This document shows positions 1-64,000 of a stretch of DNA of 64,000 nt, one piece after another (the stretch's first letter is position 1; every line of letters starts with the position of its first letter). Made by a program: the position numbers and the translations under genes. The DNA comes from an uncultured Flavobacteriales bacterium (GTDB lineage: Bacteria; Bacteroidota; Bacteroidia; CAIKAF01): contig CAILUT010000047.1 of NCBI GenBank assembly GCA_903837495.1, positions 62,001 through 126,000 of the forward strand. Reading direction: 5' to 3'. The notes beneath the pieces are model-generated. The model saw only the letters and a program-made list of their open reading frames with translations, searched no databases and was not told the DNA's origin.

Positions 1-1226
1 ACGAAACCTATGCCGAGTGCGCTCGGCAGCATTTTGGGGGTTCGTTAAAAGGCACATTGAATGTAACCGCCGGTTTGGGGGGCATGGGCGGAGCTCAACC
101 CCTAGCCATTACCATGAACGAAGGGGTGTGCCTGGCTGCCGAAATGGAAGAGTGGAGAATCGATAAACGCTTGGAAACCCGCTACCTAGATGAGAAATAT
201 TTGGACGTGGACCAAGCCATTGATCGAGCGCTGGAATGCAAGCGGCAAGGTTTGGCCCTAAGCATTGGAGTGCTGTGCAATGCCATAGAATTGCTGCAAC
301 GCCTGGTGGACCGAAACATTGTGCCCGATACCCTGACCGACCAGACCTCGGCCCACGATCCATTGGTGGGATATTTTCCAGAGGACATGAGTACCTCCGA
401 GGCCAATGCACTAAGGGAACTGAATCCGGACGCCTATGTAGAAAAGAGTTTGGACAGCATAGCCCACCATGTACAGTTGATGTTGGAGTTGCAAGCCAGG
501 GGCAGTGTAACCTTTGATTATGGAAACAATTTGCGGGGTCAGGCCTATGACCGCAGGGGCGTAAAAAATGCCTTTGCTTTCCCAGGTTTTGTACCAGCCT
601 TTATTCGGCCCTTGTTTTGCGAGGGGAAAGGTCCTTTCCGTTTTGTAGCCTTGAGCGGCGATCCGGCCGATATTCATGCGTTGGACCAAGCCTTGTTGCG
701 GTTGTTCCCCGAGAATGCCTCTTTGCACCGGTGGCTGCAGATGGCCAAAGAACGCATCGCTTTTCAGGGATTGCCCGCCCGCATTTGTTGGTTGGGGCAG
801 GGAGAACGGCAGCGTGCGGGCTTGGAATTCAACCGAATGGTACGGGAAGGATTGGTTTCGGCGCCCATTGTGATTGGCCGGGACCATTTGGATACAGGTT
901 CGGTGGCCTCGCCCAACCGCGAAACCGAAGGCATGCTGGACGGTTCAGATGCCGTGGCCGATTGGCCGATATTGAATGCCTTGGTGAATACCGCCGGCGG
1001 GGCATCTTGGGTGAGTTTGCATCACGGGGGTGGAGTAGGAATGGGTTATTCCATTCATTCGGGCATGGTGATTGTGGCCGATGGAACCGAAGCGGCCGAA
1101 GCACGATTAAAGCGGGTGTTGCACAACGATCCGGGAATGGGGGTGATTCGGCATGCAGATGCCGGTTATGTTTTGGCCCAAGAAACGGCAGAAAAACACG
1201 GATTAACCTTGAACCAACGAATCTAA
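1..1226 (+). CDS. hutU: urocanate hydratase, 5' end outside window
   Basis: Urocanase converts urocanate to 4-imidazolone-5-propanoate, the second step of histidine degradation, using tightly bound NAD+ as an electrophile. The reading frame is open from base 3 and reads [13 protein letters not shown] before the first possible internal start at 57, so the true start lies upstream of the window. The visible ~408 residues are the C-terminal part. They include the glycine-rich [10 protein letters not shown] stretch of the NAD site, the conserved ICWLGQGER segment with the active-site cysteine, and the very conserved [11 protein letters not shown] motif near the end. It stops one base before the next gene, so the two are probably cotranscribed. 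No other hut gene is in the window. Confidence 0.96.
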
Positions 1227-1227
1227 G

Positions 1228-1917
1228 GTGCAAGAGTTGTTTCTGGTTACGGGAGCCACGCGAGGAATAGGCCTAGAAATTCGGAAGGCCTTACTGGCTC
1301 AAAACAAGGCGGTATTGAGCTTGTCGCGTTCGGCCGAGACAGGCATGCAGGCTTTTGGGGAATTGGATTTTCGAATGGGTTTTGACTTGACTTCGACGGC
1401 TGACAATCCCGGGCGGGTTTTGGAATGGTTGCAGGGAAAAAACTTTTCTATTAAAGGGCTGGTGAACAATGCAGGTTTGTTGCTGAACCGACCGGCAGAT
1501 CAGATTTCTGTGGAAGAGATGCAGCAAATGTGGTTGGTAAATGTGCTGGGTGCCATGCGTTTGACCCAGGGGATACTGCCTTTTTTGGCTGCCGGATCGC
1601 ATGTGCTGAACATTGGCAGCATGGGCGGATTTCAGGGCAGTCGAAAATATCAGGGTTTGTCGGGGTACAGTGCAAGCAAAGCGGCTCTGGCCAATTTGAC
1701 GGAATGTTGGGCAGAAGAATGGGCTGAGCGGGGTGTTCGGGTGAATTGCTTGGCCTTGGGAGCAGTGGGGACCGATATGCTATCGACCGCGTTTCCCGGT
1801 TATACAGCCCCCCTTAGTTCGACAGAAATGGGTGGGTACATTGCCCGCTTTTTGTTGGAGGGGCATCGGTTTTACAATGGGCAAATATTGCCGGTAACCT
1901 TGTACAATCCAGATTGA
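1228..1917 (+). CDS. short-chain dehydrogenase/reductase (SDR)
   Basis: A 229-residue classical SDR oxidoreductase. The Rossmann motif TGATRGIG lies at residues 8-15, NNAG follows near residue 80, and the catalytic serine with YSASK is near residues 135-152. The start is a GTG one base after the hutU stop, which suggests translational coupling. The substrate cannot be read from the sequence. Sitting behind hutU does not by itself prove a role in histidine breakdown, since SDRs are often placed in unrelated operons. The C-terminal ...NGQILPVTLYNPD resembles the usual SDR ending. Confidence 0.88.
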   Translation: MQELFLVTGATRGIGLEIRKALLAQNKAVLSLSRSAETGMQAFGELDFRMGFDLTSTADNPGRVLEWLQGKNFSIKGLVNNAGLLLNRPADQISVEEMQQMWLVNVLGAMRLTQGILPFLAAGSHVLNIGSMGGFQGSRKYQGLSGYSASKAALANLTECWAEEWAERGVRVNCLALGAVGTDMLSTAFPGYTAPLSSTEMGGYIARFLLEGHRFYNGQILPVTLYNPD

Positions 1918-1965
1918 AACGGGGCAAAGACGGGTGCTTTTATTTATCTTGCTGAAAAATCCGTT

Positions 1966-2490
1966 ATGGGCATACAGCGACCTTTTCCATTGCAAGCTTG
2001 GTTGGACGAACACCGTCATTTGTTAAAGCCCCCTGTGGCGAACAAGCAAATTTGGCAAAATGCAGAGTTTATAGTGATGGCTGTGGGCGGTCCTAATGCT
2101 CGGAAGGATTTTCATTACAACGAAGGGGAGGAGTTTTTCTATCAATTGGAGGGAGAAATTACGGTATGGATACAGGAGGAGGGTAAAAAGGTGGGCATTC
2201 CTTTAAAGGCGGGAGATGTATTTTTATTGCCGGCGCGTGTGCCGCATTCTCCGGCTCGAACAGAAGGTTCGTTGGGTTTGGTTATTGAACGGCGCAGGCA
2301 TGTTCATGAAAAAGATGGGTTATTGTGGTTTTGTGAGGAGTGCAACCATTTGTTGTACGAGGCCTATTTTCCTTTGACCAACATTGAGCAGGATTTCAAG
2401 GCGGTATTTGATCGGTTTTATGGAAGTAAGGAATTGAGAACCTGCCAGGCTTGTGGTTGGGAGATGGCTCCGCCGGCGGCGAAGTCTTAA
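1966..2490 (+). CDS. nbaC: 3-hydroxyanthranilate 3,4-dioxygenase
   Basis: A cupin-fold, non-heme Fe(II) extradiol dioxygenase that opens 3-hydroxyanthranilate to 2-amino-3-carboxymuconate semialdehyde, the precursor of quinolinate and NAD+ in the kynurenine pathway. The 174 residues match the bacterial family length. Expected iron ligands are H50, E56 and H94 (in FHYNEGEEF and RVPHSP). The rubredoxin-like C-terminal metal site of bacterial enzymes is present as C123/C126 and C160/C163. ATG start 48 bases after the SDR stop. Other kynurenine genes are not visible here, so the gene is isolated from its pathway partners. Confidence 0.94.
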
Positions 2491-2501
2491 GGGCTGGATT
2501 T

Positions 2502-3683
2502 CTATTTTTTTCGCAAGCGGGCCATGTAAAACCCATCGGTGTTGCCGGGTTGAATGTGGAGGTCGTCTTCCCATTCAAAGTTGGGGTGCGTGCTTAGAAA
2601 ATGTTCAATTTGATTTTGGTTTTCAGAGGGCAGGATGCTGCAGGTGGCATAGACCAATTTTCCTCCGCTTTTTAGGATGTCGGCGTAGCTTTCCAGAATT
2701 TCCAACTGGGTTTTACGTACCTGTAAAATGGAATCGGGCTTAAGCCGCCATTTGGCATCGGGATTTCGTTTAAGAACACCCAGTCCGGAGCAGGGCACAT
2801 CGAGCAGCAGTCGGTCGGCGCTGCCGCGCAGGCGGTTAATGCTGGTTTTGTTGATTTCGCGTGCTTCTACATTAAAGGCAGAAGCGCGGCGGGCTCGCCG
2901 CCGCAATTCATCTAATTTATAGGTATGCACATCAAGGGCAATAATTTTGCCTTTGTTTTGCATTAAAGCTGAAAGGTGGAGGCTTTTGCCTCCGGCCCCG
3001 GCGCAGGCATCGACGACGCGCTGACCGGGTTCGGCTTGCAAAAAGGGAGCGATGGCTTGGGAGCCTGCATCTTGCACTTCGATGTATCCTTCTTTAAATG
3101 CGGGCAAAGAAAACAGGTTTTTCCGATCGTTTAGCAAAAGGGCTTGTGGACGTTCGGGTCCAAAGGGCTGGTGTTCGGGAAGTACATCGGGTTGATACGG
3201 TCCTTTTAGGGTATTCCAACGCAGGTGAACGGCAGCAGGGATGTTGAGTTCGCGGCCTATTTGTTGCCAGGAATCGCCCAATTCCATAGCGACCAACGCG
3301 TGTAGGTCATCGGGATAGCTTTCTTGAACGGCAAAGGGTTGCATGGGTAGGTCAAGAATGCGCTGTTGAACCTCGTTGGTTTTCAGGCTTAGGAATTCCC
3401 TCCAGTGGGGTAGGGGTTCGTTTTTCCAGAGCATTAAAGCGGCTAAGCGTTTGTGCAGCGTATACAGGTCGAAGGCCGATGCGGGTACAGCGGCAAGATA
3501 GCTAAGGGTGCGCCACCAGCGAATCAAATCGTAGCCGTAGGATGCGATGCTGCCTCGGTCGCGGCTGCCGCGTCGAGGGTCGGCCTTTAGAATCTCGGCC
3601 ATAACCTTATCGGCAGCTCGGCCTTCGACCAGGCTGCGGTGGCACAATTCATGCAAGGCGGGCAGGTGAGCCGGGTGCAGCAT
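2502..3683 (-). CDS. RsmB/NOP2-family rRNA m5C methyltransferase
   Basis: A SAM-dependent RNA cytosine-5 methyltransferase of the Fmu/RsmB/Nop2 family, expected to modify rRNA. The catalytic domain contains the SAM-binding ACAGAGGKS (residues ~226-234), DVPCSGLG with cysteine 298 and the nucleophile motif ATCSI with cysteine 348, the two-cysteine signature of m5C enzymes. The N-terminal ~170 residues are helical and lack an obvious PUA domain. The exact target base cannot be told from sequence. The start codon overlaps the stop of hflX by one base (TAATG), so the two genes are translationally coupled. It converges on nbaC with only 11 bases between the stops. Confidence 0.9.
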   Translation of the reverse strand: MLHPAHLPALHELCHRSLVEGRAADKVMAEILKADPRRGSRDRGSIASYGYDLIRWWRTLSYLAAVPASAFDLYTLHKRLAALMLWKNEPLPHWREFLSLKTNEVQQRILDLPMQPFAVQESYPDDLHALVAMELGDSWQQIGRELNIPAAVHLRWNTLKGPYQPDVLPEHQPFGPERPQALLLNDRKNLFSLPAFKEGYIEVQDAGSQAIAPFLQAEPGQRVVDACAGAGGKSLHLSALMQNKGKIIALDVHTYKLDELRRRARRASAFNVEAREINKTSINRLRGSADRLLLDVPCSGLGVLKRNPDAKWRLKPDSILQVRKTQLEILESYADILKSGGKLVYATCSILPSENQNQIEHFLSTHPNFEWEDDLHIQPGNTDGFYMARLRKK

Positions 3684-4891
3684 TAGTACAAAAAATTGTT
3701 GTAAGGATACCGTTCTCGGTGAATTTGAGAAATTCGGCGGTAAAGGGTAGCGCGGAATTCGTCTAGATTTAGGCGTTGGGTAGCGCTAACAAAAATGGCT
3801 TCATCGGCACCTTGGGCCAGCCAAATGCGTTGAAGTTCCTCGAGGTTTTGAGGGCCTACGGGTATATGAGTTAGGTCGTGTGGGTCCACATCGGCGGGGC
3901 GGTATGCGTCCACTTTATTGAAAACCATCAGGGTGGGTTTTTCGCCGGCTCCGATTTCGTTTAGGGTACGCTGAACCACTTGAACATGGTCTTCAAATTG
4001 GGGGTGGGAAACATCGACCACGTGCAGCAGCAGGTCCGATTCCCGTACTTCGTCAAGGGTAGATTTAAACGACTCGACCAGTTGGGTGGGGAGTTTTCTT
4101 ATAAAACCAACGGTATCGGAGAGCAGGAAGGGCAGGTTTTCAACGACAACTTTTCGGACGGTGGTGTCGAGGGTAGCAAAGAGTTTGTTTTCGGCAAAAA
4201 CCTCGGATTTTGAGAGGAGGTTCATCAGGGTGCTTTTGCCTACGTTGGTATAACCTACAAGGGCAACGCGAACCAATTCGCCTCGGTTTTTGCGTTGGGT
4301 TTGCATTTGCTTGTCGATGGTACCGAGGCGGGTTTTCAACAGCGCAATTTTATCGCGGATGATGCGTCGGTCGGTTTCGATTTCGGTTTCGCCAGGTCCG
4401 CGCAGTCCAATGCCTCCTTTTTGCCGTTCTAGGTGGGTCCACATTCGGGTAAGCCGGGGCAAAAGGTATTGGTATTGGGCCAGTTCAACTTGGGTTTTTG
4501 CGTGAGCGGTTCGGGCCCGCTGGGCAAAAATGTCAAGAATCAGGTTGGTGCGGTCCATGATTTTGACGTTGTTTTCAAATTCTTTGGGGTTGAATTCTTT
4601 TTCGATGTTTTTGAGTTGAGAAGGGGAGAGTTCGTCGTCAAATACGACTAAGTCGATGTTGAGTTCGGCGGCACGCAGGCGAATTTCTTCCAATTTGCCA
4701 GGTCCGATAAAATAGGCGGGGTGGGGGCGATCCAGTTTTTGGTGGGCTCGTTCCACGCAGATTGCCCCGGCCGTTTCAACCAGAAATGCCAATTCAGCCA
4801 GGTATTCTTCCATTTTATCTCGGGGCTGCTCTCGGTGGATTAAACCAACAAGGAGCGCCCGTTCGCTGGACGCGCTTTTGCCTTCAATCAT
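3683..4891 (-). CDS. hflX: ribosome-associated GTPase HflX
   Basis: HflX is a GTPase that binds the 50S subunit and can split stalled or heat-damaged ribosomes. The 402-residue protein has the N-terminal nucleotide-binding HflX domain, a coiled-coil linker around the GLRGPGETEIE motif, and a G domain with G1 GYTNVGKST, G3 DTVGF and G4 NKVD. The length is typical. It is the middle gene of a minus-strand set: the membrane protein lies 21 bases upstream and the rRNA methyltransferase overlaps its stop codon, so a ribosome maintenance role is shared by two of the three. Confidence 0.96.
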   Translation of the reverse strand: MIEGKSASSERALLVGLIHREQPRDKMEEYLAELAFLVETAGAICVERAHQKLDRPHPAYFIGPGKLEEIRLRAAELNIDLVVFDDELSPSQLKNIEKEFNPKEFENNVKIMDRTNLILDIFAQRARTAHAKTQVELAQYQYLLPRLTRMWTHLERQKGGIGLRGPGETEIETDRRIIRDKIALLKTRLGTIDKQMQTQRKNRGELVRVALVGYTNVGKSTLMNLLSKSEVFAENKLFATLDTTVRKVVVENLPFLLSDTVGFIRKLPTQLVESFKSTLDEVRESDLLLHVVDVSHPQFEDHVQVVQRTLNEIGAGEKPTLMVFNKVDAYRPADVDPHDLTHIPVGPQNLEELQRIWLAQGADEAIFVSATQRLNLDEFRATLYRRISQIHRERYPYNNFLY

Positions 4892-4912
4892 TCGGTTGGG
4901 TTGGGCACAAGA

Positions 4913-5338
4913 TTAATGAGAAAAGGAGAAGTAGGCATCGTAGGGAAGGCGAAGTAAGATGAGCAAAAGGCCGGCCAGCCAAAAGCCAAACAGGGCTTTA
5001 TAGGCTTTGGATTCGGTTTGGGCGCGTTTGGCTTTGGAGTAGCCAATGGTTATGAGCACAATGGCAATGAGCATGGTTAGGGGGTGTTCAAGTGCCTTGA
5101 ATCGCAGGGCAGAATCGCCCATTTGAATGGGCCACCAGGGGCCTGAAAACCAGAGGTACAATCCGAACAGCAGTTGAAGGTGGGCAGAAATGAGTCCGGC
5201 AAGCACTACTTTTTTAAACGCACCGGCGTAGGGGATATTTGAGCTGCGGCGAAGGAAGGCGACCACAATTACTGCGAGCAGCAGGAACAGCAGGAAATAA
5301 GACAGGGTAAGGTGCAGGTGTTTAAAGCCGACGTACAT
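4913..5338 (-). CDS. small four-helix membrane protein, function unknown
   Basis: A 141-residue integral membrane protein with about four hydrophobic segments (roughly residues 10-30, 43-64, 84-103, 115-135) and a histidine-containing first helix (FKHLHL). Small Bacteroidota proteins of this shape are often labelled 'cytochrome B', but I see no proof of heme binding. ATG start; a TATCTTTG promoter box lies 16 bases upstream, so this is the first gene of the hflX transcription unit. Confidence 0.7.
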   Translation of the reverse strand: MYVGFKHLHLTLSYFLLFLLLAVIVVAFLRRSSNIPYAGAFKKVVLAGLISAHLQLLFGLYLWFSGPWWPIQMGDSALRFKALEHPLTMLIAIVLITIGYSKAKRAQTESKAYKALFGFWLAGLLLILLRLPYDAYFSFSH

Positions 5339-5354
5339 AATTCAAGATTTTGCA

Positions 5355-5362
5355 CAAAGATA
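5355..5362 (-). promoter_or_regulatory. Bacteroidota -7 promoter box upstream of membrane protein/hflX operon
   Basis: On the minus strand the sequence reads TATCTTTG, an exact fit to the Bacteroidota -7 consensus TAnnTTTG. It ends 16 bases before the ATG at 5338. I do not see a convincing -33 TTG at the usual distance. Confidence 0.55.
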
Positions 5363-5387
5363 AGTAAAAGCGGGGCTTAATTGTTGG

Positions 5388-5529
5388 AGTTGGCTTGGGG
5401 CCCGGATTGCAGCGGCATGAGCTGCGGCCCAGCCCTGGTTTTACCCTGCTGGCAGGGCGACGCGAGGAGCCACTGCTGGCAGGCAGTAAAACCTGGGTTG
5501 GGGGAAGCGAATACAGCGGAAAGCCGGAA
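5388..5529 (-). repeat. dispersed palindromic element, copy A
   Basis: One of five intergenic copies of a long imperfect palindrome. Read on the minus strand it begins with CCGGCTTTC, then a stem arm containing CCCAGGTTTTACTGC, the apical motif GGC-TCCTCGCGTC-GCC (core at 5456-5471), and the opposite arm. It lies between the 3' end of the secreted-protein gene (stop at 5538) and the promoter of the membrane protein gene. It is the most divergent copy in the loop (CGCG instead of AAAG). Confidence 0.75.
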
Positions 5530-5537
5530 TAGCCCCC

Positions 5538-6062
5538 CTACTTATCTAAAACCAAAGGCACTTCTCCGTCGGGCAGGATCAAGGTAAAGGCGCGGTGGTC
5601 GAAGAATTCGGGTTCAAAGCGCCAGCTGCTGGGAATGCGGGCACTGCGCGAGAACAGGCCTTTGTCGGCATCGATCAGGTACGCAACGTAGTGTTCAGAG
5701 CCTTTGAGGTAGCGCAGAATAAAGGCGGTCATTTCCCAAGTAAACTTGGTTGAGGAAATCATAACGAGCGAATCGGCCTGTTCTTCGGTAAAGCGAAAGA
5801 CCGTTCTTTCAGCTCCCTCAAGGCGAATATCCAGGCCCCATTCTTTGGCTTCGGGCAGGTATCCGACTCGAATTTGATAATTGACTCGGTTTGTGCTGCC
5901 CGAAATGCTGTCGCGAACTTGCAAGCCCCCAAGGGTTCGATCTTGAAAGTGCCAAAAGTAGTCGTCTTTGTGTGGTTTTCCGAGTTTTTCTTTTGGGGAA
6001 TCTTGGGCTAAAAGGGAAGAAACGCCAAGGAAAAATCCAAACATCATTAAAGGTAACCTCAT
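5538..6062 (-). CDS. secreted protein of unknown function
   Basis: I do not recognise a family. The 174-residue protein starts MRLPLMMFGFFLG and has an N-terminal signal peptide ending near LLAQ|DS, so it should be exported. The rest is mixed charged and aromatic without repeats or lipobox. An in-frame TTG two codons earlier is possible, but the ATG at 6062 gives a normal signal peptide. It lies 17 bases downstream of pyrF on the same strand and could be the last gene of the purM-prfA-pyrF unit. Confidence 0.72.
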   Translation of the reverse strand: MRLPLMMFGFFLGVSSLLAQDSPKEKLGKPHKDDYFWHFQDRTLGGLQVRDSISGSTNRVNYQIRVGYLPEAKEWGLDIRLEGAERTVFRFTEEQADSLVMISSTKFTWEMTAFILRYLKGSEHYVAYLIDADKGLFSRSARIPSSWRFEPEFFDHRAFTLILPDGEVPLVLDK

Positions 6063-6079
6063 GTTCAAATGTACGTAAT

Positions 6080-6883
6080 TTAGAAATAAGCTTCCATTTC
6101 TTTTTGCAAATTTTGGGCCGAAAGCCCTGCTTTTTGGGCAAAATCTGGTCCTGAACCGGCATAAATAATGCTTCGGCTTGCGTTAATAAGTGCTTTTGGA
6201 TTTGGGCCCATGGCTTGCAATACCTCGGGAACGCTTCCGCCTTGGGCACCCACGCCAGGGATTAGGAAAAAATACTCGGGAAAGCGTTGTTGCAGGGCTT
6301 TTAGTTCTGCGGGTCGGGTCGCGCCTACCACGAACATGAGTTGGTTGGGGCTAGCCATGTCGGCCATGTTGGCCATGGCGGTTTCATAAAGAGGGTGTCC
6401 TGAGCTGAGTTTTTGCATTTGAATGTTGGCGGCGCCTGGATTTGAGGTAAGGCCAAGGGCAATTGTCCATTTGTTTTTATACTCCAAAAAAGGCAGAAGG
6501 CTGTCGTTTCCCATGTATGGCGATACGGTAACGGCATCGGCGTTCATGTTTTGAAAAAAGGCTTTGGCGTAGGCTTTTGCGGTGTTTCCGATATCTCCGC
6601 GTTTGGCATCGGCAATGGTTAGGGCTTTGTCGCCAATAAATCGGATGGTTTTTTCGAGGGTTTCCCAGCCTTTTGGGCCAAGGCATTCGTAGAATGCGGT
6701 ATTGAGTTTATAGGCAACGGTGAAGGGGAGCGTAGCTTGGATTGTTTGCCGGTTGAATTCAAAAACCGGATCTTCGGCGTGTTTTACTTCTTCAGGCAGC
6801 AGGTCAAATTCAACGTCCAAACCTACGCAGAGGCAGGATTTTTTTTCGTGCATGGATTGGAGAAGAATGCTGCGGTTATCCAT
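6080..6883 (-). CDS. pyrF: orotidine 5'-phosphate decarboxylase
   Basis: PyrF decarboxylates OMP to UMP, the last step of pyrimidine synthesis. This is the longer 'type 2' OMPDC (267 residues) with the catalytic lysine motif DAKRGDIGNTA. The chosen start at 6883 (MDNRSILLQ) aligns with the usual N-terminus and overlaps the prfA stop by 8 bases. An upstream in-frame ATG at 6910 would add nine residues inside prfA. The overlap and shared strand indicate cotranscription with prfA and purM. Confidence 0.94.
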   Translation of the reverse strand: MDNRSILLQSMHEKKSCLCVGLDVEFDLLPEEVKHAEDPVFEFNRQTIQATLPFTVAYKLNTAFYECLGPKGWETLEKTIRFIGDKALTIADAKRGDIGNTAKAYAKAFFQNMNADAVTVSPYMGNDSLLPFLEYKNKWTIALGLTSNPGAANIQMQKLSSGHPLYETAMANMADMASPNQLMFVVGATRPAELKALQQRFPEYFFLIPGVGAQGGSVPEVLQAMGPNPKALINASRSIIYAGSGPDFAQKAGLSAQNLQKEMEAYF

Positions 6884-7955
6884 GTGATTCGTCTTGAAAT
6901 TCGTGGGCATTTTCAGCGGTTTGAAGGGCGGAAATCATGGGCCAAAGGTTGCCATTCATAACCGAGGGTAAATCGTACATTGAAAAATTAATGCGGTGGT
7001 CGGTAATTCGGGATTGGGGGAAATTGTAGGTTCGGATTTTGGCGGAGCGGTCGCCGGTAGAGACCATGGATTTTCGTTTTCCGGCGATGTTTGCCATGCG
7101 TTCTCGGTTCATCATTTCGTAGAGTCGGCTGCGTAGCACCTGCATGGCTTTGTCGAAGTTGCGGAGTTGAGATCGTTCGTCTTGGCAACTGACCACAATT
7201 CCAGAGGGAATGTGGGTAAGTCGAACGGCGGAATAGGTTGTATTTACGGATTGTCCACCGGCGCCGGAGGAGCAGAAGGTGTCTTTTCGGATGTCGTTGG
7301 GATTGATGTGGAGGTCGAGTTCATCGGCTTCGGGCAGCACGACGACGCTGGCGGCCGAGGTATGGATTCGGCCTTGGGTTTCGGTAGCGGGGACGCGCTG
7401 AACGCGGTGTACGCCCGATTCAAATTTCAGGGTTCCGTAGGCATCGGGGCCCATTACATTGACGATGATTTCTTTGTAGCCACCGGCGGTTCCGTGGGTA
7501 GCTTCAACCAATTCCATATTGAATCCGCGTTCTTCGCAAAAGCGGGCATACATGCGGTAAAGGTCTCCAGCAAAAATGGCGGCTTCGTCTCCACCGGTGC
7601 CTCCTCGAACTTCGAGAATGGCATTTCTATGGTCTTCGGGGTCTTTGGGAACCAAGAGCATGCGGAGTTTTTCTTCCATGCTGGGGATTTGGGATTCTAG
7701 GGTTTGAATTTCTTCGCGCGCTAGGCTTCTCATTTCCTCGTCGGTTTCGTCGAGCAGCATGGATTTTGCGGAATGCAGATTGGCCAAGGTAGATCGGTAT
7801 TGGTTTCCGGCTTCTGCAATTTCTTTTAGTCGGGCATATTCGCGTTGAACGGCAATAAATTGTTTGACGTTGGAAGCCAGCTCGGGATCCGACAATTTAA
7901 TTTCCAGTTCTTTCACGTTTTCTTCCAGAGGGGCAATGCGGTCCAACAGCCTCAT
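6876..7955 (-). CDS. prfA: peptide chain release factor 1
   Basis: RF1 terminates translation at UAA and UAG. The 359-residue protein carries the RF1-specific stop-codon recognition tripeptide PAT (residues 189-191, in RVPATETQ) and the universal peptidyl-hydrolysis GGQ motif (residues 233-235, in SSGAGGQSVN). Full length. Its ATG overlaps the purM stop as ATGA, indicating coupled translation. Confidence 0.97.
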   Translation of the reverse strand: MRLLDRIAPLEENVKELEIKLSDPELASNVKQFIAVQREYARLKEIAEAGNQYRSTLANLHSAKSMLLDETDEEMRSLAREEIQTLESQIPSMEEKLRMLLVPKDPEDHRNAILEVRGGTGGDEAAIFAGDLYRMYARFCEERGFNMELVEATHGTAGGYKEIIVNVMGPDAYGTLKFESGVHRVQRVPATETQGRIHTSAASVVVLPEADELDLHINPNDIRKDTFCSSGAGGQSVNTTYSAVRLTHIPSGIVVSCQDERSQLRNFDKAMQVLRSRLYEMMNRERMANIAGKRKSMVSTGDRSAKIRTYNFPQSRITDHRINFSMYDLPSVMNGNLWPMISALQTAENAHEFQDESHG

Positions 7956-9124
7956 GTCAATAGGGATATTTCGGGTTTATCGGGTCGGCGAATTCGAATT
8001 TCAGATTGGGCGGCGGCTTCGGTAAAGCCTACTATGTCTGCGGGAATGTTGAATTCAGCTGCGGCGGCCAGAATGGTTTTCGCAGCAGCTTCAGAGCAGT
8101 AAATCTCTAGGCGGGTTCCCATGTTAAAAACAGTGTGCATTTCGGTGTCGGAGGTACCGCTTATGGCCTGGATTAGGTTGAATATGGGAGGAACGGGCAG
8201 GGGCTTGTCTTTTATGACTCGAATTCCATTTAGGAATTTTAGGGCTTTTGAGTGGGCTCCACCGGTTAGGTGAACCATGCCATACAGTTCGTTTTTAACC
8301 AAAGGGAGGAATTTATGGATAAGGGGAAAAAAGGGGCGGGTAGGCGAGAGCAGCAGTTTGCCAATGGGCATTCCGGTTTGGGGTTCTATGTCGGTAAGTT
8401 GGAGGTTTCCGCAGTAGGTTAAATGGGCTGGGGATTGAGGGGCGAAGGTTTCGGGGAATTGTTTGGCATAGTTGGGTGCCAGCAGGTCGTGGCGGGCCGA
8501 GGTAAGGCCATTGCAACCAATGCCGCTGTTGTATTCGGTTTCAAAGCTGGCTTGTCCGTAGGAGCCTAGGCCAACGACCAGGCAATTTGCAGGCACGTTG
8601 ATTGAAACAACGGAGGAGCGAAGCAATCGGCCGGTTACGGTAAAGCCAACGTCAATGGTTCGAACCACATCGCCGGCATCGGCGGTTTCGCCACCGGCGT
8701 GGTAGATCTCGATGCCCATGTTCTGCCATTCTTCCAGCAGGTCGGCGGTTCCATCAATGAGGTATTTTAGGATTTCGCCGGGGATCAAGTGTTTGTTTCG
8801 GGTAATCAACGAAGAGACGATGTAGCCGGAGCTAAGGCCAGCGCAGGCCATGTCGTCTAGGTTCATGACCAAGGCATCTTGGGCAATACCTTTCCAAACG
8901 GAGCTGTCGCCGGTTTCCATGTAATACATGTAAGCCAGCACCGACTTCGTTCCGGCGGTATCGGCATGCATTGCGATGCCATGTTCGGGGCTATGTGCTA
9001 GATAATCGGGAAGTACTTTGCAAAAGGCATTTGGGAAAAGGCCTTTGTCGAGGCGTTGAATGGCTTGGTGTACTTCGGCTTTGTTGGAAGAAACTCCCCT
9101 TTGGTGGTAGGCATTAGAATCCAT
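7952..9124 (-). CDS. purM: phosphoribosylformylglycinamidine cyclo-ligase (AIR synthase)
   Basis: PurM closes the imidazole ring of AIR from FGAM and ATP in purine synthesis. The 390-residue protein is longer than the E. coli enzyme (about 345) and of the Bacteroidota subtype. It keeps the glycine-rich nucleotide segment HADTAGTKS near residue 55, the NLDDMACAG motif and HAGGETAD, which are typical of the PurM/PurL fold. A GACCTTTG box at 9129-9136 lies four bases before the ATG, suggesting a leaderless or nearly leaderless message that also carries prfA and pyrF. Confidence 0.93.
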   Translation of the reverse strand: MDSNAYHQRGVSSNKAEVHQAIQRLDKGLFPNAFCKVLPDYLAHSPEHGIAMHADTAGTKSVLAYMYYMETGDSSVWKGIAQDALVMNLDDMACAGLSSGYIVSSLITRNKHLIPGEILKYLIDGTADLLEEWQNMGIEIYHAGGETADAGDVVRTIDVGFTVTGRLLRSSVVSINVPANCLVVGLGSYGQASFETEYNSGIGCNGLTSARHDLLAPNYAKQFPETFAPQSPAHLTYCGNLQLTDIEPQTGMPIGKLLLSPTRPFFPLIHKFLPLVKNELYGMVHLTGGAHSKALKFLNGIRVIKDKPLPVPPIFNLIQAISGTSDTEMHTVFNMGTRLEIYCSEAAAKTILAAAAEFNIPADIVGFTEAAAQSEIRIRRPDKPEISLLT

Positions 9125-9151
9125 AGCGCAAAGGTCAGCAATTTGTAAGGC

Positions 9152-9177
9152 AAAAAAAAACGGCCCCGAGGGGCCGT
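9152..9177 (-). terminator. intrinsic terminator of the OmpA-family gene
   Basis: Read on the minus strand, the hairpin CGGCCC-CTCG-GGGCCG is followed by nine T. It begins eight bases after the stop codon at 9186 and separates the OmpA-family gene from purM. Confidence 0.93.
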
Positions 9178-9185
9178 TGTGGGAA

Positions 9186-11240
9186 TTAATCTTCTTCTTC
9201 TTGTTTGGCTGGACTTGCCTTAAAGTCTTCTGAAACGATTTTCAAAGAAACTCGGCGGTTGATGGTATGGGCATCTTCAAAAACTTGTTCGCCTTCCGTT
9301 TTCTTTAGTTCGTTGATGTAGGGTTCTGTCAGTACGGTATCTTTAGTGAAGATGTATCCTGATTTCAGTCCTTTCATGTTTTTCAAGAGTTTCCGGGGTT
9401 CGGTTTCGCCGTATCCTTTGGGGGTTAATCTGGCTTTGGGGATGCCCGCTTCAACAAGCAGTCGAACAATTTCGTTTGCACGTCGGTCAGAAAGGCGTTG
9501 GTTGTAATCGTCGTTGCCTCGGGCATCGGTATGGGCTCCAATTTCAACCACTGTTTTTGGGTTGTCTTCCAAGATGGTTTGGAGGTTTTTAACGGTATCC
9601 ATGTATTGAGGCAGCACAATTTCGCGGTCGAAGACGAATTGGATTTCAAATTCCAAATTCACTTTGGTTGTTTTCAAATTGAAATCGGCCACCATATTGG
9701 TGTCTTTGCAGGTTTTTAGTGGGTCTAGGCCCATAGAGGAAGCCCGATTCACGTCGTTGTAGTATTTTTCTTTGCTGGCCTGCATGTCGTAGGTGGTACC
9801 GAATGGGATTTGTTTTTTGTAGTAACCCATTTTATCGGTGGTGATTTTGATGGTTTCCCCTTGGGGGTCTTTTAATTCCACGGTTGCTTCGGCCAAGGGT
9901 TCTTTGGTGTCTTTGTCGCGAACGGTACCGCTTAGCATAATGTTGCTGGGCGGGATTTGGAATGCCCAGATATCATCAAGGCCTTTAGAACCGTCGCGGT
10001 TGGAGGAAAGGTATCCTTTCTCCACGCCTCTTTCAAACATAATACCAAAGTCATCGCGTTGGGAGTTGATGGGGTATTGCATGTTTTCTACTTTTCCCCA
10101 GGTATTTCCGTCCAATTTTGAGGCTTTGTAGATATCAAGGCCTCCCATTCCTTCTGGGCGGTTGGAAGAGAAGTAAAGGGTGCCGTCTAATTTTAAGTGG
10201 GGATATACTTCGTTGTCAAGGGTATTGATTTCGGGCCCTAGGTTTTTTGGATTTACGAAGGTTTTTGCTTTTCGTTGGTATTCAGCAATCCAAAGGTCCA
10301 TTCCACCGTTTGTGCCTGTCATATTGGATGAAAAAATCATGTATTTGCCGTCGCCGGTGATGGTTGGGTGGGCTGTAACGAAGGTGTCGTTGGCTAAGGA
10401 CACATTTTCGGGTTCGATCCATTCTTTTCCTTTTGCACGGGTGCGGTAGATTCGGCATCCTGAGCCATTTTTTTTATCGGCATAGCACCGGGTGAAGTAC
10501 AGATAGGTGTATCGGTTGTCCATGGTTCCGGACCCTTCTGAGTATTCAGTTGAGAGCAGGTCCATGCGTTTGGGTTCGCTCCACACCTTGGTTTTTTTAT
10601 CAAAATCAACCGTCCAAAGGTCTTCAGAAAGGCCACCGTGGGTATCCCATTCTTTGGCGCCTTTTCCTTTGAATTTTCGGTTTGAGGTAAAGATGATTAG
10701 ATCTTGTTTTTTGGAGGCAATGAAGGGGGAGAAGTCCATGTCTTTGGAGTTCCAAGCCTTCACATTTTCAACTTGGTAGCAGGTTGGTTTTTGGATCCAC
10801 TGAATAGAAAGTTCGCAGCTTTTCACACCAATTTCGGCACGTGGGTCGTTTGGGTCAATGCTTTTATACTTTTCGAACATGGCTTTTGCCTCTTCGTACC
10901 GGCCTGAATTTTTAAGCACCAAAGCGTACTCGTAGTGAGCCGGCCCGTTTTGCAAATCCATTTTGGTTACCTTTTTAAGCTGGCTTTCGGCGCGCTTGTA
11001 ATCGTTCATTTTCAGGTAGCACTTTGCCACCATGTAATTGATGCATGATTTTGCTGCTTTGTCTTTTCCTATGCGGCCAGCTGCTTTGTTGTACAGGTTA
11101 ATGGCTTCTGGAAAGTTGTTGCTGATGTAAGCAAAATCAGCCTTTTGAGTGGCTTTGTGGTCGCACTGAGCGGAAGCCGTACCAACGGCGAAAAAGGCTA
11201 CTGTGCCAAGCAGGATAGAGGATGGTTTCAGATTCAACAT
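9186..11240 (-). CDS. TPR/PD40/OmpA-family envelope protein
   Basis: A 684-residue exported protein of the modular Bacteroidota type. Signal peptide at residues 1-24 (ending TASA|Q), TPR-like helices to about 150, a WD40-like PD40 beta-propeller at about 160-430 (repeats such as YLYFTRCYADK, YMIFSSNMTG, TLYFSSNRPEG), a carboxypeptidase-regulatory-like beta-sandwich at about 440-530, and a C-terminal OmpA peptidoglycan-binding domain with GAHTDARGN and GYGETEP. This is the architecture of PorE-like proteins linked to the type IX secretion system, though paralogues exist and the role here is inferred. The ATG at 11240 was chosen because it gives the signal peptide; the frame is open further upstream. 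Confidence 0.9.
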   Translation of the reverse strand: MLNLKPSSILLGTVAFFAVGTASAQCDHKATQKADFAYISNNFPEAINLYNKAAGRIGKDKAAKSCINYMVAKCYLKMNDYKRAESQLKKVTKMDLQNGPAHYEYALVLKNSGRYEEAKAMFEKYKSIDPNDPRAEIGVKSCELSIQWIQKPTCYQVENVKAWNSKDMDFSPFIASKKQDLIIFTSNRKFKGKGAKEWDTHGGLSEDLWTVDFDKKTKVWSEPKRMDLLSTEYSEGSGTMDNRYTYLYFTRCYADKKNGSGCRIYRTRAKGKEWIEPENVSLANDTFVTAHPTITGDGKYMIFSSNMTGTNGGMDLWIAEYQRKAKTFVNPKNLGPEINTLDNEVYPHLKLDGTLYFSSNRPEGMGGLDIYKASKLDGNTWGKVENMQYPINSQRDDFGIMFERGVEKGYLSSNRDGSKGLDDIWAFQIPPSNIMLSGTVRDKDTKEPLAEATVELKDPQGETIKITTDKMGYYKKQIPFGTTYDMQASKEKYYNDVNRASSMGLDPLKTCKDTNMVADFNLKTTKVNLEFEIQFVFDREIVLPQYMDTVKNLQTILEDNPKTVVEIGAHTDARGNDDYNQRLSDRRANEIVRLLVEAGIPKARLTPKGYGETEPRKLLKNMKGLKSGYIFTKDTVLTEPYINELKKTEGEQVFEDAHTINRRVSLKIVSEDFKASPAKQEEED

Positions 11241-11276
11241 TGCTCTTTTTTGAATTTCAATTCGGTTTTCGATGCT

Positions 11277-11307
11277 CAAATATGCACCATTATTTTCAAT
11301 TTCCCAA
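11277..11307 (-). promoter_or_regulatory. promoter of OmpA-family gene (TTGG-19-CATATTTG)
   Basis: On the minus strand TTGG (11304-11307) is separated by exactly 19 bases from CATATTTG (11277-11284). This is the same spacing and the same CAnnTTTG form found in the three ribosomal promoters of this window. The inferred start of transcription is about 30 bases before the ATG. Confidence 0.65.
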
Positions 11308-11319
11308 GAATTAAGGGCA

Positions 11320-11952
11320 TTACAATACAATGTTTAAGATGCCGAAAAATAGGACTTGAATCCAAAACAACCATGCGGCGGTTTGATTGTATTGCCCTTT
11401 TGTTAGGTAATCCCATATTGCCATGCAGGGGATGCTGAGCAACCACCACGTTAGGTAATTGGTCCAGGGGATGCTGTTTTCTGCCCAATTCCAATAGCCC
11501 AAATGAGTGGCTACGGGTTCTAACAGCGCATCAAATGCGGTCATAATGCTAGCTCCGGCAATCCAGCTTCTCCAGCCGTTTAAAAACCCTATCCATTGGT
11601 AAATGGAATAGCTTAAAATGGCCCAATTTAGTCCAATCAGCAGGGGGATTTTCATGGGGCCCCAGCCTAGAATGCTTCCGTATGAATATTGGCCAAAAAG
11701 CCAGCCGGTATGTACGCCTATGCATTCTGCGGTCCAGCCCAAAATGGAAACCAGAGCGAACCCTTTCAGAAAGGGCGTCAAGTTTGATTCTTTTAGCGAC
11801 AAAAAAACCATCAAGGCCGAAAACAGCAAATTTAGGGGGGTGATTTCATTAAAAAGGGGCCGGGTTGTTGGAAGGATTAACCCCAAAAGGCCTACGCAAA
11901 AAACAGCAACCGTCCAGAAAAGAGGTTTAAACAGAAACAGGGTCGTTTTCAT
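11320..11952 (-). CDS. cruF: carotenoid 1,2-hydratase, CruF family
   Basis: A 210-residue integral membrane protein of the CruF/DUF422 family, which adds water to the psi-end of carotenoids such as gamma-carotene derivatives. Conserved stretches are GWTAECIGVHTG, GWGPMKIPLLIGLNW and FDALLEPVATHLGYW, with six to seven hydrophobic segments. The ATG at 11952 overlaps the crtD stop as ATGA. CruF followed by a CrtD-type 3,4-desaturase fits the route to monocyclic hydroxylated carotenoids such as saproxanthin or flexixanthin in Bacteroidota. The actual pigment also depends on crtY/crtZ/crtW genes that are not in the window. Confidence 0.88.
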   Translation of the reverse strand: MKTTLFLFKPLFWTVAVFCVGLLGLILPTTRPLFNEITPLNLLFSALMVFLSLKESNLTPFLKGFALVSILGWTAECIGVHTGWLFGQYSYGSILGWGPMKIPLLIGLNWAILSYSIYQWIGFLNGWRSWIAGASIMTAFDALLEPVATHLGYWNWAENSIPWTNYLTWWLLSIPCMAIWDYLTKGQYNQTAAWLFWIQVLFFGILNIVL

Positions 11953-13433
11953 GATGCGGAAGGAATTTGACTGCACGCAATTTTGGCCGAAAGCAAGCAA
12001 AGGGGGATCCCGCCGCCGGGATGTACGCTGCCGCCGGTAAAATATAGGCCATTGATGGATGCGGATTCATTGGCATGCCTATTAAAAGCCGACCAAGTTG
12101 AATTGGAAGAGGGGCCGTAAAGGGCTCCATCGGGCGATCCGGTTCGGCGGGCTATGTCGGCGGGTTGCAATATCCATTCGGCCTGCACATGTTCAAGAAC
12201 GTCTTTCCCTAAAATTCGACTCAATTTTTGACGTATGCGCTCCCGGGCTTGGTCAATTTGTTCTTGCGTCAAGGTGCCAATTCCGGGAGCATTAACCATG
12301 GTAAACCAGTTTTCGCTTTGTTGGGGCGCATCACCGGGTATGCGTTTTGAGGAAATGAACAGATAAATGGTTGGGTCGGGCGTAATGCCGTTTCCAGGAA
12401 TACTTAGAGCCTTAAATTCAGCTTGGTAATCGTCAGCAAAAAAGATGTTGTGTACATCTAGCTCTGGGAATTGAGCTGACATGCCCCAATTAAATACCAA
12501 GGCCGAGGTAGATCGCTCGGCGGCTTTTATCCGTTCGGGCAGTTCAAGGGCTGGATTCAATAAAGGATAAAACCGCTGTACGTCGATGGCAGAAACAACG
12601 ATTCCTGCCCTTTCAGTTCCTCCACTCCATTCTGCGGCATTCGCTTTGCCCTGGTTGTGGTGGATAGCGGTTGCAGATCGGTTCAGTTCTATTTTTACTC
12701 CGAGTCGAATGGCCGATTGTTCCAATGCTTTGGTTATGGCTATCATGCCCTCTTTGGGAAGCCACGCGCCTTTAAAATACTCCAACGAAGGAATGGCTTG
12801 TAGGGTAGCCGGAGCTTTGTAGGGGTTGCTTCCGTTGTAAGTAGCATAGCGATCAAAAAGTTGTACGAGCTTGGGGTTTTTTAGTCTGCTTCGGTGTACA
12901 GCGTGTAGGGTTTTAAGCACATCGAGGCGGTGAATTTTTAGCATACCCTTCAAAAAATCTGTGTTTAGATAGGTTGAAAGGCGGTGCATAGATCGGTATA
13001 AAAAAACGGGGGCCGAGATGCCATAGATTTCGTTCGAGCGGCTTAGTTGTTGACGCACCGCATTTTTATGTACCTGAAAGGTTTTTGCGGCTTGCTCTGC
13101 GAATGATTCTGGGTTTGCAGGGGCATCAAAGCGGGTTCCATCGTTCCAAAAATACCGGCAAACCGGGTCAAGGCGAATCAACTCAGGCATTAAATCGCTA
13201 TGGCCGGCCAATTCAAGGAGTTCTTCCAGCAATTCTGGCAGGGTGAATAGGCTGGGGCCGGCATCAAATCGGTATCCTTGTTCCCAGTGTTCGGAGAGTT
13301 TTCCCCCAACAAAGGAATTTTGTTCCCAAATCTGAACAGAATAGCCTTTTTTTGCCAGTCTGATGCCCATAGCCAGTCCACTGACCCCCGCTCCAACAAC
13401 GATGGCCGAATTTTTATTTATGTCTAAACTCAT
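11949..13433 (-). CDS. crtD: carotenoid desaturase, CrtD/CrtI family
   Basis: A 494-residue FAD-dependent carotenoid desaturase. It has the N-terminal dinucleotide-binding motif VVGAGVSGLAMG, the CrtI-family signature VGGKLSEHWEQGYRFDAGPSL-type segment, and a C-terminal FAD contact LYFTGGSVHPGGGIPL. Family membership is clear. The specific assignment as a 1-hydroxycarotenoid 3,4-desaturase (CrtD) rather than phytoene desaturase (CrtI) rests on the overlapping cruF gene, whose product would supply the hydroxylated substrate. Confidence 0.87.
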   Translation of the reverse strand: MSLDINKNSAIVVGAGVSGLAMGIRLAKKGYSVQIWEQNSFVGGKLSEHWEQGYRFDAGPSLFTLPELLEELLELAGHSDLMPELIRLDPVCRYFWNDGTRFDAPANPESFAEQAAKTFQVHKNAVRQQLSRSNEIYGISAPVFLYRSMHRLSTYLNTDFLKGMLKIHRLDVLKTLHAVHRSRLKNPKLVQLFDRYATYNGSNPYKAPATLQAIPSLEYFKGAWLPKEGMIAITKALEQSAIRLGVKIELNRSATAIHHNQGKANAAEWSGGTERAGIVVSAIDVQRFYPLLNPALELPERIKAAERSTSALVFNWGMSAQFPELDVHNIFFADDYQAEFKALSIPGNGITPDPTIYLFISSKRIPGDAPQQSENWFTMVNAPGIGTLTQEQIDQARERIRQKLSRILGKDVLEHVQAEWILQPADIARRTGSPDGALYGPSSNSTWSAFNRHANESASINGLYFTGGSVHPGGGIPLCLLSAKIACSQIPSAS

Positions 13434-13550
13434 TTGATGCTTTCAGTTCCACAAAAGTATGCAGGAAAAACACCCGAATTTAAAAATGGTTGTGCATGTT
13501 TTGAAAAAGGGAGAAGGGGCCGCTTTTTGCTCTTTTTTGCAAAACAGGAT

Positions 13551-13907
13551 TTAAGGAACAACGGTAAACTCAATCACGGAAACCCGGAATACATTTGAAC
13601 CTGCAGCTAAGATTGTACCGGCAGGGAGCCAGAGCGGATTATCCACACAAGGATAAAAGACCAATCCAGACCAGCTACCAAATGGAACGCTGTTGCCGTT
13701 AATGCTTACCATGCTATAACAGCTGCCTCCCTGACCGCTGCAATTGGCCACCGGCATCACACCCTCCACCTTCCAAACTTTGTTTGCCGGCACCGTTTGA
13801 GTTGTGGACACCAACAAGACCTGACTAAATTGAAGGGTTTGGGCTTGGCTCGTTTTGGCCAATGAAAAAAGGGAAACAACAAAAGAAAAGAGCAAAAATG
13901 CACGCAT
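13551..13907 (-). CDS. small secreted protein, tandem paralogue 3 of 3
   Basis: 118 residues from the ATG at 13907 (MRAFLLFSF), with a signal peptide ending SQA|QT. After it comes a block shared almost word for word with the two neighbours (QTLQFSQVLLVSTTQ, VPANKVWKVEG). A variable centre with two extra cysteine pairs (CSGQGGSC and YPCVDN) follows, then a shared tail (LWLPAGT, AAGSNVF, VSVIEFTVVP). The function is unknown. It looks like a compact beta-sandwich adhesin-like or surface protein with one exchangeable region. Confidence 0.75.
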   Translation of the reverse strand: MRAFLLFSFVVSLFSLAKTSQAQTLQFSQVLLVSTTQTVPANKVWKVEGVMPVANCSGQGGSCYSMVSINGNSVPFGSWSGLVFYPCVDNPLWLPAGTILAAGSNVFRVSVIEFTVVP

Positions 13908-13933
13908 ATAAATAAGGATAAGCAAGGTTTATA

Positions 13934-14269
13934 TTAAGGCACTACGGTAAACTCAATCACGGAAACCTGGAATACATTTGAACCTGCGGCTAAAGTTGTG
14001 CCAGCGGGAAGCCATAAAGGAAAGGCGTTGCCAGATAAAGTGTAGCCAAAGGTTGAGACGACAATGCTGGTGGAATTGATGCTTATTTGATTAATGGCAT
14101 TGCCGTTGTATACCGGCATAACACCCTCCACCTTCCAAACCTTATTGGCCGGCACCGTTTGGGTTGTGGACACCAACAAGACCTGACTAAATTGAAGGGT
14201 TTGGGCTTGGACCGTCTTGTTTATAGAAACAAGGGAAAACCAAAGAGCAATAATCAAAAATGTACGCAT
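13934..14269 (-). CDS. small secreted protein, tandem paralogue 2 of 3
   Basis: 111 residues, signal peptide ending VQA|QT, then the conserved block and conserved tail described for its neighbours. The central region is shorter (YNGNAINQISINSTS) and free of cysteine. It starts 23 bases after paralogue 1 and is followed after 26 bases by paralogue 3, so the three probably form one transcript. Function unknown. Confidence 0.76.
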   Translation of the reverse strand: MRTFLIIALWFSLVSINKTVQAQTLQFSQVLLVSTTQTVPANKVWKVEGVMPVYNGNAINQISINSTSIVVSTFGYTLSGNAFPLWLPAGTTLAAGSNVFQVSVIEFTVVP

Positions 14270-14292
14270 ATAAGCAGGGATAATATGGGGTT

Positions 14293-14691
14293 TTAGGGAA
14301 CGACGTTGAACTCAATTACAGAAACACCAAATACATTGGTTCCAGCGGCTAAGGTTGTTCCGGCAGGGAGCCAGAGCGGTTGGAAATCCAGGCTTGCAGT
14401 GTAGCCCGTTTGGGCAACCCCCCCCGATCCATTCGTGGTGTGGCTATGAAACGCCCCCGCTACAAAAATTTGGCTGTTGTTTACAGTGATTGAAAAGTTC
14501 ACCGTGCTTCCCCATGGCGCAATCAACGACTGCGAGGGCATAAAACCCTCCACCTTCCAAACCTTATTGGCCGGCACCGTTTGAGTTGTGGACACCAACA
14601 AGACCTGACTAAATTGAAGGGTTTGAGCTTGGCTCGTATTGACCAATGAAAAAAGGGAAACAACAAAAGCAAAGAGCAAAAGGGTACGCAT
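14293..14691 (-). CDS. small secreted protein, tandem paralogue 1 of 3
   Basis: 132 residues from the ATG at 14691 (MRTLLLFAF); two codons for an earlier alternative start exist but give a worse signal peptide. First gene of the three-gene tandem array. Same N-terminal block and tail as the others. The middle is the longest of the three, with HSHTTNGSGG and TGYTASL. Function unknown. Confidence 0.76.
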   Translation of the reverse strand: MRTLLLFAFVVSLFSLVNTSQAQTLQFSQVLLVSTTQTVPANKVWKVEGFMPSQSLIAPWGSTVNFSITVNNSQIFVAGAFHSHTTNGSGGVAQTGYTASLDFQPLWLPAGTTLAAGTNVFGVSVIEFNVVP

Positions 14692-14841
14692 ACAGGGGGT
14701 TTGCACCAAAACTACAAATTACCCGGCAGTAAACTTAAAATGGAATTTAATTTGTTGTTAAGAAGGGGCGCTTTTAGGGTTGACATTAGGTGGTTTTTAT
14801 TTCCTTTTTTCTTTTTGATGCGGGTAAATTTAGGCTGCCAT

Positions 14842-14978
14842 TTCCGGCTGTCATAGGTAGTAAAACCTGCAAGGCCATAGCCCACAGCGCCCTGCGGTGG
14901 CTCCCAAGGTCGCCTCCTCGGTCGGTGGGCTTATGGCCCTGCAGGCTTTAGCTACCTTATTCCATCCGGGGCAGGGCC
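14842..14978 (+). repeat. dispersed palindromic element, copy B
   Basis: Starts with CCGGCTGTC, then nested arms AGGTAG/CTACCT, CCTGCA/TGCAGG and GGCCATAGCCCAC/GTGGGCTTATGGCC. The apical hairpin is GCGGTGGC-TCCCAAGGTC-GCCTCCTC (core 14899-14914). It lies between the divergently read secreted-paralogue array and prfC. The arms are unlike those of copies C-E in sequence but pair just as well. Confidence 0.82.
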
Positions 14979-15216
14979 GCACATACGTTTGATTGCTTTG
15001 CTAGGCTTGAACCGTTCTTGCCCCCGCTGTTCTATCTCTAAATTCCATTTGAAACCCCAGCCTTTTAAATTTATTTTTATTTGGTCCGCTCGCTCTTTGA
15101 TCATTGGGCCGGCATATTAAGTGGATTATTCCCCGCACCGCCCCATTAAATTCAGATAAAATGTAGGCAGCAACAAACATCATCAACTTGCCAAAAAATA
15201 GGGTAATTTTGCGGCT
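14979..15216 (+). other. intergenic stretch between element B and prfC region
   Basis: Together with 14692-14841 this is gene-free sequence upstream of two divergent units. It holds a TAATTTTG box at 15204-15211 that fits the plus-strand -7 consensus and would serve prfC. I see no RNA gene or convincing terminator. An 83-codon minus-strand frame here was not accepted. Confidence 0.5.
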
Positions 15217-15393
15217 ATGTTTTTTAACCCCAAGGGCCGATTGTTCAAACATCCCCCCTTACTATTGACCATGATTGAATTGAAACCCCATCCTATAATG
15301 GGCCTTGGAAATTTCAAAAGTTACCCCAATTCCAATCTGAATGTGCGTTCAGCGGGTTCTAGGCACAAATCAACAACAGCAATCCCATTTTAG
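15217..15393 (+). CDS. possible 58-residue leader ORF before prfC
   Basis: An ATG ([11 protein letters not shown]...) five bases after a TAATTTTG promoter box opens a 58-codon frame that ends with TAG one base before the prfC ATG. Its position suggests either a small coupled gene or a leader peptide. Composition is unremarkable (many N, P, S, K) and I recognise no family, so it may be chance. Confidence 0.25.
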
Positions 15394-15394
15394 C

Positions 15395-16990
15395 ATGAAA
15401 TTGAAAGAAGAATTGTTGCGCAGAAGGACTTTTGCCGTTATTTCTCACCCGGATGCCGGGAAAACAACGCTCACCGAGAAATTGCTGCTTTTTGGAGGAG
15501 CCATACAAACGGCGGGAGCTGTTAAATCAAATAAAATCACCAAAACCGCCACCTCCGATTTCATGGAAATCGAGAAGCAGCGCGGCATTTCGGTTGCCAC
15601 TTCGGTAATGGGATTTGAATACAAATCCATTAAAATAAACCTGTTGGATACCCCCGGCCACAAGGATTTTGCCGAGGATACCTACCGCACCTTAACCGCT
15701 GTGGACAGCGTTATTTTGGTTATTGATGCGGCGAACGGAGTCGAAGCCCAAACAGAACGGTTAATGGAAGTGTGCCGAATGCGCGATACACCGGTCATTG
15801 TCTTTATCAATAAAATGGACCGGGAGGGCAAAGACCCTTTTGACCTGCTAGATGAACTGGAAACAAAGCTCAGCATCAAGGTTCAGCCTCTTTCTTGGCC
15901 CATCAACATGGGCAACCGATTTAAGGGTGTTTACAACATCCTGCGCCGGCAATTGAATCTGTTTAGTCCCAATAAAACTGGAATATCGGATGATCTTCGT
16001 TCCTTTTCAGATTTGCAGGACCCGGCTTTGGATGTTGAATTGGGCGAGCGAGATGCAGCTCAGTTAAGGGAAGATTTAGATTTGATTCTAGGGGTGTACG
16101 ATCCTTTTTCGGTTGAGCGTTACCTCTCAGGGGCCTTGGCTCCCGTGTTTTTTGGCTCGGCCGTGAATAATTTTGGAGTTCAGGAATTGTTGGATTCTTT
16201 TATTGAATTGGCGCCAACACCTAGGGGCAGGGAATCGACCGAGGGGTTTGTAGAAAGCCAAAATGAATCTTTTAGCGGATTTATTTTTAAAATCCACGCC
16301 AATTTAGACCCGAGGCATCGGGACCGAATTGCTTTCTTACGCATTGTTTCAGGCACCTTTAACCGGCATGAGTTTTACACCCACGTCCGGCAGCAAAAAC
16401 AGATGCGGTTTAGCAATCCCACCAGCTTTATGGCTCAAGACAAAGAAATTATTGACCAGGCCTTTCCGGGCGATGTAATTGGATTGTACGATTCAGGGAA
16501 TTTCAAAATAGGCGACACCCTGACCTCAGGAGGCTCTTATTACTACAAAGGTATCCCCAGCTTTTCGCCTGAAATTTTTAAGGAGTTAATAAATTTAGAC
16601 CCCTTGAAAAGCAAACAGCTTGAAAAGGGAATAGAGCAATTAACCGATGAAGGGGTGGCTCAACTCTTTAGATTGCAACCAGGCAATCGAAAAGTGATAG
16701 GAACCGTCGGCGAGCTTCAATTTGAAGTCATTCAGTATCGGTTGGAGCACGAATACAAAGCCGCCTGCCGATTTCAGGCCATGGCCTTTCACAAAGCCTG
16801 TTGGATGACCACCGACCAGCCCAGTAGGCTGCAAGAATTTTTGCGCAGAAAAGCCGATAACATAGGTCTTGACAAAGACAACAACCCTGTTTTTCTGGCT
16901 CCCTCAGGGTTTCTATTAAACATGGCCAGGCAAGATTACCCTGAAATCGTATTTCATACCACCTCTGATTTTAAATCTGTGGTTAGTTAA
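15395..16990 (+). CDS. prfC: peptide chain release factor 3
   Basis: RF3 is the GTPase that removes RF1/RF2 from the ribosome after termination. 531 residues: G1 [10 protein letters not shown]2/G3 with [15 protein letters not shown]4 [16 protein letters not shown], and the RF3 C-terminal domain (GAVGxLQFEV-like [14 protein letters not shown]). The ATG at 15395 gives the usual [14 protein letters not shown] start; an in-frame ATG at 15341 would add 18 low-complexity residues. With prfA at 6.9 kb, two of the termination factors lie within 10 kb. Confidence 0.95.
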
Positions 16991-16999
16991 CTTTTGTCT

Positions 17000-18880
17000 T
17001 TAGGCTCCATCGGCAATTCCTGAGGCCAACTCGTCGAGCTCCATCCAGTGGAGTATTTTCTCTTCCAATTCTGCATTCAAGGTTGCCAGGGCTTCACTCC
17101 ACTGCTTCAGTTCGTTGTAAGAAGCCGTGGGATTGCTGAGTTGTTCTTCCAGCCCCTTTTTTTTCTGTTCCAGTTGTTCTATATCGCTAGGCAGCAATTC
17201 AAGGGCCCGTTTTTGCTGGTAGCTGAGTTTGGCTTTTGTTTTTTGAATCGGGTTTTCTTTTTCGTTTTCTAACCCCTTTGATTGAGCAGCCGAGGGGGAT
17301 GGCTCGGCTAAGAGTTGTTCTCGAAATGCGGTGAAAGAGCCTCCAAATATGGAGGCATTTCCATTTCCGTCCAAAATGAGCAATTGGTCTGCGATGCGGT
17401 CAACAAAAAAGCGGTCGTGCGATACCATAATAATGCACCCGGCGAAATCGTCCAGGTATTCCTCCAATTTTTGCAACGTCAGCACATCTAGGTCGTTGGT
17501 TGGTTCGTCCAGAATCAAGAAATTGGGTTGGCGCAGCAGCATGTACAAAAGGGCCAGCCGCCTTCGTTCGCCCCCGCTTAATTTTGAAATATAGGTGTAT
17601 TGAACCGAAGGCGGAAAATCAAAGCGGGTAAGCAGCTGCGAAGCCGTTACCCTTCCTTTCCGTTGGTTGTCAAAGTATTCGGCCGTTTCTTTTACATATT
17701 CAATAATGCGTTTATCTCCTGGAAGTTCTGCACTGTCTTGCGAGAAGTACCCAAATTCAACAGTTTCGCCTACAATCACCTTTCCGGTATCGGTTGGAAT
17801 CTGTCCGGTTAGAATTTTCAGCATGGTTGTTTTCCCTGTTCCGTTGTCGCCCACAATGGCAATGCGTTCTCCTTTTCGGAAGCTGTAAGAAAAGCCCTCA
17901 AAGAGTTTTTTATCTCCAAAGGTTTTACTGATTTTAATGGCTTCAAGAATTTTACTGCCCAATCGTTTCATGGGCACTTGCAATTCCAGTTGAGAATCGT
18001 TGCGGCGGAATCGGGCTTTTTCTTTTAGCGATTCAAAGGCATTTAAGCGGCTTTTAGACTTGGTGCTTCTGGCTTTTGGCATGCGCCTGACCCATTCCAA
18101 TTCGGTGGCAAATTTATTTCTATTTTTTGCCGCTTCGCTGTCTTCAGCCAGGTGCCGTTCTGTTTTTTTTTCTAAGAAATTGGCGTAATCGCCTTGATAG
18201 GAAAATAGTTTGCCTTGGTCTAGTTCTAAGATGCCGCTGCAAACGGCGTCTAAAAAGTACCGGTCGTGGGTAACCACCAATAAAGTTAAGGAAGAGGAAG
18301 ACAGGGTGTCTTCCAACCATTCAATCATTGGAATATCTAAGTGGTTGGTCGGTTCGTCGAGCAGAAGCAGGTCGGGTTGCTCCAATAGCATTCCGGCCAG
18401 AGCCAAGCGGCGTTTTTGCCCACCCGATAGGCTGTTTACTTTTACGCGCAGGTCCGGAAGTCCCAATTTAGATGCAGCTTCTTGCATGCGTGCTTCTATT
18501 TCCCAAGCTTGAAGGTTGTCCATGTCGGTGGCGGCCTTGGCCAAGGATTGGGTTTCGCCATCGAGCATCGCTTCTCGGTATCGGGAAATGACTTCAAAAT
18601 AAAGGCCATTTCGCGGCAGCATGACTTCTACTAGGCTAGCTTCTGGGTCAAAATTGGGTTCTTGGTGCAAAAATCCCACCCGAATGCCGTCGCGCACCAC
18701 AACTTGTCCTTTATCTGGAGTTTCCAAGCCGGCCATAATTTTCATTAGGGTCGATTTTCCAGCTCCGTTCTTGGCTATAAGGGCTTTTTTCTCTCCTTTT
18801 GCCAACCCAAAGTTGATGTCGTTTAAGATGTTGCGTTCGCCAAAGGAACGAGATACGTGTTCAATAGTTAATACATTCAT
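17000..18880 (-). CDS. ABC-F family ATPase, Uup-like
   Basis: A 626-residue soluble protein with two ABC ATPase domains and no membrane segments. Domain 1 has Walker A AKNGAGKST, signature LSGGQKRR and LLLDEPTNHLD; domain 2 has GDNGTGKTT, LSGGERRR and LILDEPTNDLD. A charged inter-domain linker (~240-310) and a C-terminal coiled coil (~540-620, QKRALELLPSDIEQLEQKKKG region) match the Uup subfamily. ABC-F proteins act on ribosomes or, for Uup, on DNA/ribosome assembly. The exact function is not settled by sequence. Confidence 0.9.
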   Translation of the reverse strand: MNVLTIEHVSRSFGERNILNDINFGLAKGEKKALIAKNGAGKSTLMKIMAGLETPDKGQVVVRDGIRVGFLHQEPNFDPEASLVEVMLPRNGLYFEVISRYREAMLDGETQSLAKAATDMDNLQAWEIEARMQEAASKLGLPDLRVKVNSLSGGQKRRLALAGMLLEQPDLLLLDEPTNHLDIPMIEWLEDTLSSSSLTLLVVTHDRYFLDAVCSGILELDQGKLFSYQGDYANFLEKKTERHLAEDSEAAKNRNKFATELEWVRRMPKARSTKSKSRLNAFESLKEKARFRRNDSQLELQVPMKRLGSKILEAIKISKTFGDKKLFEGFSYSFRKGERIAIVGDNGTGKTTMLKILTGQIPTDTGKVIVGETVEFGYFSQDSAELPGDKRIIEYVKETAEYFDNQRKGRVTASQLLTRFDFPPSVQYTYISKLSGGERRRLALLYMLLRQPNFLILDEPTNDLDVLTLQKLEEYLDDFAGCIIMVSHDRFFVDRIADQLLILDGNGNASIFGGSFTAFREQLLAEPSPSAAQSKGLENEKENPIQKTKAKLSYQQKRALELLPSDIEQLEQKKKGLEEQLSNPTASYNELKQWSEALATLNAELEEKILHWMELDELASGIADGA

Positions 18881-18916
18881 GAAATTGCTTGCAATTCGTA
18901 GGACGTTGAGTCCGGT

Positions 18917-19837
18917 TTATTGGGCCAAAGGGGCGGGGAATACAGTGGGCGAGAGTGGAATCCGAAGCATAGGGCTTACCCTAGATTTGCCTCGGTAATT
19001 CAGGTTAACCCAAATCAACAATTCGGGTATTATTCTGTCGCCTTTTACTACGTCCGGTCGTTCGGCTTCGTTTTTTTTGACCCAGCGGCCGGCGGGGCTA
19101 GCCCCCAGTAGTTTATCCAAGGGCATTTCCAACACAATGGTTTCTTTTTTGGGTTGCAGCTCCTGAACGCTTAAATAGTTGGTTTGAAAGGTCGAGTCGG
19201 CCCAAAAGACGTGGATTCGATTTTTCCCCCGGCCCAGCGCCTCTACCTGAAAGCGTTCCCGTACGTTGGGTTCCCAAATGCGAATCGGTTCGTCGGTCTT
19301 GTTTTTAACCTTAACCCGAATGATCTGCGATTCCACGTCCCATTCAATGCCCATATTCACTTCTTTGTAGTTGGAAAAACGAAAGCGCCCTTCTTGCAAG
19401 GAAACGGTTTGATTGAGGCCTAAGGCCCACTTAAAACGTTTTTCGGCGAAACCAAAAACATGCAGATTCCCAGGATTTAACTTGGGCAACAGCCGGTCTT
19501 TTTTTCCGTGTCCGGCTCTTCGCTCTAAGCGATTTAACCTACCCGACCAAATGCTGCCATAGGGGACTTTTACCCAAGCACTGTCTTTGAACAATGAATC
19601 AAGCGAGACCAAAGAAGGGGAGCCCTTTACCAGCCTAGCAAAGCGGCGATTTCCAGTTTGCTGCGCTATCAGCACCCATGAATTTGCCTGTACAGCAGAA
19701 TCGGCTGTCAGCACCGCGGTGTTTTCGTCGCCCAAATAATACTGAACCGTAGGCCTGCTCATTCGTGGGTTCATAACGGTGCCGCAGGCAAACAGCATCA
19801 CAATCCCAAAAAATCCAAATAAGCGGTATGGAAACAT
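18917..19837 (-). CDS. lipoprotein of unknown function
   Basis: 306 residues from the ATG at 19837. The N-terminus MFPYRLFGFFGIVMLFACG is a lipoprotein signal with lipobox LFAC, so the mature protein should be anchored by cysteine 18. The remainder is rich in charged and aromatic residues with an Ig-like beta pattern (around RVKVKNKTDEPIRIWEPN). I recognise no family. A TATATTTG box (19842-19849, minus strand) lies four bases before the ATG. The gene is divergent from the DUF7064-like gene with only 35 bases between the start codons. Confidence 0.72.
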   Translation of the reverse strand: MFPYRLFGFFGIVMLFACGTVMNPRMSRPTVQYYLGDENTAVLTADSAVQANSWVLIAQQTGNRRFARLVKGSPSLVSLDSLFKDSAWVKVPYGSIWSGRLNRLERRAGHGKKDRLLPKLNPGNLHVFGFAEKRFKWALGLNQTVSLQEGRFRFSNYKEVNMGIEWDVESQIIRVKVKNKTDEPIRIWEPNVRERFQVEALGRGKNRIHVFWADSTFQTNYLSVQELQPKKETIVLEMPLDKLLGASPAGRWVKKNEAERPDVVKGDRIIPELLIWVNLNYRGKSRVSPMLRIPLSPTVFPAPLAQ

Positions 19838-19872
19838 GGGGCAAATATAAGCAGACCTATGTATATTGCGGC

Positions 19873-20829
19873 ATGTTAAAACGATGGATTGCCAGCAATT
19901 TGATGTTGGGGCGCGAACATGGGCAGGCATTTCCCCAGGGGGAGTTGCCCCAAGTTCCTATTCAGGACTCTGGAACCGATAGCTTTTACTTTTATTTGAG
20001 AAATTCGAGCGGGACTGCTTTGGTTAGCCGACTGGCCCTCAGAAAAAATGGATTTTGTGAATATTGGTTTGGTTTATACATGCCCGATTTAACTCCCTTG
20101 GTCATCGAAGGAACCGCCGCCCTTTTGCCCGGTATTTATTTGGGCGTCGAGGGGCTTTCTTTTGTTCCACAACCATCGGGTTCTTGGCAAATTAACGTGG
20201 ATTTTCCGGCACAGAAACTGCATGCTTCTCTGCTTTTTAGCCCAATAACCCCCATTTTTGACTTTGCTAGCCTCAGAGATAAAAATCAAATTGCCAAAGC
20301 CTTGGCTTCTATGTCCTGGAATTCACATTCCTTTAAGGCATTGAAATCCATGAAGACAGAGCACATCGAACAGGCAGGAAGGTGGAAAGGCGAATTGGCA
20401 TGGGCTGGCATTCAATATGCATTAGAAGGCGTCGGTGCCCGCGACCACAGTCGAGGCGAACGCAACTGGCATCAATGGGATTCGCATTCTTGGTTCACCG
20501 GGTTTAATGACCGGGGCCAAGGGTTTAATTTGTCCCTGATTCATTTCAAGGGGCTACCCACCCTGCGTGCTGGCTATATTTCTCGGCCAAACCAAGAGGC
20601 AGTTTGCTTGGTAAATGGCCCAGATTCGCCAATCGCATCGACTTCAGGAAGTTTTGATTTGAAAGGCTTGCACGATGCACATGCAGACCGCATCGATTTT
20701 AAAACCCTGGGTTTGTTTCCTTTTACCATGGATTCGGTATATAGAATTGAAGAAGGCTATGGTTGGTTCGATTGGAAAGGGGATCGCTATTTCGGAATTT
20801 TGGAACGGGGTTTTAAATTAAACAAGTAA
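19873..20829 (+). CDS. DUF7064-like / AttH-like lipocalin-type protein
   Basis: 318 residues from the ATG at 19873. The pattern HIEQAGRWKGELAW (about 164-177) followed by RDHSRGERNW (190-199) is characteristic of DUF7064/AttH/CrtC-like double-lipocalin proteins, in which the typical text is EQxGRxxG...RDHSxGxRxW. No signal peptide or membrane helix. The next gene, a PEP-dikinase-like phosphotransferase, starts three bases after its stop, so they are almost surely cotranslated. The biochemical role is unknown. I infer a substrate-binding or modifying partner of the phosphotransferase. Confidence 0.72.
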   Translation: MLKRWIASNLMLGREHGQAFPQGELPQVPIQDSGTDSFYFYLRNSSGTALVSRLALRKNGFCEYWFGLYMPDLTPLVIEGTAALLPGIYLGVEGLSFVPQPSGSWQINVDFPAQKLHASLLFSPITPIFDFASLRDKNQIAKALASMSWNSHSFKALKSMKTEHIEQAGRWKGELAWAGIQYALEGVGARDHSRGERNWHQWDSHSWFTGFNDRGQGFNLSLIHFKGLPTLRAGYISRPNQEAVCLVNGPDSPIASTSGSFDLKGLHDAHADRIDFKTLGLFPFTMDSVYRIEEGYGWFDWKGDRYFGILERGFKLNK

Positions 20830-20832
20830 GGC

Positions 20833-23220
20833 GTGTTTTTTAATAGCAATAGGGCTCAGCCATTGGCTGGCGGCAAGTTTAATGGCTTGGTGAAACTGAA
20901 AGAAGCCGGATTTAGGGTGCCTCCTTTTTTTGGGTGGAAGCTGGAAGAGGAAACCGATGTGCAGGTGATGGACTGGCTTGCCGGAATGCCAACTGCACCC
21001 CTTGCTGTTCGCTCCAGCGGCCTTGCCGAAGATGGAGCTGTACATTCTTTTGCCGGGCAATACCATTCCATCTTGCGCGTACTGCCCAAGCCAGAAGCGG
21101 TTCGGCAGGCCGCCATCCAAATCACTGCCCAGGCCAACCACAGCAGAGTGGAATTGTATGCCCAAAAGGGCGGAATAAAAATGGAAGATGAGGGGGTTTT
21201 ACCCCTTGTTATTCAAACCATGGTTGAACCCATTTGGAGCGGAGTTTTGTTTACGGTAGATCCAGTTTCAAAGTTACAGGACCGCATGCTGCTTTCTTGC
21301 GTAGCTGGAGATGCCGAGGCCTTGGTTGGTGGAGAAGTGAACGGATATTCTGTACACCTACCTTGTTGGGGCGAAAAACAGGGAGTGCCCCCCGATGGCC
21401 ATGGACTTCCCGATGCCTTTCTTCCTTTTATTGAAGAACTTTGGAAGGGGGCAAAACAGGCAGAACAACTTTTAGGAATGCCGGCCGATTTGGAATGGGC
21501 CATTGATGCCCAGGGAACCCTTTTTTGGCTTCAAATGAGGCCAATTACCACCCTAGATGTGGTCAATCCCCATGAATTGGACGCTCAATTAACCGATGGA
21601 GAAGCCCTCAATTCCCTTTTTACCCTTGGAAACATTGGGGAAATGATGCCCGGAGCTGTTACGCCGCTCACCGCCGAGATTTTTGGGGCTAGCATTGATG
21701 CCGGACTCATCGATTTCGCATCGAGATCGGGAGTGCCTAAGCCCAATCCGCAGGCAGAAAGAAGGTATGTTCAAACCTATTATTACCGCCTGTTTTTTAA
21801 TTTAACCAACCTGTACGACTTTTGCCGATTTACAGCGTTAAATCAACGCGACAACATTGAATTGTCTATTGTGGGGCGCTCGCTGGGATTGGAGCCAATT
21901 CCTCTGCAGGTAAATAAATTTAAAGCTGTTTTGAACTTTGTCGGTCAGCTTCGCTATCTGATTTCAGCCAAGTCCCGACTAAAACAACTGGAAACCATGT
22001 GCGCCCAACCCGCCCCCAACTGGTCCATGGAAGTACCCATTTTAGTGGAACAGCTCGAAGAGGCCAGGCGTGTCATGGATTTAGGCTTTTGCCATCATTT
22101 CGCCACATCAAGCAGTTCAGGCTCAAATTACACCGCTCTGGTTCGTACCATTATGGCCAAACTAAAGCTAGATCGGCAATCGGCACAAGGATTGGCCAAC
22201 ACTTGGTTGACCGGAATTGGTTCCGTAGAAAGTGCAGACCCCCTTTCAAAACTGCAAAACCTAGCGGAACAGATAAAAAAACAGGTGCCTTCAAACAGCT
22301 TCGATGGGTCGGCCGATGAACTTCTGCATTGGCTGCAGGAAAAAGCACCGGCCGATCTTCAACAGGCCTGGCATGAATTTATTCTGAGGCATGGGCACCG
22401 CGGCATTCGAGAAGCTGAACTTTCTACCCCTTCTTGGGCCCAGGATTTGGAATCGCTGGCTCATTTGCTGCTGCAACTGATGGCCATACCCGACCGGGGA
22501 GACTCAAATAAAACCTTTTCAACCAAGGAATCTGATTCCGGGTGGGCCGCACATCAGCCAAAGGGGCTTGTGCTGAATTATTTTTTAAGGCAGGCTAGGC
22601 AAAGTGTAATCAATAGGGAGAAGTCTAAGGCAATGAGCATTAAACTTTTAAGTCGATTGAAAACCGGATTTAGGCAATGGGGAACATGGGCGAGCAACCA
22701 AGGAATTATTGATAAGGAAGAAGACGTTTTCTTTTTGCTGACCAAAGAAATACAGGCCGCCTCAAAATCTGGGCAATCGCTGAAGAAGCAGGTTGAGCGT
22801 CGAAAGGAAGCTTACGAGCTCTGCAGCAAGCTTAATTTTTCCGATGTACTGATCGGAAAACCATTCCCTCTTTTTGCGTCAAAGTCCATTTCGACCAACG
22901 AAAACGAATGGCTGGGGGTGCCTGTTAGTCCGGGTATCGCAACAGGCCGGGTTAGGCTGGTTAAAACTCCCGCCGATGCGGCTAAACTTGAAGCCGAAGA
23001 CATATTGGTGTCTGGCTTTACCGACATTGGCTGGACTCCATATTATGGAGTAGTGAAGGGAATGGTAACCGAAATGGGTAGCCCCCTTTCCCATGGAGCG
23101 GTGGTGGCAAGGGAATATGGCCTTCCAGCTGTGGTGGGAATCTCTGGAATTTGTTCTGCACTGAAAGATGGAGACCGCATTGAAATAAATGGCATGGAAG
23201 GTATTGTTCGCCGCCTGTAG
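20833..23220 (+). CDS. PEP-synthase/rifampin-phosphotransferase-like dikinase
   Basis: 795 residues, GTG start. N-terminal ATP-grasp pyruvate phosphate dikinase domain (1-240) with [24 protein letters not shown]-like IQTMVEP and a final WLQMRPIT. A long helical middle (~240-690), then the mobile phosphohistidine domain (~700-795) with [19 protein letters not shown], whose histidine 754 should carry the phosphate. There is no C-terminal PEP/pyruvate TIM barrel, so it is not a PEP synthase. The layout is that of rifampin phosphotransferase and the related YvkC family, which transfer the ATP beta-phosphate to a small molecule. The substrate here is unknown. Confidence 0.85.
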
Positions 23221-23238
23221 AACGCGTTGGGAATCCAC

Positions 23239-23246
23239 TATCTTTG
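23239..23246 (+). promoter_or_regulatory. -7 promoter box of uvrA
   Basis: TATCTTTG matches TAnnTTTG and is followed by GCACCC, a common context in Bacteroidota. It gives a leader of about 95 bases before the uvrA ATG. No clear -33 element. Confidence 0.6.
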
Positions 23247-23251
23247 CACCC

Positions 23252-23325
23252 ATGGTTTGTTTTGGTTTAAACCGGCTGTTTGCAACCGGGTCTAAACCAT
23301 TTCGAGTGTCAATGGTTTCTTTTTG
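23252..23325 (+). promoter_or_regulatory. candidate attenuator leader of uvrA
   Basis: Hairpin 1 (23264-23298) pairs GGTTTA with TAAACC, then ACC with GGT across a mismatch. Hairpin 2 pairs AAACCATT (23294-23301) with AATGGTTT (23311-23318) around a nine-base loop and is followed by CTTTTT. The two share 23294-23298, so they exclude each other, as in attenuators. The first leader bases ATGGTTT (23252-23258) could also pair with AAACCAT. Hairpin 2 is AT-rich and thus a weak terminator. Confidence 0.4.
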
Positions 23326-23347
23326 AATTGCCCCTAATTTTGCTGGA

Positions 23348-26140
23348 ATGGCCCTGAACGTTGATGTAGAATCCTTAAATCCACAAGAGTATATTCTGAT
23401 TAAGGGAGCCCGGGTCCACAACCTAAAGAATGTGGATCTAGCCATTCCACGCGATAAACTCATTGTTATAACAGGGGTCTCCGGTTCAGGAAAAACAAGC
23501 TTGGCTTTTGAAACCCTTTTCGCCGAAGGCCAAAGAAGGTATGTAGAAAGCTTGTCTTCGTATGCCCGACAATTTCTGGGGCGCTTTGATAAGCCCGATG
23601 TTGACTGGATACAAGGAATATCTCCAGCTATTGCGATTCAGCAAAAGGTGATTTCCCGCAATCCCCGCTCCACAGTGGGTACCTCGACCGAAATTTACGA
23701 TTACCTTAAATTGCTGTTTGCCCGCATAGGACAAACCATTTCGCCGGTTTCAGGGCAAGCAGTAAAGCGAAACAACGTAGCCGACGTTGTAGCCCATTTC
23801 AAGGAACTCGAATCGAGCGACGAATTCTGGATTGCCTCGCCTTGGCCTAGCGTACAAGGGAGAACTTGGGCCGAGACGCTTTCCTTGAAAATGCAACAAG
23901 GCTTTTCTAGGGCTGTGGTAATGGGACAGCTGATTAAGTTAAATGAACTCGATTTAGATCAGGCTCCAAATCCCTTGCCTGAATTGTTCATTGGAAGGAT
24001 GCGTGCAGATGGCGAAGATGCCCTGCAGCAGGTTGCAGAATATACCGAAAATGCATTTCTGGAGGGAAAAGGTACAGCCTATACCTATGTGTTGAAAAAT
24101 GAAAAAGCAGAACAAAAAAACGAATGGAACGATAAGCTAGAACTGGACGGCCTGCTTTTTGAGTCGCCTAGTTTAAATCTGTTTAGCTTTAACAATCCTT
24201 TTGGAGCCTGCAAACGCTGCGAAGGCTTTGGACGCGTTTTAGGAATCGATGAAGACCTGGTGATTCCAAATCCGTCCTTGTCGGTGTACGAAGGCGCCGT
24301 GGCCTGCTGGAAGGGCGAAAAACTCTCGGAATGGAATACCTATTTTATGAAGGCCGCCCTGGCCGAGGGCTTCCCCGTACATACACCCTACAAGTCGCTC
24401 TCTCCAGAACATAAAAACCTGCTTTGGAAAGGATCGACATTGGTTTCTGGCATTGATGACTTTTTTAAGATGGTTCAAGAAAACCTCTATAAAATTCAAT
24501 ACCGCGTTTTGCAATCTAGGTACCGAGGTTACACCGAATGCGGAGATTGCCGGGGGACTCGACTTCGAAAAGATGCCGCCTATGTGCAGGTACACGGAAA
24601 AAACATCATGGATTTGGTCCTGCTAACCGTTTCAGAACTTAAATTGTTCTTTGAAAATTTGATTCTGGACGAGTACCAAACCAAAGTGGCCGGTCGAATC
24701 CTGTTGGAACTCAAACGCAGAATAGGTTACCTAGAAGACGTAGGCCTAGGCTATTTAACCCTAAATCGGGTGTCAAATACCTTGTCAGGTGGGGAGTCTC
24801 AGCGCATCAATCTAGCCACCTCACTGGGAAGCAGCTTGGTGGGTTCGATGTACATCTTAGACGAACCCAGCATTGGCCTACACCCCAGAGACACCCAGCG
24901 CCTCATTGCCGTTATTCAACAATTAAGAAACGAAGGGAATACCTGCATTGTGGTTGAACACGATGCCGATTTTATGAAGGCTGCCGACCATTTGATCGAT
25001 ATGGGACCCGAAGCCGGCTACCTGGGGGGAGAAGTCGTATTCTCAGGAACCTTCCCCCAACTGAAGAAAAAGTCGAACAGCCTCACAGCTCAATATCTTC
25101 GAAACGAGGAGTCCATTGGCGTGTTTTTTAAATCCAGACCTTGGAAACGCTTTATTGGATTGGCAGGGTGCCGGGCCAATAACCTGAAACAGGTTGATGT
25201 GAAGATCCCCCTCGAAGTACTAACCATTGTAACAGGGGTAAGCGGCAGCGGAAAAACCTCCTTAATTAAGAAAATTTTATACCCCGCTTTGGCAAGGCAA
25301 CTTGGACAATCTGCCGAAAAACCAGGTCAGCACGATTCTATTTTTGGAGACATTGCTTCCCTGCAATCGGTTGAACTTATTGACCAAAATCCCATCGGTA
25401 AATCCAGCCGCTCAAACCCCGTTACCTATTTGAAGGCCTACGATGAAATACGGTCTTTGTTCGCCGATTTGCCCATGTCTAAAACCATGGGATTTAAATC
25501 GGCCGCCTTCAGCTTTAATGTGCCAGGCGGACGCTGCGAAACCTGCGAAGGCGAAGGCAGAGTTACCGTTGAAATGCAATTTATGGCCGATATATCCTTG
25601 CGCTGCGACGATTGCCAAGGCCAACGGTTTAAAGACGATCTGCTCCAATCCAAATTCAAAGACAAAAACATCCACGATGTGCTTGAAATGACCGTCGATG
25701 AAGCCATGCTCTTTTTTGCCGGTACCCCACAAGGCGATCGAATCGTGAAAAAGTTGAGCCCCCTGCAACGCGTCGGTCTAGGTTATGTTAAATTGGGACA
25801 ATCCAGCTCAACCCTAAGCGGAGGAGAAGCGCAGCGGGTTAAACTGGCTAGCTTTCTGTCGAAAGGCAGCACCACAGGTAAAACCATGTTCATTTTTGAT
25901 GAACCCACTACAGGTCTCCACTTTCACGATGTGAAAAAATTAATGGCCTCTTTTCAGGCTCTAATCGAAATCGGACACAGCATTGTGGTTGTTGAACACC
26001 ATACCGAAGTGATGAAAATGGCCGATTGGATTATTGACCTAGGACCCGGAGGCGGACCTGAAGGCGGTTGTGTCCTTTTTCAAGGAAAGCCCAGCGACCT
26101 GAAAAACTGCACCGATTCTGTTACCGCCCATTTCATCTAA
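23348..26140 (+). CDS. uvrA: excinuclease ABC subunit A
   Basis: UvrA recognises DNA damage in nucleotide excision repair together with UvrB. 930 residues, near the family length. Two ABC ATPase modules have Walker [13 protein letters not shown] (near residue 43) and [12 protein letters not shown] (near 631), signatures LSGGESQRI and LSGGEAQRV, and zinc-binding cysteine pairs [23 protein letters not shown] and CDDCQGQRF. Bacteroidota often carry a second uvrA, so this may be one of two. Start at the first ATG, giving [11 protein letters not shown] before the ABC fold. Confidence 0.96.
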
Positions 26141-26223
26141 AACCAAGCCCCGCCACGCCTCTTTTTTTTATCGTGCAGCATTTTAAACCCAGGGCGGTCT
26201 TATTTGCGATTAACATTCTAAGT

Positions 26224-26255
26224 TTTGATTTTTTAAACTCCTTTTCTTACCTTAG
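26224..26255 (+). promoter_or_regulatory. possible promoter of the secreted-protein pair
   Basis: TTTG (26224-26227), 20-base spacer, TACCTTAG (26248-26255). The -7 box has one mismatch to TAnnTTTG. It lies 19 bases before the ATG at 26275. Confidence 0.45.
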
Positions 26256-26274
26256 TACCCTAAAGAAAAAAAAC

Positions 26275-26718
26275 ATGAACAATTTTTTCAAAACCCTTTC
26301 TGCTTTTGCTGGATTTACCTTAGTCCTAGCTTTTCCCCTGACCCTAACGGCTCAATCTTCCTGGAATCTAGTCCATGGCCATGCTAAAGTAGATATCTTC
26401 GAAAAAACCGATGTGGTGTGCCCCAATACGGCTGCCGGCCTGGATCTTCAATATACCCTGTTGAAAATCGTCAACAAAACAGCCCAACCGGTTTCTGTCT
26501 CGTATCGCTTGGCCTGCTTTTACGACAACCAATGCCGCACTTGCTCCAACTCCGAATACGATTTCTCCATCACCATTCCCGCTGGGCAAACCATCGAGGC
26601 CGATTGCAATTTTCAACGCCCCGAAGATGGCAAACTGTCCGTTTTTCAAAAATACATGAATCAAGTTAATTACTCCGATTACACTCGGTACGAATTGCAA
26701 AACTTGGTTATCCAGTAA
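26275..26718 (+). CDS. small secreted cysteine-containing protein
   Basis: 147 residues from the ATG at 26275; the frame is open upstream into uvrA but only this start gives a signal peptide (ending LTLTAQ|SS). The mature part has five cysteines (VVCPN, LACFYDNQCRTC, EADCNF) and reads like a single beta-sandwich that may be disulfide-bonded. No family recognised. It ends 18 bases before the CHU_C protein gene and is probably cotranscribed with it. Confidence 0.72.
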   Translation: MNNFFKTLSAFAGFTLVLAFPLTLTAQSSWNLVHGHAKVDIFEKTDVVCPNTAAGLDLQYTLLKIVNKTAQPVSVSYRLACFYDNQCRTCSNSEYDFSITIPAGQTIEADCNFQRPEDGKLSVFQKYMNQVNYSDYTRYELQNLVIQ

Positions 26719-26736
26719 TACCAAAATTTCCACCGA

Positions 26737-28956
26737 ATGAAGAGGCTACACCGTCATCTCATTTGGGCAGCTTGTACCATGTTTGGATTGCATACTGGAG
26801 CCCTCTCGGCTCAAGTGTGCAATGTGGACGTATCAGCGGTCCAAAACCCCCTTTGCAAAGGCGAAAACGCCATTTTTATTGCTACCGGCGCCATCCAAAA
26901 CGTGGGTTCTTATAGTTTTGATTTCAATACAGGCACCATGCCTCCAGGTTGGTCGTTCACCGGGCAAGCTCAATTTACTGCCCCTTGTGGTCCCTCCCCC
27001 GACAACACCTCATATTATTGGGCAGCTACCTCATCCGGGACGCCCATGATTGAAACGGTTGATTTGGATGTTTCTGGCGGTGGGACCATTGACTTTGAAT
27101 TCGTGATGTCCCCACAAGGAGGCTCTTCCCCTTGTGAAGGTCCCGACCAAGCCAACGAAGGGTTCGAACTGCAATATTCCATCAACAGCGGCGGTACTTG
27201 GGTGCCCATTACCTATTTCTCACCCGGTGGCTTTCAACTCCCCCAAAACCCCAACACCACAAACGGAGTCGCCAACGGACAAACCCCTTACACCGTTTGG
27301 AATACAGTGGCCATCCCCATTCCTCCCGCCGCTCAAACCATCTCAACCCGTTTCCGTTGGATTCAACAATTCTCCTCTGGAACCTGCTGCGACAACTGGG
27401 GAATGGATAACATCGTAATCAACGCCGGTTCGCTTTCTACCATGACCTGGTCAACCGGTCTAACTGGCCCTCCAGGCCAAGTTGGTTCCGATACCCTTCT
27501 AGCGCTCATGAACGACACCTGCATTATCGTTACCTTGGCCGATACCTCTGGGCTTACCTGCAGCGATACCATCTGTGTGCAAGTTGTGGATCTGCCCACT
27601 GCCATGGCTTCCTTCACCTCGCCCGTTTGCGCAGGTACTCAAATCCCAATTACGGGTTCCATCTCTACCCCTTCAGGCGGAATCTCTTCCTATCAATTTG
27701 ACTACGACAACAACGGAGTTTTTGAAACAATCAGCAGCACCGGCGATGTCCTTTTCCCTAATCCAATTGCAGGACAATATTCCGTCCCTTTTAAGGTTAT
27801 AAGTGCCGGAGGCTGCGAACACGACACGGTTCTCATTCTCAGGCTCAATCCCAATCCCTCCATTTCGCTGACCTTAAACCCTACCCAAATTTGTCAGTTT
27901 GATCAAGCCAACCTCAACGTGAATGCGAACATGAACAATCCCCCTGGGTTTAGTTCTACCGTCGATTCGTTGCGATGGGATTTCTACAACTCAGGACAAA
28001 CCGATACCACTACGGGCATTCAAAACAATACACACCAGTTCACTCAGTCGGGAACCATTACGGTCAAGGTAACCGCTGTTTCTGACGAAGGCTGCGTACG
28101 AAGTGCTACGCGCAACATTACGGTGTTGCCCAGCCCCATTGCCGATGTGGTGGTGGAAGACGTTTGCATTGGGCAACCCATTGTTCTGGTTAATAATTCC
28201 ACCGTGGATGCCCCCGATGTTCTAAACATCATTGATTGGGAAGCCAACGGCCCCAGTGGCAACCAAACCTCCACCTCTTTTATCCCCAATTTTGTGTTCT
28301 TAACCTCAGGACAACATACGCTTTCCTTGGCCTTAGAATCCTCCAGCGGCTGCCGCGATTCCCTCGAACTGCAGTTTGATGTATTCCCAGGAATTCAACC
28401 GCTGATCGATTACATGCCCATTTGCTTTAATGAGGTTTTGCTCTACAACGCCTCCACCGGCGGTTCTGGCAATTTGTACGCCAAATGGACGCTCCCAGGT
28501 GCTGCCGGCGACACGGTGATTCTTGGACCCGATACCCTCTTTTTCGTGTATCCCGCCCCAGGTTCCCAAGAAGCAACCCTAGAAGTTACAGACACCAACG
28601 GCTGCCGAATCGACACCACCATGAACATTGATGTGGTTGGACCCATTGTTCTGAATGAGCTTCCCAATGTCTTAATCTTGGATCCCACGGTTGCCAACAA
28701 CGATAAATTGGATTTTGAAGAACTTAAGCAAGGTTTTAACTACTGCTACGATTACGTTCTCACCATTTACAACCGTTGGGGCCTGGCTGTTTACACCACC
28801 GAAAACAAAACCAGCAGCCCCGATATTGGGTGCTCTGCTTGCTTCGAAGGGCTTACCCCCTCAGGAGCCGAACTTTCCAACGGCACCTATTTCTGGACCC
28901 TAAAAGGAAACAGAGATTTGGAACTGAACGGCAAAATCAACGTGTTTAAAAATTAA
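26737..28956 (+). CDS. T9SS-type secreted protein with CHU_C gliding-associated C-terminus
   Basis: 739 residues. Signal peptide 1-25 (ALSAQ|V). Residues ~35-230 read like a reelin-type beta-sandwich (DFNTGTMPPGWSF, the glycine-rich FEFVMSPQGG, and RFRWIQQFSSGTCCDNWGMDN). Several PKD/Ig-like modules follow, rich in Thr and Asp. The last ~90 residues are the gliding motility-associated (CHU_C, type B T9SS) domain: LPNVLILDP, LTIYNRWGLAVY, LSNGTYFWTLKG. The protein should be exported by the type IX system to the cell surface or medium, perhaps as an adhesin. The ligand is unknown. Confidence 0.9.
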   Translation: MKRLHRHLIWAACTMFGLHTGALSAQVCNVDVSAVQNPLCKGENAIFIATGAIQNVGSYSFDFNTGTMPPGWSFTGQAQFTAPCGPSPDNTSYYWAATSSGTPMIETVDLDVSGGGTIDFEFVMSPQGGSSPCEGPDQANEGFELQYSINSGGTWVPITYFSPGGFQLPQNPNTTNGVANGQTPYTVWNTVAIPIPPAAQTISTRFRWIQQFSSGTCCDNWGMDNIVINAGSLSTMTWSTGLTGPPGQVGSDTLLALMNDTCIIVTLADTSGLTCSDTICVQVVDLPTAMASFTSPVCAGTQIPITGSISTPSGGISSYQFDYDNNGVFETISSTGDVLFPNPIAGQYSVPFKVISAGGCEHDTVLILRLNPNPSISLTLNPTQICQFDQANLNVNANMNNPPGFSSTVDSLRWDFYNSGQTDTTTGIQNNTHQFTQSGTITVKVTAVSDEGCVRSATRNITVLPSPIADVVVEDVCIGQPIVLVNNSTVDAPDVLNIIDWEANGPSGNQTSTSFIPNFVFLTSGQHTLSLALESSSGCRDSLELQFDVFPGIQPLIDYMPICFNEVLLYNASTGGSGNLYAKWTLPGAAGDTVILGPDTLFFVYPAPGSQEATLEVTDTNGCRIDTTMNIDVVGPIVLNELPNVLILDPTVANNDKLDFEELKQGFNYCYDYVLTIYNRWGLAVYTTENKTSSPDIGCSACFEGLTPSGAELSNGTYFWTLKGNRDLELNGKINVFKN

Positions 28957-28974
28957 CTTTTCACCCATCTTTCC

Positions 28975-29002
28975 AAACCCCGATTCGTCGGGGTTTTTTT
29001 TT
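28975..29002 (+). terminator. intrinsic terminator after the CHU_C protein
   Basis: CCCCGA-TTCG-TCGGGG (28978-28993) with a UUCG tetraloop is followed by nine T. It lies 21 bases after the stop at 28956, directly in front of the HAD gene, whose ATG is at 29007. Confidence 0.95.
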
Positions 29003-29006
29003 GACC

Positions 29007-29471
29007 ATGAAATTTCTTTGCCTTGATGTGGATGGGGTTCTGATTCCTCGAAACACCCTTTTTCTTCCCAGCGCTTCCCAACCCTGTCCCTTTCACGCTT
29101 TAGATGCGAGGGCCTTGCAATCCATTGTTAGTCAGCACGTTCCGGTGCTTATCTTGTCAGGAGGTCATTCGAATTTTGTTCGACACCACCTTCAGAGTCT
29201 GGGTGTGCACGCCATCCGCTTCTCTTGCTACCACAAGTTTTCAGCTTTAACCGAGGAGTTGCTGGCCTACCCCAATCTCAGCTTGGCCAATGTGCTGTAT
29301 GTGGGCGATGGGTTAAACGATCTGGAATGCCTTCAACAGGTTGGATTTTCAGCCTGTCCTTCGGATGCAGATCCACAGGTCAGCGCCGCGGTCAAGTTCC
29401 GCAGTGCCTTTCAGGGTGGGCATGGAGCCATTGCCGATGCCCTGAATTGGGCTATGAATCCGCCGGTGTAA
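29007..29471 (+). CDS. HAD-superfamily phosphatase, KdsC-like
   Basis: 154 residues, starting at the ATG 29007 just after the terminator. HAD motifs: DVDGVLI (nucleophile aspartate), LSGGHS in place of the S/T motif ITGR, lysine in HKFSAL, and GDGLNDLECLQ. The size and lack of a cap domain resemble KDO-8-phosphate phosphatase (KdsC) and related sugar-phosphate phosphatases. The substrate is not certain. Confidence 0.75.
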   Translation: MKFLCLDVDGVLIPRNTLFLPSASQPCPFHALDARALQSIVSQHVPVLILSGGHSNFVRHHLQSLGVHAIRFSCYHKFSALTEELLAYPNLSLANVLYVGDGLNDLECLQQVGFSACPSDADPQVSAAVKFRSAFQGGHGAIADALNWAMNPPV

Positions 29472-29494
29472 GGCCATTTTGATTGATTTTTTTC

Positions 29495-29638
29495 TGCCGG
29501 CTGCCGGGCTTTCACAGGTAGTCCGCAGCGGCCGGTGGCTGGCCCAGCGGGCTTGCGGTGGCTCCTAAAGTCGCCTCCGCGCCACGCGGGCCAGGCACCG
29601 GACGCTTGGCGGGCTACCTTGTTCAATCCCTGCCGGAG
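29495..29638 (+). repeat. dispersed palindromic element, copy C
   Basis: Opens with CCGGGCTTTC. Nested arms AGGTAGTCCGC/GCGGGCTACCT and CCGGTGGCTGGCCC/GGGCCAGGCACCGG close on the apical hairpin GCGGTGGC-TCCTAAAGTC-GCCTCCGC (core 29560-29575). It ends with TTCAATCCCTGCC. It lies in the 3' region of the HAD gene, upstream of the aldehyde dehydrogenase. Confidence 0.85.
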
Positions 29639-29829
29639 GCCAATCGTCCGTTTGGCCATTTTCTCTTTGCAATTTCCCAGAGTATCCATGTTGGGTTTTC
29701 CTCCTTGTTTTTTACCACTCTTTTCCTGGGCATTTTACCTGCCAACCGTCTTTTTTTTGGAATTCAAACCAATCCGGTTGCCCATTGTTCTTTTACTACA
29801 ACGTTTCCTTTTTCTACCTTTGAGCAGCC
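29639..29829 (+). promoter_or_regulatory. intergenic region with aldehyde dehydrogenase promoter box
   Basis: The only feature I see is TACCTTTG at 29815-29822, an exact -7 box ending seven bases before the ATG at 29830. The region from 29472 to here otherwise holds only element C. The rest is T-rich with no gene. Confidence 0.55.
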
Positions 29830-31266
29830 ATGTCTAACACCCATTTCTATCCTCTTTTTTTAAATGGTACTTGGCTTAAAACCCAAACCAGCCTACAGGT
29901 TTCAGCTCCTTACGACGGAAGGCTGTTGGCTCAGGTTTCTACTGCAGGGGCCGCTGAAATTGAGTCAGCCATCCAAGGGGCAGTTTTAGCAAAACACAGC
30001 ATGTTTTCTTGGGCAGCCTTTGAACGTGCGCAATTTCTACGTAGCGTTGCCCAACGTTTGTTAGCCAACAAAGATGCGCATGCCACCCTGCTCAGCTTAG
30101 AAGCCGCGAAGCCCCTACGCGAGGCCATTCATGAAATAGAACGTGCCGCTGAAACCTTCTGCATCGCCGCCGAAGAAGCCCTGCGTCTTACCGGCGAAAT
30201 TATGCCCATGGACAGAACCGAACGTGGTCGTGGATTCCAAGGCTACATTCAACCTTTCCCTTTAGGCCCTATTGCAGGGATTGCCCCCTTTAACTTTCCG
30301 CTAAATTTGGCGGTTCATAAATTGGCACCTGCCATTGCTGCCGGTTGCCCCATTGTTTTAAAGCCAGCCAGCGCAACGCCTCTTTCCACCTTAAACTTGG
30401 CTCGAATTTTTGATGAGGTCGGCGGTTTACCTCCCGGTGCGGTTTCTATTCTTCCCTGTACCCGCGAAATTGGCGAAGCTTTGCTGACCGACAACCGAAT
30501 CAAAATGTTGAGCTTTACCGGCAGCGATTCCGTGGGTTGGGCCATGAAAAAAAGAGCAGGAAATAAAAAAGTGGTTTTGGAATTGGGGGGAAATGCCGCA
30601 GTTTTAATTGCCGAATCTGCCGCATGGACAGAGCATTTTGATGCCTTGCTTGGGGCTTCTTTTGCCTACAGCGGCCAAATCTGCATTCATCCGCAGCGCT
30701 TTTTTGTTTGGGAAGGTCATTTTAAGGCCTTCGCCGATGCCATGTGCAAAGGGGCTAGTGCACTAAAATTGGGGCCTCCAGATTCTTTGCGCACCCAGGT
30801 TTCTTCCATGATTGATGCCGAAAATGCAGAACGGGTGGATGCGTGGATTGATCAGGCCGTTGCAGCGGGAGCTCAGGTTCTGCTCCGCGGTCAGCGCCAA
30901 GGCACTTTATTGCCGCCCTGCATCTTAACACAGGTACCCATTGGAGCCAAAGTGATGGACGAAGAGGTGTTCGGCCCGGTTGTTGTTCTTGAACCCTATT
31001 CTAATTTTAAGGATGTTTTGGATCGGATAAATCAAAGCCGCTTTGGCTTGCAGGCCTCTATTTATACTGAAAACCACCGGGAAATAGACCAAGCTTTTCA
31101 AACCTTGGAACTGGGCGGTTTGATTGTGAATGCCCCCCCAACCTTGCGTTTTGACCACATGCCTTATGGCGGAGTGAAAGATTCAGGCTTGGGACGCGAA
31201 GGAATACGCTATGCCATGAACGATATGTTGGAATGGAAAATACTGGTTAAAAAGACAAACCTATGA
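29830..31266 (+). CDS. NAD(P)+-dependent aldehyde dehydrogenase
   Basis: 478 residues of the ALDH superfamily. Cofactor-binding FNFPLNLAVHKLAPA, FTGSDSVGW, the general-base motif LELGGN, and the catalytic cysteine C285 in SGQICIHPQR are all present. The closing YGGVKDSGLGREG is typical. Such enzymes often oxidise small aldehydes (e.g. glyceraldehyde-3-phosphate or phosphonoacetaldehyde relatives), but the substrate is not readable. The stop overlaps the ctaA start as ATGA. Confidence 0.9.
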   Translation: MSNTHFYPLFLNGTWLKTQTSLQVSAPYDGRLLAQVSTAGAAEIESAIQGAVLAKHSMFSWAAFERAQFLRSVAQRLLANKDAHATLLSLEAAKPLREAIHEIERAAETFCIAAEEALRLTGEIMPMDRTERGRGFQGYIQPFPLGPIAGIAPFNFPLNLAVHKLAPAIAAGCPIVLKPASATPLSTLNLARIFDEVGGLPPGAVSILPCTREIGEALLTDNRIKMLSFTGSDSVGWAMKKRAGNKKVVLELGGNAAVLIAESAAWTEHFDALLGASFAYSGQICIHPQRFFVWEGHFKAFADAMCKGASALKLGPPDSLRTQVSSMIDAENAERVDAWIDQAVAAGAQVLLRGQRQGTLLPPCILTQVPIGAKVMDEEVFGPVVVLEPYSNFKDVLDRINQSRFGLQASIYTENHREIDQAFQTLELGGLIVNAPPTLRFDHMPYGGVKDSGLGREGIRYAMNDMLEWKILVKKTNL

Positions 31267-32282
31267 ACCTTGTCCACCCCTTTGGGAAATCCCCTGTTTT
31301 AAACTGGTTGTATGCCGGTATGCTGATGATTTTTATCATGGTCGCCATCGGTGGAATTACCCGATTAACCGAATCGGGCTTAAGCATTACGACCTGGGAC
31401 CCCATCATGGGTGCCGTACCTCCTTTAAATTCAACGGATTGGACGCTGTTGTTCCAGAAGTATAAGGAAAGTCCAGAGTATCTTCACAAAAACATGGGCA
31501 TGAGTCTGTCGGATTTTAAATCTATATTTTGGTGGGAATGGATTCACCGGCAATGGGGCCGTTTAATCGGGCTGGTATTTGTAGTCCCCTTTCTGGTGTT
31601 TTGGCGAAAAGGCTATTTTAAACCCGGCATTCGCCGCCACCTCTTGGGCATCTTTCTGTTGGGGGCCTTGCAGGCCTTCTTTGGTTGGTACATGGTGTAC
31701 AGCGGCTTGGCCAACGAACCAAGAGTCAGCCATTACCGTCTTGCTCTTCATTTAAGTACGGCCTTTACTTGCATTGCCTGGATTTGGTGGCTTGCGCTGA
31801 GCATTCGAGCAAAGGTAGTAGCCTATCGGCCTCCTGAACTGAATTCTTGGTTGCTGGCTTCTACCCTGTTGCTGATTGTTCAAATTGCACTGGGAGCCTT
31901 TACCGCCGGAAAAGACGCCGGTCATGCCTCTAACCACTGGCCAATGTGGTCCGAACATCAATTTATGCCCTCTGTGCTTGGCTTTGAATGGACTTGGCTT
32001 TGGACCAACGAAAGTTGGATTCAATTTGTGCACCGAAGTTTTGCCTATGTGTTGGTTTTCTGTGTTTTATTCACGGCATGGAAGGCACATAAATTGCACT
32101 GGAGGCACCCTGGCATCGGGGCCATGCCTTGGTTGATTTTGCTGCAGTTCTTGCTGGGTGTTTTAACGGTAATGAGCGGGGTAAACCTCGGTCTTGCTTT
32201 GGCGCATCAACTCCTGGCCCTTCTGTTGCTGCTGGCTTTGGTGTATGCCTTGCATCCCGGAAAGCGGGGAGTAGCCTCCTAA
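31263..32282 (+). CDS. ctaA: heme A synthase (COX15/CtaA)
   Basis: CtaA oxidises the C8 methyl of heme O to make heme A for aa3-type cytochrome oxidases, so the organism respires oxygen. The 339-residue protein has about eight membrane helices and the conserved histidine motifs WWEWIHRQWGR, ALHLST, FVHRSFAY and LAHQLLAL, plus the N-terminal IGGITRLTESGLS signature of the type with two halves. ATGA overlap with the aldehyde dehydrogenase gene. No ctaB or oxidase subunit gene is near. Confidence 0.95.
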   Translation: MNLVHPFGKSPVLNWLYAGMLMIFIMVAIGGITRLTESGLSITTWDPIMGAVPPLNSTDWTLLFQKYKESPEYLHKNMGMSLSDFKSIFWWEWIHRQWGRLIGLVFVVPFLVFWRKGYFKPGIRRHLLGIFLLGALQAFFGWYMVYSGLANEPRVSHYRLALHLSTAFTCIAWIWWLALSIRAKVVAYRPPELNSWLLASTLLLIVQIALGAFTAGKDAGHASNHWPMWSEHQFMPSVLGFEWTWLWTNESWIQFVHRSFAYVLVFCVLFTAWKAHKLHWRHPGIGAMPWLILLQFLLGVLTVMSGVNLGLALAHQLLALLLLLALVYALHPGKRGVAS

Positions 32283-32392
32283 TACGGCTTTTGGTTTTTT
32301 CTGTTGCCTTTATGGATCAAGCTGGGCAACTGAAATACTCTTTTTCGAGCCCAATTCAGTTTGTTTGATTCAATCACAGCTGCACAGGCTAA

Positions 32393-34045
<1,653 letters not shown>

Positions 34046-34100
34046 TTTTCGCTGGGGGTTTTTTGCCTTACAAGGTTAAACGAATTTTAATTACCCTGAT

Positions 34101-34108
34101 TACCTTTG
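34101..34108 (+). promoter_or_regulatory. -7 box directly before the low-molecular-weight phosphatase gene
   Basis: TACCTTTG ends three bases before the ATG at 34112. If functional, transcription would begin at or about the start codon (leaderless mRNA). Confidence 0.5.
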
Positions 34109-34111
34109 AAT

Positions 34112-34576
34112 ATGCGTGTGCTCATGGTTTGCTTAGGAAATATATGCCGATCGCCCATGGCTGAAGGCATTTTGAGGGATTTGGCGGCCACCCGCGGCAT
34201 TGAGTTGAGCGTGGATTCAGCGGGTACCTATGCAGGGCACCAAGGAGAAGCTCCAGACCTGCGGGCGCAAGATGAAATGAAAAAGAGGGGCCATTCCATT
34301 CAGCGGATTCGAAGCCGGCCGATGCGGCCTGCTGATTTCGATGCATTTGATCGGATTTTTGTTATGGATAAAAGCAATTACCGCGATGTTCTGTCTATGG
34401 CCAGCGATCCGGCAATGGAAAAAAAAGTAGGCTTGTTTTTGAACCAAGCATGGCCTGAAAAAGACCTTGAAGTGCCCGACCCTTATTTTGGCGGACAGCA
34501 CGGATTTGAACGGGTGTACACCTTGCTTGAACGGGCTGCAGAAGCCTTTTTAGATTCCATCGATGAACAACGCTAA
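34112..34576 (+). CDS. low-molecular-weight protein tyrosine phosphatase
   Basis: 154 residues. The P-loop VCLGNICRSP places the nucleophile at cysteine 7 and the binding arginine at 13 (C-x5-R). The general acid aspartate is in VPDPYFGG. In bacteria such enzymes act on phosphotyrosine or phosphoarginine proteins. The ATG at 34112 is preferred over a TTG six bases upstream. The end overlaps the next gene by 14 bases. Confidence 0.93.
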   Translation: MRVLMVCLGNICRSPMAEGILRDLAATRGIELSVDSAGTYAGHQGEAPDLRAQDEMKKRGHSIQRIRSRPMRPADFDAFDRIFVMDKSNYRDVLSMASDPAMEKKVGLFLNQAWPEKDLEVPDPYFGGQHGFERVYTLLERAAEAFLDSIDEQR

Positions 34577-35267
34577 AGGGAATTTGTGGCTCGTTCCCAA
34601 TCTGCTAGGGCCACTCAGCTCGGGCTTGCACCCCAAAGAGGCCGCCTTGGTGGCGCACGTTCGGCATTGGATTGTAGAAACCCCTGGAGCCTGCCTTCCC
34701 ATTGCCGCACAATTGAGCGGAGAACGCTTTCCGGACCATTGGGTGTTGGAACACGGCCGCCTAGACCCGTATTTTCAACAGCAAATTTTGGAAACTTGGA
34801 AACAAGGACTTGATATAGGTTTGATTACCGATGCGGGATTGCCAGCCATTGCCGACCCAGGAAGTCGGATTGTGGCGATGGCCCATCAGGCTTCGGTGTC
34901 CGTTCGGCCTTTAACCGGTCCAAGCAGCCTAATGCTGGCCCTCATGTCTTCAGGCTTAAATGGTCAGCGATTTAAGTTTCTGGGGTACTTGGAAAAAAGT
35001 CCCGAGGAACGAAAAAAACAGCTTCAAAAAATGAGCCCGATCATCGAAAGCTCGGGCGAAACTCATTTGTTTATTGAAACTCCGTACCGGGCAGCGGCTG
35101 TTTTAAACGACCTGCTTCGCTTTGTTGCACCAACCCTTATGCTTTGTTTGGCGGTTGACTTGCATACCGAAAATCAAACCTTACGCACCCAGTCCATCGC
35201 GAATTGGAAACGCAATCCACCCGAATTCAAAAAACAAGAGGTGGTGTTTTTGTTGGGGCGGTTTTAA
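34563..35267 (+). CDS. RsmI-like SAM methyltransferase (tetrapyrrole methylase fold)
   Basis: 234 residues of the corrin/porphyrin methylase superfamily with the RsmI-type signature DAGLPAIADPGSRIV (residues ~86-100) and GPSSLMLALMSSGL. RsmI 2'-O-methylates C1402 of 16S rRNA. Bacteroidota commonly have this shorter, N-terminally different paralogue next to a LMW phosphatase or pyrG. The start ATG lies inside the phosphatase gene, 14 bases before its end, so translation is coupled. The specific substrate is not proven. Confidence 0.8.
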   Translation: MNNAKGNLWLVPNLLGPLSSGLHPKEAALVAHVRHWIVETPGACLPIAAQLSGERFPDHWVLEHGRLDPYFQQQILETWKQGLDIGLITDAGLPAIADPGSRIVAMAHQASVSVRPLTGPSSLMLALMSSGLNGQRFKFLGYLEKSPEERKKQLQKMSPIIESSGETHLFIETPYRAAAVLNDLLRFVAPTLMLCLAVDLHTENQTLRTQSIANWKRNPPEFKKQEVVFLLGRF

Positions 35268-35297
35268 ACTCAATTTACTTCATTAAAAACTTTCTTT

Positions 35298-36005
35298 ATG
35301 CAGGTCAGCAAAGTTTCCAATATGCCAATTCCTCTAAATCAAGAAGTTTTGGCTAAAACCATCAGGGCTGAAGTGTTTGATGCAATCAAGAGTGAAATTC
35401 CTGAGTTTACCCCCGATTGCTATATCTCTAAATCTGAATTGGCTTTTTTTCGACATAAATGTTTGGATTCTTTATTTAGTGAAGTGGAAAGAGAACTTTG
35501 CAGTTGGAACAACTCGGAGCATAGGCCTGAATCCAATCAAAGAAAAAAACCTGGTTTGGAATCGAAAGGGCCTAATGCATCTAAGGTGACTTTTGGTGAA
35601 CGGACTGCAGATTACGTGGCTTCTTTTGGTGGTAGTTGGACCTTTATTCTAGCTTTTTTTTCCTTTATTTTGATTTGGATTGCCGCCAATATTTGGCTTT
35701 TTTCTGCTGCTGTCTTCGATCCATTCCCATTCATTCTTCTCAATTTAATATTGTCTTGCTTAGCTGCTATTCAGGCTCCCATTATTATGATGAGTCAGAA
35801 CCGACAAGAAAAAAAAGATAGAAAACGCGCTGAGCAAGATTTGAAAATCAACCTTAAGGCAGAATTAGAAATCAAAATTATAAACCGCAAGGTTGATGCC
35901 ATTCTAAATTTTCAGCAATCAAGCTGGAGAACGATACAACAGATCAATTTTGATGTTTTAGAGGATTTAATGGCCGAAGTGAAAAGCCGAAATAAGGGGG
36001 ATTAA
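35298..36005 (+). CDS. DUF1003 inner-membrane protein
   Basis: 235 residues. A soluble N-terminal part (~1-95) without signal is followed by the DUF1003 domain: FGERTADYVASFGGSW, two membrane helices, DPFPFILLNLILSCLAAIQAPIIMMSQNRQ split by a short loop, then a charged helical tail with NLKAELEIK. DUF1003 proteins are widespread membrane proteins of unknown function. The first ~80 residues are AT-rich in codon use compared with the neighbours. It stands alone, with 30 bases to the upstream gene. Confidence 0.88.
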   Translation: MQVSKVSNMPIPLNQEVLAKTIRAEVFDAIKSEIPEFTPDCYISKSELAFFRHKCLDSLFSEVERELCSWNNSEHRPESNQRKKPGLESKGPNASKVTFGERTADYVASFGGSWTFILAFFSFILIWIAANIWLFSAAVFDPFPFILLNLILSCLAAIQAPIIMMSQNRQEKKDRKRAEQDLKINLKAELEIKIINRKVDAILNFQQSSWRTIQQINFDVLEDLMAEVKSRNKGD

Positions 36006-36121
36006 TTCCTTGTTTGCATTGCGGTTATTTTTGCTGAACGCATTTCCTGAGGCTTTTTAAACCTACTCACCAATAGAAACGAAATGAACTGCATTGCTTT
36101 TTGGGCTGCCTAAAAACGAAA

Positions 36122-36145
36122 AGCAGGGTTCGGGGGAACCCTGCT
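36122..36145 (-). terminator. strong hairpin, probable distal terminator for clpB
   Basis: Perfect ten-base stem AGCAGGGTTC-GGGG-GAACCCTGCT. On the minus strand it is followed by TTTTCGTTTTT, so it should stop transcripts coming from clpB. On the plus strand no T-run follows. It lies about 275 bases past the clpB stop, beyond the GC-rich element. Confidence 0.6.
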
Positions 36146-36255
36146 CTTCAAACCAACCTACTATGAAAACTACTTGAGTTTTATACAGAACACCTTGCCT
36201 CAACTATGGTTGATTTTGGGCGGCAGAATTAACCTTCGTTAACATTTAAGATTTG
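36146..36255. other. AT-rich spacer
   Basis: Nothing gene-like. It contains a five-codon frame ATGAAAACTACTTGA, which I take as chance. With the neighbouring hairpin and GC-rich element it makes up the 413-base gene-free stretch between the DUF1003 gene and clpB. Confidence 0.4.
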
Positions 36256-36412
36256 ATGGGGCCCGGCGCCCGGGGCGAGCCGGCAGCCGCCGCATGCGGG
36301 GCCCCTGAATGCCCGAGCTGCGGAGGCCCGACGGCAGGAGGGACCCCGCAAAGCCGGGCAGGCAGCGGCCCCGCAAAGGGGGCTAAAGGGGAGCACCGGA
36401 TTAGCGCCCCCC
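36256..36412. repeat. GC-rich palindromic element following clpB
   Basis: A very GC-rich block in an AT-rich setting, inserted between clpB and its presumed terminator. The core is an imperfect palindrome: GCGGGGCCCCT (36296-36306) faces AGGGACCCCGC (36339-36349). The flanks repeat GGCAG and GCCCCGCAAAGG-type motifs. It shares neither loop nor ends with elements A-E. It would form a long stem at the 3' end of the clpB mRNA. Confidence 0.6.
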
Positions 36413-36418
36413 CAAAAA

Positions 36419-38620
36419 TCAATCCTGAACCCGGTTTTTTTCTCCCTTAATCAGCGGCCGATTGTCTTGAAAAAACTCAATGCAGCGCTCTACACAATCG
36501 ATGGTTACTGTCTTATTTTTATCAATTTTATCTTCTAAAATCAAGGTAGCCAGTTCATTAAGCAGTTTGCGTTGAATGACCCGCTTCAAGGGGCGAGCGC
36601 CAAAGGCCGGGTCGTAACCCAGTTCCGAGAGCCATTCCAAGGCTTTTTGCGAAATTTCAATCTTGATTCCATTCTGCTCCTCCATATTTTTCACCATCTT
36701 TTTAAGCTGAATGCCTACAATTTGCTGAATTTTAGACCTGTTGAGAGGCAAGAACATAATGGTTTCGTCGATTCGGTTCAGAAATTCAGGCCGTATGGAC
36801 TTGCGCAACAGCTCGAATACGGCTAGTTTGGCCGATTGCAGGGCCTGTTCTTCTTGGCCGGGCAGGGCTGCTTCCATTTTTTCCTGAATGGCATTGGAGC
36901 CCAGGTTTGAGGTGAAAATGATCAGGGTGTTTTTAAAATTCACCTTTCGTCCCTTAGAATCGGTTAGGTGGCCGTCGTCGAGCACTTGCAGCAGAACATT
37001 GAATACATCTGGGTGGGCTTTTTCCATTTCATCGAACAGCAAAACGGAGTAGGGGCGGTTTCGAACGGCCTCGGTAAGTTGTCCGCCTTCTTCGTACCCT
37101 ACGTATCCGGGAGGCGAGCCCACCAGGCGCGAAACCGCGTGTTTTTCTTGGTATTCGCTCATGTCGATTCGGGTTATGGCATTTTCGCTGTCGAACATGA
37201 CCTCGGCCAAGGCTTTGGCCAATTCGGTTTTACCGATGCCGGTTGAACCCATAAAAATGAAGGAACCGATGGGGCGATTGGGGTCTTGGAGTCCAGCCCG
37301 ATTGCGGCGTACTGCATCTGAAACGGCTTCTACGGCTTCGGTTTGTCCTACCACGCGTTTGCCCAATTCGGCTTCAAGGTTTAGCAGCCGTTGCCGTTCG
37401 GTTTGCAGCATGCGTTGAATCGGAATTCCGGTCCAGCGGCTCACCACTTCAGCAATGTCTTCGGCATCAACCTCTTCTTTGATCATGGCTTCGGCGCCTT
37501 GCTTTTCTTTTAAAGCCTGTTGGGCGTCTTTCAGGTTTTGGTTCAGCTCGGCCATGCGTCCGTAACGGATTTCGGCTACTTTGCCATAATCGCCGGCGCG
37601 TTCTGCCTGTTCGGCCTGATTTTTTAGGGATTCCAATTCGGTTTTGGCTTTTTGAATCCGCTCTACAATGGCTTTTTCGGCTTGCCAACGGCCTTCCAGT
37701 TCTTTCTTCTGGGTTTCCAGTTGGCTGATTTCTTCGCTAATCTGTTTGATTTTTGTGGTGTCGCCCTCGCGTTTAATGGCGGCTCTTTCAATTTGCAGCT
37801 GCATCAATCGCCGTTCTACCCGTTCCAGTTCTTCGGGTTTTGAGTTGATTTCAAGGCGCAATTTAGCGGCCGCTTCGTCCATCAAGTCAATGGCTTTGTC
37901 GGGCAGAAACCGGTCGCTGATGTAGCGTTGGCTTAATTCGACCGATGCAATAACGGCATCGTCTTTAATGCGCACCTTATGGTGTGCTTCGTATTTTTCT
38001 TTGATTCCACGCAAAATGGAGATGGCATCTTCGGTACCGGGTTCTTCTACCAACACTTTTTGGAATCGGCGTTCCAAGGCCTTGTCTTGTTCAAAATACC
38101 GCTGATATTCCTTCAAGGTGGTAGCGCCTATGGTGCGTAGTTCGCCTCTTGCCAAAGCGGGCTTTAGAATGTTTCCGGCATCCATGGCTCCTGAATTGCG
38201 TCCCGCGCCTACCAGCATGTGGATTTCATCGATGAATAAAATGATTTCGCCGGCCGAATTTTGAACCGCTTTTATTACATTTTTCAGCCGTTCTTCGAAT
38301 TCGCCTTGATAAGAGGCTCCGGCCAACAGTTGGCCTAAGTCGAGCGAATAAATTTTTTTGCTTTTCAGGTTTTCAGGTACGTCTCCATTGATGATTCGGT
38401 GGGCTAAACCTTCTGCTATGGCGGTTTTTCCTACCCCTGGCTCTCCAATCAGTACCGGGTTGTTTTTGGTGCGGCGGGTCAATATATGCAGCACCCGCCG
38501 AATTTCTTCTTCTCGGCCAATGACGGGATCCATTTTTCCTTTTGAGGCCAGTTCATTGAAGTTTTGACAATAGGTTTCTAAGGCTTCATTTCCTTGGGGC
38601 GTTGGGGGGCGGTTACTCAT
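36419..38620 (-). CDS. clpB: ClpB disaggregase lacking the N-terminal domain
   Basis: ClpB with DnaK extracts proteins from aggregates after heat stress. 733 residues against about 860 for the full protein. NBD1 starts at once ([10 protein letters not shown] near 32; Walker [22 protein letters not shown]), then the coiled-coil middle domain (~270-390, typical for ClpB and absent in ClpA/ClpC), then NBD2 ([31 protein letters not shown]). The entire Clp_N domain of ~150 residues is missing. An in-frame TAA 15 bases upstream of the ATG excludes a longer protein in this frame. The product equals the short isoform that E. coli makes by internal initiation. Confidence 0.95.
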
Positions 38621-38682
38621 AGGTCTTGCAATTTAAATGCTACCCATCAAAAAGAAAGCCAAGGTCCTAAATCGGCCTTTCT

Positions 38683-38695
38683 GTCGAATTTCGAC
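38683..38695. promoter_or_regulatory. 13-base inverted repeat between clpB and typA
   Basis: GTCGAA-T-TTCGAC is a perfect inverted repeat 62 bases upstream of the clpB start, in the divergent clpB-typA control region. It could be an operator; it is not a CIRCE element. No other copy seen. Confidence 0.25.
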
Positions 38696-38821
38696 GGCAT
38701 TTGCCGACAGGTTGGCATACAATTTTTAAAAAATCAGACGATTTTACAGCCCGATGGGCCTTTTCGGCAAGCCTTTACGTAAAGTTCACTAAAAGGGAAT
38801 GATAACTTCAATACAAAGTCC

Positions 38822-38829
38822 TATCTTCG
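38822..38829 (+). promoter_or_regulatory. -7 box of typA
   Basis: TATCTTCG, one base off TAnnTTTG, eight bases before the ATG at 38838. The following GCGGCACGT is a common context for Bacteroidota starts. Confidence 0.5.
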
Positions 38830-38837
38830 CGGCACGT

Positions 38838-40634
38838 ATGACAGCTATCCGCAACGTTGCCATTATCGCCCACGTCGATCATGGCAAAACCACCCTAGTA
38901 GACAAAATTCTTCACTACTGCAGTTTGTTCCGAACCAACGAGTCGACCGGCGATTTGATTCTGGACAACAACGATTTGGAGCGAGAACGTGGAATTACCA
39001 TTCTTTCCAAGAACGTTTCTGTTCTGTACAAAGGAGTAAAAATAAACCTGATTGATACTCCCGGCCACGCCGATTTTGGGGGTGAGGTTGAACGCGTTCT
39101 CAATATGGCCGATGGCGTTTTGCTGCTGGTCGATGCCTTTGAAGGCCCCATGCCTCAAACCCGATATGTGTTGGGAAAGGCGCTAACCTTAGGAAAAAAA
39201 CCCATCGTGGTGGTGAATAAGGTAGACAAAGAAAACTGCCGCCCCGACGAGGTTCAAGAGTCGGTGTTTGAATTGATGTTTAACTTAGAGGCGACCGAAG
39301 ATCAATTGAACTTCAGAACGGTGTACGGATCGGCCAAGCAGAACTGGATGGGGCCCGATTACAAAACCCCCAATTCAGACATTTCTTACTTGTTGGATTC
39401 GATTTTAGAAGAAATTCCCGCTCCAAATCCACCCGAGGGCAATTTGCAGCTGCAAATTACCAGCATTGATTATTCCAAATATACAGGCCGAATTGCGGTG
39501 GGCAGAGTAACCCGAGGCAGTTTGTCGGTAAACCAACCCATTCAGTTGGCGCGCCGCGACGGCTCGATGACCGCAGGTCGGATTAAAGAGATTTTTATTT
39601 TTGAAGGCTTAGGAAAGGCCAAAACAGAACGCGTTGAAGCCGGCGATATTTGTGCCGTGGTTGGCTTGGATTCATTCGAAATTGGCGATACCATTGCCGA
39701 TTTTGATGCTCCAGAAGCCATGCCGCCTATGCACATTGATGAACCCACCATGAGCATGGTGTTTACCATCAACAACAGTCCATTCTACGGACGCGAAGGG
39801 CAGTTCGTTACCTCGCGGCATTTGCGCGACAGGCTAATGAAAGAGACCGAAAAAAACCTGGCTCTGAAAGTAATGGAAACCGACTCTCAAGATACTTTTA
39901 TGGTGTTTGGTCGGGGCATCTTGCACCTTTCAATCTTGATTGAAACCATGCGCCGCGAAGGCTATGAACTGCAGGTAGGGCAACCCCGGGTAATCATTAA
40001 AGAAATCGATGGGAAAAAATGCGAACCCGTTGAGATTTTAACCATTGATGTGCCCGAAGAATACAGCGGAAAAGCCATTGAACAGGTTACACTCCGCAAA
40101 GGCGAACTGCACATTATGGAGCCCAAAGGCGATTTAATTCACCTGGAATTCGAAATCCCCTCCAAAGCCTTAATGGGCCTGCGCACCGCATTGATGAATG
40201 CCACCGCAGGCGAGGCTGTGGTTACACACCGTTTCGAAAGCTATCAGCCCATCAAAGGCAATGTGCCTGAACGCCAAAACGGCTCTCTTATAGCCCTTGA
40301 AACCGGCACCGCCATTGCTTATGCCTTAGATAAACTGCAAGACCGTGGCCGCTTTTTTATTGCGCCCGGTGAAGAAATTTATCTGGGTCAGGTGGTAGGA
40401 CAACATTCCCGCGACAACGATTTGGTTGTGAATCTGACCAAAACCAAAAAATTGAGCAACGTTCGTGCCAGCGGCACCGACGACAAAGTGCAGTTGGCTC
40501 CGCCCATTCGCTTTTCCTTGGAAGAAAACCTGGAGTACATTCAGGAAGACGAATACGTGGAAATTACCCCTAAAAGCATGCGTTTGCGTAAAATCCTGCT
40601 GGACGAAAACGACCGCAAGCGGGCTTCGAGATAA
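38838..40634 (+). CDS. typA: ribosome-associated GTPase TypA/BipA
   Basis: TypA is a translational GTPase related to EF-G that binds 70S ribosomes and helps 50S assembly and stress growth. 598 residues: G1 [10 protein letters not shown]3 [15 protein letters not shown]4 [10 protein letters not shown], then the BipA-specific C-terminal domain ([34 protein letters not shown]). The ATG at 38838 gives the usual [16 protein letters not shown] start. An in-frame ATG at 38799 would place the promoter box inside the gene. Confidence 0.96.
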
Positions 40635-40663
40635 GATTTTCAGGGTTTTTGCCTCGGGGCTTT

Positions 40664-40706
40664 AGCCAGGGTTTTTAGCCAGGGTTTTTAGCCAGGGTTT
40701 TTAGCC
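40664..40706. repeat. 13-base tandem repeat, three units
   Basis: AGCCAGGGTTTTT is repeated three times head to tail and ends in AGCC, directly joined to the octanucleotide tract. A weaker related unit precedes it at about 40641. Follows typA by 30 bases. Confidence 0.85.
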
Positions 40707-40865
40707 ACGAATGCACGAATGCGCTAATACACAAACGCACGAATGCACGAATGAAGGAGTGCACGAATGGGCGAATGCTCGAACATAAGAATGTATGAAA
40801 GCACAAACGAACGAATGAGGGAGTGCACGAATGCGGAAGTGCACGAATGAGGGAATGTGCTAAGT
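40706..40865. repeat. octanucleotide tandem repeat, twenty units
   Basis: Twenty consecutive eight-base units with no insertion or deletion. The consensus is CACGAATG; eight units are exact and others are variants such as AAGGAGTG, GGCGAATG and CACAAACG. It fills most of the 259-base gap between the convergent typA and DUF4837 genes. No coding potential. Confidence 0.9.
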
Positions 40866-40893
40866 GGGGGGATGAATTTGAGGAAGATGGGTA

Positions 40894-41916
40894 CTAGCTT
40901 CCTGATTTTTCAAGCAGGTTTAAGGACCGCAAAATCCCTTCCAATTCGATAATATGCGAGCGTTTATCGAGCCCGGCGGCAAAAACAAACGCCCCCGACA
41001 GCCATATCCGTTGGTTTGCTTCGTCTAAGGTAGCGTACAGCAAAAATGGTCCGCCCTTAAATTCGTTGCTCATGCGCCACAGCCCCCGCATTTCCATGGC
41101 GTAACGCCCATTTAGGGTAAGAATGGTGGAATCGCAGGGCATTCTGGACTCAACAACAACCCCACTGCCGGGGTTTTCTCCCTTAAACGCATTTTGGGTA
41201 ATTTGGTCCGACAGCCAGGTTAAATACTGGATGGAAAATTGGGTTTCAGAATTGTATTTCACCGAACTCACCCAAATAACCTTTTCAATCAGGTGGGTGT
41301 TTCCTTTTTCAACCCGTTCTGCCCGGTATTGGAAAGCCGAAATTTCTGCATTATTTAACACCGAACTAAATACAGAGGGTATGGGCAGCTGCACCCCCAT
41401 CCGATTTTTCAAGGTGTCGGCACAGGAACGGCAGCTGTTTTTCTCTTGAATGGATTGGGCAATCACCCGGGCGTCTTTTTCTTTTAAGCGGGCTAGGATT
41501 TCAGCACGCCGAGCCCGGAACGCGGCCAGCCATTCGTTGGGGTGGTTGGCACTCAAGCGTATTACCAATTGAGGGCGAGCAAAGGCATCTTCTGCAAATT
41601 CTAGGCTGGGTTGACCGGCGGGTATTTTTTCAGAAACAACGGCAATCAGTACATTTTTTTGCCAGCGTAGGTTGCCTTGAAAATCGGAGGGAGAAATTCG
41701 GCTGATTTTCCAAAGGGGTTCCACCTGCGGCAATCCCGGATATTCCTGTTGAAAAAAAGTTCGAAGGGTATCGCCTAAGGGGTGTTCACGCCAATATTCG
41801 TCGGTTACAACCAACATTAAATCGCCTTCTGGGCCAATGGCTTTGGGGCGGTAATTCGAATCGCCCCCACCACAGGACAAAAAAACAAGCGGGAATAAAA
41901 GCAGATGAAGCCTCAT
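40894..41916 (-). CDS. DUF4837 family lipoprotein
   Basis: 340 residues from the ATG at 41916. Lipoprotein signal MRLHLLLFPLVFLSCGGG with lipobox LSC. The mature part matches the Bacteroidota DUF4837 family: YRPKAIGPEGDLMLVV, LGDTLRTFFQQEYPGLPQVEP, LRWQKNVLIAVV. The frame is open far upstream inside mltD, but only this start gives a lipobox, and it overlaps the mltD stop as ATGA. Function unknown. Coexpression with a lytic transglycosylase hints at the cell envelope. Confidence 0.87.
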   Translation of the reverse strand: MRLHLLLFPLVFLSCGGGDSNYRPKAIGPEGDLMLVVTDEYWREHPLGDTLRTFFQQEYPGLPQVEPLWKISRISPSDFQGNLRWQKNVLIAVVSEKIPAGQPSLEFAEDAFARPQLVIRLSANHPNEWLAAFRARRAEILARLKEKDARVIAQSIQEKNSCRSCADTLKNRMGVQLPIPSVFSSVLNNAEISAFQYRAERVEKGNTHLIEKVIWVSSVKYNSETQFSIQYLTWLSDQITQNAFKGENPGSGVVVESRMPCDSTILTLNGRYAMEMRGLWRMSNEFKGGPFLLYATLDEANQRIWLSGAFVFAAGLDKRSHIIELEGILRSLNLLEKSGS

Positions 41917-43391
41917 TTTATTTTTAGCCGCTGCCCCACTTGAAGTCCATCGCTCTTCAGTCCATTCTTGGCTTTTATGGCTTCGGGTGTGGTGTTGTAC
42001 TTGCGCGCAACGGCCCACAGGGTTTCGCCTGAACGTACGGTATGGTACTGAGCCGGTGCTTGGGTTGGAGTTTCTATCTTCGGTTCGGGTTTGGGTTTGG
42101 GCTCGACCAACGCAGCGTCTTTTGTATAAATCACTAGGTTTTGCCCCAAAAACAGGCGATTTTTTTCGCCCAACTGATTCCAAGCCACCAAAGTATCTAC
42201 CTCTACTTTGTATTTCAACGAAAGGAATTCGAGCGACTCAGTTCTGCCAACCTTATGGTACTGCGCAAAATACCCTTGCTGCACCTTATTGCTGTCGATC
42301 GGGGGTTCGGCCCAGCCGCCGGTTACATACCGGTAAAGCAGGGGCTCGTTCACAATAAAATCGCCAATATAGCTTTTGGGAAGGTACACCGGCAGGGGTT
42401 TCCATTTTGCAGGAATAAACCCGGTGATGTACATGGGATTCAGTACTTCCAGTTCGGCGATTTCAATGCCCAGCACCTCCGAAATTTGCTTGAAGGTCAT
42501 TTCTTGCCGAACGTAAATGCTGTCAATTTCATAGCGGTGGTATTTTGCCTGAATCGGTTTGATGTTGTGGTCTCTGTGGTGATTCATAATGTAGTTGACC
42601 GCAATAAAGGCCGGAACATACCCGTTCGTTTCTTTCGGTAAATACGGACGCAATTCCCAATAATCCCGCTTTCCGCCCGACCTTCGAATGGCTTTATTTA
42701 CATTGCCAGGCCCAGCGTTGTAGCCCGCCAAAGCCAAATGCCAGTCGTTTCCAAAATACTTGTACAGATATTTTAAGTAGGCAATCGCTGCATCGGTGGC
42801 TTTATCTGGGTCACAACGTTCATCTACATAGCTGTTGATTTCTAGACCCATCAATTTTCCGGTTCCATACATAAACTGCCACAAGCCCATGGCTCCCGCC
42901 CTCGATTTGGCCGAAGGATTCAGGGCCGATTCAACAATGGCCAAATACTTCAATTCTAAGGGCATGTTGTTTTTGGCCAATTTTTCTTCAAACATTGGGA
43001 AGTAGGTGCTGGCAAGTCCCAACATTCGGCTCACCGTTCCCCGCCTCCGATTGGCATACAATTCAAGATACCCCTTTACATAAGGGTTGTAATCCAATTT
43101 AAAAGGACTGGCTTGGTCTAATTTTTTAAGGCGTTCCCGGTACACTTTGTCCGAAAACTCAGGAACCGAATCTGGAGCAAACTGCAAGTTTCGCTGAGAC
43201 GAGCCTTCATTCACCTTTCGGTAGTTTTTAAAGTAATTCAGCACATCGAGGCTATCCATCATCGCCAATACAGGATCGTCGGATTTTGGCATTTCAATGG
43301 GGTCTGTTTGGTCAGCATAGGCACTCAGCGCAGCCATCCATACAACTACAATAGGTCCAATTTTCCGAAGCACCGAGGCAATCATTCTCAT
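41913..43391 (-). CDS. mltD: membrane-bound lytic murein transglycosylase with LysM (MltD-like)
   Basis: 492 residues. Signal peptide (ALSAYA|DQ), SLT catalytic domain ~100-260 with the glutamate in AIVESALNPSAKSRAGAMG and AGYNAGPGNV, then a region with a weak LysM (YHKVGRTESLEFLSLKYKV) and a clear C-terminal LysM (YHTVRSGETLWAVARKYN). It cleaves peptidoglycan to 1,6-anhydro-muropeptides. The start at 43391 overlaps the MerR regulator's stop (ATGA). The 3' end overlaps the lipoprotein gene in the same way, giving a three-gene coupled operon. Confidence 0.94.
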   Translation of the reverse strand: MRMIASVLRKIGPIVVVWMAALSAYADQTDPIEMPKSDDPVLAMMDSLDVLNYFKNYRKVNEGSSQRNLQFAPDSVPEFSDKVYRERLKKLDQASPFKLDYNPYVKGYLELYANRRRGTVSRMLGLASTYFPMFEEKLAKNNMPLELKYLAIVESALNPSAKSRAGAMGLWQFMYGTGKLMGLEINSYVDERCDPDKATDAAIAYLKYLYKYFGNDWHLALAGYNAGPGNVNKAIRRSGGKRDYWELRPYLPKETNGYVPAFIAVNYIMNHHRDHNIKPIQAKYHRYEIDSIYVRQEMTFKQISEVLGIEIAELEVLNPMYITGFIPAKWKPLPVYLPKSYIGDFIVNEPLLYRYVTGGWAEPPIDSNKVQQGYFAQYHKVGRTESLEFLSLKYKVEVDTLVAWNQLGEKNRLFLGQNLVIYTKDAALVEPKPKPEPKIETPTQAPAQYHTVRSGETLWAVARKYNTTPEAIKAKNGLKSDGLQVGQRLKIK

Positions 43392-43744
43392 CGTTTTAAC
43401 AGCGAATCTAATTCGTTCAACAAAGCCTGTATGGTATTCCACCGCTCTGATTCTAAACCAGAACGCCCATTTCCGCTTTTCATTTTCTTCTCGGCCAACA
43501 TTTTTTTCCTTGCCCCCTCCAACGTATATCCTTGCTCTTTTACCCAGTGGTATATTTCTTTCAAGTGTTGAATGTCAACTTTGGTAAACAAGCGATTCCC
43601 TTTCTTGTTTTTCTTTAGATTTAATGCTGGAAATTCCTTTTCCCAAAATCGAATCAGCGAGGCATTCACGCCCAACATGGAACTGACCTCACCAATGGTG
43701 TAGTACAATTTCAGGTCTTCCGGTTGTTTTTCTTTCAGGCTCAT
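43388..43744 (-). CDS. MerR-family transcriptional regulator
   Basis: 118 residues. A single winged-helix MerR domain: YYTIGEVSSMLGVNASLIRFWEKEF and the wing KGNRLFTKVDIQHLKEI, then a short helical tail. No effector-binding domain and no cysteines, as in the small Bacteroidota MerR proteins. First gene of the mltD operon, so it may control it. ATG at 43744 chosen; upstream frame lacks conserved residues. Confidence 0.88.
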   Translation of the reverse strand: MSLKEKQPEDLKLYYTIGEVSSMLGVNASLIRFWEKEFPALNLKKNKKGNRLFTKVDIQHLKEIYHWVKEQGYTLEGARKKMLAEKKMKSGNGRSGLESERWNTIQALLNELDSLLKR

Positions 43745-43826
43745 CTGGCCTTGCTTGGGGTTGGGGTGAATCGTGTTGGTCCTCAAAGATACATAGCCCA
43801 ACGGAATTGCAAAATGTTAAAGGCCC

Positions 43827-44546
43827 TTAGCTTTGTTTAAAATCAGACAAGGGCCGCCCCAATATCAAGGCCGGCACTTCCAATAGGCTGCCAACCCGCT
43901 GAATCCCCGGCTGCACAAGCTCCGATTCCGAGCTTTCAAGCCAAATGGGCCGAAGTCCCGATTGCAAACCGCCCAGGGCATCTGCCTGATAATCATCGCC
44001 AACCATCCAACTTTGCCCGGCCAAGGCTCCTGCCCGCTTTAATGCCAACTGAAAAATTCGGGGCGATGGCTTTTTGTGGCCGGCTTTTTCTGAGGTAATG
44101 ATTTCTTTAAAATAAGGCGCCAAGCCCGATTCCCTAAGCTTTACCGCCTGCACTTCCTGAAATCCATTGGTAATGATATGCAGTGGAAATTCTGCGGAAA
44201 GCCCCTGAACCACTTCCCGTGCATGCGGCAACAGCTTGGTTTTCAGGGGCGAACGTGCCACATATTCCCCGCCCAGTTTCTTGGCCAGCGTTCGGTTTTT
44301 AAATCCAAAATGCGCTAAAGTCAAAAAAAAGCGCTGATGCCGCAAAAAATCCTTTCGCATTTCGTTGCGCTGATAGGCAGCCCAGCATTCGGCATTAAAT
44401 CCCTCATAAATTTCTATAAACGATTCAGCATCAGGGATTATTGAATTTAGCCTAAAATACGCAAACAGCTCCAACAGGGTGTCCCTCGAATTCCCTTTAA
44501 AATCCCAAAGGGTGTTGTCTAAATCAAAAAAAACATGGAAATTCAT
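43827..44546 (-). CDS. HAD hydrolase, YjjG-like nucleotidase
   Basis: 239 residues. HAD motifs FFDLDNTLWDF (D8, D10), IITNGFQEVQ, KPSPRIF and GDDYQADALGG. The order and the ITNGF-Q motif are those of YjjG/non-canonical pyrimidine nucleotidases, which remove damaged dUMP-type nucleotides. Function by similarity only. It lies 82 bases upstream of the MerR gene. Confidence 0.85.
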   Translation of the reverse strand: MNFHVFFDLDNTLWDFKGNSRDTLLELFAYFRLNSIIPDAESFIEIYEGFNAECWAAYQRNEMRKDFLRHQRFFLTLAHFGFKNRTLAKKLGGEYVARSPLKTKLLPHAREVVQGLSAEFPLHIITNGFQEVQAVKLRESGLAPYFKEIITSEKAGHKKPSPRIFQLALKRAGALAGQSWMVGDDYQADALGGLQSGLRPIWLESSESELVQPGIQRVGSLLEVPALILGRPLSDFKQS

Positions 44547-44600
44547 GGATTAAAAGTAATGCGAATTGCTGGTTTTGCATGGTTTTTAAGTGGATTTGTT

Positions 44601-44744
44601 GGGGCGGGTTATCGGGCTTTCACCGGTTGTCCGCAGCGGCCGGGGGCTGGCCCAGCGGGCTTGCGGGGGCTCCTAAAGTCGCCTCCGCGCCTCGCGGGCC
44701 AGGCCCCGTCCGCTTTGCGGGCAACCCGGTTCAATCCCGCCCGC
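44601..44744 (+). repeat. dispersed palindromic element, copy D
   Basis: Terminal inverted repeats GGGCGGGTT/AATCCCGCCC bracket TCGGGCTTTC, a stem, and the apical hairpin GCGGGGGC-TCCTAAAGTC-GCCTCCGC (core 44668-44683). It forms an inverted pair with copy E, 137 bases away. Together they fill most of the 508-base gap between the HAD gene and the SDR gene. Confidence 0.87.
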
Positions 44745-44881
44745 GGGCGGCCTGCTTTAAATCTGCCCATAAAAAAATGGGCGCCGGATTGCTATGGTAG
44801 GAATTCTTGGCTGGGTGTTTTTATTTTTTTCTTCCTTAGGCATGTTTGAGCGTAGGGGGATTTTTAGTTCATAGCCGCCGC
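44745..44881. other. spacer between palindromic elements D and E
   Basis: T-rich spacer with a small perfect hairpin GCCCAT-AAAAAA-ATGGGC (near 44766) and no gene. Confidence 0.4.
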
Positions 44882-45023
44882 GGGCGGGATTGAGCAAGGG
44901 TAGCCCGTACGGGAAAAGCCCTTGTGCCCGCGTGCTGCGCAGGCGACTTTAGGAGCCCGCGTAAAGCCGCTGGGCACACGGCTTTTCACGGCGGACTACC
45001 TGCGAAAGCCCGATAACCCGCCC
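44882..45023 (-). repeat. dispersed palindromic element, copy E
   Basis: Same architecture as copy D but on the opposite strand: minus-strand GGGCGGGTTATCGGGCTTTC, arms GGTAGTCCGCCGTGAAAAGCC against its partner, and apical motif GGC-TCCTAAAGTC-GCC (core 44942-44957), then CAATCCCGCCC. The stem arms differ from D in sequence yet pair. It ends 31 bases before the SDR stop. Confidence 0.87.
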
Positions 45024-45054
45024 AAAAAAACAAAAAAAAGAGTGGAATCTAAGG

Positions 45055-45753
45055 TCAATACATGGAGCTCATGGGCCTCAGAATCAGCTCGCTGGGAAGC
45101 AGATTTGAAGTGCTGGACCAAAATTGGGCTATCCATTGTGCTACTTCATCGGTGTTCAGCAAATCGCTTTCATTGACTCCGCTGCCTTGCCAGGAACGAG
45201 AGGCCGTGGAAGAGGGCAGCACCTGGCTAACCCGAATGCCAAAGGGCAGCAATTCAGGCTGAAGTGCACGGAAATACTGATGCAGTGCTTGTTTCGACAT
45301 GCAATACCCTGGAGCCGAACGCCGGGGCTCAAGGGCTAAAATGGAATTTACTCCTATTATATGACCCGCTTTCCGTTCTTTCATGATCGGAAGCCATGCT
45401 TCTAGGCATTCGGTGATGTGCAAAAAGTGCAGCCTTAGCTGCCGTTGAATGTGTCCAAGTCCTTCCTGATGCAAAGGCCCCTCGGCATATTGCCCGGCAT
45501 TAAACACCAAAACATCGGGCAGGGATTGGGCATCAAAGGCCTGAGAAATGAAATCGGTGGTTTGGTTTAGATCGGTAAAATCAACCGCAAAACCTTTAAC
45601 CGAATGCCTTGAACGGGCTTTAAATGCTTGTTCTGCGTCTTGAATTCCAGTTTGGCTGCTGCCAGTAAAAACCAAATCATGCCCTTGTTGAATCGACAGC
45701 AAAGCCAAATGATGACCGATGCCGGCGGTGGCTCCCGAAATGAAAATGCGCAT
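45055..45753 (-). CDS. short-chain dehydrogenase/reductase (SDR)
   Basis: 232 residues. Rossmann motif SGATAGIG (5-12), VFNAGQ in place of NNAG, serine in GVNSIL and the catalytic pair YCMSK. The C-terminal part is variable. Substrate unknown. ATG at 45753; a TACCTTTG box on the minus strand (45764-45771) lies ten bases before it. Divergent from rpsL. A second, unrelated SDR is at 1.2 kb. Confidence 0.87.
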   Translation of the reverse strand: MRIFISGATAGIGHHLALLSIQQGHDLVFTGSSQTGIQDAEQAFKARSRHSVKGFAVDFTDLNQTTDFISQAFDAQSLPDVLVFNAGQYAEGPLHQEGLGHIQRQLRLHFLHITECLEAWLPIMKERKAGHIIGVNSILALEPRRSAPGYCMSKQALHQYFRALQPELLPFGIRVSQVLPSSTASRSWQGSGVNESDLLNTDEVAQWIAQFWSSTSNLLPSELILRPMSSMY

Positions 45754-45763
45754 ACTTTTTTGA

Positions 45764-45771
45764 CAAAGGTA
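45764..45771 (-). promoter_or_regulatory. -7 box of the SDR gene
   Basis: Minus-strand TACCTTTG, exact consensus, ten bases before the ATG at 45753; no strong -33 element. Confidence 0.55.
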
Positions 45772-45826
45772 GGGTGTTTTGCCTTGGAATGAAACGAAAT
45801 TCCTTGAGAAAAAACCAAAGCCTGTG

Positions 45827-45857
45827 TTGGATAATTGAAAAATATACAGCACCTTTG
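45827..45857 (+). promoter_or_regulatory. promoter of the str operon (rpsL)
   Basis: TTGG (45827-45830), 19-base spacer, CACCTTTG (45850-45857). The transcript would begin near CAATCCC and continue with a CCC/GGG mini-hairpin (TCCCTAAATGTAGGG). The same TTGG-19-CACCTTTGCAATCCC arrangement precedes rpsJ and rpsQ. Confidence 0.82.
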
Positions 45858-45901
45858 CAATCCCTAAATGTAGGGTAGGCTTTAATCCATAAAGTATTGA
45901 T

Positions 45902-46285
45902 ATGCCAACAATCCAACAGCTTGTGCGGAAAGGACGCACCCAAGTAGTGAAGAAAAGTAAGTCCATCGCATTGGATTCGTGCCCGCAGCGCCGTGGCGTT
46001 TGCGTGCGTGTGTACACCACCACTCCCAAAAAACCGAACTCGGCCCTACGGAAAGTAGCGCGGGTACGGTTGACCAATCAACGAGAGGTAAACGCCTACA
46101 TCCCTGGAGAAGGCCACAATTTGCAGGAACACAGCATTGTGTTGGTGCGCGGTGGCAGAGTAAAGGATTTGCCTGGAGTTCGCTACCACATCGTGCGTGG
46201 AGCCCTTGATACGGCCGGTGTAGAAGGACGAAACCAACGCCGCAGTAAATACGGCACCAAGCGTCCTAAAGTCAAAAAAAGCTAA
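45902..46285 (+). CDS. rpsL: 30S ribosomal protein S12
   Basis: 127 residues, first gene of the str cluster. The decoding-centre loop [19 protein letters not shown] and [12 protein letters not shown] keep the lysines whose exchange gives streptomycin resistance, so no such mutation is seen. Leader of about 40 bases from the shared-type promoter. Confidence 0.98.
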
Positions 46286-46314
46286 TAAACCTTGCTGAAT
46301 AGACCTTTTCAATA

Positions 46315-46788
46315 ATGAGAAAATCTAAACCAAAAAAGCGGATTATCCTACCGGACCCTAAGTTCAAGGATACCTTGGTAACCAAGTTTGTAAACAACTT
46401 GATGCTGAGTGGCAAAAAACAAACTTCGTACGAAATTTTCTACGAGTCTATTGAAATTATCAGCAAACGCATGGCCGACGAGCCTTCTCCGCTGGATATA
46501 TTTAAAAAAGCCTTGGAAAATGTAACTCCGGCAGTTGAAGTCCGCTCGCGTCGAGTAGGTGGAGCCACCTTTCAAATTCCACAAGAGATTCGGCCTTCCC
46601 GCCGTTTGTCCTTGGGCATGAAATGGATGATATTGGCCGCCCGCAAACGCAACGATAAATCGATGGCTCAGAAATTGGCCAACGAAGTGATGGCTGCCTT
46701 TAACAACGAAGGCGGAGCCTATAAAAAGAAAGAAGATACCCACCGGATGGCTGAAGCCAATAAGGCATTCTCTCACTTCCGTTTTTAA
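46315..46788 (+). CDS. rpsG: 30S ribosomal protein S7
   Basis: 157 residues, assembly initiator of the 30S head that contacts 16S rRNA and the E site. Recognised by [32 protein letters not shown] and the [11 protein letters not shown] segment. It follows rpsL by 29 bases in the usual str order. Confidence 0.98.
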
Positions 46789-46816
46789 TTAAGAACCATT
46801 TTCGCACCGAACAATT

Positions 46817-48946
46817 ATGGCACGTGATTTAAGATTCACCCGCAACATTGGTATTTCTGCGCACATTGATGCCGGTAAAACCACCACTTCTGAGCGCATT
46901 CTATACTATACAGGAAAGACGCACAAGATTGGTGAGGTTCACGACGGTGCTGCAACCATGGATTGGATGATCCAGGAGCAGGAGCGCGGTATAACCATTA
47001 CTTCGGCTGCAACCACATGTTTTTGGAATTTTCCTACCCAACAAGGTCAGGCCATTTCTGGAGAAACCAAACAATATCAAATCAACATCATTGATACGCC
47101 CGGGCACGTTGACTTCACCGTTGAAGTAGAACGTTCGTTGCGGGTTCTTGATGGTGCAGTGGCTTTGTTTTGTGCCGTTGGTGGGGTAGAACCTCAGTCT
47201 GAAACCGTTTGGCGTCAGATGAATAAATACGAAGTTCCCCGCATCGGTTTTGTGAATAAAATGGACCGTGCAGGTGCCGATTTCTTTTCGGTGGTGGAGC
47301 AGATTAAATCCCGCTTGGGTGCCAAACCTGTTCCTCTTCAAGTTCCTATTGGAGCAGAAGATTCTTTCACTGGAGTGGTTGATTTAATCACGCAGCAAGG
47401 CATTATTTGGGACGATGCTTCTGAGGGAGCTAAATATGCCATTGTAGATATTCCAGCCGATTTGGCTGCTGATGTTGCATATTGGAGGAATTACCTGTTG
47501 GAAACGGTGGCCGATTACGACGATCGGTTGATGGAGAAATTCTTTGAAGACCCATCTACCATTACCGAAGAAGAAATTCACACGGCCATACGCCGGGCTA
47601 CTTTGGCCATAGATATTGTACCCATTATGTGCGGTTCCGCCTTTAAAAACAAAGGCGTACAAACCATGTTGGATGGCGTAATCCGATATTTGCCTTCTCC
47701 GATGGATATTGAGGCCGTTGTCGGCATCAATCCCGATACCGAGGAAGAAGAATCGCGCAGGCCTGATGCCTCAGAGCCAATGGCTGCATTGGCCTTTAAA
47801 ATTGCCACAGATCCCTTTGTAGGTCGTCTTTGCTTTTTCCGAATGTACAGCGGTCGATTGGATGCAGGTAGCTACGTGATGAACGTTCGTACCGGCAACA
47901 AAGAGCGCATTTCTCGGATTTTTCAAATGCACTCAAACAAGCAAAATCCCATCGATTTTATTGAGGCAGGAGACATTGGGGCCGGGGTTGGCTTTAAAGA
48001 CATTCGCACCGGCGATACGCTTTGCGACGAGAAAAAGCCTATTACCCTTGAGGCCATGAGCTTTCCCGATCCGGTTATTGGCGTGGCCATTGAGCCCAAA
48101 ACACAAGCCGATGTGGACCGTTTGGGCATTGCCTTATTTAAATTAGCGGAAGAAGATCCTACCTTCAAGGTGCATACCGACGTGGACAGCAACCAAACCA
48201 TTATTGAAGGAATGGGTGAGTTGCACTTAGAGATTATTTTAGACCGGCTTAAGCGGGAATTTAAAGTAGAGTGCAACCAAGGAGCTCCCCAGGTAGCCTA
48301 CAAAGAAGCCATCACCGGAAAAGTAAACCACCGCGAAGTGTATAAAAAACAAACGGGCGGTCGCGGTAAATTTGCCGACATACAATTTTCCTTGGAACCG
48401 CGTCCAGATGGGCAGCCGGGTTTGGAATTTGTGGACGAAGTTAAAGGTGGAAATATTCCACGTGAATACATCCCTTCCGTTCAAAAAGGCTTTGAATCTT
48501 CCATGCAAAACGGAGTACTTGCCGGTTTCCCTGTAACCTCATTGCGGGTTACTTTGTTGGACGGCTCTTACCACGCTGTTGACTCCGATTCGCTGTCGTT
48601 TGAATTGTGCGCTAAAATTGCGTATCGTGAGGCGATGCCGAATGCAAAGCCTATTTTGCTTGAACCCATCATGAAAGTAGAGGTGGTAACCCCTGAAGAA
48701 AACATGGGCGATGTGGTGGGCGACTTGAACCGCCGCCGCGGGCAAATCGATGGCATGGATAGCCGAGGCATTGCGAAAGTGATTAAAGCCAAGGTTCCAT
48801 TAAGCGAAATGTTCGGGTATGTAACCTCATTGCGTACGATCTCTTCTGGCAGAGCTAGCTCAACGATGGAATTTAGCCATTACGATCCAGCCCCTCGGAA
48901 CATTCAGGACGATGTGGTAACCAAAGTGAAGGGGAAAAAGAATTAA
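46817..48946 (+). CDS. fusA: elongation factor G
   Basis: 709 residues, the translocase GTPase. G1 [11 protein letters not shown]3 [22 protein letters not shown]4 NKMDRAGAD, and domain IV tip region with [23 protein letters not shown]-Tu does not follow, in contrast to proteobacteria; the cluster goes straight on to rpsJ after a 104-base gap with its own promoter. Confidence 0.98.
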
Positions 48947-48978
48947 TGCATTAATCCCATTTATTTAAGGGCCAACTA

Positions 48979-49009
48979 TTGGAATTATAAACAAAATTTT
49001 GCACCTTTG
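48979..49009 (+). promoter_or_regulatory. promoter of the S10 operon (rpsJ)
   Basis: TTGG (48979-48982), 19 bases, CACCTTTG (49002-49009), then CAATCCC and the CCC-AAAAACT-GGG mini-hairpin. Second of three near-identical ribosomal promoters in the window. Confidence 0.82.
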
Positions 49010-49050
49010 CAATCCCAAAAACTGGGTGAAGAATAACAAGGAATAGAGTT

Positions 49051-49356
49051 ATGAGTCAAAAAATTCGCATCAAGCTTAAATCGTACGACTACAACTTGGT
49101 TGATAAGTCGGCCGAAAAAATCGTGAAGACGGTTAAGAGTACCGGTGCAGTGGTGAATGGTCCTATTCCGTTGCCTACCCACAAGCGTATTTATACGGTT
49201 CTTCGCTCGCCTCACGTCAACAAGAAGAGCCGTGAGCAGTTTCAGTTGTGTTCATACAAGCGATTGATGGACATTTACAGTACCTCTTCAAAAACCATTG
49301 ATGCCTTGATGAAGCTGGAATTGCCCAGTGGAGTAGAGGTAGAGATCAAAGTATAG
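49051..49356 (+). CDS. rpsJ: 30S ribosomal protein S10
   Basis: 101 residues; [25 protein letters not shown] and [28 protein letters not shown] are diagnostic. First gene of the S10 transcription unit. In E. coli S10 also takes part in NusB-S10 antitermination; nothing in the sequence here shows that. Confidence 0.98.
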
Positions 49357-49374
49357 TTTCAAATTAAACGATGA

Positions 49375-49407
49375 GCTGCAAGAACGGATTCGGCGTTCCG
49401 CTGCAGC
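49375..49407 (+). promoter_or_regulatory. hairpin between rpsJ and rplC
   Basis: GCTGCA (49375-49380) pairs with TGCAGC (49402-49407), and GAACG (49382-49386) with CGTTC (49394-49398) around a seven-base loop. It is the only sizeable structure inside the S10 operon and has no T-run, so it is not a terminator. It may bind a ribosomal protein or process the mRNA. Confidence 0.4.
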
Positions 49408-49425
49408 GCTTAAATCAAGAATCAT

Positions 49426-50043
49426 ATGTCCGGAATCATTGGAAAAAAAATTGGGATGACCAGCATCTTCGACGCGAATGGCAAAGCCATTCCCTGTACG
49501 GTGATCGAAGCGGGTCCTTGTGTTGTTAGCCAAGTTAAAACTGTTGAACGCGACGGTTATTCTGCCGTTCAGTTGGCTTATGGCGAACGCAAAGTAAAAA
49601 ACATGAACAAGGCCCAACAAGGTCACTTAAAAAAAGTTGGCAAGGAATCGGCTTCCGTTTTTCGGGAGTTTCGGTATTTTGTGAATGAAGTGAGTTTGGG
49701 TGAGCAGATTGATGTGAATTTGTTCGAAATTGGAGATTTCGTTGATGTGGTAGCCAACTCGAAAGGGAAAGGCTTTCAAGGCGTAGTGAAGCGGCACGGA
49801 TTTAGTGGGGTTGGTGGTCGTACGCACGGTCAACACAACCGGCAACGCCACCCAGGTTCATTGGGTGCATCTTCTTTTCCTAGCCGTGTATTTAAAGGCA
49901 TGCGTATGGCTGGGCAAACGGGCAACGCTCGTGTGAAAGCTCTTAACCTACGCATTCTTCAAGTTATCCCTGAAAAGAATTTATTGGTTGTTAGCGGTTG
50001 CTGCCCAGGCAGCAAAGGTTCTATTGTAACCATTGAAAAATAA
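49426..50043 (+). CDS. rplC: 50S ribosomal protein L3
   Basis: 205 residues. Starts [16 protein letters not shown]; the peptidyl-transferase-reaching loop has [19 protein letters not shown]. Full length for the bacterial family. 69 bases behind rpsJ, then a short gap to rplD. Confidence 0.98.
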
Positions 50044-50051
50044 TCTACGAA

Positions 50052-50681
50052 ATGGAAATCTCAGTTTTTTCACTAGACGGTAAAGACACCGGTCGCAAGG
50101 TTAACCTAGACGATGCGGTATTTGGTTGCGAACCCAATGACCATGCTATTTATTTAGATGTGAAGCAGTTTATGGCAAACTCTAGACAGGGTACCCATAA
50201 AACAAAGCAACGCAATGAAGTGCATGGCAGTACCCGCAAATTGCACAAACAAAAAGGTACAGGTGGCTCTCGGAAGGGAAGCATTAAAAACCCATTGTAC
50301 CGCGGGGGTGGTCGAATTTTTGGCCCTGAACCGCGCGATTATTCGTTTAAGTTGAACAAAAAACTTAAACGTTTGGCTCGCCGTTCTGCTCTTGCTTACA
50401 AAACGCAAAACAATGCCTTTACTGTGGTGGAAGGCATGAATTTCGAAATGCCCAAAACCAAAGAGTTCCTAACGTTCTTGTCTTCCTTCTCAGCCAAGGA
50501 CAAAAAGATTCTGTTGGTGGTTCAGGAAACGCACAGCAATGCATTTTTGAGCGCTAGGAATCTTCCCGGAGCGAATGTAATTAGTGCTGCGGAGTTGAAC
50601 ACGTACGAAATTATGGATGCGGAACGTGTTTTTGTTGAAGAACAAAGCATTCCCGTTTTAGAAAAACTATTAAGCGCCTAA
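50052..50681 (+). CDS. rplD: 50S ribosomal protein L4
   Basis: 209 residues. The conserved exit-tunnel loop is at about residues 50-100, with GTRKLHKQKGTGGSRKGS and GGGRIFGPEPRDY. In E. coli L4 represses the S10 operon; whether the L3-side hairpin here plays a part is unknown. Confidence 0.97.
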   Translation: MEISVFSLDGKDTGRKVNLDDAVFGCEPNDHAIYLDVKQFMANSRQGTHKTKQRNEVHGSTRKLHKQKGTGGSRKGSIKNPLYRGGGRIFGPEPRDYSFKLNKKLKRLARRSALAYKTQNNAFTVVEGMNFEMPKTKEFLTFLSSFSAKDKKILLVVQETHSNAFLSARNLPGANVISAAELNTYEIMDAERVFVEEQSIPVLEKLLSA

Positions 50682-50683
50682 TC

Positions 50684-50974
50684 ATGAGCATCATCATTAA
50701 ACCCTTGGTTACTGAAAAGATAACCACCGCCGGCGAGAAATTCAATCGGTATGGCTTTTTAGTGGATCCAAAAGCCGATAAAGCATTGATTCGCACTGCC
50801 ATTCAATCTTTGTATGGCGTCGAGGTTACCAAAGTGCACACCATGAATTACATTGGTAAAAAGGTTACGCGCTACACCAAAAAGAATGTGTTGAAAGGCC
50901 GGAAGAACGCCTTCAAAAAAGCTGTTGTTACATTGAAAGAAGGTCAGAACATCGATCTTTTTGCAAATATCTAA
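50684..50974 (+). CDS. rplW: 50S ribosomal protein L23
   Basis: 96 residues with MSIIIKPLVTEKIT, VEVTKVHTMNYIGKKVTRYT. It sits at the tunnel exit and binds trigger factor/SRP. Two bases after rplD. Confidence 0.97.
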   Translation: MSIIIKPLVTEKITTAGEKFNRYGFLVDPKADKALIRTAIQSLYGVEVTKVHTMNYIGKKVTRYTKKNVLKGRKNAFKKAVVTLKEGQNIDLFANI

Positions 50975-50977
50975 GTT

Positions 50978-51799
50978 ATGGGCCTAAGAAAATTCAATCC
51001 AATTACCCCTGGCACTCGGTTTAAAGTGATTAGCGATTTCGCTACCATCACTACCGATACTCCAGAGAAATCGTTGACCAAACCCAACCACCGGTCTGGA
51101 GGTAGAAATGGTAGCGGTAAGATGACCATTCGCCAAGTAGGGGGGGGACACAAACGCAAATACCGCGTTATTGATTTTAAACGAAACAAACCGGGTGTTC
51201 CGGGTGTGGTTAAAACCATTGAGTACGATCCAAACCGTACGGCACGCATCGCTTTGGTGGTATATGCCGACGGAGAAAAGCGCTACATCATTGCACCGCA
51301 CGGATTGGAGGTTGGAACGACCTTGCATTCAGGACCGGGTTCGAATCCTGAGATTGGGAATGCACTTCCCTTGTCTGAGATTCCCTTGGGTACAACCATT
51401 CACAACATTGAAATGCAGCCCGGTCGCGGCGCTGCTCTATGCCGCAGCGCTGGAGCAAGTGCTCAGCTGTCTGCTCGCGATGGGAAGTATGCGGTATTAA
51501 AAATGCCAAGCGGAGAGCAACGCATGATATTGGTTGCCTGTCAAGCCGTTATTGGAACGGTATCCAATCCAGACCACAGCCTTAATGTGCATGGAAAGGC
51601 AGGACGCAAGCGTTGGTTGGGTCGCCGTCCTCGCGTTCGAGGTGTGGCCATGAACCCCGTCGATCACCCAATGGGTGGTGGTGAAGGTCGTGCCAGTGGA
51701 GGCCACCCAAGAAGCCGCAACGGTATGATTGCTAAAGGGTTTAAAACCAGAAGCAAGAAAAAACATTCTTCTAAATACATTCTTGAAAAACGTAAGTAA
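50978..51799 (+). CDS. rplB: 50S ribosomal protein L2
   Basis: 273 residues. The N-terminal [12 protein letters not shown], the central [17 protein letters not shown] and the C-terminal [23 protein letters not shown] loop with the essential histidine are present. It contacts the peptidyl transferase region. Confidence 0.98.
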
Positions 51800-51804
51800 T
51801 TCAC

Positions 51805-52086
51805 ATGGCACGTTCACTTAAAAAAGGTCCTTTTGTTGATTTCAAGCTCGAAAAACGGGCTGTGGATATGAACAATGCGGGCAAAAAATCTGTCATTAAA
51901 ACCTGGTCTAGGCGGTCAATGATTATTCCAGATTTTGTTGGGCATACCATCGCGGTGCACAACGGAAATAAACACATTCCTGTTTTTGTAACAGAAAACA
52001 TGGTTGGTCATAAGTTGGGTGAATTTAGCCCAACCCGGACTTGGAGAGGCCATTCGGGTCAACGAAAAGACAAGGGTAAGAAATAA
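51805..52086 (+). CDS. rpsS: 30S ribosomal protein S19
   Basis: 93 residues with [34 protein letters not shown] and [14 protein letters not shown]. Standard S10-operon place after rplB. Confidence 0.98.
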
Positions 52087-52106
52087 TACGATAGAGAAAT
52101 TGCCTT

Positions 52107-52532
52107 ATGGGAAATCGCAAAAAATTGGCCTCAGAAGCCAGAAAGGAAGCCAACAAAACACGCTATTTTGCACGTTTGATGGATTATCCTACTTCGCCTC
52201 GCAAAATGCGCTTGGTCGCAGATTTGATACGGGGTATGGATGCAAATAAAGCCTTAGATGTGCTTCAATTTACCTCAAAGGCAGCCGCCTTACCAATGTC
52301 AAAACTATTGAAATCTGCTATTTCTAATTTTGAACAGAAAAGCGGTTTGCGGGCCGAAGAGTCCGGCTTGGTTGTGAGCGAGGTTTTTGTGGATCAGTCT
52401 AAAACCCTGAAGCGGGTGCAACCTGCTCCCCAGGGAAGAGCCCACAAAATACGGAAGCGGAGCAACCACGTAACTTTGGCTGTGGCACCAAATCAAAACA
52501 CAGAATCTTCTTCAATTTCAGTTAACGCATAA
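52107..52532 (+). CDS. rplV: 50S ribosomal protein L22
   Basis: 141 residues, somewhat longer than the ~110 of E. coli through a polar N-terminus and a serine/asparagine tail. The tunnel beta-hairpin with [24 protein letters not shown] is present. Confidence 0.96.
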
Positions 52533-52537
52533 CGAAC

Positions 52538-53257
52538 ATGGGACAAAAGACCAATCCAATCGGCAACAGGTTAGGGTACATCCGCGGATGGGAATCCAAC
52601 TGGTATGGCGGTAAAAATTACACGGATAAATTGGTAGAAGACCATAAAATTCGGAATTACATCCGAGCTCGTCTTTCCAGTGCCGGTATTTCTAAAATTG
52701 TTATTGAGCGTACCTTGAAAATGGTAACCGTAACCATCCATACTGCTCGCCCTGGAATCATTATTGGAAAGCAAGGTCAAGAAGTAGAGCGGTTGAAAGA
52801 AGAGTTGAAAAAGCTGACCAAAAAAGAGGTAGGTGTTAACATTGCCGAAATCAAGCGTCCAGAATTGGATGCTCGGTTGGTGGCCGATAACATTGCCAAG
52901 CAGTTGGAAGGCCGAGTAAATTACCGCCGGGCCTTAAAAATGGCCATTGCTTCAACCATGAGCATGCAAGCCGAAGGCATTAAAATTGCCGTGGCTGGAC
53001 GGTTGGGTGGAGTTGAAATTGCCCGGGGAGATTCCTACAAAAAAGGGCGTATTCCATTGCACACCTTCCGAGCTGACATTGATTATGCCAATTCAGAAGC
53101 CCATACCACCTATGGTCGCATCGGAGTTAAGGTATGGATTATGTTGGGCGAAGTTTACGGCCGCCGAGATTTATCTCCCAATATTGGGGTTCAAAAACAA
53201 GGTCCGAAATCTCCTACCGGTGTTTCGGCTCCACGCTCTAAGCGGAAACGCATTTAA
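52538..53257 (+). CDS. rpsC: 30S ribosomal protein S3
   Basis: 239 residues. [22 protein letters not shown] domain with [20 protein letters not shown], and [15 protein letters not shown]. Part of the mRNA entry site. Five bases after rplV. Confidence 0.98.
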
Positions 53258-53282
53258 GTGATACAGAATAGAGAATTAAGTT

Positions 53283-53702
53283 ATGTTACAACCTAAACGT
53301 ACCAAATACAGGAAGGTCCAGAAGGGCAGAATGAAGGGAATCGCTCAGCGTGGCCATACTATTGCCTTCGGTTCCTTCGGACTTAAATCGCTCGACACGG
53401 TGTGGATGACCTCGCGTCAGATTGAGGCCGCCCGCGTTGCCCTTAACCGCTACATGAAACGGGAAGGTCAAGTGTGGATCCGGATTTTTCCCGATAAACC
53501 CATCACCAAAAAGCCCGCAGAAGTACGTATGGGTAAAGGTAAGGGCAACCCAGAATATTGGGCTGCCGTAGTTAAGCCTGGACATATCTTGTTTGAAGTG
53601 GACGGAGTACCCCTGGAAGTGGCTCAAGAAGCCCTTAGATTGGCCGCCCAAAAACTGCCGGTTAAAACCAAATTTATTACCCGTAACGATTACGAGGCCT
53701 AA
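53283..53702 (+). CDS. rplP: 50S ribosomal protein L16
   Basis: 139 residues with [28 protein letters not shown] and [19 protein letters not shown]. Near the A-site tRNA elbow. Confidence 0.97.
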
Positions 53703-53711
53703 TCATTGATC

Positions 53712-53903
53712 ATGAAAAATATAGACATCCGTGCGCTTTCTGATGTTGAGCTGAACGACAAGGTTCGCCTTGAAAAAACTCAATTGCTGAAATTAAAAAT
53801 GAACCATGCTGTGGTTAATCTTGATAATCCAAAATCCATTGAGGTTCAACGGAAATTGGTTGCCAGGTTGCAAACAGAGCAAAGTCAACGCAACCCTATT
53901 TAA
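53712..53903 (+). CDS. rpmC: 50S ribosomal protein L29
   Basis: 63 residues (MKNIDIRALSDVELNDKV...). Start at the ATG 53712; an in-frame TTG two codons earlier is less likely. Small helical protein at the tunnel exit. It is the last gene before the strong terminator, so the S10 transcript ends here. Confidence 0.94.
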   Translation: MKNIDIRALSDVELNDKVRLEKTQLLKLKMNHAVVNLDNPKSIEVQRKLVARLQTEQSQRNPI

Positions 53904-53924
53904 TGATTTGAAGGTTTTAAATGC

Positions 53925-53962
53925 AAAGTACCGCCCGCATTTTCTGCTGGCGGTACTTTTTT
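53925..53962 (+). terminator. intrinsic terminator between rpmC and rpsQ
   Basis: AAAGTACCGCC (53925-53935) pairs with GGCGGTACTTT (53949-53959), with an inner GCA/TGC pair, followed by a six-T run (53957-53962). It would end the S10 transcript 21 bases after rpmC. Confidence 0.93.
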
Positions 53963-53985
53963 GCAAATAAAACTTGATGACCAAC

Positions 53986-54016
53986 TTGGAATTTTAAAAA
54001 TAAAACTGCACCTTTG
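53986..54016 (+). promoter_or_regulatory. promoter of the spc operon (rpsQ)
   Basis: TTGG (53986-53989), 19 bases, CACCTTTG (54009-54016), then CAATCCC and CCCTAAATTGGG. Third of the near-identical ribosomal promoters, placed just after the terminator. Confidence 0.82.
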
Positions 54017-54063
54017 CAATCCCTAAATTGGGGGCTGAATAAAACAATAATCGACCGCCGGTT

Positions 54064-54321
54064 ATGACTGAACGGAATACAAGAAAAGAAAAAACAGGAG
54101 TTGTTGTTAGCAACAAAATGGAGAAGTCCATCATCGTTTCTGTTGAACGTCGGGTAAAACACCCGAAGTACGGAAAGTTTGTAAAACTAACTTCCAAATT
54201 TCATGCGCACGATGAGCGCAACGAGTGCAACATAGGCGACACCGTTTCTATAATGGAAACACGTCCATTGAGCAAGACTAAAAATTGGCGTTTGGTTCAA
54301 ATTGTTGAACGAGCTAAGTAA
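54064..54321 (+). CDS. rpsQ: 30S ribosomal protein S17
   Basis: 85 residues ([22 protein letters not shown]...), an OB-fold protein of the 30S platform. First gene of the separate second transcript. Confidence 0.97.
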
Positions 54322-54328
54322 TTGAAGT

Positions 54329-54697
54329 ATGATACAGCAGGAATCAAGATTGAGAGTTGCCGACAACAGTGGAGCCAAAGAGGTTCTATGCATCCGGGTT
54401 TTAGGTGGAACAAAACGGCGTTACGCCTCTATCGGTGATACGATAGTTGTTTCCATTAAAGATGCCCTGCCTTCTGGAAACATCAAGAAAGGGATCGTTT
54501 CGAAAGCGGTAGTTGTTCGCACCAAAAAGGAAGTGAAACGCATGGACGGTTCTTACATTCGTTTTGACGACAATGCTGTTGTGCTTCTAAATGCCCAGGG
54601 CGAAATGCGGGGTACGCGTATTTTTGGACCGGTAGCACGTGAACTGCGTGAAAAGCAGTTTATGAAAATTGTTTCATTAGCCCCTGAGGTGCTTTAA
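54329..54697 (+). CDS. rplN: 50S ribosomal protein L14
   Basis: 122 residues: [34 protein letters not shown] and [13 protein letters not shown]. Full length; also binding site of the silencing factor RsfS. Confidence 0.98.
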
Positions 54698-54707
54698 TTA
54701 TTGCCCT

Positions 54708-55028
54708 ATGCAAACCAAATTGAAATTAAAAACCGGAGACACTGTTGTGGTGATTTCTGGGAACCATAAAGGCGCTTCAGGTGCCATTAAATCCATTAAT
54801 AGGGAAACCCACCGTGTTATTGTTGAAGGTGTGAATATGGTTAAACGCCATACCAAACCCAGCCCCCAACAACCCGAAGGCAAAATCATTGAAAAAGAAG
54901 GCTCTCTTCACATTTCAAATGTGAAATTGAAGGTGGGCGATGTAGTTACTCGGGTGGGTCGTAAACTTAATGAGTCCGGCACCAAACTTGTCCGCTACGC
55001 TAAAAAAACCGCTGAAGAAATTAAGTAA
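54708..55028 (+). CDS. rplX: 50S ribosomal protein L24
   Basis: 106 residues with a KOW motif ([20 protein letters not shown]). It initiates 50S assembly. The stop codon shares a base with the rplE ATG (TAATG). Confidence 0.97.
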
Positions 55029-55591
55029 TGAGTACTCCACGTCTTTTCACAAAGTATAAAGAGGAAATAGTACCTGCCCTATTTAAGGAGCAAGCCTATA
55101 AATCCATTATGCAGGTTCCTCGCCTCACAAAAATTGTTCTCAGTCAAGGACTGGGTGCAGCCGTTGGCGATAAACGTATGGTCGATATCGCTGTGCAGGA
55201 ACTTTCTCTGATTGCCGGTCAAAAAGCAATCTCTACCAAATCGAAAAAAGACATCTCCAATTTCAAATTGAGAAAAGGGATGCCAATTGGTACGAAAGTA
55301 ACCCTACGTGGTATTCGTATGTATGAATTCTTAGATCGGTTTGTAGCCATTTCCTTGCCTAGGGTTCGCGATTTTAAAGGCGTTCCTTCTACCGGCTTTG
55401 ATGGGCGCGGCAATCTTAATTTAGGAATTACTGAGCAATTGATTTTTCCTGAAATTGACATTGATAAAGTGTCTAAAATCAACGGAATGGACATCACTTT
55501 TGTGACTACCGCTCCTACCGATCGCGAAGGTTATGCTTTGTTGCTGGCCTTTGGTCTTCCTTTTGATAATATTAAACATTCCCAGAATTAA
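55028..55591 (+). CDS. rplE: 50S ribosomal protein L5
   Basis: 187 residues, binds 5S r[33 protein letters not shown] and [21 protein letters not shown]. Coupled to rplX. Confidence 0.98.
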
Positions 55592-55597
55592 GCTTCT

Positions 55598-55867
55598 ATG
55601 GCTAAGGAATCAATGAAAGCGCGTGAGCGCAAACGTGAAAAGATGACGGCAAAATTTGCCGCTAAGCGTCTAGTTTTGAAAGAGGCAGGAGACTATCAAG
55701 GTTTGGCTCTGTTGCCAAGAAACTCCTCGAAAGTGCGTCTGCACAACCGCTGTCAACTGACTGGACGTCCGCGCGGTTTTATGCGTCAATTTGGAATCTC
55801 GCGCGTGCTGTTCCGTAAAATGGCCAATGAAGGTAAAATTCCTGGTGTAACTAAAGCTAGCTGGTAA
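55598..55867 (+). CDS. rpsN: 30S ribosomal protein S14 (zinc-free form)
   Basis: 89 residues, the long form without the CxxC...CxxC zinc ribbon ([21 protein letters not shown] holds only one cysteine). The zinc-free type is normal for Bacteroidota ribosomes. Confidence 0.97.
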
Positions 55868-55871
55868 AAAC

Positions 55872-56264
55872 ATGGATCCTATTGCAGATTTTTTAACCCG
55901 GGTGCGCAACGGCATCAAAGCCCGCCACCGTGTTGTTGAGATTCCCGCTTCCAATGTGAAGAAGGGCATTACTGAGATTTTGTTTACTCAAGGGTACATT
56001 CTTTCGTATAAGTTTGAAGATGTAGCTCCTCAAGGTGTAATTAAAATTGCCCTTAAATACCACCCCATTACCAAGGCTTCTGCCATTAAGCATTTGTCTC
56101 GCGTTTCTCGCCCCGGTTTACGGCAATACGCCGCTACCGAAGAGCTGCCACGCGTTTTGAATGGCTTAGGTATTGCAATAGTTTCTACCTCAAAAGGGTT
56201 GATGACCGATAAAGATGCCCGTTCCCATAATTTGGGCGGAGAGGTTTTGTGTAAGATATACTAA
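55872..56264 (+). CDS. rpsH: 30S ribosomal protein S8
   Basis: 130 residues: MDPIADFLTRVRNGIKA, RVSRPGLRQYA and STSKGLMTDKDAR. In E. coli S8 is the translational repressor of the spc operon; the target stem around rplX-rplE was not searched for here. Confidence 0.98.
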   Translation: MDPIADFLTRVRNGIKARHRVVEIPASNVKKGITEILFTQGYILSYKFEDVAPQGVIKIALKYHPITKASAIKHLSRVSRPGLRQYAATEELPRVLNGLGIAIVSTSKGLMTDKDARSHNLGGEVLCKIY

Positions 56265-56275
56265 AGAATAGAATT

Positions 56276-56833
56276 ATGTCACGCGTAGGTAAAGCTCCTA
56301 TTCAAATTCCGGCCAATGTTAGTGTCGAGGTTGCCAAGGGCAATCAGGTTGTGGTAAAAGGCCCATTGGGTGAGATGAAGCAAGCGGTTCACCCAGATAT
56401 CGTTATTGATATCACGGAGGGAGTTCTTACGTTGAGCCGCCCCACCGACAATCCACGGCATCGTGCCCTTCATGGTTTGTACCGGGCTTTGATCTTTAAC
56501 ATGGTTAAAGGTGTTTCTGAAGGATATTCTATTAACATGGAATTGGTGGGTGTTGGTTACCGGGCTGAAGCTCGCGGCCAATTGCTGGATATTTCTGTGG
56601 GCTTTTCGCACAACATTGTGTTTGAATTGCCAGCCGAAATCGCAGTAGAAACGAGAACCGATAAAGGTAAGGCCCCCCTAGTTATGTTGAAATCCTACGA
56701 CAAACAACTCATTGGTCAAGTTGCCGCTAAAATCCGAAGCTTCCGCAAGCCCGAACCGTACAAAGGAAAAGGCATTCGTTTTCAAGGTGAAGCTGTGCGT
56801 AGAAAAGCCGGTAAGTCTGCGGGTAAGAAATAA
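56276..56833 (+). CDS. rplF: 50S ribosomal protein L6
   Basis: 185 residues with the two L6 repeats (MSRVGKAPIQIPANV, and the C-terminal KSYDKQLIGQVAAKIRSFRKPEPYKGKGI). Near the factor-binding site. Confidence 0.98.
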   Translation: MSRVGKAPIQIPANVSVEVAKGNQVVVKGPLGEMKQAVHPDIVIDITEGVLTLSRPTDNPRHRALHGLYRALIFNMVKGVSEGYSINMELVGVGYRAEARGQLLDISVGFSHNIVFELPAEIAVETRTDKGKAPLVMLKSYDKQLIGQVAAKIRSFRKPEPYKGKGIRFQGEAVRRKAGKSAGKK

Positions 56834-56854
56834 TGCATCAACGATAATTCGATT

Positions 56855-57208
56855 ATGGCACAAGATAAACAAATACGAAGGAAGAAAATCCACTACCGCA
56901 TACGCAAAACTGTGGTGGGTTCAGCTACAAGACCTCGGCTTTCTGTGTACAGAAGCAACAAGGAAATTTATGCTCAGCTGGTCGACGATTTAACAGGTTC
57001 AACCCTAGCCTCGGCTTCCACTTCTGAGAAAGGTTTCGATAAAACGACAACCAAAGTGGCACAAGCCGAAGTGGTGGGCAAAACCATCGCTCAGCGTGCT
57101 GCTGTTATCGGAATTGAGAATGTTCAATTCGATCGGAGTGGTTATTTGTATCATGGTCGGGTTAAAGCTCTTGCAGAAGGAGCTCGTGAAGGTGGTTTAA
57201 AATTCTAA
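56855..57208 (+). CDS. rplR: 50S ribosomal protein L18
   Basis: 117 residues, 5S rRNA binder. [22 protein letters not shown] and [23 protein letters not shown] are diagnostic. Confidence 0.97.
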
Positions 57209-57215
57209 TTGCATT

Positions 57216-57734
57216 ATGTCACAATCAAGTCTTAAAAGAGTAAAGGCCACCGAAATTGAATTGAAAGACCGGTTGGTAGCCATCAATCGGGTTACAAAGG
57301 TGAACAAGGGCGGACGCCACTTCTCGTTTTCTGCCATTGTGGTGGTAGGGAATGAAAATGGGGTTGTTGGGTATGGTTTAGGAAAAGCCAATGAGGTTAC
57401 CGAGGCCATCGCAAAAGCCGTTGATGATGCCAAAAAGAACCTCATTAAAGTGCCTGTGTACAAAGGAACCATTCCGCATGAAGTGATTGCTAAATACGGT
57501 TCTGCCTTGGTGCTCATGAAACCAGCAGCGTCCGGAACCGGCGTTATTGCAGGTGGAGCTATGCGTGCGGTCTTAGAATCGGTGGGTGTGCGCGACGTCC
57601 TATGCAAAAGCAAGGGCAGTTCAAATCCACACAACGTTGTTAAAGCCACCATTGAAGGTCTTGCTAGTTTGCGCGATGCGTTTACGGTTTCTAGCGAGCG
57701 TGGTCTTCCATTGTCCAATGTTTTTAACGGTTAA
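57216..57734 (+). CDS. rpsE: 30S ribosomal protein S5
   Basis: 172 residues. [21 protein letters not shown] and [16 protein letters not shown]; decoding-fidelity protein. The N-terminus is shorter in basic residues than in E. coli. Confidence 0.98.
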
Positions 57735-57737
57735 GCC

Positions 57738-57923
57738 ATGTCAACTACTGTATCTGTAAAACTAGTCCGCTCGGCCATCAATCGGCCAGAACGTCAAAAA
57801 TTAACCTTAAAAGCTTTGGGCCTGCGCCGGTTGAATCAATCTGTGCAACACAATCTTACTCCTCAAATTGAGGGGATGATTAACAAAGTTTCTCACCTTG
57901 TTGTTGTTGAAAAAACTGCTTGA
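57738..57923 (+). CDS. rpmD: 50S ribosomal protein L30
   Basis: 61 residues (VKLVRSAINRPERQKLTLKALGLRRLN). Small ferredoxin-like protein. Ends two bases before the rplO ATG. Confidence 0.96.
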   Translation: MSTTVSVKLVRSAINRPERQKLTLKALGLRRLNQSVQHNLTPQIEGMINKVSHLVVVEKTA

Positions 57924-57925
57924 TT

Positions 57926-58372
57926 ATGAATCTTTCTAATTTAAAACCTGCTTCCGGTGCCGTTCACAATAGCAAAAGGCTAGGTCGGGGCGAAGGCTCT
58001 GCCCGTGGTGGTACATCTGCCCGTGGACACAAAGGCGCCAAATCGAGGTCGGGCTATTCTAAGAAAATTGGTTTCGAAGGCGGTCAAATGCCCATCCAAC
58101 GCCGTTTGCCTAAATTCGGGTTTAAAAACTTTAACCGAGTTGAATACAAACCTCTTAATTTGGATGTGTTGCAATTCTTGGCCACCGAAAAAGGCTTAAC
58201 CGAAATTAATTTGGAAACGTTGCGGGCCAATGGCTTGATTTCTAAAAACGATTTGGTTAAGGTTCTTGGCCGCGGTCAAATTTCTACCACGGTGAACGTA
58301 CAAGTTCATAAGTTTTCAAAATCTGCTGCCGATGCCATTCAAAAGGCCGGCGGTTCTATTGTCGAGATCTGA
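57926..58372 (+). CDS. rplO: 50S ribosomal protein L15
   Basis: 148 residues from the ATG 57926 (MNLSNLKPASGAVHNSKRLG). GRGEGSARGGTSARGHKGAKSRSG is the Gly/Arg-rich rRNA contact. An in-frame TTG two codons earlier overlaps the rpmD stop and is less likely. Confidence 0.97.
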   Translation: MNLSNLKPASGAVHNSKRLGRGEGSARGGTSARGHKGAKSRSGYSKKIGFEGGQMPIQRRLPKFGFKNFNRVEYKPLNLDVLQFLATEKGLTEINLETLRANGLISKNDLVKVLGRGQISTTVNVQVHKFSKSAADAIQKAGGSIVEI

Positions 58373-58382
58373 TATACTACCC

Positions 58383-59711
58383 ATGAAAGGCTTGATTCAG
58401 AAGTTAAAAGATATCTGGAAAATCCAGGAACTCAAGGAACGAATCCTAACTACCCTCTTATTGGTAGCGGTGTACCGTTTGGGTTCCTTTATTGTTCTTC
58501 CTGGAATCGATACCGATGCCCTGTCTAGGGCGGTAAGCGAACAGCAGGGAGCCAATATCCTTGACTTAATCAATGTCTTAACCGGCGGTGCTTTTGCAAA
58601 AGCTTCGATTTTCGCATTAGGGATCATGCCTTACATCTCCGCCAGCATCATTGTTCAGCTGATGGGTGTTGCCGTCCCTTATTTTCAAAAACTGCAGAAA
58701 GATGAAAGCGGTCGAAACCGCATGAATCAAATTACACGCGGCCTGACGGTGCTCATTACTTTAGCTCAGGCCCCCAGTTATCTTTCTACCTACGTTCCAG
58801 CAAATGCACATTTGAACACTACTTCTTGGTGGATTCTGGCCGTTACCATTCTTGTTGCTGGAACCATTTTCGTGATGTGGTTGGGTGAACGGATTACCGA
58901 TCGGGGAATCGGAAACGGTACCTCCCTCATCATTATGATTGGCATTATTGCGACCTTACCTCGTGGGTTGCGCGATGAGTTTCTTTCAAAAATAGCCCCC
59001 GATGGTGGCGGTTTGGTCCTTTTCCTTCTTGAAATGGTTATTTTGTTGGCAGTGGTGATTCTTTCGGTCTTGCTTGTTCAGGGTGTGCGCAAAATTCCTG
59101 TTCATGCGGCTAAACGGGTTGCCGGAAATCGGATGTATGGCGGTGCGCGTTCGTATCTACCGATTAAGGTTAATTCCAGCGGAGTTATGCCTATCATTTT
59201 CGCTCAAGCCATTATGTTTGTTCCCATCGTGTTGGCCGGTTTTGCCGCTGAAGGCAATGCCTTTGTTCTGGCTTTCTCTGATTACACCGGATTTTGGTAC
59301 AATTTGGTGTTTGGTTTAATGATCGTCCTGTTTACGTATTTCTACACGGCTATCATCATCAACCCCCAACAAATGGCCGATGCGTTGAAACGCGAAGGAA
59401 GTTTTATTCCTGGAGTAAAGCCTGGAAAAAAGACCGCCGAATACATCGACTATGTTATTTCACACATTACCCTGCCTGGTTCTATCTTTCTTGCTGTAGT
59501 GGCTATATTGCCCGCTTTTGCTACCAAGGGAAATGTAAATCCCTCATTTGCACAATTTTTTGGAGGCACTTCCCTGCTGATTTTAGTAGGGGTTGTCTTA
59601 GATACTTTAGCCCAAATTGATGTTTACCTTAAAAACCGTCAACTTGACGGTTTAATGAAAGGGGGACGGATACGTGGGCGAATGGCTGCCGGCTACAATC
59701 CTACCGTGTGA
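58383..59711 (+). CDS. secY: preprotein translocase subunit SecY
   Basis: The channel of the general secretion system. 442 residues with ten membrane helices; MKGLIQKLKDIWKIQELK start, GERITDRGIGNGTS and the C-terminal LIKGGRIRGR-like LMKGGRIRGRMA. It follows rplO as usual. adk, which follows secY in many bacteria, is absent. Confidence 0.97.
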   Translation: MKGLIQKLKDIWKIQELKERILTTLLLVAVYRLGSFIVLPGIDTDALSRAVSEQQGANILDLINVLTGGAFAKASIFALGIMPYISASIIVQLMGVAVPYFQKLQKDESGRNRMNQITRGLTVLITLAQAPSYLSTYVPANAHLNTTSWWILAVTILVAGTIFVMWLGERITDRGIGNGTSLIIMIGIIATLPRGLRDEFLSKIAPDGGGLVLFLLEMVILLAVVILSVLLVQGVRKIPVHAAKRVAGNRMYGGARSYLPIKVNSSGVMPIIFAQAIMFVPIVLAGFAAEGNAFVLAFSDYTGFWYNLVFGLMIVLFTYFYTAIIINPQQMADALKREGSFIPGVKPGKKTAEYIDYVISHITLPGSIFLAVVAILPAFATKGNVNPSFAQFFGGTSLLILVGVVLDTLAQIDVYLKNRQLDGLMKGGRIRGRMAAGYNPTV

Positions 59712-59715
59712 TTCT

Positions 59716-60516
59716 ATGGGTATTCCCATAAAATCGCCCGAGCAGATTGAGTTGTGCAGATTGAGTTCTTTGCTTGTTGAAAAAACGCTAGCGGCCGTAG
59801 CCACTTTCCTGAAACCTGGAGTAACAGGTCTTCAAGTTGACAACCTGGTTGAAGGGTTTATTCGGGACAGCGGTGCAGTTCCTTCCTTTAAGAATTACAA
59901 TGGGTTTCCATACTCCATTTGTTTTTCTGTCAATGAACAAGTTGTTCATGGTTTCCCAGGAAAGACGGCCATTGTTGATGGAGACATCGTCTCTGTTGAT
60001 GTGGGTGTCTATCAAAACGGGTTCCATGGCGATTTTGCTTATACCTTTGCAGTTGGTGAGGTTTCTTCTGAAATCCTTCAGCTTCTTAGGGTAACCAAAA
60101 AAGCTGCATTTCTTGGGGTTGAAAAGGCCGTTCAAGGGAATCGGGTTGGGGCAATTTCTCAAACGGTTCAACAATATGCCGAATCTTTTGGATTTGGTGT
60201 GGTTCGCGAATTGGTTGGGCATGGTGTAGGGGAGAACCTACACGAAGCTCCCGAAGTTCCCAACTATGGGAAAAAGTTCTCTGGGCCTGTGTTGAGAAAT
60301 GGAATGGTTTTGGCCATTGAACCCATGATTAACCTTGGTAAAAAAGAGGTGAATCAATTGGACGACGGTTGGACCATTGTAGCCCGAGACGGAAAGCCCT
60401 CAGCGCATTTTGAACACAACGTAGCTGTTGGTATCAATACCTATAATTTACTCAGCAGCTACGCTGAAATTGAAACTAATATTCGTAAAAATTCGAACCT
60501 TACGTTCGTAGATTAA
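59716..60516 (+). CDS. map: methionine aminopeptidase, type I
   Basis: 266 residues. Removes the initiator methionine. The di-metal ligands are visible in [19 protein letters not shown] (two Asp), [15 protein letters not shown] (His), VLAIEPMI (Glu) and HFEHNVAV (Glu). Start ATG at 59716, four bases after secY; the frame is open into secY but lacks homology there. Confidence 0.96.
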
Positions 60517-60518
60517 TT

Positions 60519-60737
60519 ATGGCTAAACAATCGTCTATAGAACAAGACGGAGTTATTATCGAAGCATTGTCGAATGCAATGTTTCGCGTGGAACTGGAAA
60601 ATGGACATGTGATTATTTCACATATTTCTGGTAAAATGCGAATGAATTACATCCGAATACTGCCCGGTGATAAAGTTAGGGTGCAAATGTCGCCTTACGA
60701 CTTGTCTAAAGGCCGCATAACATACAGATATAAATAA
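60519..60737 (+). CDS. infA: translation initiation factor IF-1
   Basis: 72 residues, S1-like OB fold, [22 protein letters not shown]... and [19 protein letters not shown]. Two bases after map. Confidence 0.98.
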
Positions 60738-60745
60738 ACGTTGCT

Positions 60746-60862
60746 ATGAAAGTTAAAGCATCTATTAAGAAACGCAGTGTAGACTGCAAAATCGTACGCC
60801 GGAAGGGTCGGTTGTACGTAATCAACAAGAAAAACCCAAAATTTAAACAACGGCAGGGTTAA
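60746..60862 (+). CDS. rpmJ: 50S ribosomal protein L36 (zinc-free form)
   Basis: 38 residues, too short for most gene finders: [19 protein letters not shown] and ...NPKFKQRQG. Of the zinc ligands of typical L36 (three Cys, one His) only one cysteine remains: the first Cys is Ser, the third is Asn and the His is Phe. It is therefore a zinc-independent form. Confidence 0.97.
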
Positions 60863-60887
60863 TCCCCTCCGGTAAATCAAACATGCT

Positions 60888-61265
60888 ATGGCAAGGATTT
60901 CTGGTATAGATCTTCCAAGGAACAAGCGAGGCGAAATTGGCCTGACTTACATTTTCGGAATTGGCCGCAAATCGGCTCAACGGATTTTGAACTCAGCCGG
61001 TATCAACCTCGATAAAAAGGTTCAAGACTGGTCCGACGATGAGCTCGGCTCCATTCGGAACCTGATTAACGCTGAATTTAAAGTAGAAGGTGCCCTTCGT
61101 TCTGAAGTTCAATTGAACATCAAACGTCTAATGGACATCGGATGCTATCGGGGGATTCGGCATCGGAATGGGCTTCCATGCCGCGGTCAAAAAACCAAAA
61201 ACAATTGCCGTACCCGCAAAGGCAAGAAAAAGACGGTTGCCAACAAGAAGAAGGTCACCAAATAA
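60888..61265 (+). CDS. rpsM: 30S ribosomal protein S13
   Basis: 125 residues: [30 protein letters not shown], and [16 protein letters not shown]. First of the alpha-operon ribosomal genes. Confidence 0.98.
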
Positions 61266-61283
61266 TTGTTAACGAATTGAGTC

Positions 61284-61667
61284 ATGGCGAAACAGAAAAC
61301 ACAAAAAAAGAAGGTTAAGGTAGAGTCGGTAGGGCAATGCCACATCAATGCTACCTTCAACAACATCATTATTTCTTTGACCAACAATCAAGGACAGGTT
61401 ATTTCCTGGAGCAGTGCTGGTAAAATGGGATTTAGAGGTTCTAAAAAGAATACCCCTTATGCCGCTCAACTTGCCGCTGGCGATTGTTCAAAAGAGGCTC
61501 ATGACTTGGGTCTGCGTCGGGTTAAGGTTTTTGTTAAAGGTCCAGGTGGCGGTCGTGAATCGGCTATCCGTACCGTACACAATGCCGGAATTGAGGTAAC
61601 TGAAATCGTAGATATTACACCCTTACCACACAACGGCTGCCGTCCTCCAAAACGTCGTCGAGTTTAA
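61284..61667 (+). CDS. rpsK: 30S ribosomal protein S11
   Basis: 127 residues: [41 protein letters not shown], and [10 protein letters not shown]-terminal PPKRRRV typical. Confidence 0.98.
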
Positions 61668-61695
61668 TTTTTAGTATCGTTTAGCAAATAGCATC

Positions 61696-62301
61696 ATGGC
61701 AAGATATAGAGGTCCAAAAGCAAAAATCGCGCGTCGCTTTCGCGAACCCATTTTCGGCGAATCCAAATCGCTGCAACGTAAGAACTACCCTCCGGGAATG
61801 CATGGTCCTTCAAAAAGAAGGAAAAAGCAATCGGAATACGCCATTCAGCTTCAAGAAAAGCAAAAGGCAAAGTACACCTATGGCATTTTGGAGCGTCAAT
61901 TCCGTAAAATGTTTGAGCGGGCCAGCAGCCTTAAAGGCATTACCGGCGAAAACCTACTCATGCTTTGCGAAAGCCGGCTCGACAATGTGGTTTTTCGCCT
62001 TAACCTAGCCAATACCCGCGATGGTGCACGGCAATTGGTGAGCCATAAACACATTACCGTGAATGGCGATATTGTGAACATTCCCTCCATGACGCTTAAA
62101 CCAGGCGATAAAATTGGGGTCCGCGAACGTTCTAAAAGTTTGAGCGTCATTTCAAACGCCCTAGGTTCTTCTTCTAATCGCCTGGATTGGCTGAGCTTCG
62201 ACGCGCAAGCCATGGTAGGTGTTTTCATTTCTTCACCCCACCGAGCCCAAATCCCTGAAAACATCAAGGAACAACTCATCGTGGAATTGTACTCCAAATA
62301 A
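61696..62301 (+). CDS. rpsD: 30S ribosomal protein S4
   Basis: 201 residues. N-terminal [20 protein letters not shown] without the cysteine zinc knuckle, then the S4 RNA-binding domain ([27 protein letters not shown]). Assembly initiator of the 30S body; in E. coli it represses the alpha operon. Confidence 0.98.
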
Positions 62302-62325
62302 TTAATTCTTAAGTTCCAGTTACCT

Positions 62326-63318
62326 ATGGCAATTCTTGATTTTCAACGACCAGATAAGGTCATTATGATAGAGTCGGACAACCGAAAAGGGAAGTTCGAA
62401 TTTCGCCCCCTGGAGCCCGGCTATGGCATTACCATCGGCAATTCTCTACGTCGCATCCTGCTCTCATCTCTTGAAGGCTTCGCTATTACGAGCATCAAAA
62501 TCGACGGAGTAAACCATGAGTTCTCCACGGTTCCAGGCGTAGTAGAAGATGTTACCGAAATGATTCTTAACCTGAAAAGGGTTCGGTTGTCTCGGCAAAT
62601 TGATTCTGTTACCTCTGAAAAAGTGATGGTCAGTCTTTCCGGTGGCGGCCCTTTTACCGCTGGCAACATCGGCAAATTTACCTCGGCTTTCCAAGTGCTT
62701 AATCCCGATTTGGTGATCTGCAACTTAGACCCCAAGGTGAAGGTCAATATGGAAATTACCATCGACGGTGGACGTGGATATCGCCCCGCCGACGAAAACA
62801 AAGAACTCCACAACGGAATCGATGTGGTTTGCATTGACTCAATCTTTACCCCCATCGTCAATGTTAAATACAACATTGAAAACTTCCGGGTGGAACAAAA
62901 AACCGACTTTGAAAAACTTCTAATTGAGGTCGAAACCGATGGTTCTATCGACCCCAAAGAAGCCCTTAAAGAAGCTGCAAAAATTCTGATTCAACACTTT
63001 GCCCTTTTCAGCGACGATAAAATTACCGTTGACTTGGAAGAAAAAGTAAGCTCTGAGGAGTTTGATGAAGAGTCTATGCACATGCGGCAGCTGCTGAAAA
63101 CCAAACTGACCGATCTCGATCTGTCGGTGCGGGCCCTCAACTGCCTCAAAGCCGCCGATGTTGAAACCATTGGCGAACTGGTCTCTTTCAATAAAACCGA
63201 TTTGTTGAAGTTTCGTAACTTCGGACGCAAGTCTTTGGTCGAATTGGAAGACCTAGTGAAAGACAAAGGACTACAGTTCGGAATGAACGTAGCCAAATAT
63301 AAATTGGATAAGGATTGA
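62326..63318 (+). CDS. rpoA: RNA polymerase alpha subunit
   Basis: 330 residues. N-terminal assembly domain ([26 protein letters not shown]; ~1-230) and C-terminal DNA/activator-contact domain (~245-330, [23 protein letters not shown]). Full length. Confidence 0.98.
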
Positions 63319-63352
63319 TTTGTAACGGACTTTTGTCCATTTTTGTGCCCCT

Positions 63353-63991
63353 ATGAGACACGGTAAGAAAGACAACCACTTAGGACGCAAGTCCGCCCAC
63401 CGCAGCGCGATGCTGATGAACATGGCAAACAGCCTAATCATGCACAAACGCATTAAAACAACGGTGGCCAAAGCCAAAGAACTTCGTAAGTTCGTTGAGC
63501 CTATTTTGACAAAAGCCAAAACCGACAGCACGCATGAGCGACGTCAGGTCTTTTCCTATCTCCGCAATAAAATTGCGGTAACGGAATTGTTCCGCGATGT
63601 GGCCATCAAAATTGCTGACCGACCCGGTGGGTACACCCGCATTATTAAAATCGGGAACCGCCTTGGCGATAATGCTGAAATGGCTTTAATCGAATTGGTC
63701 GATTACAATGAGAACCTTCTCACTACTGCCAAAGCAGCAGCCGGCGGCAAACGCCGTACGCGCCGCGGTGCCAAAAAAGTGGAAGGCGTTGCCGCTCCCG
63801 CGGTAGCAGAGCCCATAGCTGAAGTACAGGAAACTCCTGCTGCTGAGCTTGTGGAAACGCCTGCCGCTGAGGTCGTGGAAACACCCGCTGCTGAGGTCGT
63901 GGAAACGCCCGTCGCTGAGTCCTCCGAGACTGCTTCCGACTCCGATGCCTCTGAATCCACCGATTCAAGCACCGAGGAAGAATCCAAATAA
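63353..63991 (+). CDS. rplQ: 50S ribosomal protein L17 with acidic repeat tail
   Basis: 212 residues against ~120-130 in the core family. The core (1-120) starts [21 protein letters not shown] and contains [21 protein letters not shown] basic linker ([12 protein letters not shown]) leads into an Ala/Glu/Val-rich acidic tail with four eight-residue repeats ([16 protein letters not shown] twice, ETPVAESS) and a Ser/Asp/Glu end. Extended L17 tails occur in other Bacteroidota. The gene ends nine bases before the window end. Confidence 0.96.
63830..63925 (+). repeat. 24-base tandem repeat in the rplQ tail
   Basis: Four in-frame 24-base units encode the ETPAAEVV-type repeats at the C-terminus of L17. 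The units differ mainly at third codon positions, so protein sequence is kept while DNA drifts. Confidence 0.85.
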
Positions 63992-64000
63992 TTGCCTTGC

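Follow-up and report, generated by a model that had tools for sequence, protein, structure and literature searches.

Two coupled genes of a freshwater Bacteroidota bacterium, termed P0001 and P0002, are proposed with moderate confidence to work together in dehydrating a hydrophobic alcohol, probably a tertiary or isoprenoid one, at the expense of ATP. P0002 is a phosphotransferase of the PEP-dikinase type and the proposed alcohol kinase, whereas P0001, a double-lipocalin protein of the DUF7065/DUF7064 type and kin to 25-phosphosteroid lyase (25-PSL), is the proposed phosphate lyase. From the evidence set out below, we infer which reactions the two proteins catalyse, in what order these take place and to which class the substrate belongs.

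The gene pair and its distribution

In the window, which is the whole 64,000-nucleotide stretch of DNA that was analysed, P0001 occupies positions 19873..20829 of the plus strand and encodes 318 amino acids from an ATG at 19873, a start supported because this methionine is invariant in six homologues. Its TAA codon (20827-20829) is followed by three bases and then by P0002 (20833..23220, plus strand; 795 amino acids from a GTG at 20833), and both genes are in the same reading frame. The original prediction of two open reading frames three bases apart was correct: both are real, at these coordinates. Divergent from the pair is a gene for a predicted lipoprotein (18917..19837, minus strand) that has no Pfam match; each of the six genomes of the genus retains it next to the pair, and its membership in the unit is putative. 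In contrast to the plasmid examples described below, the pair is not set within a catabolic operon, which counts against dehydration.

Both genes are present in 6/6 genomes of the genus, where they are adjacent or overlapping (gap of -11 to +3 bp). They stay together even in the two genomes whose downstream neighbors differ, a uvrA-like gene being absent there, and for these reasons the pairing is not due to chance. The original prediction had been made to depend on the pair recurring in other genomes; the neighborhood check bore this out for the genus, and pairs of this type were also found on plasmids. Searches across wider taxonomic groups gave no P0001 in other genera of the family, no relative of it in a profile search of 389 other genomes of the class and no PF23213 match in 394 other genomes of the phylum. 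Likewise, a scan of genome contigs returned the pair from the same genus only, and it was not found in viral contigs. Because relatives are absent from the other class and phylum genomes searched, the pair is considered rare in Bacteroidota and was probably imported. Elsewhere in the family, a different genus (genome G001) has a homologue of P0002 (L028 7577-9952, minus strand) with neither a detectable PPDK_N domain nor a lyase-like neighbor.

P0001 and the 25-phosphosteroid lyase family

The sole Pfam match of P0001 is DUF7065 (PF23213), which covers the C-terminal part of the protein at E 4e-4 and scores 20.7 bits against a gathering cut-off of 27; there is no Pfam match to DUF7064 (PF23212) itself, and NCBIfam yields a weak match to the Rv3169 family. 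P0001 thus has profile homology to these families but lies under their cut-offs. On plasmid proteins, the DUF7065 and DUF7064 models follow each other within one chain. In an AF2 model made from six sequences (pLDDT 75, pTM 0.73), P0001 is predicted to consist of two beta-rich halves with helices between them. The best five Foldseek matches of this model in the PDB were all entries of 25-PSL (E 8e-12 to 2e-11, prob 1.00), an enzyme of the Sterolibacterium-type pathway that was solved in 2026 (PDB 9fzn, 9g2i and 9g4c) and that removes phosphate, by elimination, from a tertiary alcohol in its phosphorylated form. These were followed by AttH, the pericyclases Fsa2 and Phm7, and kievitone hydratase. 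The double-lipocalin fold that had been predicted for P0001 is supported by the model and its Foldseek matches; the protein had been described as DUF7064-like, and its Pfam match is to DUF7065. Structure alone does not separate the lyase from AttH-type relatives (E 8e-12 versus 6e-11), and since hydratases and pericyclases share the fold, the reaction of P0001 could differ from that of a lyase.

At the level of sequence, the similarity of P0001 is specific to DUF7065 and 25-PSL, and the other Pfam families of the fold are not matched. An HMM built from 21 plasmid DUF7064/65 proteins detected the six proteins of the window genus at 1e-12 to 1e-17, and a profile comparison with the plasmid proteins aligned residues 93-319. 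A profile of 26 plasmid proteins that included no window sequences, when compared with the PDB, matched 25-PSL at 5e-10, with AttH second at 0.02. The six proteins of the window genus alone gave no match in a PDB sequence search, and the window profile aligned with one stretch of 25-PSL at residues 161-198 (37% identity, E 6.6e-5). P0001 is homologous to the 25-phosphosteroid lyase family.

The aligned stretch is the conserved core of P0001 (KTEHIEQAG..GARDHSRGERN; 20353..20466, plus strand), in which both H/F..Q.G...G.L and RD[HR]SxGxR are found. In addition to the fold, P0001 and its distant relative 25-PSL have in common the core QxGxWxGxL...GxRDxSxGxR, including its aspartate, which aligns with D191 of P0001. 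Among the 25-PSL sequences in the PDB, this residue is Asp in 9fzn and 9g2i but N in 9g4c, whose structure contains phosphate and the alkene product, a difference suggesting that the motif Asp is catalytic. Counting against a lyase function, P0001 and 25-PSL are just 14-15% identical across the fold (about 14% overall), and the Trp of RDHSWG that is present in most relatives is replaced by Arg or Thr in the proteins of the window genus.

P0002, a PEP-dikinase-type phosphotransferase

Pfam assigns only two domains to P0002: PPDK_N, at E 1.4e-29, and, at 8e-19, the PEP-utilising mobile domain. The PEP/pyruvate-binding barrel (PF02896) was not found in P0002 by a search that did detect it in a control, a true PPDK in genome G014. 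These results confirm the earlier description of the protein as a PEP-dikinase-type enzyme that resembles rifampin phosphotransferase and has no PEP barrel. The N-terminal ATP domain, a central region and the C-terminal swivelling His domain follow one another in a single chain. H754 (codon 23092..23094, plus strand) lies within the canonical S-H-G-A motif of the mobile domain and, like K15, R60, E221, Q234 and R236, is invariant across six homologues; the residues of ATP and His chemistry are intact. As had been anticipated, H754 is the expected phosphocarrier, judging from its motif and conservation.

The solved structures nearest to P0002 are the listerial entries 5fbs and 5hv1, annotated as PEP synthase, which we take to be the rifampin phosphotransferase Rph. 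While the domain order of P0002 is that of Rph, its N-terminal domain is about 57 residues shorter, a partner gene lies beside it and its score against the rifampin phosphotransferase model NF041857 is 211 bits, far under the cut-off of 999. Partial NCBIfam matches to PigC (187 bits; cut-off 1300) and RedH (173 bits; cut-off 1350) are also below threshold, and P0002 falls far under the cut-offs of every PEP synthase model too. The notion that lack of a PEP barrel equates to antibiotic resistance was ruled out by these family scores.

Among full-length relatives of P0002 on plasmids, the best (L044 523-8507) is located on a Roseinatronobacter plasmid between genes for a UbiA prenyltransferase and a DUF3419 protein. 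An unusual protein of 1286 amino acids on Phaeobacter pP97_a (L046 4312-8172) has rhodanese and 60KD_IMP-like segments fused to a PPDK_N/His-domain enzyme. No DUF7065 neighbor of these Roseobacter PEP enzymes (Roseinatronobacter and Phaeobacter) was detected among the proteins scanned with Pfam. A fused-chain model, in which P0001 and P0002 were read through the TAA with 11 unpaired sequences, gave no usable interface (pLDDT 53, pTM 0.37).

Plasmid relatives and their kinase partners

Plasmid relatives of P0001 were gathered by similarity to DUF7065 proteins, independent of their neighbors, and the surrounding regions were then read; the Rhodococcus ZPP pair was found from the kinase side. A phosphotransferase gene lies within 3.4 kb of 18/24 plasmid lyase-like genes, and for 12 of these the distance is no more than about 100 bp; both are raw counts, in which some of the genes are closely related to one another. 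The remaining six have no kinase nearby, which counts against dehydration. The neighboring phosphotransferases belong to three unrelated kinds, namely APH/EcKL, PEP-dikinase and the chloramphenicol-phosphotransferase (CPT) type. Partners of the PEP-dikinase type occur in Diaphorobacter, Mycobacterium avium pP7a, Methylibium PM1, Paraburkholderia and Rhodococcus ZPP. The CPT type is exemplified by a protein of M. branderi pJCM12687 (L054 7956-8669) that is annotated as an "AAA family ATPase" but has a PF07931 match (E 4e-19) identifying it as a chloramphenicol-phosphotransferase-like kinase; it is encoded beside a DUF7064/65 gene. The wider plasmid context is catabolic and includes P450s, alcohol and acyl-CoA dehydrogenases, enoyl-CoA hydratases and a microcompartment locus.

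The kind of kinase varies among the lyase-like proteins. The lyase-like proteins of Rhodococcus ZPP, with a dikinase partner, and Diaphorobacter, with an EcKL/APH partner, are 64% identical. A tree built from 31 such proteins shows seven switches of partner kind, six of which are forced by well-supported branches. A constant protein found beside kinases of unrelated fold therefore probably acts on what is common to all of them, the phosphoester.

Some of the dikinases are split. On M. avium pP7a (L050/L066), each of three lyase-like genes lies by a gene for an enzyme of 503-573 amino acids that has a C-terminal His domain and lacks the ATP domain, PPDK_N being carried on a separate protein; the same split is seen in Diaphorobacter. 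This arrangement resembles the subunits of phenylphosphate synthase and suggests that a single ATP subunit may serve several acceptor subunits. Two further arrangements were observed: a DUF7064/65 gene together with a HAD-type hydrolase within a bacterial microcompartment locus (L055 and L058), and a DUF7064/65 gene together with a barrel-less dikinase of ~840 amino acids in which the His domain is central (L055 and L063).

The M. tuberculosis operon Rv3168-Rv3169 also fits the pattern of a kinase with a lyase-like protein. Both genes are controlled by one TetR regulator (PMC5340868), and Rv3168 has been treated in the literature as an aminoglycoside-phosphotransferase-like protein.

A proposed route of ATP-dependent dehydration

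In the proposed mechanism, the N-terminal domain of P0002 would bind ATP, and H754 would become autophosphorylated with release of AMP and phosphate. The phosphohistidine would then swing to a small-molecule alcohol in the central region of P0002 and phosphorylate it. P0001 would accept the resulting phosphoester and eliminate inorganic phosphate to give an alkene or a carbocation-derived product.

Two precedents underlie this assignment. During anaerobic sterol degradation, the ATP-dependent dehydration of a tertiary alcohol is divided between two enzymes, 25-hydroxysteroid kinase and a lyase (PMC8449060). Phenylphosphate synthase, a PEP-synthase-like enzyme, phosphorylates phenol via a His while converting ATP to AMP (PMC7500099). 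Taken together, the 25-PSL route and phenylphosphate synthase lead to the proposal that P0002 phosphorylates the alcohol via H754 and P0001 expels the phosphate. The same kinase and lyase-like logic may apply where APH/EcKL enzymes akin to the 25-hydroxysteroid kinase are encoded beside DUF7064/65 genes, as in Rv3168-Rv3169. However, the APH fold implies direct transfer, whereas P0002 is of the PEP-dikinase type with its expected phosphohistidine chemistry. Moreover, no lyase candidate was found near the kinase gene in S. denitrificans (PMC8449060), whereas the kinase and lyase-like genes are coupled in the window. By analogy, P0002 resembles phenylphosphate synthase of Thauera and Desulfatiglans in being PEP-synthase-like and in probably transferring phosphate to a small-molecule hydroxyl via His, with ATP converted to AMP and Pi. 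It differs in being one chain rather than separate ATP-binding and His subunits, and its partner is a lipocalin-fold putative lyase, whereas the product of phenylphosphate synthase passes to a carboxylase.

The use of a dikinase may have an energetic rationale. The transfer potential of a tertiary phosphoester is slightly greater than that of ATP, and the reaction of the APH-type kinase is freely reversible (PMC8449060); a dikinase, by converting ATP to AMP and Pi, would remove this limit and would make the first step irreversible. Kinase-lyase dehydration with an APH-type kinase is known; in the present pair, a dikinase would most likely take the place of that kinase.

Coupling of the genes in 6/6 genomes, the presence of this pair type on plasmids and the domains of P0002 all uphold the original prediction of one phosphorylation-linked unit. 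That prediction had also called the system unknown, which went too far in view of its resemblance to the kinase-lyase route of sterol degradation (PMC8449060).

Alternative functions and candidate substrates

P0001 had been predicted to present a hydrophobic substrate to P0002, such that the protein merely binds the substrate and hands it over, and the phosphoester is the final product. Although a lipocalin-type fold and the coupling of the genes are in keeping with such a role, it is unlikely. The closest solved relatives are enzymes, with 25-PSL first among them; the family conserves the polar motif RDxSxGxR and not a hydrophobic lining; and a dedicated presenter specific to one kinase is hard to square with partners of unrelated kinase fold. 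Kinship to 25-PSL by fold and by profiles makes it more likely that P0001 is a second enzyme, a phosphate lyase, than a carrier. Quite unlikely is a variant in which P0001 expels phosphate and the cation left behind closes a ring or takes up water, in the manner of the pericyclases and hydratases that share the fold; P0001 would then be a phosphate-triggered cyclase or hydratase in isoprenoid or secondary-metabolite synthesis. The Foldseek matches to Fsa2, Phm7, AttH and kievitone hydratase would fit this, as would the occurrence in the genus of phytoene synthase (6/6 genomes) and of a CruF-type carotenoid gene (5/6) that is also present within the window. However, the specificity of the sequence similarity described above argues against it, and in genomes G006 and G008 the carotenoid genes are located away from the pair, whether on a different contig or elsewhere.

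The remaining alternatives concern P0002. Inactivation of an antibiotic, with P0002 acting as Rph and P0001 as an accessory protein, would accord with the nearest solved structures and the shared domain order but is very improbable given the low NF041857 score, and plasmid Rph genes have no DUF7065 gene in the regions examined. The partial matches to PigC and RedH raise the prospect that P0002 joins two molecules after converting an acid or aldehyde into an activated phosphate; with scores so far below those cut-offs and no pyrrole pathway genes seen nearby, such a ligase is the most improbable of the functions considered.

If dehydration is the function, a tertiary isoprenoid alcohol might be supplied through the products of the CruF-type gene (11320-12000, minus strand) and of the desaturase-like gene of the amine oxidase family that overlaps it (11949-13433, minus strand), both about 6-8 kb from the pair. 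The 1-hydroxyl end group of a carotenoid, which resembles the C25 hydroxyl of sterols, can be put forward as the substrate only as a guess, and a distinctly improbable one. A hopanoid substrate was judged unlikely because squalene-hopene cyclase was not found in the genus.

Implications for the DUF7064/65 family

A broader hypothesis, which is held tentatively and is probably less secure than the function of the pair itself, is that DUF7064/DUF7065 proteins form an extensive family of phosphate lyases, for the most part unrecognised, which bacteria pair with any available alcohol kinase (APH/EcKL, chloramphenicol-phosphotransferase type or PEP-dikinase), so that ATP is spent on dehydrating unreactive alcohols. 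In its dikinase form, the system would use up both high-energy bonds of ATP and so make formation of the high-energy tertiary phosphoester irreversible, and the PEP-synthase-like proteins of animals may represent the system in a single chain; a literature search on these animal proteins or DUF7064 found nothing useful. If the hypothesis is true, DUF7064/65, which is annotated as being of unknown function, would gain a testable reaction, and a joint hypothesis would be available for Rv3168 and Rv3169, of which the first carries the annotation aminoglycoside-phosphotransferase-like and the second that of a protein without known function. Furthermore, what has been a sterol-specific curiosity would become a general bacterial route for removing unreactive alcohol groups.
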